Virus record (IMG/VR): IMGVR_UViG_3300044533_000998
Coordinates: 1 to 34,815 of that record
Source: a virus
Length of the DNA: 34,815 nucleotides
Strand: one strand, 5' to 3'
Part shown: piece by piece, positions 1 to 34,815 of the stretch
Numbering within the stretch: position 1 is the first letter of the stretch
Layout of the letters: each line of letters begins with the position of its first letter
The notes under the pieces: model-generated
Database searches by the model: none
What the model saw: only the letters and a program-made list of their open reading frames with translations
What the model was told of the DNA's origin: nothing
Position numbers and translations under genes: made by a program

Positions 1-127
1 AACCTCGTGCTTGTTCTTCAAAATTTTCGGGTAATTTAATAGACTTATATTCTTTGAATATTCTATCCTCGTTTCGACAATCAACTTCACATGCTATACC
101 AATAGTTTCATCTACTCTCCAACCTTT
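1..127. repeat. Contig-end overlap, left copy
   Basis: These 127 bases are identical to 34689-34815. The overlap lies inside one open reading frame, and joining the ends restores that frame without a break. A length of exactly 127 is a common largest k-mer in de Bruijn assemblers, so this is most simply the unresolved overlap of a circular assembly and not a biological terminal repeat. The true genome would then be about 34,688 bp. A circularly permuted headful-packaged genome, or one with cohesive ends joined, would both give this picture. Confidence 0.9.
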
Positions 128-424
128 TGGTCCACCTGTAATTTGCCAACTTTGAATTTCATTTGTAACAGGACAACCAATTCCTAAATCGGCATCTTGA
201 TACATAATTGCCCATGTATCAAACCATTCTCCGATTAATATGTCCCCACCTGTCATAAACCATTGGTTTGAACCATTAAACCAAATAGATGTCAATTGAC
301 CTAAAAATGTAAATTGAAATACAGGTTGACCATTCTGTTGTCCAACAACATTACACATAGCACTTACACCACCTTGTTCAGGTAATGTATAGGATATAAT
401 CAAACCACAATCACATTTTATCAT
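1..424 (-). CDS. Tail protein, N-terminal part of a gene split by the contig ends
   Basis: This is the first 141 codons of a gene that continues at 34688 and ends at 33910. Joined, it encodes about 400 residues. The start ATG overlaps the stop of the C1q-like tail gene in an ATGA arrangement, which supports the start and indicates translational coupling. The N-terminal part is rich in Trp, Gly and Cys (for example CDCG near the start) and has no membrane segment. I do not recognise a family. Its position between tail-fibre genes and the lysis cassette suggests a tail-tip or receptor-binding structural protein. The product is uncertain but the reading frame is secure. Confidence 0.8.
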   Translation of the reverse strand, partial: MIKCDCGLIISYTLPEQGGVSAMCNVVGQQNGQPVFQFTFLGQLTSIWFNGSNQWFMTGGDILIGEWFDTWAIMYQDADLGIGCPVTNEIQSWQITGGPKGWRVDETIGIACEVDCRNEDRIFKEYKSIKLPENFEEQARG

Positions 425-1038
425 AATCTTCGAATTGTTATTTGAGCAGAAGGTGTAAATGGGTGGATAGCGTTTGCTGCTTCTGCTTTAAAGATTAATG
501 CAACATCTGTAACTGCATATTTAACACTTACCTGCGTTCCTTCACCAATATAAACAATATGATTAAGCACCAATACATTTTCTTCATTATTAGAATGTAT
601 TGTCATTCTTCTATTGGATTGTGTCAATGCACCATTAATTGTAGTCAACCATAAATCTACTGTTGCAGGAGAACCACCCGATGATTTAGTTACTTGTACA
701 GAAACAGTAATCAAGTAATTACCACTTGTGTTTGGACTAAATCCATTACCATTATAAAGTCCAATTCCATTTTGAGCAGAAGTCCAATTCCAATTGATTG
801 TCTGTGGCTGATTTGCTTGTGGAGCAACGATATTTGCTGTCTGTGAACAACCAATCATATATCCATTTTTATTTCTAACTATGAAATCCATTACTTGCCA
901 TTGGTTACATTGTTTAGAAACCCATATTCCTTGATTATTATCATATACATCAGTATCAAAAACAACCAATGATTGTTCAATATCTGCGGTCTGCACATTG
1001 TCTGCATAACCATGAATCATTTGTATTAAATCTGCCAT
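421..1038 (-). CDS. Tail fibre/tip protein with C1q-like C-terminal domain
   Basis: The gene encodes 205 residues. Residues from about 75 to the end look like a C1q/TNF-type jelly-roll: a GLYNGNGF segment, then SGNYLITVSVQV, alternating beta strands, and a final strand pattern ending in ITIRRL. Such domains trimerise and often form the receptor-binding head of phage tail fibres. The N-terminal 70 residues would be the attachment part. The gene starts 2 bp after the upstream tail gene stops and overlaps the next gene by 4 bp (ATGA), so it belongs to the tail operon. The C1q assignment is by pattern recognition only; a host-binding role is inferred. Confidence 0.75.
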   Translation of the reverse strand: MADLIQMIHGYADNVQTADIEQSLVVFDTDVYDNNQGIWVSKQCNQWQVMDFIVRNKNGYMIGCSQTANIVAPQANQPQTINWNWTSAQNGIGLYNGNGFSPNTSGNYLITVSVQVTKSSGGSPATVDLWLTTINGALTQSNRRMTIHSNNEENVLVLNHIVYIGEGTQVSVKYAVTDVALIFKAEAANAIHPFTPSAQITIRRL

Positions 1039-1039
1039 A

Positions 1040-3295
1040 TTATTCTGCTTTTACTTTTATTATACCATCACTTTTTTGTTTTATTGTTCCATCTGATTTT
1101 TGCTTACCAATTGGAGTAACAAAACAACCTTTTATCTTTGTTGTAAATTTACAACCATTTTCCAAATTAATTTGGTTTGGATCAAAATAACATTCCATAA
1201 TTGCTACGGGTCCAACTATTTGCAAATCACAATATAAGCCACTCAATGGTGTCAATGGGTTGCTAGTATTGTTATCAAACGGAACTATTGTAGATGAGAT
1301 CCATCTAGGACTAGATTCAGTTGGTTCAATTGTAATCATACCCCAAGTATTATCTATGTCCCAAGCCATTCCATTCATAATAGTATGCGTTGCTTTTACA
1401 CGCATTAACATACCTTCTGTTATAACACCTACACTTTGATTTGTGCTATCTAAAATGAGTTCTATTTCTTGAAATATGTTTGGATCTGTATCATAGTTTT
1501 TCAACTTCAATCCTTGTCGATATTCATGCGTTAATCCTTCTCTAGTCAAGACTATTTTCAATTCTAATTGCCAATCAGTAGTGCTATCGTATGGATACCA
1601 ATTTTTAGTCTTATTAGGATAAAAGTCATTACTTGCATTGGGTTGTGATAGCCAATCTTCCCATCTAAATAAAAATGGATAGTAAATTCTCACACCATAT
1701 TCATCATTTGCATTATTGTATGGAGGATCCAAATACAACAAAGCATTTTGTTTCAAACTTGTAGTTGGCAAAGTAGACACTACAGGTGCAACTTCATTTA
1801 ATTGATACTTACCAAGTAACATTGGTATTTGATCAAAACTAAAGTTCACACTATTCAATGTAAATTCCTCATCTGTTGCACCATTTCTTGAAATAATACT
1901 AGCACTTAATCCATCACATTGACTAAAATAAGGAATTTGAAACGCACCTGTAAATGCAACATCATCTTCAATATTTGCTTCACAACCACTTGAACTATTA
2001 GTCGTTTCTACATAGTTTTGATTATGGTATAAAAACTTTTCTTGTTCAAATTTGAGTTTATCTCCTACAGGAAGTACCTTTGTTAATTGGTCATCAAATA
2101 CTAAAAGATTTGTATCATCTGCTCTAATCCATAATTTAAACGATCTATCTCCATCATCTCTTCCTTCCATGAAATCGGCAAAGTCTTGTGATGGCATAAA
2201 GCGTAAATCTAATTGGTATTGTTGACCACCGATATTATTTACATTCAGTATTTCAATTTGATAGTATGCACCAAATTCATTATTAAATGAACTAATAGTC
2301 ATACCAGCACCCCATATTTGAGTTGTACCAATATTCATAGACATAAACGACTGCGGATATGTTCTATGCTTGTAGTATGCTTCATCTTGTGGAACATAAC
2401 ATGAACCAATACCTAATTCTCCGAAAGGACATTCAACAATAACACTAAAATATGACTCATTTTGATAATCAATTGAGTTTACACCTTGTACTAAATAACT
2501 AATGACACTTCCTGTATTAAATGGTTCATCAAACCAACCTGTGTCACCATTATGAGAATCGATGTATACAGTAACATTGTTTGGATTTCCTAAAATAGAC
2601 TCCCAAGTTTGTTTGATATATAACTTTTGACAATTTGCATTATTGAACAATGTTGGAAAGTTGATAGGAGATACAAGATAATCAATAGTTAGAATGTAAC
2701 TTCTTACACCATTGTTATCTGAATCCCAAATTAAACGAGCCATTATTACATGCTGTCCCGATTGCTTACCAACAGGAGTTCCATATATTGCTCCACCTAC
2801 ACTAAATGTTGTTAAATCAAATTTCCATCGAGTAACTTCTCCATCTATTTGAGAGAATTCATTACCAACTTGACCATTAGGTACATGATTAATATCGATA
2901 AGAAGTCCTTGTCTAGGAAACACTTTGTAAATTCTAAAGATTTCTCCATTCTGTTGATCAATCCAAGTTGGACATGAGTCGATGTCAAGTTCATCTTGAT
3001 TAATTGCCTGTATGGTAGCATACCAATCGGTAATCATACCGCCACCCGAAGTATACTTAATACATCGTACAATATCTCCTTGACAAAATCCTTCGGTTTC
3101 CCAATCTCCACCACTCCACGTTATTATGTTATCAATTGGATTAAGTTGAAGATAGGCACTTGCACCCGAAGTTACCATAACAGATTCATCAATATTAATA
3201 TTTACACGATGATAATCTCCTACATCTGCTCTATAAAATGAACGACCATTACCTTTATAATCGTAAAATTTTCTATTTATTATTGAAATTGGCAT
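1040..3295 (-). CDS. Large tail protein, probable tail-tip/spike component
   Basis: The gene encodes 751 residues and is the largest gene downstream of the tape measure except for the tape measure itself. The protein is rich in Asn, Gly, Tyr and Trp, consists of apparent beta-strand segments, and has no signal peptide or membrane helix, as is usual for tail spike or fibre proteins. The C-terminus carries a near-duplicate Lys-rich peptide (GKQKSDGT then KQKSDGII). The start overlaps the end of the 74-residue upstream gene by 23 bp. No catalytic motif is apparent. A structural role in the tail tip or host adsorption is inferred from gene order alone. Confidence 0.75.
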   Translation of the reverse strand: MPISIINRKFYDYKGNGRSFYRADVGDYHRVNINIDESVMVTSGASAYLQLNPIDNIITWSGGDWETEGFCQGDIVRCIKYTSGGGMITDWYATIQAINQDELDIDSCPTWIDQQNGEIFRIYKVFPRQGLLIDINHVPNGQVGNEFSQIDGEVTRWKFDLTTFSVGGAIYGTPVGKQSGQHVIMARLIWDSDNNGVRSYILTIDYLVSPINFPTLFNNANCQKLYIKQTWESILGNPNNVTVYIDSHNGDTGWFDEPFNTGSVISYLVQGVNSIDYQNESYFSVIVECPFGELGIGSCYVPQDEAYYKHRTYPQSFMSMNIGTTQIWGAGMTISSFNNEFGAYYQIEILNVNNIGGQQYQLDLRFMPSQDFADFMEGRDDGDRSFKLWIRADDTNLLVFDDQLTKVLPVGDKLKFEQEKFLYHNQNYVETTNSSSGCEANIEDDVAFTGAFQIPYFSQCDGLSASIISRNGATDEEFTLNSVNFSFDQIPMLLGKYQLNEVAPVVSTLPTTSLKQNALLYLDPPYNNANDEYGVRIYYPFLFRWEDWLSQPNASNDFYPNKTKNWYPYDSTTDWQLELKIVLTREGLTHEYRQGLKLKNYDTDPNIFQEIELILDSTNQSVGVITEGMLMRVKATHTIMNGMAWDIDNTWGMITIEPTESSPRWISSTIVPFDNNTSNPLTPLSGLYCDLQIVGPVAIMECYFDPNQINLENGCKFTTKIKGCFVTPIGKQKSDGTIKQKSDGIIKVKAE

Positions 3296-3497
3296 ACTTT
3301 TCTTTTAATGCATTCAAAGCAGATAAATCTCCTGCTCTTACTGCTTTAGTTACATCACTTATATCTTTTCTGACACTTTCAGACTCTACCTTAACATCGT
3401 CAGGCAATGAATTTAGAATTTTTTCATTAATTTCGAGTAACTTGTCAAAATTATTTCTCAATTCTTCGATCAATTTTAAATTATCCATATCATTCAT
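3273..3497 (-). CDS. Small coiled-coil protein within the tail operon
   Basis: The gene encodes 74 residues, highly charged and predicted helical (LIEELRNNFDKLLEINEKIL), so probably a short coiled coil. The ATG chosen overlaps the preceding tail gene's stop by 8 bp; a second ATG three codons later would remove the overlap. The 3' end overlaps the next large tail gene by 23 bp. Overlaps on both sides argue that it is a real, translationally coupled gene. The family is not recognised. It could be a small tail assembly factor or a trimerisation piece. Confidence 0.7.
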   Translation of the reverse strand: MNDMDNLKLIEELRNNFDKLLEINEKILNSLPDDVKVESESVRKDISDVTKAVRAGDLSALNALKEKYANFNNK

Positions 3498-5208
3498 TTA
3501 TTGTTATCGTTTGTACTTTTCCAACTGCATATGTGTCTGGCTTTCTGTATGTTATAACGCAGTATGATTTTTCATCAATCCATTCGCAAGATAACACTTC
3601 ACATATCTCTCCTTCCATTTCAACGTAATTGTTGTCGAGCAAAGTTACAAATTCAGAAGCCTTTAATCTTACTCTTACTTGATTTTTTATTCTCCATGCA
3701 TTTAGTTGTATCTGATTGATGTAGTGGTACTTTTTCCATAATGCCGCAGCACTAATGTAATCCATATAGTTAGCAGGTTGTTTTCCATTGATTGTGTACA
3801 TCAATTTAGTTGTGCTAAAAAATCGTTGTGATATTTGCATACAATCCTTTCTTTCTCCGATTTGAGAAGCATATCCTGTTCCACCACCGAATGTTGCAGA
3901 AACAGTATCAATCAATTCGAATAGTCCTTTTGCAATCTCTTCGAGCCAATTAAGTTTCTCTTTTCTGCGACCTAATGCAAATGGAACATCTACTTCTTGC
4001 AATCCTTTGATACTTACCAAATCAGCATTAATGATGTTTGTAGGTTCAGTTGAATATTCAGCATCATGTCTATCGTATAAGGCATCGTATGTATTCAAAT
4101 CCGACATATCCATTTGGTACTTTATGTAGTATCGCTTCCATACATCATTTACATTAAAGGAATATGCATCATCACGTTCTCCTTGTAATGACAATGAAGG
4201 TTCTAGCATATTTACTGCCTGTGTTTGCCACCAATCCCATCTTTCAATTCGTACTACTCCGTTGTATACTTTCACTCTAGCATTAAAGGTTGTGGTAATT
4301 GCATCTATTAATGAACCTAAAGTTGGAGTTGTATCACTTGCAGAAGGCACACCCTTATTAAATGGACTAGTGAATGCATCAGGCAAGAATTCAAATATTG
4401 ACTTACGATCTCTAACCAATGGTACAGGCAACAATGTCAATTGTGGTATTCCATCAAGCAATGATGACTCGAAAGTGTATCCAAGAAACTGACAACCTTT
4501 GCTGATTAGTTCTTTAACCTTACAACCTAATAAGTTGTATTTAGGTGGAAACAACAATACAAATAACTGCGATGCCAAGTCTAATAATGCAACCAGCAAC
4601 GCAGCGAAGTAAACCAATCTTGCCGCAGCCATTAATACTGCAGTTATTATTGCTCCTGTATTGAATGAAGGAGGTACACCTGCATTTGGAGTTGCTGCTT
4701 GGATTACATCTTTGGTTGCTTCTACTAAATCCTTTGCTGCTTGGATTGTTTCCTTTGTCATAACGTAAATTGAAATAGCCAACGTAATTGCTGTTTCAAG
4801 TTGGTTATCTTTTATGACAAAATATGGTACATCGAAAGTGTCGAACTGAACACCTTTAGATAGCATCAATTCGAATGAAGTTCCATAAGCATTATCATAG
4901 AATGAATCCTGTCCTTTTCTACGTTTTATCTTTACTTCGACTTCATGTTGCCTTACAATACTTTCTTCCGTTAAATCAACGTAATAGTCTATAACAATAC
5001 CATTATCCAATTCAACTCTGTATGGTACACCCTCGAATAGACCTACTGTCTGTATGTGATTTCGAATAATATCGTAACCTTCTCTAGGTAAAACGATGTT
5101 GTCAGTCGATAATTTCAATACATCGGGATCATCTGTGAATGTAGATATCAAACCTATCTCTGTGCGATTTCTAGGCGATATTTCTATGTCATTTAAATAA
5201 TGTCTCAT
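3490..5208 (-). CDS. Baseplate/tail-tip protein following the tape measure
   Basis: The gene encodes 572 residues, coupled to the tape measure by an ATGA overlap. Gene order (tape measure, then this) is where distal tail, hub or tail-associated proteins lie in siphoviruses. The N-terminal 130 residues are beta-rich. Residues about 187-220 form a strikingly hydrophobic stretch of Ala, Leu and Val flanked by predicted helices, unusual for a soluble tail protein; it might insert in the host membrane during ejection. The C-terminal half contains further beta-rich sequence with many Trp and Tyr. No enzyme motif was seen. A structural role is inferred from context. Confidence 0.75.
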   Translation of the reverse strand: MRHYLNDIEISPRNRTEIGLISTFTDDPDVLKLSTDNIVLPREGYDIIRNHIQTVGLFEGVPYRVELDNGIVIDYYVDLTEESIVRQHEVEVKIKRRKGQDSFYDNAYGTSFELMLSKGVQFDTFDVPYFVIKDNQLETAITLAISIYVMTKETIQAAKDLVEATKDVIQAATPNAGVPPSFNTGAIITAVLMAAARLVYFAALLVALLDLASQLFVLLFPPKYNLLGCKVKELISKGCQFLGYTFESSLLDGIPQLTLLPVPLVRDRKSIFEFLPDAFTSPFNKGVPSASDTTPTLGSLIDAITTTFNARVKVYNGVVRIERWDWWQTQAVNMLEPSLSLQGERDDAYSFNVNDVWKRYYIKYQMDMSDLNTYDALYDRHDAEYSTEPTNIINADLVSIKGLQEVDVPFALGRRKEKLNWLEEIAKGLFELIDTVSATFGGGTGYASQIGERKDCMQISQRFFSTTKLMYTINGKQPANYMDYISAAALWKKYHYINQIQLNAWRIKNQVRVRLKASEFVTLLDNNYVEMEGEICEVLSCEWIDEKSYCVITYRKPDTYAVGKVQTITINE

Positions 5209-8200
5209 CTTCTTACTTTATATCGATTAAATGTAGTCGTATTGCCTTGTTTTTTCTTATCTACGAATTCTAATAGCGTACTTGATATTCTACTTACATC
5301 GTATGAATGTTCAGGTTTATTTTCAATAGTAGTTTTCAATTCATCTAGTTTGTTTACCATTTGAATGAAGTCAACCGATTGTGCCATTTGATATGCAGTA
5401 GTCGAACCTATTAATTTTCCATTTTGATAGTCCTGTGCGACTTTTGCAATTTCTTGGGTTGTCATATTACCTGTCATTGCAGAAAGTGTTGGATTCAGTA
5501 TCTTTTCTGATCCATCGACACGTACAATATGACCATCTCTACCCGACATCATTGGCTTTCCAAGTGCATCTGCTACAGTAGTTTCAGTACCTTCGTAAAA
5601 TGCAGGTAGTGAATTTATGAATTGCATCAATAATGTAGTGTCTTTGATGGTATCTACTAATGGATTTTCTGATCCTGCTTCTACTTTAGCCGAGTATGTA
5701 CTAAATACTGATTGAGCAAGTTTGATACGTTCTTGCTTTTTCATTTCTTTTTCCTTTTTCAAATTGGCTTCATCCATTATCTTTTGTTGCTCTGCTAAAG
5801 ATTGTTGTGCATTGATATTTCCATTCTGTGCTAACTGCTGATAAACTGCGTATTGCTTCTCTGCCGCAGCCATTTCCTTATCAATTTGAGTTATTTTTTC
5901 TTCTGATTTTTTGATGAAAAAGTCTGCACTAGCATTTACAAGTTGTTTTATTTCTTCATTACGCTTCTTTTGTTGCTCTAATGTTTTTTCATTTTCCTCT
6001 TGTGTTTTAGCATTTGCTTTATCATAATATTCAATTTGAGCATCAATCAATTCATCATTTAAGGTATCAATTTCAGAGTTTTTTTGTTTAGTTTGATTGA
6101 CTATTTCAACGTTTGTCTCTTCATTAATCTTACGGATCTCTAATTCTAAATCTCCATTACGTTGCAATTGATCTTGGTCGAATTTCTTCAATTCATTTTG
6201 ATAATTCTCCTCAATCTTTTTCTTTGCTTCGGCAGTAAGTCCTTCCTGTGCTAATAATTCATCTCTCTTTGCTTCAATTGCCTTTTTCTGTTCAACACCT
6301 TCAAGACGATATGTTTCTCTAATAGCAGCAATTTGTGCATCTCTTTGCATAGTGATTCCATCAAGGATTAATTTGTATTTATCCTCTACAAGTTTCTCGA
6401 TTGTATCAACTTCCAATTGACCTGTTTCACTTACTCTTTTTAGGTCGTTTGCCTTCTGCTCATCAATAGCGTCTTGTGCTTTTGCAACTTCTTTATTTTG
6501 TTTCAATTCATCAAGTGCATTAAGCAATTCTATTTGTTTTGACAAGTAGTCATTAGTCAATTCAAATTCAGTATTCAATTTCGCCTGTTTGTCAGTAGCG
6601 TTTTTAGTGGATTTTTCTTGCTTTACATAGACTTTTCCGTTGTTAGTTAACTTCTTGTCTGTTTCAAGTAATTGCTCTCGTCTCAATCCAAGTTTTTCTG
6701 TTGCGTTTTCTGTTTCTTCAAGTGCTTTTACGATTTCCAAACGCTGTTTTTGGATACTTTCAAATCTTTGGAATTCTACTGACTCTTCGATATTTCTATC
6801 TCTGTATGTCATTGCCAATTCATTTCTAAATCGTATTTCTGCCTGTACATCTCCAAGTGCAGCCTTCTTTGCATCTGCTGACATTTGGAAGTTTTTATTA
6901 GTCTCTCTTTGAAGTTTGTACATCTTCTGTTCCAATTCAAAGCGTTTTTGTTGTTGACTATCAAAGAATTCTTGATTTTTTTGCAACTTGAACTTGTTGT
7001 ATTGTACTGCTACGTAATCCTCTAGCGATCTATTCAACTGCTCTTGGAATGCAAATTCATCACTCATGTTTTTAAGCGTTGTTCCGTATTCAGAATTGAT
7101 CTGTTTCATTATTTCATTTCTTTCCTTACTTCCAGCGTTTGTGCTTTTCAATGAGTAAATTAATGATGCGTAACTTCCTGTTTCCTTTCCAACGAATTCT
7201 GCTGCTTCTTTAGCGTATTTAGCATTGTATTTACGTTGTTCAGCGAGTTTTTTCGCTTCTGCTGCTGCCTTTTTCTCTGCTGCGGTTTCTTGATCAAATA
7301 TATAAACCAATCCAACTATTGCTGCACCCAATGCTAGGATACCTGCAATTACAAGTCCAATAGGGTTGGCACTCATAGCAACATTCAATCCTTCCTGTGC
7401 TACGGTTGCTTCGGTTGTTGCAACTGCTTGTGCTTCGGTTACTACTACATCAACTTCCTTCGCTGCAGTAAATAATCCTAACTTAACTGCTGCACCTGTA
7501 AACGCTGCCTTGATTTCTGTAATCTTATCGCCAATACCACCTAGACTTTCCAATGCATCGCTTAAACCCGACAATGCTTGTAGTCTTACCATAGTTTCCA
7601 TTAAGGCATCGGTATTTACACCAAGCAATACACCTGCACTTTCAATTCCTTGAAACGCATCTACTCCGATTTTACCGACTTTAGCAAATCCACCACCGAG
7701 ATTTTCCATCGCTGATCCTGCCAATCCTTTAACTACTGCTTGTGTGTCTGCAATCTTATCTTTTAATTGACCTGCTTCCATAGCCATTTGTTGGAAGCGT
7801 GGATCAGACTCATCCATTTGTGACAACGCATTTGTAAGGTTTCGTAACTGCTGTTTTAATCCTACAGTAGCCTTTTCATAATCCCCTACACTACGTTGGT
7901 TATCTCCTACAGATTTGTCGATGTCTTTCAGTTGTGTATCCAATCTTTTTGCTTCGGCAGTAACATCGTGGTAACGCTTTTGCATTTCGGCAAACGAAGC
8001 AGTACCTTGTTGGCCAGCATTTTTTTGGTTCAATAATTCTGCTGCAAGTGCCTTTGATTCGTTCTTTAGATCTCTAGCCTGTGCAGACATAATTTTGTAT
8101 GCATTGGTTTCTTCCTGTACTGCCTTTGCTTTTTGTTTACTACGTTTTACTTCTGCTTCTTCCTCTTTCTTGATTTGTTGCTGTGTACGAAGTTTTTGTT

Positions 8201-8528
8201 GAGCAGTTTTTTCCTTCTCTTGCTCTATCTTTTCGAGTTGTTGTTCTGCAATAGCGTACTGCTTTAATGCTTCTGCTTTAGCCTTATCGATTTTAATGGA
8301 GTCCTCTTGCAATTGCGTTGCTTCTTTAGAGGTTTTCATTAGGTTTTCAATACTCTTTGTCGTGGTCAAAACATTATCATTGACAGATTTTTTCATTTCT
8401 TCTGCCGATTGTTTCATACCTAAAGACAACTTATCAAATACATCTATGGTATTTTTTGCTGATTCACGTAATCCTTTGAAGATATCTTCTTCTTCGAATA
8501 AATCACTTGACTTTATTTGCTTTGCCAT
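5205..8528 (-). CDS. Tape measure protein
   Basis: The gene encodes 1107 residues and is the longest gene of the genome. It determines tail length and occupies the tail tube lumen until DNA ejection. Residues 1-265 are almost entirely charged coiled coil. A Gly/Ala-rich region follows at about 270-385, then a hydrophobic segment at about 389-411 (GLVIAGILALGAAIVGLVYI). Long Glu/Lys/Gln-rich coiled coils fill roughly 412-940, and a less regular C-terminal part of about 165 residues ends the protein. The start overlaps the preceding gene by 26 bp. At about 0.15 nm per residue, as in other siphoviruses, the tail would be about 165 nm long. No peptidase or muramidase motif was noticed. Confidence 0.93.
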   Translation of the reverse strand: MAKQIKSSDLFEEEDIFKGLRESAKNTIDVFDKLSLGMKQSAEEMKKSVNDNVLTTTKSIENLMKTSKEATQLQEDSIKIDKAKAEALKQYAIAEQQLEKIEQEKEKTAQQKLRTQQQIKKEEEAEVKRSKQKAKAVQEETNAYKIMSAQARDLKNESKALAAELLNQKNAGQQGTASFAEMQKRYHDVTAEAKRLDTQLKDIDKSVGDNQRSVGDYEKATVGLKQQLRNLTNALSQMDESDPRFQQMAMEAGQLKDKIADTQAVVKGLAGSAMENLGGGFAKVGKIGVDAFQGIESAGVLLGVNTDALMETMVRLQALSGLSDALESLGGIGDKITEIKAAFTGAAVKLGLFTAAKEVDVVVTEAQAVATTEATVAQEGLNVAMSANPIGLVIAGILALGAAIVGLVYIFDQETAAEKKAAAEAKKLAEQRKYNAKYAKEAAEFVGKETGSYASLIYSLKSTNAGSKERNEIMKQINSEYGTTLKNMSDEFAFQEQLNRSLEDYVAVQYNKFKLQKNQEFFDSQQQKRFELEQKMYKLQRETNKNFQMSADAKKAALGDVQAEIRFRNELAMTYRDRNIEESVEFQRFESIQKQRLEIVKALEETENATEKLGLRREQLLETDKKLTNNGKVYVKQEKSTKNATDKQAKLNTEFELTNDYLSKQIELLNALDELKQNKEVAKAQDAIDEQKANDLKRVSETGQLEVDTIEKLVEDKYKLILDGITMQRDAQIAAIRETYRLEGVEQKKAIEAKRDELLAQEGLTAEAKKKIEENYQNELKKFDQDQLQRNGDLELEIRKINEETNVEIVNQTKQKNSEIDTLNDELIDAQIEYYDKANAKTQEENEKTLEQQKKRNEEIKQLVNASADFFIKKSEEKITQIDKEMAAAEKQYAVYQQLAQNGNINAQQSLAEQQKIMDEANLKKEKEMKKQERIKLAQSVFSTYSAKVEAGSENPLVDTIKDTTLLMQFINSLPAFYEGTETTVADALGKPMMSGRDGHIVRVDGSEKILNPTLSAMTGNMTTQEIAKVAQDYQNGKLIGSTTAYQMAQSVDFIQMVNKLDELKTTIENKPEHSYDVSRISSTLLEFVDKKKQGNTTTFNRYKVRR

Positions 8529-8916
8529 ACTCTTTCATTAAATTAAAGTAATCTCTTACTGTTATACTTCTTGTGTCAATCCAAGTACCCATCCATTTAG
8601 AAACATGGATTAATGCTTCTTCAATTGACATTCCACTTCCGTTATTAGACATCATTGTCTGTAACTTTGCAACTGCTATTTCAATTTCGGTTATCTTGAA
8701 CCTATCTTTGGTAATTACATATTCCAATTCTAACAATGTCTTTTCCTTCACAGCATTTAATAGTTTTCTGTAGATGGGAGACAATCCAAATTCTTTGATA
8801 TATGAATCATAAATAATTTCCCATGCCATTGCATCTTCTATTTCAGTGCCTTTTTCTTCGATCCTAGCGTACTTTAGTTCCCCACCTGTACATTTTATCC
8901 AATTATACAATTTCAT
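8503..8916 (-). CDS. Small tail gene just upstream of the tape measure, possible tail assembly chaperone
   Basis: The ATG at 8916 lies 10 bp after the stop of the preceding gene and gives 137 residues. The frame stays open for another 45 codons upstream, but that extension is low-complexity and overlaps the upstream gene, so the internal ATG is preferred. The product is helical and acidic/basic mixed (EKTLLELEYVITKDRFKITE, then IEEALIHVSKWMGTW). Genes in this position, immediately before and overlapping the tape measure, are usually tail assembly chaperones. The sequence itself gives no decisive motif. A frameshift fusion with the upstream gene was considered and not supported. Confidence 0.7.
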   Translation of the reverse strand: MKLYNWIKCTGGELKYARIEEKGTEIEDAMAWEIIYDSYIKEFGLSPIYRKLLNAVKEKTLLELEYVITKDRFKITEIEIAVAKLQTMMSNNGSGMSIEEALIHVSKWMGTWIDTRSITVRDYFNLMKEYGKANKVK

Positions 8917-8926
8917 TTCGTCTATG

Positions 8927-9397
8927 CTATTGTAATAACCTTTTAACTTCGTAGTAGAATCTTTCTTTAATTTCTTCGATGAGGACCTGTTTGTTATCAT
9001 CTGTAAGACCAATAATACCTTCGCCAAACTTTTCAAATAAATTCGTTTCATTGCCTGTTTTGTCTGTTTTCATTGGATCTGCATCAATGATGAACGAGTC
9101 ATCTTCAACTAATATATCCATTGATTTGTAAAATTCTCCTGTATCTTTTAACGTGTATGGAGTTCCTGCCTTCTTTAATGAGTTATAAATATTCTCGGTA
9201 GTCCATGAATAATATCCAATTACTTGACCTGTTTCATCGATACCTTCTTCGAATAATTGCTTAATTCTGATCAAGTCGAGTATCATTGTTTCGAATTCTT
9301 CATCAGTAAATACTGTTCTCCATACTTTTGAGTGTTGAATTTCACTTGCTTTTTCGAGCAAATTCATAACCACCGTACCTTTGAACAAGTTTTCCAT
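8927..9397 (-). CDS. Tail morphogenesis protein, unknown family
   Basis: An ATG at 9397 gives 156 residues; an in-frame TTG 18 bp upstream lies at the end of a terminator T-run and was not chosen. The protein is mixed alpha/beta. A central segment (YTLKDTGEFYKSM) is reminiscent of phage tail completion or minor tail proteins with a conserved TGxxxxS pattern, but this is a weak resemblance. The gene is the first downstream of a strong terminator hairpin and therefore is expected to be expressed less than the capsid and tail-tube genes. Function is inferred from position between tube and tape measure genes. Confidence 0.7.
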   Translation of the reverse strand: MENLFKGTVVMNLLEKASEIQHSKVWRTVFTDEEFETMILDLIRIKQLFEEGIDETGQVIGYYSWTTENIYNSLKKAGTPYTLKDTGEFYKSMDILVEDDSFIIDADPMKTDKTGNETNLFEKFGEGIIGLTDDNKQVLIEEIKERFYYEVKRLLQ

Positions 9398-9413
9398 ACG
9401 AACAAATTTAGAC

Positions 9414-9446
9414 AAAAAAAAAGGGAGTGCATTAAAACACCCCCTT
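9414..9446 (-). terminator. Intrinsic terminator inside the structural operon
   Basis: Read on the minus strand, a 9-bp stem (AAGGGGGTG pairing with CACTCCCTT, one G-T wobble) encloses a short loop and is followed directly by nine T residues. It lies 20 bp after the stop of the 111-residue gene and 17 bp before the next ATG. A TAAATTTG sequence, matching the Bacteroidota -7 box, follows at once, but no -33 element sits at the right distance. It probably reduces transcription of the low-copy tail genes relative to capsid and tube. Confidence 0.85.
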
Positions 9447-9465
9447 AATTTTAAATATTCAAAAC

Positions 9466-9801
9466 TTACTTTGCTTTACTAACTGCTTTTTTACTAGTAG
9501 TTTGATGCACATCAGTAACAAATTTATTTTCCCAATCTGTGATGTTTTTTAAGAAAACTTCGTAATGTTCATCAGACTCAAATACAACACGTAAACTAGG
9601 ATCTCTTGGATCCATAGAACTTACGTTAACACTAACATTCGCAGTATTTATTTGGAATGTATATGAATGCAATCTTTCAATTTGCGTCATTGCTACATTC
9701 AAACCGAGTGTTTCAGTATAGTATTTAATAGCATCTCTTACATCTTTAAAATTTCTCATTCCTTCTTCATTGAATGGAATTACTTGAACTTCTGTACTCA
9801 T
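9466..9801 (-). CDS. Small tail protein after the tail tube gene, possible tail assembly chaperone
   Basis: The gene encodes 111 residues, with an ATG 12 bp downstream of the tail tube gene. The protein looks compact alpha/beta (a helix around FKDVRDAIKYY, then strands in YTFQINTANVSVNV) and has a Lys-rich tail. Proteins of this size directly after the tail tube gene are commonly tail assembly chaperones or tube-associated factors. There is no motif to decide. A strong terminator follows 20 bp after the stop, so this is the last gene of the highly expressed head/tube segment. Confidence 0.7.
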   Translation of the reverse strand: MSTEVQVIPFNEEGMRNFKDVRDAIKYYTETLGLNVAMTQIERLHSYTFQINTANVSVNVSSMDPRDPSLRVVFESDEHYEVFLKNITDWENKFVTDVHQTTSKKAVSKAK

Positions 9802-9812
9802 AACTAAAAATA

Positions 9813-10715
9813 TTAAGCAGTAAATGTATAACTTCCTGTGTAACCTGTTCTGATTACTTTGATTGTGTAAGAGTTACCTACAACAAATGCACCTGCAGTT
9901 AAAGTGTATTGACCTGCAATACCTGCATTCTCAACAATCGATGTGATTGGAACGATTGCACCTGCTGTGTTATTATACAAACTAAAGTCTGCAGCAACAC
10001 CACCTGTAAATTTGATAGGGTTCAACGCAGTACCATAATCCAATGCAGCACTAAATACACGAGTTGTAGCAGTACTAGAGATGTTTGTTAAATTCACATC
10101 TAACATACCATTCAATGTATTGAAGTCAACTCCTGCTTCTGATGCAGTAATCATGTACATTGTAGACTCATCAAACAAACGATCAAAGTCAAAAGCAACC
10201 ATGATTTTTTGTGTAGTCGAGTCAGTAGCGAACATGAACTTTGGATCAAATGAAGGGTTGTCTACAGGAATTGGATACAATGCTCCATTCTGTTTTGAAC
10301 CAATCAAGTTACCATTTACATCGATAATGTAAACACCAAAATCAACACATCGGTTGTTTTGTAATTTACCTAAAAATGTAGGAGTAGAATCCTCTGCCCA
10401 TAACTCTCCTGCGAAAGAACGCTTACCTTGACGAAGGAATACCATTCTTCCACTATTTGCTTCTTCAAATTTAGTTTCTGCTTTAGGCAATTCTACATTC
10501 TCGAATTGTGGTAAAGGAAACCATCTTTTTGATGCGTCAGCGTTGTTTGTTAAAGTACTCCAAACAGGTAGTGGAGTGTTCAACGGAATGCTGTTTTTTG
10601 TTCCATCATTTGCGATCAAAGGAACCATGATCAATCTTGCGGTTACTGATTGTATTGCTACACAGTTCGGTCTACCTGTATTCGATAAACCCATATTACA
10701 ATTACATCCTGCCAT
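9813..10715 (-). CDS. Major tail (tube) protein with C-terminal Ig-like domain
   Basis: The gene encodes 300 residues, located after the head-tail connectors and before the chaperone-like genes and tape measure, the standard place of the tail tube protein. The N-terminus has a short Cys motif (GCNCNMG). Residues about 15-200 form the beta-rich tube domain. Residues about 215-300, rich in Thr, Ala, Gly and Val, resemble an Ig-like beta-sandwich (for example AGQYTLTAG and GNSYTIKVI) of the sort that decorates tail tubes and may bind glycans weakly. The assignment rests on order, size and composition. The TAA-rich AT leader before it has no clear promoter. Confidence 0.8.
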   Translation of the reverse strand: MAGCNCNMGLSNTGRPNCVAIQSVTARLIMVPLIANDGTKNSIPLNTPLPVWSTLTNNADASKRWFPLPQFENVELPKAETKFEEANSGRMVFLRQGKRSFAGELWAEDSTPTFLGKLQNNRCVDFGVYIIDVNGNLIGSKQNGALYPIPVDNPSFDPKFMFATDSTTQKIMVAFDFDRLFDESTMYMITASEAGVDFNTLNGMLDVNLTNISSTATTRVFSAALDYGTALNPIKFTGGVAADFSLYNNTAGAIVPITSIVENAGIAGQYTLTAGAFVVGNSYTIKVIRTGYTGSYTFTA

Positions 10716-10736
10716 TTTTTTATTTTTTTAAGACAT

Positions 10737-11408
10737 TTAACATTTACAATTTTCTTTGTATTTTTTCAAAGTGAACCTTAATTCAACCCCTGATAAATTA
10801 GCATCTAGAATATTCTGAAACATTCCCGACTCTTTTTCAACCCCAAACCTACTAAAAGAATAGATACCATAACTATCAATACGAACAAATTTTCTGTTAC
10901 TATTGATAACTTTCATTATTTCATTCGCTAGATTCTCCATTGGAAGTACTACTTGTTCTCTATGGTCTGCTACATAGAAATTAGTGATATTCGTTTCATC
11001 TAGAATGAATAACCTTAATTCTGTTTCAAATTCGAGAGTACTTTCTCTTCCAAACGATTGGTATCTAATCAATTCCAACAACCATACCAATGGTGTCTTT
11101 TCAATCAAATGATTACCCGAAATAGTCCATTCTCGGTTGGCAGATATTTTAGTACCTGTTATCCAAAATGGAGTGTTCAATGTGATTACACCTTCCAAAC
11201 CTTTCGGTTCAGTTACGATGTATTCATCATCTACCAATTCAGTTATTAGGTATTTACTACCTTCTGAATCTAGGACATATTTACCAATTCTTGCCCATTT
11301 AGTTTTACAAACGTATGTTCTTTTAGTTATACTATCATACTTACCTGTGATTGTTTTATCAACACCTGCAATTATATTTTGTACTATACTAGAAATTTCC
11401 TTTGTCAT
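10737..11408 (-). CDS. Neck/tail-completion protein
   Basis: The ATG at 11408 overlaps the stop of the connector gene as ATGA and gives 223 residues (MTKEIS start). A longer form using an upstream start would run 12 codons into the connector and is not preferred. The protein appears alpha/beta with long strands in the first half (TYVCKTKWARIGKYVLDSEG, GVITLNTPFWITG) and a C-terminal CKC. Its place between the connector and the tail tube gene matches tail terminator, stopper or head-closure proteins. No family is recognised with certainty. Confidence 0.75.
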   Translation of the reverse strand: MTKEISSIVQNIIAGVDKTITGKYDSITKRTYVCKTKWARIGKYVLDSEGSKYLITELVDDEYIVTEPKGLEGVITLNTPFWITGTKISANREWTISGNHLIEKTPLVWLLELIRYQSFGRESTLEFETELRLFILDETNITNFYVADHREQVVLPMENLANEIMKVINSNRKFVRIDSYGIYSFSRFGVEKESGMFQNILDANLSGVELRFTLKKYKENCKC

Positions 11409-12391
11409 AACCAATAAGCGTATTGTAAATAATTTCCTTTCCATTTACGATAATCTCCAAGACCTACATACAATACTCCCATTTGAGCATTTGATGTTGC
11501 AGCACCTGGCAGAGTTAAAACATCGCCAATTTTGTAATTAATACCTGCATTACTATTCGACAACTTGTATATCGATCCAATGCCAAGTCCATTAACTTTG
11601 AAAGTAGCAGTACCACCTACAATAGTTAATACATCATTCAATGCATATCCTTGACCTGAATGTTCAATTGTTATATCAGTTACTACACCTGCACTAGTTA
11701 GAATAAGCACTGTACAACCACTTCCTGAACCACCTGTCGTTGGTAAAATATCTCCATTTTGGTATGCTGTACCGCCTGTCAATATAGATACATTTTGTTT
11801 TACACCGCCTATCAATTCCATTTGAACATCTGACTTGTATCCTGTACCACTACCACCTGTAAATGATGCTTGTATCAAATCACTAGGGTATCCAACTCCA
11901 CTATTTGGAAACCAAATTTGTAAAATCTGCCCTGTTGGTGCTGATGAGTTGTATAGCATGTATTCTTGAATAGCACGATATGTTTTAATTGATTCATTGT
12001 ACCTTGCATACATCATTGAGTATAAAGGAGTTACAACTGAACTATTCTCACTTTGTTGTGCGACATTACCAAATGGAGTCATCTGATTGATGAGGTCTTT
12101 GGCATATTCAAAATAAATAAAGCCTTTAAGCATATCCAATATCCCTTCTGACATAGCAATATGTCGCATGTCAAGTTGTTCATTAAATGGATTAAACACT
12201 TTAATGAAGTTGGGGGATTGTGGAATACCTCCATTCAAATCCCCCATAAAATCATTGTATAGTTCTACTCCAAATAACTGAACAAGGTACTTTTTCTCAT
12301 ATCTTTCGATATAAGACTCCAACTTTGTTTTATCATACATTCCTGTATGAAGTTGAAACTTTCCTGTGAAATCAGATACTTCTAAAAACAT
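11405..12391 (-). CDS. Head-tail connector with inserted Gly-rich repeat domain
   Basis: The gene encodes 328 residues. Residues 1-148 are helical and resemble the small head-tail adaptor proteins of Bacteroidota siphoviruses (a DUF6712-like pattern with YLVQLFGVELYNDFM and GFIYFEYAKDL), which dock under the portal. Residues about 160-310 are different: four related repeats with a G-x-x-Y, D-V/I-L, Gly-rich pattern, centred near Y168, Y210, Y249 and Y286 and resembling beta repeats of phage adhesion proteins. The last 17 residues (GDYRKWKGNYLQYAYWL) look like the return of the connector chain. The repeat block would project from the neck. The connector role is inferred from order; the repeats are directly visible. 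Confidence 0.75.
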   Translation of the reverse strand: MFLEVSDFTGKFQLHTGMYDKTKLESYIERYEKKYLVQLFGVELYNDFMGDLNGGIPQSPNFIKVFNPFNEQLDMRHIAMSEGILDMLKGFIYFEYAKDLINQMTPFGNVAQQSENSSVVTPLYSMMYARYNESIKTYRAIQEYMLYNSSAPTGQILQIWFPNSGVGYPSDLIQASFTGGSGTGYKSDVQMELIGGVKQNVSILTGGTAYQNGDILPTTGGSGSGCTVLILTSAGVVTDITIEHSGQGYALNDVLTIVGGTATFKVNGLGIGSIYKLSNSNAGINYKIGDVLTLPGAATSNAQMGVLYVGLGDYRKWKGNYLQYAYWL

Positions 12392-12397
12392 ACTATT

Positions 12398-12694
12398 TTA
12401 TTTTAATTTTCCTAAACCTCTCTTCAAGAATATTTTAGCCAATTCTCCTGTAATCTTCCATACTGTACCTTTAGGTAAGTGATGTTCCTTTCCATTTGAT
12501 TCGAATTCATATTCTTTATCATCATCAAGATGAACATTTACATGTACACCTTTTGCTGTTTTGGTAACTTCTGCATCAATGATTGGAGTATCTAAAGAAG
12601 CATTAACATTTCCTTCTGCATCTCTGTGGAATTCAATGTCAACGTGTTTAGTATCAATCTTGATGTCAACAGGTTTTTTTGGTTTTCTAGTCAT
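12398..12694 (-). CDS. Small protein between major capsid and connector genes
   Basis: The gene encodes 98 residues, highly charged with a basic N-terminus (RKPKKP) and alternating strand-forming sequence (VDIKIDTKHVDIEFH, GVHVNVHLDDDKEYEF), ending in a basic helix. It lies 22 bp after the major capsid gene and 6 bp before the connector gene. This position and size would fit a capsid decoration protein or a small head-completion factor, but no homology is recognised. It is probably transcribed at the same high level as the capsid gene. Confidence 0.7.
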   Translation of the reverse strand: MTRKPKKPVDIKIDTKHVDIEFHRDAEGNVNASLDTPIIDAEVTKTAKGVHVNVHLDDDKEYEFESNGKEHHLPKGTVWKITGELAKIFLKRGLGKLK

Positions 12695-12716
12695 CTTTGC
12701 TAATTTATGGTGTTAC

Positions 12717-13922
12717 TTATGGTTTGTTGATTGCAGTAATTGCAGTAGCAATAGTACCTTTAACAAATGCATTTACATCGTTTGCTTTAACATAGTGTAC
12801 TAAACGTGCTTCTGCTAAAATCGATACCATATTACGTTGGAAGTCGTCATTAACATATCCTACAGTAACATTCATATTCTCACGCATTCTTACGTTAGAT
12901 TTTGACATATCTCCAACCAAGAAATTACCTGCAGTCATCCATGTAGTAGAAACTACTGTCAATTCTGCTAATTTAGGTTGTCCTGTCAAGTTGTCTACGT
13001 AGAAAATTGGGTAAGTGTACTCTCCTGTAGATGTTTTAGTTAACTGCATTTTAGCAACATCAATTGGGTTCAATACTACGTGTGTAGCCATGAATTTATT
13101 TGATTCGATTGTAGCAGCCGCAACACGAATAACATCAGAGATATTTGCTTGTGGAATACTTGTTGCAAATGTACCTGCAGCGAATGTTTGAGCAAATGAC
13201 AACAATCCTTCCAAGTTAGCACCAACACCTGTACCATTCAATAAAGAGTTCTCAATCTGATCCTCTAGCGTTGCTAACAAGTCAGTATTGATTTCGTTAC
13301 GTACAAATGACAAATCTTCCAACATTTCTTTGGATACTTTGATCATTCCTGCAACTTTTTTCACTTCTTTTGATACCTCTTGGTATTTCAATTCTCCTTC
13401 GGTTTTAACACCTGCTTCTGCTGTCCAACCTGCAGTAGAGATTAATGTTTGCTGAATGTAAGTAACGAATTTAGATACTGTACTTCCAACATTTGCGATT
13501 TGACGAAGTTTAGGAACTTGTCTAGCGATTCTGTTTACACCTGCTTCTAATGTTGACAAAGCGATGTTACCTGTGTAATCTCCTGTGATTGTAGTGTCAG
13601 CCTTGATGTCTAACTCTAAAGATTTACCACTTTTCAATTCTTCCACTTGGCTTTTGTAACCTTCTACAACTTGTTCTCCGATAGACAATACACGAGTAAC
13701 TTTGTTGTTTTGTGCTTTTTCAGCCAATGCTTCGATCTTTCCTTCGAAACCTGCGATTGCTGTTTCAATTGCTTGACTTTTTTCAGTCAATCCTTTTAAT
13801 GATTCTACATCATTTTTCAATCCTTCAATGTCACTTTTTGTAACCATAGAAGTCATTTTTTCGTTGAACTTTGTTTCGATTTGTTCAACTACTTGCTCGG
13901 GCGTTAAATTGTTTTCTGCCAT
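12717..13922 (-). CDS. HK97-fold major capsid protein
   Basis: The gene encodes 401 residues. The first 100 or so residues are coiled coil rich in Glu, Lys and Gln, corresponding to the scaffolding delta domain of HK97-family capsids. The segment around residues 105-120 (ELDIKADTTITGDYTGN) is the likely boundary that the prohead protease cuts. The remaining 285 residues carry typical HK97-family features: WTAEAGVKTEGELKYQEVS, the long helix with LEDLSFVRNEINTDLLATLE, NSLLNGTG and a C-terminal GYVNDDFQRNMVSILAEARL. It follows the protease gene by 4 bp. Gene order portal, protease, capsid is the HK97 order. The protein forms the icosahedral shell. Confidence 0.93.
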   Translation of the reverse strand: MAENNLTPEQVVEQIETKFNEKMTSMVTKSDIEGLKNDVESLKGLTEKSQAIETAIAGFEGKIEALAEKAQNNKVTRVLSIGEQVVEGYKSQVEELKSGKSLELDIKADTTITGDYTGNIALSTLEAGVNRIARQVPKLRQIANVGSTVSKFVTYIQQTLISTAGWTAEAGVKTEGELKYQEVSKEVKKVAGMIKVSKEMLEDLSFVRNEINTDLLATLEDQIENSLLNGTGVGANLEGLLSFAQTFAAGTFATSIPQANISDVIRVAAATIESNKFMATHVVLNPIDVAKMQLTKTSTGEYTYPIFYVDNLTGQPKLAELTVVSTTWMTAGNFLVGDMSKSNVRMRENMNVTVGYVNDDFQRNMVSILAEARLVHYVKANDVNAFVKGTIATAITAINKP

Positions 13923-13926
13923 CTTT

Positions 13927-14691
13927 TTACATTTTTAAATTATTAACTACTGTATTCCAATCAAATGAATTCTCAACTACCAAAGTTGGCTCTACAATTA
14001 TAGAATGCTTTACATCAAGCGGTTCTGATTGTGCGAGTAACAATAATTGATTATTCAAATATTTTAATTTCATTTCCAATTCATACAAACGATCATCTGT
14101 ACCTTGACCTTTTACGATTGCTCTAGTAACTAGGTCTATGTCTGTAGATAGTTTCTGTGCGTATGTTTTTCTGTTTTCTGATTTCATTACATCTATAACA
14201 GGTGTCTCTTCGTTAGCACCAAACAATACTGCTGATCCTTCGAATAGTTTTACCTCGCTGATTAAATAGTAACCGCCCTTATCCATAGTAGCGTCATCAA
14301 CCCATTTAATCTTGTCTTGAATGTATTGAAAGCCAATGCTATGCTCTCTGATGATTCCATCTTGATAATCTTGCCAAGCATCTTCTCCTTTAGTGGATTT
14401 ACCACATTGTGCTACTGCAAATAATCCGTTATCATCTTCCTGTAACGATAGGAATTTGCCAATCTGATGTTCCCAATCATGGTAACGTAGAAAAGCAATC
14501 TTACGATTAGAAACAGACGATGGTCCACGTTCTTCTATGGACTTTTTAAATGCTCCTTTCTTAATCATATCCAAATCACTATCCACGTTATCAAACTTTG
14601 ATAAGTAAATAGCAACTTCACGTTTATCTGCTGATATGTCTTTAATCTCGGCAGTCGTTTTTGTTGAATATGAATTTATAACTCTTTCCAT
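13927..14691 (-). CDS. HK97-family prohead protease
   Basis: The gene encodes 254 residues. Phage prohead proteases of this family are serine proteases of the herpesvirus assemblin fold; they cleave the capsid scaffold domain during maturation. The catalytic His is likely H71 in FLRYHDWEHQIGKF and the catalytic Ser likely S118 in IREHSIGF, the usual His-then-Ser order and spacing. The strand/helix pattern LDMIKKGAFKKSI near residue 40-52 is also characteristic. Residues after about 170 form a linker and helical tail that may serve as scaffold. The gene is directly upstream of the capsid gene. Confidence 0.9.
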   Translation of the reverse strand: MERVINSYSTKTTAEIKDISADKREVAIYLSKFDNVDSDLDMIKKGAFKKSIEERGPSSVSNRKIAFLRYHDWEHQIGKFLSLQEDDNGLFAVAQCGKSTKGEDAWQDYQDGIIREHSIGFQYIQDKIKWVDDATMDKGGYYLISEVKLFEGSAVLFGANEETPVIDVMKSENRKTYAQKLSTDIDLVTRAIVKGQGTDDRLYELEMKLKYLNNQLLLLAQSEPLDVKHSIIVEPTLVVENSFDWNTVVNNLKM

Positions 14692-14712
14692 GTGTCAAAT
14701 TTAATTAATTTT

Positions 14713-15930
14713 TTAAATATTCATCAACAACCTAACCTCTTCTTGCGAAAGTGCTACTCCTAATTGTTGAATCTTTAACAAAGTGTCTGCTTTGGTACTT
14801 TGAACATTTGCTATTCTTTCCTCATCTTCTTGCAGTACTTTAAGGTGGTCAAACTCGGCTTCTAACTTGTAGCCTTCTTGTGCCAGTCCGAATTGTTGGC
14901 AGATAACATCATACATTTGTTGTGTTTCGGGAATGATTGTATCAGTATACACCATTCTTATTGAGTCACGTACATTTGTAAATGTGCTTCCTTGCTCACT
15001 AGAGAATAGATTTGAATTCAATCCAAATGCATCGATAATAGCCAACTTATCTGCTGTCATCTCTTCAAACAACATTAGATCTCTAGTCGGGAATGACATT
15101 GGTTTCCAATCTACTTGTGCTTCCGTAATAATCAATTCATCTTTACTTCTACGATACCAATCCATTTGAATTTCTTTTTTTTCTTTTGGATCCATAGGTA
15201 ATGCACCACCCATATCGCTTTTCTGTGCCGACAATATACCAATTGCACCGATATTCTCTAGCAATACGTTTCTTTTGTTGTATGCTGCTTTGATGTTTGA
15301 TAATGGGTACTTTAACGATTCAATCTTTGACGATGGATTAATTATATTCAGTCCATCTGTTGTACATAAGTATAAGATTTCGTTTGCTTCGAAGTTTTCT
15401 ACTTGGTCATCATCATACGTAAACTTGTACCCATCAATCAATCCATCTACATCTAACTGCTTTAATGTCTTGCCCGACAATTTGATTTGCATCTTGTGTG
15501 AAGGCAATGGTACAATAAGGTTTCTAATGTTAAACGATCTTTCAGGACAATAAGCGAATGAATTTGAGTACAATGCGTCATTAACTGATAATGAATAGAT
15601 TACATCACTCCATGACTGAACAGGATTTGGTTTTGCTACCAAGTCATATATCCAATGGTTTTCTACCTTGTCTCCGTTCTTATCGTACAAACAAGGCTTA
15701 CCTGCTGCCATCATTGATGCTCTTTTGTCTACAACCGCACGTAACTCGGGGATCTCTAAATAGTGTCTATAAGCATGATTGGTATCAATCCATATCGCTT
15801 GTTTCACTCCCCATATTTGATTAGATACAGGAAGAAAATTTCTAAACTGCTCTATGTATCTTTTATTTTTGTTGAAGTCTAGTCCTAAAAAAGACTCCAA
15901 AAAGTTCCAATTATTATTATTTTCTGCCAT
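14713..15930 (-). CDS. Portal protein, HK97 family
   Basis: The ATG at 15930 gives 405 residues; a TTG 9 bp upstream would add three codons. Portal proteins form the dodecameric ring at one capsid vertex through which DNA is packed and ejected. Recognisable family features are LRAVVDKRASMMA near the N-terminus, WIYDLVAKPNPVQSWSDV, a central helical region with YPLSNIKAAYNKRNVLLENIG, and FSSEQGSTFTNVRDSIRMVY in the C-terminal half. The length is typical for the HK97 family. It sits between the large terminase (24 bp upstream) and the prohead protease. Confidence 0.92.
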   Translation of the reverse strand: MAENNNNWNFLESFLGLDFNKNKRYIEQFRNFLPVSNQIWGVKQAIWIDTNHAYRHYLEIPELRAVVDKRASMMAAGKPCLYDKNGDKVENHWIYDLVAKPNPVQSWSDVIYSLSVNDALYSNSFAYCPERSFNIRNLIVPLPSHKMQIKLSGKTLKQLDVDGLIDGYKFTYDDDQVENFEANEILYLCTTDGLNIINPSSKIESLKYPLSNIKAAYNKRNVLLENIGAIGILSAQKSDMGGALPMDPKEKKEIQMDWYRRSKDELIITEAQVDWKPMSFPTRDLMLFEEMTADKLAIIDAFGLNSNLFSSEQGSTFTNVRDSIRMVYTDTIIPETQQMYDVICQQFGLAQEGYKLEAEFDHLKVLQEDEERIANVQSTKADTLLKIQQLGVALSQEEVRLLMNI

Positions 15931-15954
15931 TTCATACAACTATTTATAACAAAA

Positions 15955-17331
15955 TTACTCTAAATTCCTAAACATTGATTGAACAAATATAGACAATCCT
16001 GCTAAACTATCGGGTGCATCATCGTTTTTATTACCACCTTCTTTTGAAAATGATAATAAATTGTCCATAAACTGTATCTGCTCGGGACTATTCGTGTTGA
16101 CAAATATCATGTTGTTCATAATGAACGCACTCTGCATAATTATTCTAGTCATCTTGTTCGTACTATTGTGTACTTGCAATACTTTTGCTTTGGTATGGTT
16201 TTGTAACTGCCTAGCGAACATTGCTCCCATTGCATTACTTTCTACACGTACATACGATGCGTTCCATTGGTTCAACTTACTTGCTACTAGAGGAATTGTT
16301 ACATCTGTGTTGTCTTTGCTATAAGCGTAATCTATGACATATATTTTACTATCAATAACTGCTGCTATAACACATGCAGTATAATCCTTTCCTTGATCTG
16401 ATACATCGACATATCCGATACAACCTTCAATTCTCGATACCTCTTTGCCTTCTTCATAGTATTTGGATATTTTAAGGAATTCATCATTCTCGATAGTTTG
16501 AATATTACCAAACAAGCGACCTTTCATATCTACAGGTTCTTGCATGTATTCTGCCAACCATATTTCTTTTGGAGTTCTTCTACGCTTTTCGATGTACTCT
16601 TCTGTGGTCATTGCAGTTTCGCAGTACGATTTGTTGTCATCGGTCATTGCTTTAATAACGATAATCTTATCATACAAACCTTCTTTCATGTTTCTACCGA
16701 TCACATCATTTATTGACCAACGTGTACCAACATCTACTCTAGCACAACCCGACTCGAAACGTGAATCATGCGTTGCTTCCTTCCATTGAATAATCTTATC
16801 ATTTGTTCCATCAGACAATGCTTCTTCTAGTCCTTTGTATAAGTCATCGGTAATACCAACTTTGGTTGCTCCAAACCCGATAATCGTTCCACCTACACCC
16901 GCACCGAAGTAACCAACCATCTTACTGCTTGTTGTATTCCAACCTTGCAGGTTTGATTTGTTTGGAGAAAGTCTAGTTTCAAATACTTCTTGGAACTTCT
17001 CTCCTGTTACTATACTTCTAACATCGTAACTGAACTTTAGATACAATGTCGCTGTACAAGTGTTACGCATTACTGACTCACTAGGATTCCTACCTAGAGT
17101 CCATGCACAGAACACAGACACCATATATGATTTACCTGCTCTAGGTGGCATACATACTGCTAGTGATTTGATTGTGCCTTCCTCTATTTCTTGAAGTGCG
17201 TCTGCTACTTCTTTAAGGAATGGTCGCTTAATGAAAAAATCGTAATCTAGGTATAAACAAAACTGCCAAAGATTTCTCCTAGACAGTTCCTGTTTCAATA
17301 TCAATACCGCTTCCTCTTTTTTAGTCCTCAT
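15955..17331 (-). CDS. terL: Terminase large subunit
   Basis: The gene encodes 458 residues: the packaging motor ATPase and nuclease. The N-terminal ATPase has a Walker A at residues 61-68 (MPPRAGKS) and a Walker B-like VGITDD at about 158-163. The C-terminal RNase H-like nuclease begins near residue 303 with GYVDVSDQGKDYTACV (Asp309), has VRVESNAMG (Glu364), and ends with KNDDAPDSLAG (Asp437/438/441). The gene overlaps the small terminase by 11 bp. All motifs expected for an active enzyme are visible. I cannot tell from sequence whether it cuts at cos or pac sites. Confidence 0.95.
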   Translation of the reverse strand: MRTKKEEAVLILKQELSRRNLWQFCLYLDYDFFIKRPFLKEVADALQEIEEGTIKSLAVCMPPRAGKSYMVSVFCAWTLGRNPSESVMRNTCTATLYLKFSYDVRSIVTGEKFQEVFETRLSPNKSNLQGWNTTSSKMVGYFGAGVGGTIIGFGATKVGITDDLYKGLEEALSDGTNDKIIQWKEATHDSRFESGCARVDVGTRWSINDVIGRNMKEGLYDKIIVIKAMTDDNKSYCETAMTTEEYIEKRRRTPKEIWLAEYMQEPVDMKGRLFGNIQTIENDEFLKISKYYEEGKEVSRIEGCIGYVDVSDQGKDYTACVIAAVIDSKIYVIDYAYSKDNTDVTIPLVASKLNQWNASYVRVESNAMGAMFARQLQNHTKAKVLQVHNSTNKMTRIIMQSAFIMNNMIFVNTNSPEQIQFMDNLLSFSKEGGNKNDDAPDSLAGLSIFVQSMFRNLE

Positions 17332-17695
17332 CTTTTACCAAGTCAAGTAGTTCTTCTGTAGACAACCCACTTAAGTCTGGCTTATCTTTATTGAATTCAA
17401 ACTCTTGTCTTTCGACATATCCTCTATTCTTTCCTTTGGTCTTTAGATAGAAGATTAACAACGTGGCATTTTCATTCTTGATACCTTTCAACAACTGACT
17501 TTCTGCAAAGTCTAGATTACGTTCTTCTATATCCTTGACATGCGAATGAAACGACTTGTCCTCTGATATCCAATTGTAATAGGTTGTTCTTGCTATGTTA
17601 CATCGATCACACGCTAGAGATATATTCCCTAACGTGCTTTTCAATGCTTCAATAAAATTTTCTTTTGCTTTTACTGTTCGTTTTTGATCAGACAT
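17321..17695 (-). CDS. terS: Terminase small subunit
   Basis: The gene encodes 124 residues. The N-terminal part contains a helix-turn-helix (FIEALKSTLGNISLACDRC followed by ARTTYYNWISEDKSF), the pattern of phage small terminases and phBC6A51-like DNA-binding proteins. The C-terminal part is charged and probably mediates oligomerisation and contact with TerL. It recognises the packaging site, which often lies in or next to its own gene. A clear promoter lies 39 bp upstream of the start, and the large subunit gene overlaps the 3' end by 11 bp. Confidence 0.88.
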   Translation of the reverse strand: MSDQKRTVKAKENFIEALKSTLGNISLACDRCNIARTTYYNWISEDKSFHSHVKDIEERNLDFAESQLLKGIKNENATLLIFYLKTKGKNRGYVERQEFEFNKDKPDLSGLSTEELLDLVKDED

Positions 17696-17733
17696 ACTTT
17701 TCTTTTTATATTGTTCAGTTTGTTCAATTTCGA

Positions 17734-17765
17734 CAAATATAAATAAAATTTAAAATAGTGCTGTT
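17734..17765 (-). promoter_or_regulatory. Late promoter ahead of the terminase genes
   Basis: On the minus strand, TATATTTG at 17741-17734 is a perfect Bacteroidota -7 box (TAnnTTTG). The usual -33 TTG is not obvious at the expected distance, where the sequence is T-rich and overlaps the end of the upstream gene. The leader (17733-17696) is not the ACAAAAC type seen at the early promoters. It probably drives the packaging, head and tail genes. Confidence 0.65.
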
Positions 17766-18424
17766 TGCTCAATAGTTGGTCCTACAATTTCATCATTGAT
17801 GAACTCTTGTCGAATTGGTTCCCACCCTTCAAGCATTACTCTATTGCCAATTGCTAAATGGTTTTCGTAATGTCCTGATAATAAGGTACAATCGAGTCCC
17901 ATTCTTTTGCCTTCGTATGTGTGTCCATCGAGTACGTTTTTTGGCATACCTTGCCATTCGTGGTCGAGTATTGTTCTTACGAATTCTTTTGGTTCGGGTT
18001 TGATAACGTACCAAGTCCAAAGACAATTGTAAACTCGTGGATTAATCCAAGATATTTGGGTTTTTTGTCGGATTTCTCGTGTTATTGAGTCCCCTTGTAG
18101 TTTGCCCGTACTACATGCTTCTTCTGCGTAATCGAAAAAGGGTTGTGCGTATCCTCTTCCATGAAGTGTGTTGCGTTCACAAAGAGATTGCCAATCTTGA
18201 TTTAGAATGTCGATGTAACATTCGTTTAAGTCCTTGAATGAATGAGGAAAAACATCTTCGAATAGTGAGCCGACTAATATAGATGCCAACCCCGATTTTG
18301 ATAGATTTTTTGCCGATTCTTCAAGTCCTTGTCTCCAACCAATGCGAACCGATTTGATTGCCAATGACTTCCAAGCCGATTCCGAATAGCCATTAATTAA
18401 ACGTAATTTTGATTTTGCTTTCAT
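17750..18424 (-). CDS. Orphan protein resembling a RarA/MgsA-type C-terminal domain, with clamp-binding-like tail
   Basis: The ATG at 18424 (MKAKSK) gives 224 residues; a further upstream frame runs through the promoter and is not used. The N-terminal SESAWKSLAIKSVRIGWRQG, SILVGSLFEDVFP, and the later DGHTYEGKRMG and GWEPIR segments recall the helical C-terminal part of RarA/MgsA-type AAA+ proteins, without any ATPase domain. The last five residues, QTALF, fit the QxxLF clamp-binding pattern. The gene has its own promoter and stands between the glycosyltransferases and terminase. A role at replication forks or in recombination is a guess; the resemblance is from memory and unverified. Confidence 0.8.
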   Translation of the reverse strand: MKAKSKLRLINGYSESAWKSLAIKSVRIGWRQGLEESAKNLSKSGLASILVGSLFEDVFPHSFKDLNECYIDILNQDWQSLCERNTLHGRGYAQPFFDYAEEACSTGKLQGDSITREIRQKTQISWINPRVYNCLWTWYVIKPEPKEFVRTILDHEWQGMPKNVLDGHTYEGKRMGLDCTLLSGHYENHLAIGNRVMLEGWEPIRQEFINDEIVGPTIEQTALF

Positions 18425-18475
18425 ATTGTTTTGTTTTGTTATAATCAAATATACGTATAATTTATTGAATAACAA
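18425..18475 (-). promoter_or_regulatory. Promoter-leader module 1
   Basis: Minus strand: TTG at 18475-18473, 19 bp, then TATATTTG at 18453-18446, a full match to the Bacteroidota promoter. The leader contains ACAAAACAAAAC and ends at the ATG of the RarA-like gene. It is the only copy of the repeated module located outside the early region. Confidence 0.85.
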
Positions 18476-18479
18476 TGAG

Positions 18480-19202
18480 TTATATCTTAATTTTTGTTCT
18501 CCATTTCAAGTTTGTTGACTTCAAATCCTGCACTATTGAGTCTCCAAAACTCTTCTTCAAATGCTTGTACGATTCCAAAGTGCTTTCTTCATTTCGAATA
18601 TCTTCGCATCCACCAATGTTATAATTGTTCGTCTTGAATTCAAAGAAGAACCTTTTGTCAATCCACATCTTGCGATTGTAGTGTAGGTTCAATAAGCACA
18701 TGTATTCATCTTCTCCGATCATCGTTGGTATATTCGGGAAGTGCAGCCTATCATCATTGATAATACCCATTGCACATCCTTGAATAAATCCATTCATCAT
18801 TATTGGTCTAGTTACATTGTAGTGTAAAGGACTAGGACTTTTGGAGAAACCGAAGTACTTGATCTCGGTTTGTTCTTTAAGCATGAAGTATGTATCAAAC
18901 AATATACCTGTTACCTCATCAGGACTTAACTTGTCTCTTGATTCTTTTGGTGGCAGATACGTTCTTCTCATTGCCTTGATATCATCGTCTAGCATAAATA
19001 CATCTCCAAACTTATTCTTTGTCCATTCTCTCTTTGCACTTATTCCTATGATGTCATCGCTATGTGTAACGATCTCTACATTCGGATTGTGTTCCTTGTA
19101 CAATTCTTCTTGCGACTTTGGTACAATTAGACATGCGTCATTAACCACTTTTGTAGTGGTAACAACGTCATGTCTTTTATGTGATAGTATGGTAACTTTC
19201 AT
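18480..19202 (-). CDS. GT-A glycosyltransferase, TET/JBP-associated (GREB1-like) type, copy 1
   Basis: The gene encodes 240 residues. Visible features are SHKRHD at residues 7-12, PKSQEELYKEHNP at 28-40, KFGDVFMLDDDI at 64-75 (a DxD-type metal and nucleotide-sugar site), and GEDEYM in the second half where GT-A enzymes place their catalytic acid. This set matches the phage glycosyltransferases described in association with TET/JBP oxygenases and related to the GREB1 C-terminal domain, which are predicted to glycosylate hydroxymethylated bases. The start overlaps the paralogue's stop by one base (TGATG). No hydroxylase or hydroxymethylase is encoded here, so the acceptor is unknown. The family call is from motif recognition. 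Confidence 0.8.
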   Translation of the reverse strand: MKVTILSHKRHDVVTTTKVVNDACLIVPKSQEELYKEHNPNVEIVTHSDDIIGISAKREWTKNKFGDVFMLDDDIKAMRRTYLPPKESRDKLSPDEVTGILFDTYFMLKEQTEIKYFGFSKSPSPLHYNVTRPIMMNGFIQGCAMGIINDDRLHFPNIPTMIGEDEYMCLLNLHYNRKMWIDKRFFFEFKTNNYNIGGCEDIRNEESTLESYKHLKKSFGDSIVQDLKSTNLKWRTKIKI

Positions 19203-19945
19203 CAGAATTTAATTTTTAGAGTTTTCTCCCATTTCATGATGTTTGGTTTCACCGGACTTGGTTTCTTTGGAATGATACTATCTCCAAAGTGTTTCTTCAA
19301 GTACAAATAGGTTTCTTTTCTTTTCTCTTCCGTTCTGTAGTCAGCAACACCGCCTTGTCTATGTTCTGTTTCAGCGAATGCAAATGCAAATCGATCGTCA
19401 ATCAAACACTTTCTATGGTAGTATGCATTGATAGCATTTAAGAAATAATCATCTCCTACGAAGTCCCAATAATCGGGAAAAAATATCTTGCTGCCTTTGA
19501 TTAGTCCGTATGCACCACCTGTAATAAATCCTCTAGTCTTTATTGGTTGACCGCCTGTGTAACTTACAGGGTTTGCAGATCTATTGAATCCGAATAAGTA
19601 CACACCTGTTTCTTTTGCCATATGGTACAAATCTTCTATCAATCCTTCGATCTCTTCGGGTTTCAATACTCGTGTTTTTTCTCCACCGCCTTGATAAACC
19701 GTTGTCATGCTCATGATATCATCATCTATCATAAAACAATCCCCAAACTTTTCATAGATCCATTGTCTCTTTGGACTTGAACCTTTTACTTCATCGGGGT
19801 GTGTTACATAATTCAAATCAGGATTGTGCAATTTGTAATCCTCTAATTGACTCTCGGGAATACAAACTACACAATTTGGAATTATCTTATGAGTAATGAT
19901 AGTGTCATGTCTTTTATGACTTACGATTACTTTAGTTAATGCCAT
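19202..19945 (-). CDS. GT-A glycosyltransferase, TET/JBP-associated (GREB1-like) type, copy 2
   Basis: The gene encodes 247 residues, a paralogue of the downstream gene. Shared elements are SHKRHD (9-14), PESQLEDYKLHNP (30-42), KFGDCFMIDDDI (66-77) and a GDDYFL motif in place of GEDEYM. The C-terminal KHFGDSI is matched by KSFGDSI in the other copy, so the proteins align end to end. The start overlaps the methyltransferase gene by 10 bp. Divergence between the copies suggests two successive or alternative sugar transfers instead of simple dosage. The DNA-base acceptor is an inference from the family; sugar transfer to protein or another target is possible. Confidence 0.82.
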   Translation of the reverse strand: MALTKVIVSHKRHDTIITHKIIPNCVVCIPESQLEDYKLHNPDLNYVTHPDEVKGSSPKRQWIYEKFGDCFMIDDDIMSMTTVYQGGGEKTRVLKPEEIEGLIEDLYHMAKETGVYLFGFNRSANPVSYTGGQPIKTRGFITGGAYGLIKGSKIFFPDYWDFVGDDYFLNAINAYYHRKCLIDDRFAFAFAETEHRQGGVADYRTEEKRKETYLYLKKHFGDSIIPKKPSPVKPNIMKWEKTLKIKF

Positions 19946-20535
19946 AGGTCAAGGATATTATGGTAGATTTCCTTCGGCATTTTTCTTGGTGCTTTAATGA
20001 AAATCATAATTGTTACATCATTGATATCCAAGTGTTTTACTGCGATATATCCATTCATAATGTCGCAAACATCTTGTCGTCTATAGTCATGATGATGGAA
20101 TGGGTTGTACTTTACACTTGGCTTGTTTGGAAAACTTATAATCGCAATGTTTGGATCTAACATCTCTACATACTTGTAGAACTCACTTGGATCTTTGATA
20201 TGCTCAATCAATTCCAATGCAATCATTACATCCACTCCATCTTTTTCAAGGTGTTTCAAATGGTCTAGACTATTGGTCAATTCAACCTTGTTGTTGTATT
20301 GATATTCATTTCTACCGAATTCTAGACTTTCCTTGTTGATGTCAAATGCAGTTACCTTACTTACATCTGGGTTTTCTGACAACAATTTAGTGCCATACCC
20401 AGTACCACAACCTAGATCTACTACGTTTCCGTATACAAATCTTCTAATCAATAAATATCTTTCAATATGGTCCACCCATCTTCTATGGTTAATTAACTTA
20501 TCGATTTCTTCTTGTTTTAAATATATTCTTTCCAT
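19936..20535 (-). CDS. Class I SAM-dependent methyltransferase
   Basis: The gene encodes 199 residues. Motif I is VVDLGCGTGYGTKLL at about residues 38-52, motif II is TAFDINKESLE, and DVMIALELIEHI is the post-motif region of UbiG/UbiE-like enzymes. There is no DPPY/NPPY motif or Cys-Pro motif, so it is not a standard adenine-N6 or cytosine-C5 DNA methylase; small-molecule or sugar O-/N-methylation is more likely. It starts 1 bp after the ParB-like gene stops and overlaps the first glycosyltransferase. Context suggests it works on the product or precursor of the glycosyl modification. Confidence 0.88.
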   Translation of the reverse strand: MERIYLKQEEIDKLINHRRWVDHIERYLLIRRFVYGNVVDLGCGTGYGTKLLSENPDVSKVTAFDINKESLEFGRNEYQYNNKVELTNSLDHLKHLEKDGVDVMIALELIEHIKDPSEFYKYVEMLDPNIAIISFPNKPSVKYNPFHHHDYRRQDVCDIMNGYIAVKHLDINDVTIMIFIKAPRKMPKEIYHNILDLWH

Positions 20536-20536
20536 C

Positions 20537-21178
20537 TTAATTCAATATGTCTTTTGCGTTTAAAATAAATGACTTACCTAGAAACGAGTTCTTGTAACTT
20601 TGTGCTTTCTGTGGGAAGTTAAACTTTGTTCTGATTGCTGCTTCTTCCGTTTCCGATTCAACAATGATTATAAATGCATTGTGTTTTTCATCATACACAG
20701 GAATAATTGGATACACACAATTGCTATCATCGTATTTACTTTCGATCTCTTCGGCTGATAATTCTTTATCGTCTTTTACCAATTCATCAAATCCCCAATG
20801 CTCTAGGATATCTTCGCCCCAATCTTCTGTGAACAATTCATCCAAGTCCCAACTACCGAAACTTACATTATCTTTAATGATGAATTCTTTCTGTTTCTCG
20901 ATACTTAAGTTCTTTACTACTTGAATGTATACTTCTTGCACATTAAGTTCCTTACATGCCTTCAATCGCATATTACCACCCAATACAATCATCTCTTCAT
21001 TGACAATGATTGGTCTGATCTCTAACATCTCGGGAAATTCAGCAATTGAATTTACAAGTTTCTTGAACTTTGCATTTTTAATGTATCTAGGGTTTTTTGG
21101 TAAACCTTCGACTTGACCATCATTTGAATGTACCGACTTTATGGGTACTAGCATCTTTTCTGATATTTCAAACTTCAT
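20537..21178 (-). CDS. ParB-like (sulfiredoxin-fold) domain protein
   Basis: The gene encodes 213 residues. The N-terminal half has ParB-domain features: MLVPIKSV, RPIIVNEEMIVLGGNMRLKA (the GGNMRLKA box near residues 68-75) and FIIKDNVSFGSWDLDEL, a stretch typical of phage ParB-like proteins that precede or are fused to DNA modification enzymes. The methylase usually fused in those proteins is absent. The C-terminal 80 residues form a small separate domain ending in ILNAKDILN. It is the first gene of the four-gene modification-like operon. It might bind DNA or act on nucleotides or phosphate; a chromosome-partition role is unlikely in this context. Confidence 0.85.
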   Translation of the reverse strand: MKFEISEKMLVPIKSVHSNDGQVEGLPKNPRYIKNAKFKKLVNSIAEFPEMLEIRPIIVNEEMIVLGGNMRLKACKELNVQEVYIQVVKNLSIEKQKEFIIKDNVSFGSWDLDELFTEDWGEDILEHWGFDELVKDDKELSAEEIESKYDDSNCVYPIIPVYDEKHNAFIIIVESETEEAAIRTKFNFPQKAQSYKNSFLGKSFILNAKDILN

Positions 21179-21194
21179 ACTTTTGTTTTTTATG

Positions 21195-21356
21195 TTACTT
21201 ATTGATTATTTTACTTACTACTTTACCAACATTGGTTCTTCTAAAGAATCGTTTTGTACTATACTCTTCTAGCACTACGAAACCAATTTTGATTGCTGTT
21301 CTTTCATTTTCTGATAGTATAAACCTATACTTGATTTGTTGATATAACTTCTTCAT
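21195..21356 (-). CDS. Small basic protein
   Basis: A 53-residue frame begins MKKLYQQIKYRF and ends VGKVVSKIINK. It fills the gap between the 70-residue membrane protein (12 bp) and the ParB-like gene (16 bp), as expected of a real gene in a compact operon. It is basic and probably helical, with no recognised family. The central part (ENERTAIKIGFVVLEEYSTK) could contact nucleic acid or protein. Coding is supported by spacing and absence of stops only. Confidence 0.6.
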   Translation of the reverse strand: MKKLYQQIKYRFILSENERTAIKIGFVVLEEYSTKRFFRRTNVGKVVSKIINK

Positions 21357-21368
21357 ATTCTTTATCTT

Positions 21369-21581
21369 TTATGCAAAAATCCAATAACTAATTCCAATGA
21401 CTAATGATATGAATATCATTCTTAACAATGCCAATGTACTATACTTCACATCACACCATAAAATAAATGTCGGGTGCGCATAATGAGGGAAGAACATACC
21501 CATTACCATACGATCTAAAACAAATAATGCATACGCTACAGGTATCAACATTATTCCAATTACTAATTTCAATACTTTCAT
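21369..21581 (-). CDS. Small two-helix membrane protein
   Basis: The gene encodes 70 residues with two hydrophobic helices, about residues 4-22 (LKLVIGIMLIPVAYALFVL) and about 51-69 (LLRMIFISLVIGISYWIF), joined by a loop with His, Pro and aromatic residues. Topology resembles small phage membrane proteins, including some holins, but it is far from the lysin gene, so superinfection exclusion or another membrane function is as likely. The ATG lies 12 bp downstream of a terminator hairpin, so its expression probably depends on read-through. Confidence 0.65.
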   Translation of the reverse strand: MKVLKLVIGIMLIPVAYALFVLDRMVMGMFFPHYAHPTFILWCDVKYSTLALLRMIFISLVIGISYWIFA

Positions 21582-21592
21582 ACAATTTTTTT

Positions 21593-21625
21593 AAAAAATA
21601 AAGGTGGTGCTAATATAACACCACC
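21593..21625 (-). terminator. Terminator-like hairpin in the leader of the modification operon
   Basis: Minus strand: a perfect 7-bp stem GGTGGTG / CACCACC around a 9-nt loop, then TTTATTTTTT. It sits about 45 bp after the promoter at 21671-21701 and just before the first gene of the next block, so it can act as an attenuator or end a short RNA. Confidence 0.85.
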
Positions 21626-21670
21626 CTTAATACAAAACAAAACTAGAATTACGAAAAGTAGACTAGACTC

Positions 21671-21701
21671 CAAAGTTAATGTTATTTCATTACTATACAA
21701 A
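21671..21701 (-). promoter_or_regulatory. Promoter at the early/middle boundary
   Basis: Minus strand: TTTG at 21701-21698, 19 bp, TAACTTTG at 21678-21671, matching the Bacteroidota TTTG / TAnnTTTG promoter. The -33 element is formed by the end of the T-run of the preceding terminator. The leader differs from the early modules in lying ahead of a terminator hairpin. Confidence 0.75.
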
Positions 21702-21723
21702 AAAATAGGTCGATTAAGACCTA
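21699..21723 (-). terminator. Terminator closing the early region
   Basis: Minus strand: TAGGTC / GACCTA 6-bp stem with a 6-nt loop, followed by seven T residues. It lies 33 bp after the stop of the 97-residue gene and ends the early transcripts. Confidence 0.85.
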
Positions 21724-21756
21724 CTTCTAGATTTCTATGTAATTTCTTCGATAACA

Positions 21757-22050
21757 TTACAATTCTTTTATTGATAAAAATGTATTTATACTTGGTTCTT
21801 TAGACAATTTGCGTTTTGAATCTTTTTCAAATATCATTTCTTTGATTTTTATATCATCTACATAAAATTTAAAAACGACTTCTTTATCGTTCTCTCTTCT
21901 TATTGTTCTATGATTTACTAATTCGTGTGAGTTACTTGCACTTGATCCAACCAATACTGTTGTTGTGCTTTCGTCTCTTGCCCCAAACGATTTATCTGAT
22001 TGATAAATACATGCTTGGATTTTGTTCCATATTGGATAACTTCTACTCAT
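21757..22050 (-). CDS. Unknown early protein, 97 residues
   Basis: The gene encodes 97 residues and is the last of the early region, with its own promoter-leader module directly upstream and a terminator 33 bp downstream, so it is a single-gene transcription unit. The N-terminal half is polar (SDKSFGARDESTTTVLVGSS) and the C-terminal half basic and charged (FEKDSKRKLSKEPS). No membrane segment or zinc motif is present and no family is recognised. Confidence 0.7.
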   Translation of the reverse strand: MSRSYPIWNKIQACIYQSDKSFGARDESTTTVLVGSSASNSHELVNHRTIRRENDKEVVFKFYVDDIKIKEMIFEKDSKRKLSKEPSINTFLSIKEL

Positions 22051-22095
22051 ATTCTTTGTTTTGTTTTGTGATGTAAATATACGAAATTATTTTTA
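22051..22095 (-). promoter_or_regulatory. Promoter-leader module 2
   Basis: Minus strand: AATAATTTCG then TATATTTA (22081-22074), followed by an ACAAAACAAAACAAA leader up to the ATG at 22050. It is a near copy of the other early modules; the final base of the -7 box is A, not G. Confidence 0.8.
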
Positions 22096-22100
22096 ATAAC

Positions 22101-22352
22101 CTAGCATTTTGAATTAAATTTAAACATTACCCCCTTTGATACACCTTGACCTTTTCGGTATCCGAGTTTGTACATATTTTCAGAAGTTGCACGATCCACT
22201 ATTTGAATTTCAGAATAGGTATGCTTACCTGTGATGATTGTGTGTCCATATACTCGTTCTACATCGCTGCATTTGACACATGTTCTTGTAGATGGAATAA
22301 TTTCAAGTCTTTTTGGATTAATTTCATCCATACATTTAATACAATTTCTCAT
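22101..22352 (-). CDS. Small C4 zinc-finger protein, DksA/TraR-like
   Basis: The gene encodes 83 residues. An N-terminal CIKC, then NPKRLEIIPSTRTCVKC, gives CxxC-17-CxxC with the PxRLExIPxTRxCVxC pattern of the DksA/TraR zinc finger. The long coiled-coil finger of DksA is missing, so binding in the RNA polymerase secondary channel is doubtful; short phage versions exist. The rest (TGKHTYSEIQIVDRAT, then GYRKGQGVSKGV) is unlike DksA. Possible roles are transcription control or nucleic-acid binding. It is a single-gene unit with its own promoter. Confidence 0.75.
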   Translation of the reverse strand: MRNCIKCMDEINPKRLEIIPSTRTCVKCSDVERVYGHTIITGKHTYSEIQIVDRATSENMYKLGYRKGQGVSKGVMFKFNSKC

Positions 22353-22398
22353 AATTCATTTTGTTTTGTTCTATATAAATATACGAAATTATTTTTGA
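22353..22398 (-). promoter_or_regulatory. Promoter-leader module 3
   Basis: Minus strand: AAATAATTTCG then TATATTTA (22383-22376), followed by AGAACAAAACAAAATG leading to the ATG at 22352. It lies directly after the terminator of the recombination operon. Confidence 0.8.
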
Positions 22399-22414
22399 TT
22401 TGAAACTTGTGTGC

Positions 22415-22443
22415 AAAAAAAAAGTAAGGGTTTTAAACCTTAC
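22415..22443 (-). terminator. Terminator after the recombination operon
   Basis: Minus strand: GTAAGG / CCTTAC 6-bp stem with an 8-nt AT-rich loop, extended by flanking A-T pairs, followed by nine T residues. The 5' arm overlaps the last codons of the 72-residue HTH gene. Confidence 0.9.
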
Positions 22444-22651
22444 TCTCTTTAACTTTTCTACCAATTCGTTCAATGGTATCAATATGCATTCCTCTTTCTC
22501 TCCGAAGGAATCCTAGCAATTGTAATGGGTGTACTGACACTTTATTTGCGAATGCAGTTGTGCTTTCTCCTGTCTTTTCTAAATGCTCTTGGATTACTCT
22601 AGCAACTTCAATGCTTATGTTGCTCAAATCTTCTATGTTTTTAATCTTCAT
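22433..22651 (-). CDS. Small helix-turn-helix protein
   Basis: The gene encodes 72 residues. Residues about 12-65 fit an XRE/Cro-type HTH: VARVIQEHLEKTGESTTAFA followed by NKVSVHPLQLLGFLRRERG, where the second helix would contact DNA. There is no other domain, so it would act as a dimer, as Cro does. It is last in the operon with SSB, exonuclease and ERF (9 bp downstream of the SSB gene). It might repress early promoters; no operator could be identified with confidence. Confidence 0.7.
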   Translation of the reverse strand: MKIKNIEDLSNISIEVARVIQEHLEKTGESTTAFANKVSVHPLQLLGFLRRERGMHIDTIERIGRKVKESKV

Positions 22652-22660
22652 CTTTTCTTT

Positions 22661-23047
22661 TTAAAATGGTAAATCATCATCTTCTTCTGCCATATTTCGT
22701 ATCGCTTCTTCTTGGAAGTTCTGCTCGATATTACCCATTGGCTTACTTGGTTGTTGTGCATCATTGCTATCGATGTTACTTATGGACCATGCGTCTAATG
22801 ACATAAAGTATCGCAACTCTCCTGTTTGAGGATTTGCCCATTCTCTACCTTTGATGTTTACATTTACATCTACATTACTTCCGACATTGTAATATTTCAT
22901 CAATTCTACTTTGTCCTGTGTGAATTGCAACTGCAATCGTTGTGGATATTGCTCTGCAGTTTCTACTACAAATTCTAGTTTCTTAAACTTTTCCGAGACA
23001 ACCACTACATCTCCAATTGAAATTATTCTACCTGTGATTTTTGCCAT
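22661..23047 (-). CDS. ssb: Single-stranded DNA-binding protein, DUF3127 type
   Basis: The gene encodes 128 residues. The N-terminal 85 residues (MAKITGRIISIG, then FTQDKVELMKYYNVG, VNVNIKGREW) match the DUF3127 SSB-like OB-fold proteins of Bacteroidota phages. A disordered linker follows, and the C-terminus is the acidic tip EEDDDLPF, the hallmark by which SSB recruits replication and repair proteins. It starts 1 bp after the exonuclease gene stops. It would protect single strands and cooperate with ERF and the exonuclease. Confidence 0.88.
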   Translation of the reverse strand: MAKITGRIISIGDVVVVSEKFKKLEFVVETAEQYPQRLQLQFTQDKVELMKYYNVGSNVDVNVNIKGREWANPQTGELRYFMSLDAWSISNIDSNDAQQPSKPMGNIEQNFQEEAIRNMAEEDDDLPF

Positions 23048-23048
23048 T

Positions 23049-23699
23049 TTACTTGATTTTAAATTGTTCTTTTAACTTGTTCCATTCTATTCTACATAAC
23101 TCAATTTTCTCAATAATCATGCTTTCTAGTTTGTAATCTCTTTCGTACTCGAGTGTAGTTACTCGCATATTTAGTGGAAGATCATTTACTTTGTGCAGAT
23201 CCAATGACTCCCATTTAGGTATCAATTTTGGATTGGTTTCAATTAAGCAGTAGTCCAAGAATGCTTTTTGTTTGTCATACAACATCATGTATGCCCTCAA
23301 TTGCCATTCATACATCGTGTTTCCTGCATCTTCTTTGAATAAAGGGAATGTTTTCTTCGACCATGATAACTTGATGTCTCTAATGTAATTTCCATGTTTG
23401 ATGTCGCAAGTACCTGTCATGTATCCATTGGTTACTGTGATGGTATTTTTCTTGTAGTTCTTACCATAGTATAAATTTACAAGTTCTATACCTTCATCTT
23501 CTTGGGTCAATCCTTTTTCTATTTCCTTACCTTCTAGAAAATCATCATACCCTAGATAGATTTTTTTGAACAATGTTTTGATGTAGGTTTTTGCACCTAC
23601 CGATAGTTCTCCTTTTGTCTTACCATTAGCCATAATGTTGCCAATACTACTTGGTCTTAAGACTAACTCTCCATTTTCATTAATGTACCTGTTCTTCAT
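23049..23699 (-). CDS. PD-(D/E)XK exonuclease, recombination partner of ERF
   Basis: An ATG at 23699 gives 216 residues; a TTG eight codons upstream gives a longer overlap and is less likely. The core nuclease motif is GTCDIK (Asp99) with IRDIKLSW (Asp108, Lys110), the D-x9-DxK pattern. It is followed by EWQLRAYMMLYD, equivalent to the QxxxY motif of RecB/YqaJ/Cas4-type nucleases. Next to an ERF annealase and an SSB this is almost certainly the phage recombination exonuclease, the functional counterpart of lambda Exo. It overlaps the ERF gene by 20 bp. Confidence 0.85.
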   Translation of the reverse strand: MKNRYINENGELVLRPSSIGNIMANGKTKGELSVGAKTYIKTLFKKIYLGYDDFLEGKEIEKGLTQEDEGIELVNLYYGKNYKKNTITVTNGYMTGTCDIKHGNYIRDIKLSWSKKTFPLFKEDAGNTMYEWQLRAYMMLYDKQKAFLDYCLIETNPKLIPKWESLDLHKVNDLPLNMRVTTLEYERDYKLESMIIEKIELCRIEWNKLKEQFKIK

Positions 23700-24342
23700 T
23701 TTTGCTTTGTTTTTCGATTTCAATTATTTTTTCATCCAATATTTGTTGTTGCTCTTCTGTCAATTCGAATGCAGCCTTTAAAGCAGTTGATGTATATTCA
23801 TTGTTTTCAATTTTTTCAAGTGCTTTTACGAAACGATCATTGGATATTTTACCTTTCTTTTTGATTGCTATCGGCTTTGGTGGTGCTACAGGAATATCTT
23901 CTGAATGAGTAGCATCGCTATCGTCAATTTTACCTGTTGGTACTAGGAACATATATAGTAGTGCATACTTCAATGCGTATGTAGTAGCCTTACCTGCACC
24001 TTTATCTTGTGAGTCAACACCATGTCCATATCCGCATATTTCAATGTTCTCTCCGCTTTCATGCAATAGTGTGTATTTGGTTACTACTTCTGTGAATACA
24101 CTTTGCTTACGTTTGATTCCATACTGACTAGTTTCTTCCCACTCACTAACTTGTGTTTTTGGTTCGATACTTGTTGGAATTAGCACCAATCCGTTTTTTT
24201 GCATTGCTTGACCAATTATCTTTTTTACTTCTTGGTCGGGTACACCCTTGTATGACATTTGTCCTGTACCAACATTCATAGTTTTGTCGATGCCTTTGAC
24301 TTCATTCATTACTGCCAATATGGCTTTTGCTAGATTACTCAT
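23680..24342 (-). CDS. erf: ERF-family single-strand annealing protein
   Basis: The gene encodes 220 residues. The ERF domain is seen at residues about 5-140: AILAVMNEVKGIDKT, QAMQKNGLVLIPTS, and the diagnostic GYGHGVDSQDKGAGKATTYA at 104-123 followed by LKYALLYMFLVPTG. The C-terminal 75 residues are a charged linker and helix. ERF proteins anneal complementary strands during phage recombination and genome circularisation. It forms an operon with the exonuclease and SSB, a standard phage homologous recombination set. Confidence 0.93.
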   Translation of the reverse strand: MSNLAKAILAVMNEVKGIDKTMNVGTGQMSYKGVPDQEVKKIIGQAMQKNGLVLIPTSIEPKTQVSEWEETSQYGIKRKQSVFTEVVTKYTLLHESGENIEICGYGHGVDSQDKGAGKATTYALKYALLYMFLVPTGKIDDSDATHSEDIPVAPPKPIAIKKKGKISNDRFVKALEKIENNEYTSTALKAAFELTEEQQQILDEKIIEIEKQSKNEEQVH

Positions 24343-24617
24343 TAGTTCTGATTTAATAAATTCTTAATTGATTCTAGTTGTGCATGAATCGACTTTGCGT
24401 CTCCTTTGACTCCGAAGTATTTTTTTACATCGGTTATCTTCCATCCTCTGTGCGGTTTTAATCCTATTGAATATAACCTAACATCTCTAATTGATACGAT
24501 CAAGTTGTAATATGCTCGTGATGTACTAACTCCATTCAAATTGAATACTGCCTTCTCATCTGATAGTTCTTGAATGAACCTACAATTTTGATCTAACTTA
24601 AAAACTCTTTTTTCCAT
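24342..24617 (-). CDS. Unknown early protein ahead of ERF
   Basis: The gene encodes 91 residues and overlaps the ERF start by one base (TAATG-like coupling). It is the first gene of the recombination operon, 1 bp after promoter-leader module 4. It looks like a small alpha/beta protein with a C-terminal helical part containing KSIHAQLESIKNLL. The family is not recognised. Position suggests an accessory of recombination or replication. Confidence 0.7.
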   Translation of the reverse strand: MEKRVFKLDQNCRFIQELSDEKAVFNLNGVSTSRAYYNLIVSIRDVRLYSIGLKPHRGWKITDVKKYFGVKGDAKSIHAQLESIKNLLNQN

Positions 24618-24663
24618 AAATTTTTGTTTTGTTTTGTCCTGTAAATATACGAAATTATTTGAT
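24618..24663 (-). promoter_or_regulatory. Promoter-leader module 4 (recombination operon)
   Basis: Minus strand: AAATAATTTCG, TATATTTA (24649-24642), CAGG, then ACAAAACAAAACAAAA to the ATG at 24617. It drives the 91-residue gene, ERF, exonuclease, SSB and HTH genes down to the terminator at 22415. Confidence 0.82.
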
Positions 24664-24696
24664 ATATAACACTACTTATGCAATGTTTTTTTCATT

Positions 24697-24882
24697 TTAT
24701 TGTTGTTTAAATGTTTCGTTGTAGTATTGTTCTCCTTTTTCTAAAAATCCATATTCTTTACCTTCGTAATAAGCATCAACAATCTGTTGCTTTTCCATTT
24801 CTTTGGCTGTTTCTAACATTTTATTATCTACTTGACCATTCATTAATCTTTCAATTAACCATTCTACTGCTGTTTCTTTCAT
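24697..24882 (-). CDS. Small phage protein with TAVEWL and KEMEKQQ motifs
   Basis: The gene encodes 61 residues. The KETAVEWLIERL start, the AKEMEKQQIVDAYYEG centre and the EQYYNETF end form a pattern I recognise as a very common small protein of Flavobacteria phages, with unknown function. It is helical and soluble. The start overlaps the upstream 44-residue gene by 4 bp (ATGA). Confidence 0.8.
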   Translation of the reverse strand: MKETAVEWLIERLMNGQVDNKMLETAKEMEKQQIVDAYYEGKEYGFLEKGEQYYNETFKQQ

Positions 24883-25013
24883 TGTTCTTGTTGTTTAATT
24901 ACATTCAATTCTTTAATGACACCTGTACCGTTGCAATTTTCACAAATTTCACCATCATCATATCCTTCTCCGTAGCAAAAATCACATTCACTTTCAATCC
25001 ATTGTGTTTTCAT
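24879..25013 (-). CDS. Tiny zinc-knuckle protein
   Basis: The gene encodes 44 residues: MKTQWIESECDFCYGEGYDD, then ICENCNGTG. Two CxxCxGxG-like motifs (CDFCYGEG and CENCNGTG) match the DnaJ-type zinc-binding repeat and would hold one zinc ion. The stop overlaps the next ATG (ATGA), and it starts 13 bp after the preceding gene's stop, so it fits a coupled operon. Function is unknown; such mini zinc knuckles probably bind protein or nucleic acid. Confidence 0.72.
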   Translation of the reverse strand: MKTQWIESECDFCYGEGYDDGEICENCNGTGVIKELNVIKQQEQ

Positions 25014-25026
25014 ATTTCTTGTTGTT

Positions 25027-25191
25027 TTAGATTCCTGTCATCATCATGTGTATTGATAGCATATAATTTTCACAACTATAAATATCTCCTTGATGTAATA
25101 CTTCTCCATTTGACAAATTGATTACTTGCCATTTATCGTTTCCGATTTCGATCATATCCATATCTTCTATTATTTTAAAGTTTTCCATCAT
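25027..25191 (-). CDS. Unknown small early protein
   Basis: Starting at the ATG at 25191 it has 54 residues (MMENFKII); the next codon is also ATG, and a longer upstream form would lie wholly inside the RadC-like gene. It is acidic, with a beta-like centre (DKWQVINLSNGEVLHQG). It overlaps the RadC-like gene by 17 bp. No family is recognised. Confidence 0.6.
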   Translation of the reverse strand: MMENFKIIEDMDMIEIGNDKWQVINLSNGEVLHQGDIYSCENYMLSIHMMMTGI

Positions 25192-25618
25192 CTCCAAATG
25201 AATAGTAACCTTCATCGGTTACAATGATGTGATCTAATAAAGGGATATCCATTATTGTTCCTGCTTTTCTTAAATTTTCGGTTATTCTAATGTCAGCATC
25301 GCTTGGATTCAATTGACCACTTGGGTGATTATGTGCAATTATTATTGAAGATGCCCCACAATTTAAAGCAACAGTATATACTACTTTTGTGTCCATAATG
25401 ACACCACCTACTCCACCCGATGATAATTTGTAGAAGCCTACTACTTTATTGGCTCTATTCAAACATAGTACAATTGCTTCTTCAATCCAATCGATTGTGT
25501 CTGCATCAAATATTTGCTTAAATACTTCGTATCCATCACGACTACTTGTAATTTGTGTCAACTCCGACTTTTTTACATTTCCGAGTTTGAAACTGATTTT
25601 AATTTCTGGAATTTTCAT
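25175..25618 (-). CDS. RadC-like JAB/MPN metalloprotease-fold protein
   Basis: The gene encodes 147 residues, about the length of the RadC JAB domain alone. The diagnostic motif IIAHNHPSGQLNPSDADI (residues about 93-110, HxHPSG with downstream D) provides the zinc ligands of the JAMM/JAB fold, and the DHIIVTDEGYYSF end is also typical. The N-terminal helix-hairpin-helix of full RadC is lacking. RadC proteins are linked to mobile elements and anti-restriction or recombination genes; the biochemical role is not established. It is the first gene after promoter module 5. Confidence 0.88.
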   Translation of the reverse strand: MKIPEIKISFKLGNVKKSELTQITSSRDGYEVFKQIFDADTIDWIEEAIVLCLNRANKVVGFYKLSSGGVGGVIMDTKVVYTVALNCGASSIIIAHNHPSGQLNPSDADIRITENLRKAGTIMDIPLLDHIIVTDEGYYSFGDDGKL

Positions 25619-25668
25619 AATTTGTTTTGTTTTGTTTATTCAGTAAATATACGAATTTATTTTCGATA
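25619..25668 (-). promoter_or_regulatory. Promoter-leader module 5
   Basis: Minus strand: AAATAAATTCG, TATATTTA (25651-25644), then an AAACAAAACAAAACAAA leader to the ATG at 25618. It drives the RadC-like gene and the three small genes downstream. Confidence 0.82.
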
Positions 25669-25694
25669 TTATACAAATTTATTTTATATTTTTT

Positions 25695-25820
25695 TCATAG
25701 AATATCAATATTTTTTTGCAGGAATTCTATGTACTTAAATTTGAATTTTCCATTTGGAACTACCTTTAATGCTAGAAACAATAACTTTACTGCTAGGTAT
25801 TTTTTCAATTCTTTTCTCAT
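25695..25820 (-). CDS. Tiny basic protein
   Basis: The gene encodes 41 residues, very basic with a hydrophobic centre (LAVKLLFLALKVVPNG). The ATG overlaps the preceding stop as ATGA, which is the main support. It could be a membrane-peripheral peptide. It is the last gene of the unit starting at 26561. No function is assigned. Confidence 0.55.
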   Translation of the reverse strand: MRKELKKYLAVKLLFLALKVVPNGKFKFKYIEFLQKNIDIL

Positions 25821-26002
25821 AATTTATTCAAGTCTTTTACTCTGATTACTGCTGTAGTGGAATTCAAATCTTCATTCCATAATTCATAGATGTGTAACAT
25901 TTCGATGTAGGCAATTACTTTCATCATTCCGTAACCTTCGGCTTTTTCTTTGGAGTTACCACAATTGATGAGTTCTTTTGCTTCTTTCTTTAACTTTTTC
26001 AT
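25817..26002 (-). CDS. Small helical early protein
   Basis: The gene encodes 61 residues, basic at the N-terminus (MKKLKKEAKELI), with a helical centre (MMKVIAYIEMLHIYELW). It lies 10 bp after the 25-residue gene and overlaps the 41-residue gene by 4 bp. No family is recognised. Confidence 0.65.
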   Translation of the reverse strand: MKKLKKEAKELINCGNSKEKAEGYGMMKVIAYIEMLHIYELWNEDLNSTTAVIRVKDLNKL

Positions 26003-26012
26003 ATTTCTTCAA

Positions 26013-26090
26013 TTATCCAAACATTAAATATCCAATTGTAATTCCGGCTAGTGTGTGCAGGATTCTAAAATATATTTCCTTCCAATTCAT
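26013..26090 (-). CDS. Micro-protein with a single hydrophobic segment
   Basis: The frame encodes 25 residues: MNWKEIYFRILHTLAGITIG followed by a short hydrophobic end. The ATG overlaps the stop of the three-helix membrane protein (ATGA), so translational coupling is likely. It is amphipathic or membrane-associated and might be a partner of that membrane protein. At this length, coding is supported only by the coupling and by filling an otherwise empty gap. Confidence 0.45.
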   Translation of the reverse strand: MNWKEIYFRILHTLAGITIGYLMFG

Positions 26091-26335
26091 TTGATTAAAT
26101 TTATTACAATTAATACTCCGGAAACATATCCAAACGCTAAAGCAAATGCCATTTTAATTCTCTCACTCCATAGTTTAGATTCTACCATATATCCACCGAA
26201 AGGCAGACCCAAGAATGGACCAATAAAGGCAAAGCACATCATTCCTAATGCATTTACTTCTGTTATGTAATGGACATAAAACGTAGAACATATTTCAATG
26301 ATCAATGCGCTTATAAATATTATTGCATATCTCAT
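26087..26335 (-). CDS. Small integral membrane protein
   Basis: The gene encodes 82 residues with about three transmembrane helices: residues 3-22 (YAIIFISALIIEICSTFYVH), about 30-48 (GMMCFAFIGPFLGLPFGGY) and about 61-81 (MAFALAFGYVSGVLIVINLI). Early-expressed phage membrane proteins often exclude superinfecting phage or alter host transport, but no motif tells. It lies 1 bp after the preceding gene and is coupled to the 25-residue frame. Confidence 0.7.
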   Translation of the reverse strand: MRYAIIFISALIIEICSTFYVHYITEVNALGMMCFAFIGPFLGLPFGGYMVESKLWSERIKMAFALAFGYVSGVLIVINLIK

Positions 26336-26336
26336 A

Positions 26337-26561
26337 TTACATTTGATTTAGGTAAAAACAATCGATGGTGCAACTCATATCGTACTCATCGGTTTCAATG
26401 GTGCAACCCCATTTTTTGCATCCTTTTAATGCCTGACCATACGATGTCTTTACCTCGCATTCCCGAAGGTATTGTAGACATTTTTCGTATGCTGCTTTTA
26501 CGTTTCCGTAAACCCCAATTGTTCCATCGTGAGAACCACTTACTACATAAACTAATTTCAT
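26337..26561 (-). CDS. Unknown small phage protein, YVVSGSHDG type
   Basis: The gene encodes 74 residues: MKLVYVVSGSHDGTIGVYGN followed by a helix (VKAAYEKCLQYL), several Cys, and a polar C-terminal beta part. The pattern of a beta strand, the GSHDG loop and KAAY helix is one I associate with small hypothetical proteins of phages, function unknown. It is first in its unit under promoter module 6. Confidence 0.72.
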   Translation of the reverse strand: MKLVYVVSGSHDGTIGVYGNVKAAYEKCLQYLRECEVKTSYGQALKGCKKWGCTIETDEYDMSCTIDCFYLNQM

Positions 26562-26616
26562 ACTTTTCGTTTTTGTTTTGTTTTTTTGTATATGTAAATA
26601 TAAGAATTTATTTTAT
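26562..26616 (-). promoter_or_regulatory. Promoter-leader module 6
   Basis: Minus strand: AATAAATTCT, TATATTTA (26602-26595), then an ACAAAACAAAAACG-ended leader to the ATG at 26561. The spacer before the leader is slightly longer than in the other copies. Confidence 0.8.
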
Positions 26617-26665
26617 ATAAACAACACTCTAACCTAAAATAATTTCATTTTTATGCTAAATATTT

Positions 26666-27091
26666 TTACGTATATTGAGGGCTACTTTCTCTTTCTTTTT
26701 TCAACGTACTAATATGTTGCATTATAGTATTGTTGACTTCCTGTGTTGAATCCATGATAAACTTCAATGTGTGATAACTTGATTGTGCTACATGTTCTTC
26801 GCTTAATGAGTCCAAACTATCTGCTCTAGCATATGCGTCTGCTTTTCCAACCGCTACACCATCTGCAATCATTTCTGCCATTGTTCTTCTTCTAACGATC
26901 TCTGTTTCAAATTCGCATTCCTTCCAATACTGCCTAGCCTTACCAAGATCGACTGCCAACATAAACATATTGCCACAAATCTTTTGTCTTGCGTACATCA
27001 AATCTTCAATATTTGAATAATCTTTTGGCAGGTTCTTATACCATTCTACTATTGTAGTTACTTCATGAATTACTTCGTCAATTCCTTGCAT
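26666..27091 (-). CDS. Unknown helical phage protein
   Basis: The gene encodes 141 residues, nearly all helical and charged: TTIVEWYKNLPKDYSNIEDL, LAVDLGKARQYWKECEFETE, RRRTMAEMIADG, then ADAYARADS. I see no catalytic motif. Proteins of this type next to replication genes in Bacteroidota phages remain uncharacterised; a scaffold or DNA-associated role is possible. It overlaps the NinG-like gene by 22 bp, and no gene follows for about 100 bp, where promoter module 6 lies. Confidence 0.72.
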   Translation of the reverse strand: MQGIDEVIHEVTTIVEWYKNLPKDYSNIEDLMYARQKICGNMFMLAVDLGKARQYWKECEFETEIVRRRTMAEMIADGVAVGKADAYARADSLDSLSEEHVAQSSYHTLKFIMDSTQEVNNTIMQHISTLKKERESSPQYT

Positions 27092-27615
27092 TTTGTTTTG
27101 TATTTAGTGATTATTTCTTCCAATTCTTCTCTTGACCATCTTTTGATCTCATGTGCTTTTTCGTGCAACTTCAACAATCGTTCTCCACCTATTCTTTGTT
27201 GGATGCCTACTTGGTAATTCAACAAATTTCCACTCAAAAATGTATTACAATGTTCGCATTGCAAATGCACATTATCCTCATTGTATCTTAAACTTGAATG
27301 TCCACCTGCAGAAAAGTAGTGTCCAGCATTTTCCTTCAATGGTTTCTTATTACATGATATGCATAATTGACCTTTGTCTCTTAATCGAATGTAAGCATTG
27401 AATACCTGTTGTGCCATTTTCAAATAATCTGAATTAGTCAACAAGGATTTTTTGATCTTCGCTTTTTTTTTGTTCCATTCTTTTTCTTCATTCTTTTTGT
27501 TGGCTTCTAGTTTCTGCATTGCTTCGATTAACTTGCAATCCGAATTCCAACAATATTTTTCAAACGATGTAAATCTAGGTTCAAACTTCTCTTTACAATT
27601 TTTACATTTTGGCAT
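27070..27615 (-). CDS. ninG: NinG-like recombination protein (Rap family)
   Basis: The ATG at 27615 (MPKCKNCKEKF) lies 10 bp after the helicase stop and gives 181 residues; a longer upstream form is possible but overlaps the helicase. Zinc ligands are CKNC and a later Cys pair around CWNSDC, then CISCNKKPL and an HNH-like arrangement GHYFSAGGHSSLRYNEDNVH with CEHCN. This is the pattern of lambda NinG/Rap, a structure-specific endonuclease acting on branched recombination intermediates. Coupling with the helicase and origin region fits a role in recombination-dependent replication. Confidence 0.87.
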   Translation of the reverse strand: MPKCKNCKEKFEPRFTSFEKYCWNSDCKLIEAMQKLEANKKNEEKEWNKKKAKIKKSLLTNSDYLKMAQQVFNAYIRLRDKGQLCISCNKKPLKENAGHYFSAGGHSSLRYNEDNVHLQCEHCNTFLSGNLLNYQVGIQQRIGGERLLKLHEKAHEIKRWSREELEEIITKYKTKCKELTK

Positions 27616-27625
27616 AACTTCTATT

Positions 27626-28972
27626 TTAGAATGGATTGTCATTATGGAATCCATTGTATGGTTCTACAAAGTTATTCTTTTGTGGCGCATTGTCAATCCA
27701 TCGACTAGTTTTAAGGTCAACAGTAAATTCAAGTATAGGATTTTCGCCTTCTCTATTTTTAGCAACTATAAATTCAGCGAAACCTTCCGTACTACGACCA
27801 ATGTCATCTGTCATATTACCATAGTACTCGGGTCTGTGAAGGAAGGCAACAATTGATGCGTCTTGCTCAATTTCGCCACTTTCTCTTAAATCGGGCAATA
27901 TTGGTCGATTACCATGTTTACCTGCATCTCTACCGAGTTGTGCAAGTGCTATACTTGGTATTTTCATGTTCTGACTTATGTACTTCAAGCCGTTGGATAC
28001 CTGCGTAACTTGCTCGTACCTAGACTTACCACGTTCAGGTGTTATTTTCTGTAGGTAGTCAACAATGAATACATCGACTTGATTGCTATACTTCAACTCC
28101 GTTAATTTCATTTTCATTTGTTGAATTGTATGACTGCCTTCGTACAATGTGATGTTATTCATTTCTTGCATTGTAATTACGCTGTGGATCTGATTCAATT
28201 CTTTGTCGCTACATAGACCTTTTTTGATTTTATTACTATCGATACCTGTCAAGTTTGATATGATCCTACGCATCAATTGACTATTGCTCATCTCTAGGTT
28301 AAAGTACACAACCTTTCGTTTTTCGTGGAAGGCAAGTTGACATAAGGTCGCAACCCCAAACGATGTCTTACCCATTGCAGGTCTTGCCCCGACAACCATC
28401 ATATCTACAGGTTCAAGAATGATGTCATCACGCATATTATTGAAGCCAAGTAATATTCCACCAATATCGCCATGTTTTGCTTTTTCGTGTCGATCAAGTA
28501 CATTCATTACGATATTCTGTATGGTCTGTTCGGTTATCAGCATTTCATCGCTAAATTGCCGAATTCCATCATTTAATATGTCAACATATTTGTCAAAATC
28601 AATGTCATCATTAGATAGTAAATCATTCAGTTTTTGAGATGTATCCTTGACACCTGTGGTAACATAATGGTACTTGATAACTTCAATGATTATGTCAACA
28701 TTTAGATAGTCAGTTCGACTTACACTAGATACACATTCTGATGTATAAATATGGATATTCTTTGTAGGTATCTTTTCTTTCATACCTCTCATAGTAACTG
28801 ACAACAAATTGACCTCTTCATTGTCTGCAATTAAGTCAACAATTAGTTTGTAGACTGTTTTTTCATTTTCTAAAGTGAACCATTCGGGTTTAAGTTTTGA
28901 TAGCACGTATCGGACTTCCGATTTTTCAATGCTCATCATAATACCGAATAGCACTTTGATTTCTTTATTCAT
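27626..28972 (-). CDS. dnaB: DnaB-like replicative helicase
   Basis: The gene encodes 448 residues. An N-terminal helical domain (1-150) is followed by the RecA-like ATPase: Walker A GARPAMGKTS (195-204), Walker B VFIVDY with Asp305, DLRESGEIEQDA (361-372) and the C-terminal hexamer features. It unwinds DNA at the fork as a hexamer and moves 5' to 3'. The start overlaps the initiator gene (ATGA). With no polymerase or primase gene seen, it must recruit the host replisome. Confidence 0.95.
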   Translation of the reverse strand: MNKEIKVLFGIMMSIEKSEVRYVLSKLKPEWFTLENEKTVYKLIVDLIADNEEVNLLSVTMRGMKEKIPTKNIHIYTSECVSSVSRTDYLNVDIIIEVIKYHYVTTGVKDTSQKLNDLLSNDDIDFDKYVDILNDGIRQFSDEMLITEQTIQNIVMNVLDRHEKAKHGDIGGILLGFNNMRDDIILEPVDMMVVGARPAMGKTSFGVATLCQLAFHEKRKVVYFNLEMSNSQLMRRIISNLTGIDSNKIKKGLCSDKELNQIHSVITMQEMNNITLYEGSHTIQQMKMKLTELKYSNQVDVFIVDYLQKITPERGKSRYEQVTQVSNGLKYISQNMKIPSIALAQLGRDAGKHGNRPILPDLRESGEIEQDASIVAFLHRPEYYGNMTDDIGRSTEGFAEFIVAKNREGENPILEFTVDLKTSRWIDNAPQKNNFVEPYNGFHNDNPF

Positions 28973-29697
28973 CGTGGAACGTATTTTTTGTTAGTAACCT
29001 TCTTTTCTTGACCATAAGTGTCTAGTGTTTTTGCCCTACTGAAATATGTCAATGTTGCATATTTGTAGTCTTGTTCTTTATGGAATGAATCCTGCTTGAC
29101 ATTTAACATAGCGTTTCGAATATCATCTTTAGTGTATCCATCTTTTAACCTAGCGTTAAACGATCTTTTCACGCTATCTGATATAACGCTACATTTTTTA
29201 TCGTAAAGTTGATTGTAATATGACAACATTGCCTTAAAATTAAGCCCATCGACTTTAGTCGAAACAGAAGTATTATTATCTTCTATTATATTCTCTTCCT
29301 CTTCTCTTATCTTCTCTTCTCTTATTGTTGAAGGGTTGTTGAAGGGTGGTTGAAGGGTGGTTGAATCTTTTTGCATAGCCTTGATTGCCGCACCCTTTTT
29401 ACCTGCTTGTGATAACTTCTCTTTTCTTACTGCGAACTCTTTGAACTGCTCATCTAGAAAACTAATGTAAACACGATTTGTTTCGTCATCGTGAGTCATA
29501 AATTCTCCGATTAATTCGACTAATCTATTGGAATGGAATTTTTTAATCAACTGCTCGTATGTTACCTTGCATTCTTTATGCCAATAATAAGAACATACAT
29601 TTATGAATAAACCTTGCAATTCATAATCCTCTAGTGTTATATCTCCATTCAACCATTCCGATGTAAAAAATTTGAAGTATGGAAGTTCTCTACTCAT
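28969..29697 (-). CDS. Replication initiator / helicase-loader-like protein
   Basis: The gene encodes 242 residues. The N-terminal domain (1-95; LPYFKFFTSEWLNGDI, LQGLFINVCSYYWHKECKVT) is of the DUF4373/DnaD-like winged-helix type. A low-complexity linker (about 110-145) carries the DNA iterons. The C-terminal domain (about 155-225; ARLKDGYTKDDIRNAMLNVK, YATLTYFSRAKTLDTY) matches the conserved phage replication C-terminus. It is followed by the helicase gene with an ATGA overlap, the same initiator-helicase order as lambda O and P. It would bind the origin in its own gene and load the helicase. Confidence 0.85.
   Translation of the reverse strand: MSRELPYFKFFTSEWLNGDITLEDYELQGLFINVCSYYWHKECKVTYEQLIKKFHSNRLVELIGEFMTHDDETNRVYISFLDEQFKEFAVRKEKLSQAGKKGAAIKAMQKDSTTLQPPFNNPSTIREEKIREEEENIIEDNNTSVSTKVDGLNFKAMLSYYNQLYDKKCSVISDSVKRSFNARLKDGYTKDDIRNAMLNVKQDSFHKEQDYKYATLTYFSRAKTLDTYGQEKKVTNKKYVPR
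29279..29369. other. Probable replication origin with 11-bp iterons inside the initiator gene
   Basis: Three 11-bp direct repeats (TGTTGAAGGGT twice, GGTTGAAGGGT) and a partial fourth lie end to end at 29326-29366, one per helical turn. Beside them, 29279-29325 is a pyrimidine tract on the plus strand (TTCTCTT-like repeats) and AT-rich, suitable for duplex opening. The location, in the linker of the initiator gene, is as in lambda ori. The repeats are seen directly; origin function is inferred. Confidence 0.7.
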
Positions 29698-29929
29698 TTA
29701 ATCTTGATTTATAAATTCTACACCATACACCATTGATTTGTTCTTCCCGAAAATCATTTGTTACATCAAATTGTAAACTCCATGCATATACTCTTTCTGC
29801 ATCCTTACTTTCAAAGTGATTTGTTTTACCTGCAGTTACTTGTTCAAGAATACTATCAAATATTTTACCTAATTCAGATCTATCGAAGTATTCAATGTCA
29901 ATTTGGATTGTTTTTCTAGTTGCTTTCAC
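29690..29929 (-). CDS. Unknown small protein with GTG start
   Basis: The gene encodes 79 residues. No ATG occurs near the start, and GTG at 29929 overlaps the upstream gene by 14 bp, so this gene probably uses GTG. The protein looks alpha/beta (KTIQIDIEYFDRSELGKIFD) with a basic C-terminus. It overlaps the initiator start by 8 bp. The family is not recognised; its position suggests a replication accessory. Confidence 0.65.
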   Translation of the reverse strand: MKATRKTIQIDIEYFDRSELGKIFDSILEQVTAGKTNHFESKDAERVYAWSLQFDVTNDFREEQINGVWCRIYKSRLNE

Positions 29930-30176
29930 TTTTGATGATTTCCATTACTAACTCGTGTGCATTTTCTAGTTCGCCATCAAAATGAAACTCAATTATTTCT
30001 TGTAAATATTCATTGCTGAATTCAGCAGTAATTTTACCCGAACCACCGCAATGGTCGCAACTGATTTCTTGGTAACAACCCCCACAACACATACTTGCAG
30101 GATAGGAGCAAGAGGGACCAACTAGAATTACCCCATCTTCACAGATGTTGCAATTAACTTCAAAGACGAAACTCAT
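29916..30176 (-). CDS. Zinc-knuckle protein with DnaJ-type motif
   Basis: The gene encodes 86 residues. The N-terminal half is Cys-rich: CNIC, a CCGGC region and CDHCGGSGKI, the last a CxxCxGxG DnaJ-type repeat. A helical acidic C-terminal half follows. It probably binds one or two zinc ions. The start overlaps the 51-residue gene as ATGA. It may be related in type to the 44-residue zinc-knuckle protein at 24879. Function is unknown. Confidence 0.75.
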   Translation of the reverse strand: MSFVFEVNCNICEDGVILVGPSCSYPASMCCGGCYQEISCDHCGGSGKITAEFSNEYLQEIIEFHFDGELENAHELVMEIIKSESN

Positions 30177-30328
30177 ACCTCAACGATATATTTGATTTCT
30201 TGAACGTCAATTTCGGTTTCCAATAGAAACTTACCAATTGCGTTGACAATTGAGTCTGCTTCGACAGTATGACCACCAAGTAATGGTTCGTTTCTGTCGT
30301 AATAAAATGTTACGTGAAAATTTTTCAT
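30173..30328 (-). CDS. Small early protein, 51 residues
   Basis: The gene encodes 51 residues: MKNFHVTFYYDRNEPLLGGH, then ADSIVNAIGKFLL. It looks like a compact alpha/beta fold, a strand followed by a helix, as in many small phage proteins. The stop overlaps the next start (ATGA), and the ATG lies immediately after promoter-leader module 7. This makes it the first gene of the replication operon. No family is recognised. Confidence 0.7.
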   Translation of the reverse strand: MKNFHVTFYYDRNEPLLGGHTVEADSIVNAIGKFLLETEIDVQEIKYIVEV

Positions 30329-30372
30329 ATTCTTTTTTGTTTTGTTTCTATAAATATACGTATTTATTTGGT
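30329..30372 (-). promoter_or_regulatory. Promoter-leader module 7 (replication operon)
   Basis: Minus strand: AAATAAATACG, TATATTTA (30358-30351), then an AACAAAACAAAAAAG leader to the ATG at 30328. It drives the zinc-knuckle, initiator, helicase and NinG-like genes. Confidence 0.82.
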
Positions 30373-30414
30373 AATGACAATCTAAATGCGTAAATAAAAT
30401 GCTAGTTTTTGCAT

Positions 30415-30855
30415 TTAAAATAATGTCAATTGGATATGTGATGCATCTCCATGTTGGATCTCATCGTAATTATTCTTTAGTAATTTCTTGAATAATGGGC
30501 TGCAATGATCAGCGTGTTTAACAATACCTTGTTTCAACCAATTTAGTATTTTTTCTCTTTCCCTTTGGTTTTTAAGAAATACTCTTTCAATTGGATCTTC
30601 AACGAATTGATAAACCGAATACCAATTGTTCATATGCTCAATGACATCGATAACTTTGACCAAACCATTGTCCTGCAATGTCGATATGATGCCTGTCAAA
30701 GTTTGATGTGCAATACCCAATCGTTCTCTCAATGAATTTGTGTCAATTCCACCCGATTCAGACTCACTATAAATACAATTTAAAATGATCTGTGTCTTAC
30801 TTTTGATGTTGCCATTATGAATGTTATGCAACCATGTTTTTACTTTTGCTTCCAT
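30415..30855 (-). CDS. Winged-helix protein with C-terminal clamp-binding motif
   Basis: The ATG at 30855 gives 146 residues (MEAKVKTW) and lies 10 bp after the upstream stop. A winged helix is seen at about residues 15-75, with GGIDTNSLRERLGIAHQTLT as the probable HTH and an adjacent NGLVKVI beta wing. A second helical region (NQREREKILNWLKQGIVKHA) follows. The protein ends in QLTLF, nearly the ideal QL[SD]LF pentapeptide that binds the bacterial sliding clamp. It is probably a DNA-binding early regulator or replication factor that contacts the host clamp. Confidence 0.78.
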   Translation of the reverse strand: MEAKVKTWLHNIHNGNIKSKTQIILNCIYSESESGGIDTNSLRERLGIAHQTLTGIISTLQDNGLVKVIDVIEHMNNWYSVYQFVEDPIERVFLKNQREREKILNWLKQGIVKHADHCSPLFKKLLKNNYDEIQHGDASHIQLTLF

Positions 30856-30865
30856 GTTCTTTTTT

Positions 30866-31045
30866 TTAATGTTGTTCAACCAATTCCAGCATATCATTGT
30901 ATGCTAATTCGCACTCGTGCATTTCTGATCCGCCTTCTTCTATTTCGGATACTGCTAAATAATAGAAGTCATATAATTCTTCTTTAAATAGTGGGTGTTC
31001 CAATGCTAATTCTTTGACCTTTTGTCTTAATTCAATAATACTCAT
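30866..31045 (-). CDS. Small acidic early protein, 59 residues
   Basis: The gene encodes 59 residues, acidic and helical: MSIIELRQKVKELALEHPLF, YDFYYLAVSEIEEGGSEMHE and a C-terminal helix. The start is 1 bp after the preceding stop and the stop lies 10 bp before the winged-helix ATG, so spacing in the operon is regular. Negative charge could suggest a DNA mimic or inhibitor of a host protein, but this is only a possibility. Confidence 0.7.
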   Translation of the reverse strand: MSIIELRQKVKELALEHPLFKEELYDFYYLAVSEIEEGGSEMHECELAYNDMLELVEQH

Positions 31046-31046
31046 T

Positions 31047-31334
31047 TTAATTTATTTTTAGTTCTTGAATAAATACTCTTTCGTACACTTCGATTGAGTC
31101 CCAAGTGATGTCATATTCTCCATCAATTGAAATTCCAAAATCATCTTCTAATTTTGATTGCTCTAAATTAAGAATTTCCAAATTCCAACCTTGATGATTT
31201 ATGTAAAAATGTAATGTGCTTTTGATTATCTCTTCGAAATGCTTTATCGCATCTTCTAAAGTATAGAATAAATCAATTTGTGCTTCGCTTGTGTAACCTG
31301 TTACGTGCGATACTGCGTATACTCGTTTTGTCAT
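31047..31334 (-). CDS. Unknown early protein, 95 residues
   Basis: The gene encodes 95 residues, alpha/beta and acidic (YTLEDAIKHFEEIIKSTLHF, then SIDGEYDITWDSIEVYER). It has no metal or membrane motif. It is the second gene of the unit starting at promoter module 8, 1 bp after the first. No family is recognised. Confidence 0.7.
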   Translation of the reverse strand: MTKRVYAVSHVTGYTSEAQIDLFYTLEDAIKHFEEIIKSTLHFYINHQGWNLEILNLEQSKLEDDFGISIDGEYDITWDSIEVYERVFIQELKIN

Positions 31335-31335
31335 A

Positions 31336-31566
31336 TTATGTAAGTGTTATATTGATGTATTTACCAATTTCCAAGACCACCCAACCTGCATCATTTACTG
31401 TTGGATTAAATTTGGTTAGTTTTCTGACTACTTCGGAATTGAAATCGCCCTGTAAACTTACGGATCTACCGAAACTAACTACATAGAAAGATTCAATATC
31501 GATACCAAGTTTTTTTAAGACGATGTTTGTAAGTCTAATTTGTTCATTGATTCGTTTTTTCTTCAT
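31336..31566 (-). CDS. Unknown early protein, 76 residues
   Basis: The gene encodes 76 residues, with a basic helix at the N-terminus (MKKKRINEQIRLTNIVLKKL) followed by beta segments (FYVVSFGRSVSLQG, AGWVVLEIGKYINITL). It is the first gene downstream of promoter module 8 and therefore probably among the earliest expressed. No family is recognised. Confidence 0.7.
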   Translation of the reverse strand: MKKKRINEQIRLTNIVLKKLGIDIESFYVVSFGRSVSLQGDFNSEVVRKLTKFNPTVNDAGWVVLEIGKYINITLT

Positions 31567-31620
31567 CTTTTTGAAATTTTGTTTTGTTATATATATGTAA
31601 ATATACGTATTTATTTTATA
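31567..31620 (-). promoter_or_regulatory. Promoter-leader module 8 (first early promoter)
   Basis: Minus strand: AAATAAATACG, TATATTTA (31605-31598), a TA-rich spacer, then AACAAAACAAAA and the ATG at 31566. It lies 39 bp after the lysis terminator, so it starts the early region in the circular map. Confidence 0.82.
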
Positions 31621-31658
31621 TATGTTTCAGTTGGTGCAAATTATTTTTCAGTTTGGGC

Positions 31659-31689
31659 AAAAAAAAACCCACATAATCTATGTAGGCTT
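31659..31689 (-). terminator. Terminator after the lysis cassette
   Basis: Minus strand: AAGCCTACAT pairs with ATGTGGGTTT (one wobble) around a 5-nt loop, followed by nine T residues. The plus strand is also followed by several T residues, so it may work in both directions. It ends late transcription. Confidence 0.9.
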
Positions 31690-31711
31690 CTTTTTAGCAT
31701 TCAAGTCGTAA

Positions 31712-32293
31712 CTAGAATTCTTTTATCAAACAATACGATACCTTATGGCCGCATTTCTCGAAATAATGCATTTGTTTCATGTACTTCAATGTTTCATTTG
31801 GTACTTGACAACCTGCAGACCAACTATCAATCATTTTCTTTGACAATTTGGATTGAATATTGTAATCATTCAAGTGGAAGTTGATTCCAAAAAATCCTGT
31901 TTCTGCTTTACCAAGTTCTTCTGCTTTATCATCACGATCGTTATCTCGAAACACACTTACCATTGAACCCAATTGAAGCAACGCAGGAATTTTACCTTTA
32001 TGCATACCATATGTCCAAACATCATAATACCAACGATCTGATGCCAATACCGCAGCACCTTTTTTGTTGTACTTATAGAAGTTTTTCAATACAGTAAGTC
32101 CTGCATTTGTTGTTCCTGTAATTACATCAATGAATTTTTCTCCTTCAAAGATGTAGAACTTATCATCAAAAAGATTTGGTAAATCAGCCTTACTTCGAAC
32201 ACCCAATATCCATCTGTTGGAAGGAATGCTTCTAAAGGTTTTCAACTTTTTTACTTGTTCAATAAGTTCTTTGTCTGTATATTTTCTTACCAT
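31712..32293 (-). CDS. Putative endolysin
   Basis: The gene encodes 193 residues without signal peptide or membrane segment. The C-terminal half has GFFGINFHLNDYN followed by SWSAGCQVPNETL: a His then an S-x-G-C motif, similar in arrangement to the HG...SxGCxR active site of L,D-transpeptidase (YkuD)-fold enzymes and of cell-wall proteins of Bacteroidota phages. The first half contains DKFYIFEGEKFIDVITGTTN and a DRWYYDVW segment. Directly upstream lies a small two-helix membrane protein (1-bp overlap), as expected for a holin-lysin cassette. The lysin role is supported by context; the fold is uncertain. Confidence 0.7.
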   Translation of the reverse strand: MVRKYTDKELIEQVKKLKTFRSIPSNRWILGVRSKADLPNLFDDKFYIFEGEKFIDVITGTTNAGLTVLKNFYKYNKKGAAVLASDRWYYDVWTYGMHKGKIPALLQLGSMVSVFRDNDRDDKAEELGKAETGFFGINFHLNDYNIQSKLSKKMIDSWSAGCQVPNETLKYMKQMHYFEKCGHKVSYCLIKEF

Positions 32294-32496
32294 TATCTAT
32301 AAGTTTTTTGTGCATGATACAATGCTTTTCCACCTAGAGTAATCGATACAACAGATAGTACAAATACTATCGTTTCATTTTGTACAAATCCTGTCGATAG
32401 GATTGTGCCACTCAATACACCAAGAAAAGTACACCATTTACCGATGTACTTGTCTTTCTTTGGAGTTCTTGATAATATTCTTCCAAATATATTCAT
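32293..32496 (-). CDS. Putative holin
   Basis: The gene encodes 67 residues with a positively charged N-terminus (RILSRTPKKDKYIGK) and two hydrophobic helices, about residues 21-37 (WCTFLGVLSGTILSTGF) and 41-59 (ETIVFVLSVVSITLGGKAL). It overlaps the lysin start by one base and the upstream gene by 4 bp. Small size, two helices and position before the lysin support a class II-like holin that opens the inner membrane. Confidence 0.72.
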   Translation of the reverse strand: MNIFGRILSRTPKKDKYIGKWCTFLGVLSGTILSTGFVQNETIVFVLSVVSITLGGKALYHAQKTYR

Positions 32497-32780
32497 AATT
32501 TTTGCTTTACTAGTTGTGTTATAATTTTTGTCAATTCGGCTACATCTTTGGATATTTGATCTAACTTTAATTGAGTAATTTGCTCGATTCTTGTTATATC
32601 ATTTACTGCCTGTTGTTGCACCATTTCTATCTTACCTTTTAACTTTCCAAGTTCTTCACTAAAATGTAGATTCTTTGCTTCTGAACCTTTTTTATGTTCC
32701 TTGTACTGACTATGCAAATCACGTAAAAAATACGATACTATTGCCAACATTGATGCGATTATCCAATTAAATATTTCCAT
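32493..32780 (-). CDS. Membrane-anchored coiled-coil protein of the lysis cassette
   Basis: The gene encodes 95 residues: an N-terminal membrane segment (IFNWIIASMLAIVSYFL) followed by a long charged coiled coil (EELGKLKGKIEMVQQQ, DQISKDVAELTKII). This architecture is found in i-spanins and in some holin-associated proteins. No lipobox for an outer-membrane partner was seen. It is first in the lysis cassette, and its ATG lies 16 bp after the structured non-coding element. Confidence 0.7.
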   Translation of the reverse strand: MEIFNWIIASMLAIVSYFLRDLHSQYKEHKKGSEAKNLHFSEELGKLKGKIEMVQQQAVNDITRIEQITQLKLDQISKDVAELTKIITQLVKQKL

Positions 32781-32795
32781 TATTTTACAATAAAA

Positions 32796-32940
32796 TGGGA
32801 CTAATTATAATGACTCATAAAGTACCTCATGCGTCATCTTTTATAAAATCCAACTAGGAATGAAACTCGTTAATAGTCCCAACTTTCATTGGTGTTTTTA
32901 ACGAGTTCCAGACCTCTTCGGTTTTCTTAAATTAGTCCCA
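32796..32940 (-). ncRNA. Candidate structured RNA or regulatory leader upstream of the lysis genes
   Basis: The gap between 32954 and 32780 has no ORF. An 11-bp perfect inverted repeat (TGGGACTAATT / AATTAGTCCCA) closes it at 32796-32806 and 32930-32940. Inside, a perfect 10-bp repeat (AACTCGTTAA / TTAACGAGTT, 32864-32873 and 32898-32907) encloses a further CCAA/TTGG hairpin, and ATGAC-x-CAT / ATG-x-GTCAT forms another 9-position stem with one mismatch. This gives a closed multi-branch structure. A T-run does not follow. Alternatives are a small transposable element with terminal inverted repeats, or a packaging or protein-binding site. Confidence 0.55.
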
Positions 32941-32953
32941 TAGCCTTAAACAT

Positions 32954-33892
32954 CTATTTACAAAAAGATATTCCTTCAATACCTTTCTTATTCTTATTCA
33001 TTAACATTTTACAAAAACAAATATAATCAGTTTCTTTAAATTGCTCTCTATCAATTATTCGCAATCTAAATCCTAAATTTAACTTTCTGTATTTTTTTCC
33101 TATTCCTGTAGGATAAGGACTATATGCGTTAAAGTAATTATGCTGATTAAAATCAAAATAACAAACATTATCTTTAAATGGATCAAAGTAGATTTCATTA
33201 ATTCTATTTGTGTCTCGCATAGAAATTTGATCTGCGTGTTTATACTTTGATTTTGAATACTTTCTTACACCTGTATCTCTATTTGTTTTCTTGTACTTTT
33301 TTCTTTTGTATGTGTCAATTAACAATACATATTGATAACAAGGATTAAATTCAAATCCTGTAAAATCAATACCTAATGAAGCACATTTCACATCAAACCA
33401 TCGATCCATATATGGTTCATACATTTGAGCAATATAATATCGCTGTAAACTTGATACAAATTTTGCTTGAAATACATTTTTGTTTTTCAATTCATTGACA
33501 TTACCTAATAAATCACTGAAATTTACTACATTACCACCACTATTTGATGTTCCTATACTATTCAGTAACGTAAGTAAAAATTCCTCATATTTTTGTTGAA
33601 TTTCTCCTTTTTCATCAACCAAATAAAATAGATTCGCTTCTTTACTTTTGAATTGATTTAATTGGTATACTTTAGTCATGGACACCTGATCCACTACAAT
33701 GTCAAATCCGATGTATTCTTGTGAAGATAGAATTGCATTATTGGATACTGCTCTAATTGTAGTGGAAGAAAATGGCACATAGAATTTACTACATAATTCT
33801 TTTCCTTCGCCCTTGTACACATTATAAATGGTTAATTCCATATAATTTGTGAGCATCTTGTAATAATATTCTACTAAATATATCTCTCTCAT
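32954..33892 (-). CDS. Unknown late protein, 312 residues
   Basis: The gene encodes 312 residues, rich in Tyr, Phe and Asn, with a Lys/Arg-rich basic stretch near residues 195-222 (YKRKKYKKTNRDTG and KYSKSKYKHA). It follows the split tail gene by 17 bp and precedes the structured element. No membrane helix or catalytic motif is seen. It is probably a structural or tail-associated protein by position, although the basic stretch would also suit nucleic-acid or lipid contact. The family is not recognised. Confidence 0.72.
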   Translation of the reverse strand: MREIYLVEYYYKMLTNYMELTIYNVYKGEGKELCSKFYVPFSSTTIRAVSNNAILSSQEYIGFDIVVDQVSMTKVYQLNQFKSKEANLFYLVDEKGEIQQKYEEFLLTLLNSIGTSNSGGNVVNFSDLLGNVNELKNKNVFQAKFVSSLQRYYIAQMYEPYMDRWFDVKCASLGIDFTGFEFNPCYQYVLLIDTYKRKKYKKTNRDTGVRKYSKSKYKHADQISMRDTNRINEIYFDPFKDNVCYFDFNQHNYFNAYSPYPTGIGKKYRKLNLGFRLRIIDREQFKETDYICFCKMLMNKNKKGIEGISFCK

Positions 33893-33909
33893 TACATTAT
33901 TTTTTAAAC

Positions 33910-34815
33910 TTAATAGTAAGTACGTTTATTCTTGAACTTATCGCCAACAGTACATGTCAATGATGCTTTTCTAGCAAACTCATCGGGATACTCAATTTTC
34001 GGACTTTCTTGTACAATTACAGGAAGGTCTAAATATCTGTATGAATGATTATGCACGTTGTAATCCGAAATGTACAATTCATTTTCAGACAACAAATACA
34101 ATTCTACCAATGGTCTAATTATACATTCATCTGCAGGATCTGTGATGATTTCATACGAATTTAGATTTTCACGTAGGTTACGTTTCATTTGTCTATCTCC
34201 ATAAATCAAATTATCGATCTCATAGTTTGGCTGTCTAAATCCTATAAATCCATAGAATCTAAATGTACTTGCTACGTTACTACCACTAAAGTTAATACCT
34301 TCGATTTCATGATATCCATCAAACTTCGCACTTACTCGTGCAGTTTTCATAGCATTCTCGATCGAGTATGGTTTCAACTGATATGAACCCCAACTAATAG
34401 TCCCAATGATGCCAGAGATGTTATATTCAATGTACAATTCATAACAACCAACACCAATATCTGAAAGAATAATTCCCCAATTTACTGTTGCATAAAATGC
34501 ATTAGGCTCATTGACAAATTCTATTGCATTTAATTGTTGTGTAAATCCTGTTTCATTGTTTTTGATGTAGAACGCAGCAGAATCATTCTGATCGGATAAC
34601 TTAATCCAAAAACTTGTCAAATCGTTGGTCCATGTTTCTTTTGATTTTTTATCGCCAAGTACTAATTGCTCACAACAACAATCCTTCCAACCTCGTGCTT
34701 GTTCTTCAAAATTTTCGGGTAATTTAATAGACTTATATTCTTTGAATATTCTATCCTCGTTTCGACAATCAACTTCACATGCTATACCAATAGTTTCATC
34801 TACTCTCCAACCTTT
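33910..34815 (-). CDS. Tail protein, C-terminal part of the gene split by the contig ends
   Basis: Reading continues from the left contig end (codon 142 onward) through 34688 to the stop at 33910; the piece from 34689 to 34815 duplicates bases 1-127. The segment includes CCCEQL, then a region of alternating strands (AFYATVNWGIILSDIGVGCY, then ELYIEYNISG). The C-terminal half has many Tyr and Asn. No TTG or other internal start at 34620 is needed once the contig is closed. Probably a tail-tip or fibre protein of about 400 residues. Confidence 0.82.
   Translation of the reverse strand, partial: KGWRVDETIGIACEVDCRNEDRIFKEYKSIKLPENFEEQARGWKDCCCEQLVLGDKKSKETWTNDLTSFWIKLSDQNDSAAFYIKNNETGFTQQLNAIEFVNEPNAFYATVNWGIILSDIGVGCYELYIEYNISGIIGTISWGSYQLKPYSIENAMKTARVSAKFDGYHEIEGINFSGSNVASTFRFYGFIGFRQPNYEIDNLIYGDRQMKRNLRENLNSYEIITDPADECIIRPLVELYLLSENELYISDYNVHNHSYRYLDLPVIVQESPKIEYPDEFARKASLTCTVGDKFKNKRTYY
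34689..34815. repeat. Contig-end overlap, right copy
   Basis: Identical to bases 1-127; see the left copy. Removing one copy closes the circle and keeps the tail gene in frame. Confidence 0.9.

Follow-up and report, generated by a model that had tools for sequence, protein, structure and literature searches.

Gene organisation of the locus

The window, which is the whole stretch of viral DNA analysed (34,815 nucleotides), carries an exact 127-bp direct terminal repeat whose left copy (1..127) is identical to positions 34689-34815. Because of this repeat the genome is taken to be complete, and therefore the absence of a gene from it is meaningful. The locus lies on the minus strand between positions 21178 and 18480, where the run of four genes described in an earlier note on this DNA is real, all of its open reading frames having been located. 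These genes encode a ParB-like protein of 213 aa (20537..21178), a class I SAM methyltransferase of 199 aa (19936..20535) and two GT-A glycosyltransferases of family PF20691, named TAGT_b (247 aa, 19202..19945) and TAGT_a (240 aa, 18480..19202). The ParB and methyltransferase genes are separated by a gap of 1 nt, the methyltransferase gene overlaps that of TAGT_b by 10 nt, and the two TAGT genes overlap by 1 nt.

Downstream of TAGT_a, and also on the minus strand, there is a 241-aa gene encoding a divergent MgsA_C-like candidate (17750..18424, 224 aa from its ATG, a TTG start at 18475 being also open). It is followed by the genes of the terminase small subunit (17321..17695, minus strand, weak PHROG match) and large subunit (15955..17331, minus strand, PHROG 38 at 3e-73), which are context and stand outside the system. 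A terminase small subunit is found downstream of the module at the same position in 23 loci. The rest of the gene content is unremarkable and comprises SSB-like DUF3127, exonuclease, Erf, RadC, NinG and DnaB, together with head and tail genes assigned by size and position. The earlier note treated the run as an isolated oddity; however, the ParB-TAGT module recurs across viruses. Besides, sequence comparison suggests that the functional unit is probably larger than the four genes, with a divergent MgsA_C counterpart that had been missed.

The TAGT glycosyltransferases

Both transferases had been described as GREB1/TET-JBP-associated GT-A enzymes, and the profile searches agree with this: TAGT_a and TAGT_b score 50.7 and 38.8 bits against PF20691 (E 2.7e-13 and 1.3e-9, respectively), above the gathering cut-off of the family (27.5 bits) that served as membership threshold, and match PHROG 842 at 6e-21 and 9e-17. 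They are tandem paralogues, 42% identical and with the same catalytic residues; among the loci examined, such a pair is found elsewhere only in locus L005. Twelve residues are invariant in a nine-member alignment of the two window enzymes with T6 ggt and six relatives; DDD, D166 and GG are among them. When the alignment is broadened to include TAGTs from cultured viruses, the invariant core consists of D74, D75, D76, D166 and G199.

The AlphaFold (AF2) model of TAGT_b (pLDDT 87.8) shows a GT-A fold with a DxD-type motif. Its matches in BFVD are viral TAGT models (TM 0.71-0.78), including a Klebsiella phage beta-glucosyl-HMC-alpha-glucosyltransferase. In the PDB only generic GT-A enzymes are matched, GnT-I and TarP being the nearest; TM does not exceed about 0.5, and rmsd is for the most part close to 10 angstrom or higher. 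A sequence search of the same database gave no useful homologues for TAGT or ParB. The earlier note regarded structural resemblance of the transferases to enzymes that modify proteins or the cell wall as evidence against a role in DNA modification. Protein and teichoic-acid transferases are indeed the nearest solved structures, but the matches are not decisive because TM is low, rmsd is high and the T6 TAGT, which puts glucose onto glucosylated hmC in DNA (PMC13216743, PMC13390438), itself has a TarP-type GT2 as its closest cellular fold (PMC13216743).

The ParB-like protein and the methyltransferase

The ParB fold claimed for the first gene of the run was recovered by two kinds of search. The protein matches many ParB-type PHROGs (17622 at 6e-41, 940, 498 and 620), and in the fold search its AlphaFold model aligned with structures of ParB-N, Noc and CTP-bound ParB; Pfam PF02195 stays below threshold. 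Its P-motif is GGNMR, with R71 as the NTP-contacting arginine, a residue kept in 51 of 63 TAGT-linked ParBs and missing in the other 12. It also bears the C-terminal domain typical of TAGT-linked ParBs. A canonical partition protein was rejected, given the length of 213 aa, the lack of any HTH domain in family, PHROG and fold searches, and the lack of a ParA adjoining the gene.

Related to this, several ParB-fold proteins are encoded with enzymes acting on DNA. The closest ParB among annotated phages (47% identity) belongs to Leptospira phage LE4, where it adjoins an ABC-GNAT protein, and proteins of this type are predicted to acylate DNA bases (PMC7824862). The DNA carboxymethyltransferase CmoX has ParBc proteins as companions (PMC12783734). 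Fusions of ParB to methyltransferases have been described in phages, as has the binding of NTPs by proteins of this fold (PMC12704722); PHROG 498, one of the families matched here, is a ParB-MTase. GmrSD enzymes, which cut glucosylated DNA, also have ParB-fold domains (PMC12839542, PMC4619093).

The methyltransferase matches Methyltransf_11 (8.8e-11), Methyltransf_25 and Methyltransf_31 only, and no N6_N4, C5 or Dam-type DNA-methyltransferase domain was detected in it, as expected for the non-DNA-type enzyme that had been proposed. RNA 2'-O-methylation, suggested by PDB matches to generic class I enzymes and Hen1, was set aside in view of the operon context, and PADLOC returned generic methyltransferase-type matches only, so that no known defence system was assigned. 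Homologues of this enzyme lie within the operon at a different position in loci L050-L052, and it is probably a tailoring enzyme. In different phage groups the ParB-TAGT genes are adjoined, at varying positions, by a PIG-L deacetylase, WbqC, a second GT-A enzyme or one of two unrelated groups of methyltransferases. This swapping of neighbours would fit the tailoring of a transferred sugar, and in the window this task would fall to the methyltransferase together with the second TAGT. Genes beside ParB in locus L025 that resemble ATP-grasp and decarboxylase proteins by eye gave no family match and are not claimed.

Conservation of the module across viruses

Viral contigs scanned with the single TAGT_b sequence gave nothing, whereas the scan with a TAGT alignment recovered 80 loci, to which Javan291 was added (81 in total). 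A first pass found ParB directly upstream of TAGT in 67 of these 81, overlapping it in 59. The 14 exceptions were searched again and resolved into ten loci with an adjacent ParB, two with a nearby ParB and two contigs that start inside the TAGT gene. Overall, ParB is thus located just upstream in all 79 testable TAGT loci, in 77 of them adjacent and mostly overlapping, and the conservation of the arrangement is supported. A separate scan with the ParB C-terminal domain alone gave 75 new loci, all of them carrying TAGT, although some are on contigs already present in the TAGT scan and they do not represent 75 new phages. Pairwise distances in the ParB-TAGT linkage correlate (r 0.70-0.77), and none of 999 permutations reached the observed value. 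The terminase clusters vary between loci while the module persists.

The third component is a stand-alone phage protein that matches the MgsA/RarA C-terminal domain (PF12002) at about 2e-11 and is present in about 65 of the 81 TAGT loci. When the scan was made with MgsA_C, 74 of the best 80 of 378 loci carried both TAGT and ParB, and two further loci among these 80 have the TAGT cut at the contig edge. In Bacteroidota genomes ParB is found in 22 of 23 loci and MgsA_C in 20 of 23, sometimes kilobases apart. As for the 241-aa gene of the window, it has homologues in loci L005, L225 and L226, directly downstream of ParB-TAGT-TAGT in L005 and close downstream of ParB-TAGT in L226. Together with these homologues it aligns weakly to the phage MgsA_C profile (176 columns, pairwise E 1.4e-4, hhalign probability 52%). 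It is therefore regarded as the probable counterpart of the MgsA_C protein and not as a proven member of the family.

A distant TAGT branch exists in cultured viruses. The TAGT of Lactobacillus delbrueckii phage c5 matches PF20691 at 4.5e-54 and is barely detected by the window-type profile; the gene order in this phage is cos, ParB, TAGT, a short gene that weakly matches a terminase small subunit, and TerL. Overlapping ParB-TAGT pairs are also found in L. gasseri phage phi jlb1, Escherichia phage vB_EcoS-673R7, Nocardia phage NTR1, a P. gingivalis phage and the haloarchaeal virus HHTV-2, and the pairs of cultured viruses precede the terminase directly or by some genes. Phage phiKT1024 was left out, as its annotated ParB gene failed the ParB profile. 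In phiLdb the TAGT gene is split by a frameshift, and Ld17 has a TAGT without an upstream ParB (it is counted only as such); therefore the module is dispensable in some phages. A literature search yielded neither restriction data on phage c5 and virus HHTV-2 nor biochemical or nucleoside data on any ParB-TAGT phage.

Search for a hydroxylase and the source of the acceptor

Well-characterised DNA glycosylation begins at a base hydroxyl. The earlier note had reported neither a TET/JBP oxygenase nor a thymidylate-synthase-like hydroxymethylase, and both are missing from the complete genome of the window. The same is largely true of the wider set: Tet_JBP was found in none of 46 ParB-TAGT records (window included), none of eight cultured viruses and none of three host genomes, in a search that recovered the TET protein of phage Nigel as positive control. 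A thymidylate-synthase-fold hydroxymethylase was found in none of 38 records (window included); the only match among the eight cultured viruses comes from a 191-kb phage, and T6 was recovered as positive control. DNA methyltransferases of the C5 and N6/N4 types, absent from the window genome, were rejected as general acceptor-makers, being found in 4 and 3 of 38 records, respectively.

A comparison of 19 ParB-TAGT phages by blastp clustering, in which very divergent shared genes could escape and some records are incomplete, showed that the most-shared families are ParB (19), TAGT (18) and MgsA_C (13), the next reaching 7. No conserved gene of an unidentified family emerged from it as a candidate hydroxylase. 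Because only these three families are widely shared, a dedicated phage hydroxylase is unlikely as judged from gene content, and the suggestion of the earlier note that the acceptor is the product of an unknown protein of the phage is disfavoured. Its other suggestion, an acceptor made by the host, is disfavoured as well, because hosts are found among Bacteroidota, Firmicutes, Actinobacteria, Proteobacteria and haloarchaea, and the three host genomes lack a Tet_JBP match.

These results bear on the conventional explanation, according to which a hydroxymethylated pyrimidine comes from the host or from an unrecognised phage enzyme and the TAGT glycosylates it as in T6 and TET phages. All characterised TAGT chemistry takes place on hydroxymethylcytosine-derived DNA (PMC13216743; TET-GT phages, PMC12730594), which speaks for it, but the lack of Tet_JBP and thymidylate-synthase-type enzymes in the records, the lack of a candidate gene common to the 19 phages and the diversity of the hosts make this explanation unlikely.

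Proposed role of the module

Glycosylation of DNA would be the most likely role of the window transferases, because the TAGT of T6 acts on DNA, ParB domains of this kind are encoded beside DNA-modifying enzymes or fused to them, and putative tailoring enzymes swap around the core. It is consequently proposed, with moderate confidence, that the core ParB-TAGT(-MgsA_C-like) module carries out a ParB-guided glycosylation of phage DNA. The ParB-fold protein would bind viral DNA in a manner that depends on a nucleotide, and its TAGT-dedicated C-terminal domain would bring the GT-A transferase to the DNA, where a sugar would be moved from a nucleotide sugar onto a DNA group before packaging. In the window phage the second TAGT may lengthen the sugar and the methyltransferase may cap it. 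The MgsA_C-like protein, which presumably descends from the C-terminal part of RarA/MgsA, an ATPase associated with replication forks, may couple the reaction to newly replicated DNA. DNA modified in this way could be protected from host nucleases. Several points count against this reading: in T6 the TAGT transfers to a sugar already in place and not to the base, GT-A folds use many acceptors, the nearest PDB folds are, though weakly, protein and teichoic-acid transferases, the P-motif arginine is lacking in 12 of 63 TAGT-linked ParBs, some phages do without an intact module, and the profile link of the 241-aa gene to MgsA_C is weak.

If there is no dedicated hydroxylase, the acceptor would be either a canonical DNA group that is glycosylated directly or a group made in an unforeseen way by a protein of the module. 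The bolder version of the proposal, in which ParB-TAGT glycosylates a canonical base or another native DNA group with no prior hydroxylation, ParB is an NTP-switched carrier and the module represents a new hypermodification class in bacterial and archaeal viruses, is advanced only tentatively. If TAGTs do act on native DNA, the chemistry of the bases would be of a new kind, and phages would possess a further, new means of counter-defence. The small cultured phages with ParB-TAGT (L. delbrueckii c5, L. gasseri phi jlb1 and HHTV-2) allow direct testing.

A different possibility is that the transferases modify a protein (terminase, portal or a host factor) or a surface glycan, ParB being a regulator or an unrelated neighbour. 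The adjoining terminase genes and the GnT-I and TarP folds are compatible with it, and GREB1, a eukaryotic relative, has been reported to glycosylate a protein. Nevertheless, the ParB subtype is dedicated to TAGT and of the kind that accompanies DNA-modifying enzymes, no polysaccharide export genes recur among the families shared by the 19 phages, and the terminase clusters differ between loci where the module stays, so this possibility is given a low probability. Finally, a site-specific mark for packaging or self/non-self recognition, with a ParB site near cos/pac glycosylated by TAGT and bulk DNA that looks unmodified, would agree with the proximity of the module to the terminase genes (and to cos in c5) and with the fact that many ParB proteins bind specific sites, but it is very unlikely considering that no HTH domain was detected in the window ParB and that close relatives with a broken or reduced module are still able to package.

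Comparison with known systems

According to a survey published in 2026, 288 of 753 phage genomes carry solitary TAGT genes, which were termed potentially novel transferases (PMC13216743). The present results give these genes a partner, namely an obligate ParB, often with MgsA_C and with no hydroxylase, and with it a testable hypothesis.

The nearest characterised enzyme is T6 ggt (beta-glucosyl-HMC-alpha-glucosyltransferase), which is likewise a phage-encoded PF20691 TAGT with the motifs indicated above and acts on DNA (PMC13216743). However, T6 has a dCMP hydroxymethylase and an alpha-GT and adds a second glucose, whereas neither a hydroxymethylase nor a GT-B enzyme was found in the window, and the window-type TAGTs have an obligate ParB partner. 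Phages with TET-dependent cytosine hypermodification also encode glycosyltransferases, sometimes paired, in a DNA-modification context; the ParB-TAGT phages differ from them in having no TET/JBP dioxygenase and no recurrent C5-methyltransferase. With regard to MgsA/RarA, the phage proteins match its C-terminal domain, but they are stand-alone, lack the AAA+ ATPase and are genetically tied to ParB-TAGT. The ParB-MTase fusions, ParBc-CmoX and ParB-ABC-GNAT resemble the present module in that a modifying enzyme is either fused to a ParB-N domain or encoded next to it (PMC12704722, PMC12783734). The module differs from them in its partner enzyme, a GT-A glycosyltransferase, and in the TAGT-linked C-terminal domain that its ParB has of its own.

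Putative early promoters

Between positions 22046 and 31616 of the window, seven copies of a promoter-like element, against 0.6 expected by chance, are located 5' of minus-strand early genes. The element consists of the core TAATTTCGTATATTTAC followed by a AAACAAAACAAA-like part, and the seven copies probably serve the phage as its early promoter set in a Bacteroidota-type host.

ParB and TAGT loci in other phages

In several of the ParB-TAGT loci compared with the window (L008, L014, L015, L025, L034 and L037), a PIG-L deacetylase is encoded 5' of ParB, accompanied either by WbqC or by two genes of no assigned family, which suggests amino-sugar chemistry next to ParB-TAGT. In other loci (L017, L019-L021, L023, L028 and L029) a second ParB-cluster protein of about 410 aa is encoded 5' of the single-domain ParB, upstream of TAGT; the L021 copy contains two ParB-like domains.

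As regards the L. delbrueckii phages, the C-terminal end (aa 218-282) of the c5 TAGT (L298:835-1713) resembles part of a ParB-family PHROG (1e-5), perhaps reflecting a shared module or an old recombination. With c5 as reference, a frameshift divides the phiLdb TAGT into two ORFs (L299:848-1713), which is thus a natural variant with loss of the intact gene.

ParB is also found beside other modifying enzymes. In Leptospira phage LE4 (L004:3965-5586), a ParB with 47% identity to that of the window adjoins the gene of an ABC-GNAT protein, a type predicted to acylate DNA bases, and this pair is possibly another ParB-coupled DNA modification. In Bacteroides phage BS-TP3 (L003:4974-6982), ParB is followed by a ParB-Methyltransf_23 fusion and then directly by the terminase, an order parallel to that of the ParB-TAGT loci, with a methyltransferase where TAGT would stand.

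What the first reader, a model, noticed from the sequence alone, without database searches (positions are those of the whole stretch)
32796..32940. Nested perfect inverted repeats form a possible new structured RNA before the lysis cassette
The only long non-coding gap in the late region is bounded by a perfect 11-bp inverted repeat. It contains a perfect 10-bp stem with an internal hairpin and a third stem with one mismatch. Together they close into a multi-branch junction of about 145 nt. Stems this long and perfect are unlikely by chance in AT-rich DNA. GGGACTA occurs a second time inside the 10-bp stem loop, so it could compete with the outer 5' arm for the AGTCCC arm, as in a switching RNA.
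Basis: partly seen in the sequence, partly recalled or inferred. Interest (0 to 1): 0.78.

Follow-up and report, generated by a model that had tools for sequence, protein, structure and literature searches.

The report
Structured phage RNA following tail-fibre gene
A phage that probably infects Flavobacteria-like bacteria carries, right after a tail-fibre gene and before its lysis genes, a 147-letter RNA that folds into a three-armed shape; two distant relatives carry a same-shaped RNA with different letters at the same spot, so it is probably a real, fast-changing RNA element that arrives together with the fibre gene.

Summary
The 173-nt gap 32781-32953 is almost filled by a 147-nt element (32795-32941). 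All neighbouring genes are on the minus strand, and the element folds best there (z -7.0, against -5.1 on the plus strand). It has a 12-bp closing stem P1, an 82-nt arm P2 ending in a GAAA tetraloop, a 30-nt arm P3 and a U-rich tail. Rfam has no match. Two diverged relatives (L048, L074) have elements of the same plan and unrelated sequence at the same place (z -8.0 and -5.3). In all three, imperfections beside the stems read G.U rather than A.C on the coding strand (15 to 1), which points to selection on RNA, not DNA. The element tracks the gene before it, not the lysis gene after it: matched relatives with the same downstream gene (82-83% identical) lack both the fibre C-terminal domain and the RNA. 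The proposed switch is not supported (-28.5 against -57.4 kcal/mol). Best reading: a structured 3'-UTR element of a swappable fibre cassette, most likely acting in cis as a leaky terminator or mRNA-end barrier between fibre and lysis genes. A trans-acting RNA is not excluded. Only three members are known and function is untested.

The parts
32795..32941 (-). Whole structured RNA element (147 nt), read on the minus strand
   Evidence: MFE -57.4 kcal/mol for the 173-nt gap, z -6.98, 0 of 200 shuffles; -56.9 for the 147 nt
32930..32941 (-). P1 5' arm (ATGGGACTAATT)
   Evidence: perfect 12-nt inverted repeat I1
32795..32806 (-). P1 3' arm (AATTAGTCCCAT)
   Evidence: perfect 12-nt inverted repeat I1
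32845..32926 (-). P2, long 5' arm (82 nt): rod with mostly symmetric internal loops and a central 13-bp helix
32884..32887 (-). GAAA tetraloop capping P2; also present in the long arm of L074 and L048
32809..32838 (-). P3, short 3' arm (30 nt)
32874..32881 (-). Second copy of TGGGACTA, inside P2; partly paired in the P2 apical stem in the MFE
   Evidence: D4 and I7; alternative pairing 29 kcal/mol less stable
32787..32794 (-). U-rich tail after P1 (UUUAUUGU); weak in the window, UUUUUU in L048 and L074
32954..33892 (-). t312: fibre-like late protein; its C-terminal domain (about residues 162-312) co-occurs with the RNA
   Evidence: full-length relatives only in L048 and L074; low-confidence Ig/FN3-like beta sandwich
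33910..34815 (-). t301: conserved tail protein upstream of the cassette (its N-terminal part lies at 2-424 across the circle)
32493..32780 (-). c95: first gene downstream, 95 aa with hydrophobic N-terminus; in L082 it follows t301 directly
32293..32496 (-). Small holin-like protein (67 aa), name inferred from position and hydrophobicity
   Evidence: no PHROG or Pfam match
31712..32293 (-). Endolysin-like protein (193 aa)
   Evidence: phrog_3000, phrog_33083 endolysin
31652..31695 (-). Ordinary compact intrinsic terminator after the endolysin (contrast to the element)

Best explanation
The element is a folded RNA in the late polycistronic mRNA. It forms the structured 3' UTR of a tail-fibre cassette inserted between the conserved tail gene t301 and the lysis genes. 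P1 closes a three-way junction of a long GAAA-capped arm (P2) and a short arm (P3) and is followed by a U-rich tract. Most likely it works in cis: P1 plus the U tract acts as a leaky terminator, and the rigid fold as a barrier to 3' exonucleases and to ribosomes moving from the fibre stop codon (12 nt before P1) to the lysis start codon (14 nt after it). This would keep lysis-gene expression separate from and below fibre expression. Shown: the fold is far beyond chance, favours the coding strand, and recurs at the same place in three phages; it tracks the fibre C-terminal domain. Inferred: transcription from the late operon, partial termination or barrier function, effect on lysis genes.
For: Fold and strand: z -7.0/-5.3/-8.0 on the coding strand against -5.1/-4.6/-6.7 on the other, for window, L074 and L048. 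In Watson-Crick-only folds, mismatches beside helices read G.T to A.C 5:0, 3:0 and 7:1 on the coding strand; with base composition favouring G.T at 0.52-0.64 my hand estimate is p about 1e-3. Same plan in all three: closing stem, two branches, long arm first (82/84/182 nt) with a GAAA loop, short arm (30/35/23 nt); interior shuffles reproduce this in 1, 2 and 3 of 1000. U tail: 6 T of 8 after P1 in 3 of 3, against a background of 1.6% of positions. Tight fit: 12/6/14 nt from fibre stop to P1 and 14/20/18 nt from P1' to the next start (coordinates). Linkage: of 109 t301 loci (86 distinct junctions) the only three distinct ones with the fibre C-terminal domain are the only three with the element. 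Matched pairs: window against L082 (downstream gene 82%, t301 70%: neither fibre nor RNA) and L074 against L068 (downstream gene 83%: N-terminal fibre domain only, no RNA). No readthrough or shifted-frame extension explains it.
Against: Only three members; no close homologue with substitutions, so no ordinary covariation test was possible. A covariance model of the window element alone found nothing in 99 loci with default filters; unfiltered, its best L074 hit is the element, but at 10.1 bits against 9.5 for the next. The window's U tract is weak (UUUUAUUG). The same phages end their late operon with ordinary short terminators, so termination alone does not need so large a fold. No RNA data exist. 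No promoter between element and lysis genes was recognised, so a strong terminator would silence lysis: it must be leaky, or not a terminator.
Confidence: 0.45

Rival explanations
1. A trans-acting non-coding RNA: the element is cut or terminated out of the late transcript and works as a separate folded RNA, for example bound to a phage or host protein, or as a decoy for a host RNA-sensing or RNA-degrading system. The linkage to the fibre gene is then a cassette effect or a functional pairing.
For: A compact three-way junction with a constant GAAA tetraloop on the long arm looks like a tertiary fold, more than a terminator needs. P1 followed by a U tract would define a 3' end. Ordinary short terminators suffice elsewhere in these phages.
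Against: No separate promoter recognised; sequence is not conserved even in loops apart from GAAA and a possible GACU shared by window and L074; no partner known.
Confidence: 0.22
2. A regulatory leader of the lysis cassette (switch, attenuator or thermosensor-like element) that controls lysis timing.
For: It ends 14-20 nt before the start codon of the first lysis gene in 3 of 3 (coordinates). A second GGGACTA could in principle pair with the P1 3' arm.
Against: The alternative pairing is 29 kcal/mol worse. Near-identical downstream genes occur without the element (L082, L068). The downstream gene differs between the window and L048/L074.
Confidence: 0.1
3. Three independent, unrelated strong structures (for example oversized terminators) that happen to share the plan; no RNA family.
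For: No sequence similarity; weak CM support; L048 is larger and more branched.
Against: Interior-shuffle frequencies of 1-3 in 1000 per element for the shared plan with GAAA; exact shared position and co-occurrence with one protein domain.
Confidence: 0.13
4. A DNA-level element: a recombination or insertion site of the fibre cassette (integron attC-like folded single strand, miniature inverted-repeat element, cruciform).
For: Gene plus palindromic element behaves as a cassette, present or absent as a unit.
Against: G.U/A.C bias 15:1 for the coding strand; no second copy in the genome; outer arms are not shared between the three elements.
Confidence: 0.05

Closest known systems
Rho-independent (intrinsic) terminators
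   Same: G+C-rich base of a stem followed by a U-rich tract at the end of a gene; a strong U6 in L048 and L074
   Different: Encloses 123 nt or more folded into two further arms instead of a 3-8 nt loop; sits inside the operon; weak U tract in the window. The ordinary form is present at 31652-31695
phi29 packaging RNA (pRNA), recalled
   Same: Phage-encoded three-way-junction RNA of similar size closed by a terminal helix
   Different: No Rfam match to any family; different gene context (fibre/lysis)
GOLLD and ROOL, large phage-associated ornate RNAs (PMC12286853 seen in a search listing; otherwise recalled)
   Same: Phage-associated structured RNAs without coding function
   Different: Far larger; no Rfam match here
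Integron attC sites, recalled
   Same: Sequence-variable, structure-conserved palindrome at the 3' end of a mobile gene cassette
   Different: attC acts as folded DNA; here the imperfections follow RNA pairing rules of the coding strand
RNase III processing sites in late mRNAs of phages such as T7, recalled
   Same: Long irregular hairpin between cistrons of a phage mRNA
   Different: Three-way junction with a closing stem; processing was not testable here

Membership tests
Any Rfam 15 family | Covariance-model score above the family's gathering score | tested here: not met
   0 matches in the window; best E-values 4 or worse with the lax threshold, nothing near a cut-off; no relevant match in L048, L074, L033, L036
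Canonical intrinsic terminator | G+C-rich stem followed by a U-rich tract | tested here: met
   P1 plus 6 T of 8 in all three, background 1.6%; weak in the window
Canonical intrinsic terminator | Short apical loop (compact hairpin) | tested here: not met
   P1 arms are 123 nt apart; the pattern scan with loops of 3-8 finds nothing in the gap
Switching RNA / riboswitch-like leader | Two competing folds of comparable stability | tested here: not met
   -28.5 against -57.4 kcal/mol
Switching RNA / riboswitch-like leader | Conserved with the gene it regulates downstream | tested here: not met
   Downstream genes 82-83% identical occur without it
Retron (msr-msd with outer a1/a2 stem) | Reverse transcriptase gene | tested here: not met
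   No RVT_1 match in the whole record
Type III toxin-antitoxin RNA | Tandem repeats next to a toxin gene | tested here: not met
   No tandem repeat family in the gap among the direct repeats; t312 and its relatives match no PADLOC model
Integron attC | Function as folded DNA strand, no RNA-strand bias | tested here: not met
   G.U to A.C 15:1 on the coding strand. Core-site motif not tested with a tool
phi29-type pRNA | Binding to the packaging motor and requirement for packaging | not testable with these tools
   Needs an experiment; no Rfam model matched
Candidate new RNA family (window, L048, L074) | Same position, same arm order, GAAA loop in the long arm, closing stem plus U tract | tested here: met
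Candidate new RNA family (window, L048, L074) | Compensatory changes in an alignment of homologues | tested here: inconclusive
   L074 fitted to the window model keeps 47 of 51 ungapped pairs, 27 by changes on both sides, 4 broken, 2 further pairs gapped; the fit is biased to the structure and its score is weak

The most novel reading that the evidence does not exclude
A new family of phage RNAs whose three-dimensional plan is constant while its sequence is almost free to change, carried as one unit with a particular tail-fibre domain and acting in trans. The fold would be what is used and the free sequence what escapes recognition, for example as a decoy for a host RNA nuclease or sensor that the phage meets in the host its fibre selects.
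Probability: 0.15. Interest if true: 0.8.

Novelty: new variant of a known kind. Interest (0 to 1): 0.5.

Why it matters
Phage genomes are so tightly packed that a 147-nt folded, non-coding element inside the late operon needs a reason. This one recurs with the same architecture but different letters, which ordinary homology and covariance searches miss. It is tied to a tail-fibre module, the kind of part that phages exchange when host range changes. If it works as proposed, it shows that exchanged fibre cassettes bring their own RNA punctuation to protect lysis timing. It also gives a concrete search strategy (position plus architecture) for fast-evolving RNAs.

Tried and rejected
Homologues by DNA similarity: none in the phage collection for the window, L048 or L074 element beyond short chance matches, and in the first 80 related loci only short matches, the best a 33-nt match in L033 on the opposite strand. 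Homologues of t312: none in viral contigs by its own peptides; the three-row alignment returned only L048; L074 and L048 queries returned only themselves; none among named phages; none in GTDB genomes for t301 or for the fibre domain.

L033 (346-nt gap at the same place, no fibre domain): z -1.9 on the coding strand and -3.7 on the other, so not counted as a member. L036 (244-nt strong fold just before its endolysin): an array of AAATGACGG repeats, operator-like, unrelated. Stop-codon readthrough or frameshifting stimulated by the fold: all frames after the fibre stop close within 24 codons. A wide 150-nt energy scan of the first 80 loci was too blunt to be useful by itself. Covariance model R1 was searched in 99 of the 168 non-window loci then held and, unfiltered, in two.

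Function of the fibre C-terminal domain: no match in PHROGs or Pfam for window t312; for the other two members only weak PHROG matches, best a tail protein at E 0.013; no NCBIfam or PADLOC match; PDB by sequence only a chance hit at E 0.29. Whole-protein model poor (pLDDT 43), viral fold search uninformative. C-terminal model pLDDT 62; Foldseek best E 0.24; VIA-align best Z 6.0 to FN3/Ig-like domains, with the T5 bent fibre at 5.3. Middling Z is common, so only 'beta sandwich, probably' is claimed.

Literature: (listings with starts of abstracts) showed no description of such an element; passages of PMC9723704 were read, which use predicted intrinsic terminators and a class of 3' regions arising from partial termination in a Flavobacterium. 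The library lacks most subscription papers.

Rows dropped before counts: the rows for L094 repeat L074; one search left out L094, L177 and L178 as duplicates, gaps that touch a locus end, and the L048 gap because a 65-aa ORF overlaps it; one of its 96 gaps (window, minus-strand 13060-13234) is in fact a 59-aa ORF. The 109 loci fall into 86 distinct junctions. In one search nine loci include two from one contig.

Full report
What the window is. The window is a whole virus record of 34,815 bases. Its two ends share a perfect 127-nt direct repeat, so it is best read as a complete circular assembly. Minus-strand ORFs include terminase, portal, protease and capsid genes, a DnaB-type helicase and an endolysin-like gene. 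The named phages whose proteins resemble t301 are all Flavobacterium phages, 32 of 32 records, so a Flavobacteria-like host is likely but not shown. No tRNA and no Rfam family was found.

The element. All neighbouring genes are on the minus strand. Read on that strand, from 32941 down to 32795, the sequence folds into a 12-bp stem P1 closing a three-way junction of P2 (82 nt) and P3 (30 nt). P2 is a rod of helices separated by mostly symmetric internal loops, with a central 13-bp helix and a GAAA tetraloop. The free energy of the 173-nt gap is -57.4 kcal/mol against -30.2 plus or minus 3.9 for 200 shuffles, z -6.98; the plus strand gives -41.3, z -5.11. Among 96 distinct intergenic gaps of 110-350 nt in this and related phages the window gap has the lowest z (the L048 gap was not in that set).

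Relatives. A scan for the endolysin gave 80 loci; scans for t301 and for the gene after the element gave more. The gaps of L074 and L048 at the same place attracted attention because they fold strongly. A scan for perfect inverted repeats of 9 bp or more around low-energy, mostly non-coding stretches, over 169 sequences and 1.30 Mb, returned 35 rows; the only rows directly after t301 plus a fibre gene are those of the window, L048 and L074 (L094 is the same contig as L074). z is -5.29 for L074 and -8.03 for L048 on the coding strand, -4.59 and -6.65 on the other. DNA searches find no similarity between the three.

Same plan, different letters. In each, P1 leads to exactly two branches: a long 5' arm (82, 84 and 182 nt) that carries a GAAA hairpin loop, then a short 3' arm (30, 35 and 23 nt). 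When the interior is shuffled and P1 kept, this plan including the GAAA loop appears in 1, 2 and 3 of 1000 shuffles. The plan was defined on the window, so L074 and L048 are the tests. L048 is larger and has extra branches inside its long arm. After P1 come 6 T in 8 bases in all three, against 1.6% of positions in the background. A covariance model made from the window alone is too weak to prove homology: nothing with default filters in 99 loci; unfiltered, the element is the best hit in L074 (10.1 bits, next 9.5) and a part of the element is the best hit in L048 (11.9 bits, next 10.9). In that fit L074 keeps 47 of 51 ungapped pairs, 27 of them by changes on both sides, but the fit leans toward the structure.

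RNA rather than DNA. If the palindromes were kept for a DNA function, mismatches next to the helices would be G.T and A.C about equally on either strand. In folds that allow only Watson-Crick pairs, which score both strands nearly alike, the coding strand shows G.T to A.C 5:0 (window), 3:0 (L074) and 7:1 (L048). G.U pairs are tolerated in RNA of that strand only. With the base composition I estimate by hand a chance of about 1 in 1000.

It belongs to the fibre gene. In L082, whose t301 and downstream gene are 70% and 82% identical to the window's, the t301 stop is followed at once by the downstream gene: no fibre gene and no element. In L068, whose downstream gene is 83% identical to that of L074, only the N-terminal fibre domain is present, and no element. 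The downstream gene of the window is not detectably related to that of L048 and L074. Of 109 loci with t301 and enough sequence (86 distinct junctions), three distinct ones have the fibre C-terminal domain, and these three have the element; six distinct junctions with only the N-terminal domain have none. This makes it a 3' element of the fibre cassette, not a leader conserved with the lysis genes. The C-terminal domain is modelled, with low confidence, as an Ig/FN3-like beta sandwich, which suits a tail or receptor-binding part and gives no hint of a nuclease or transposase.

How it may work. The element fills its gap: 12, 6 and 14 nt separate the fibre stop codon from P1, and 14, 20 and 18 nt separate P1 from the next start codon (window, L074, L048; coordinates). 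A terminating ribosome would cover part of the 5' arm and an initiating one would touch the 3' arm (inference). P1 plus the U tract resembles a terminator with a large folded insert. Ordinary compact terminators with long U runs follow the endolysin in several of these phages (31652-31695 in the window), so the element is not simply the usual terminator. No promoter was recognised between it and the lysis genes, so full termination would silence lysis. I therefore favour partial termination or mRNA-end protection that keeps lysis expression below fibre expression. The constant GAAA loop suggests a tertiary fold and leaves a trans-acting role open.

The proposed switch. Pairing the second GGGACTA with the P1 3' arm gives -28.5 kcal/mol against -57.4, and a transcript that ends before the P1 3' arm already folds P2 and P3 at -44.3. 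I regard the switch as unsupported.

Verdict. A real, probably functional, sequence-hypervariable structured RNA linked to a tail-fibre module, with three members, not in Rfam, and not found in eight paper searches. Its function is inferred, not shown.

Noticed in passing
window 1-127 and 34689-34815: Perfect 127-nt direct terminal repeat: the record is a circular, probably complete genome; t301 runs across the join
   Followed up: yes
window 31567-31711: Gap after the endolysin holds an ordinary compact intrinsic terminator (31652-31695) and, in several relatives, TAnnTTTG promoter-like sequences (motif recalled): probable end of the late operon and start of the next one
   Followed up: partly
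L036 4742-4985: Array of direct and inverted AAATGACGG repeats folding at about -99 kcal/mol directly before an endolysin gene, with TATATTTG just before the start codon; looks like a regulator-binding array
   Followed up: partly
window 18480-19945: Two adjacent ORFs matching a glucosyl-HMC glucosyltransferase family (phrog_842), next to methyltransferase-like and ParB/nuclease-like ORFs: possible DNA base modification
   Followed up: no
window 32784-32811, plus strand: Sigma-70-like promoter match with 11 of 12 consensus bases pointing into the element on the antisense strand; such matches are as frequent as in shuffles
   Followed up: no
L086 and L087 (contig IMGVR_UViG_3300020044_002317): One contig carries the c95/lysis region twice in inverted orientation, possibly an assembly artefact
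   Followed up: no
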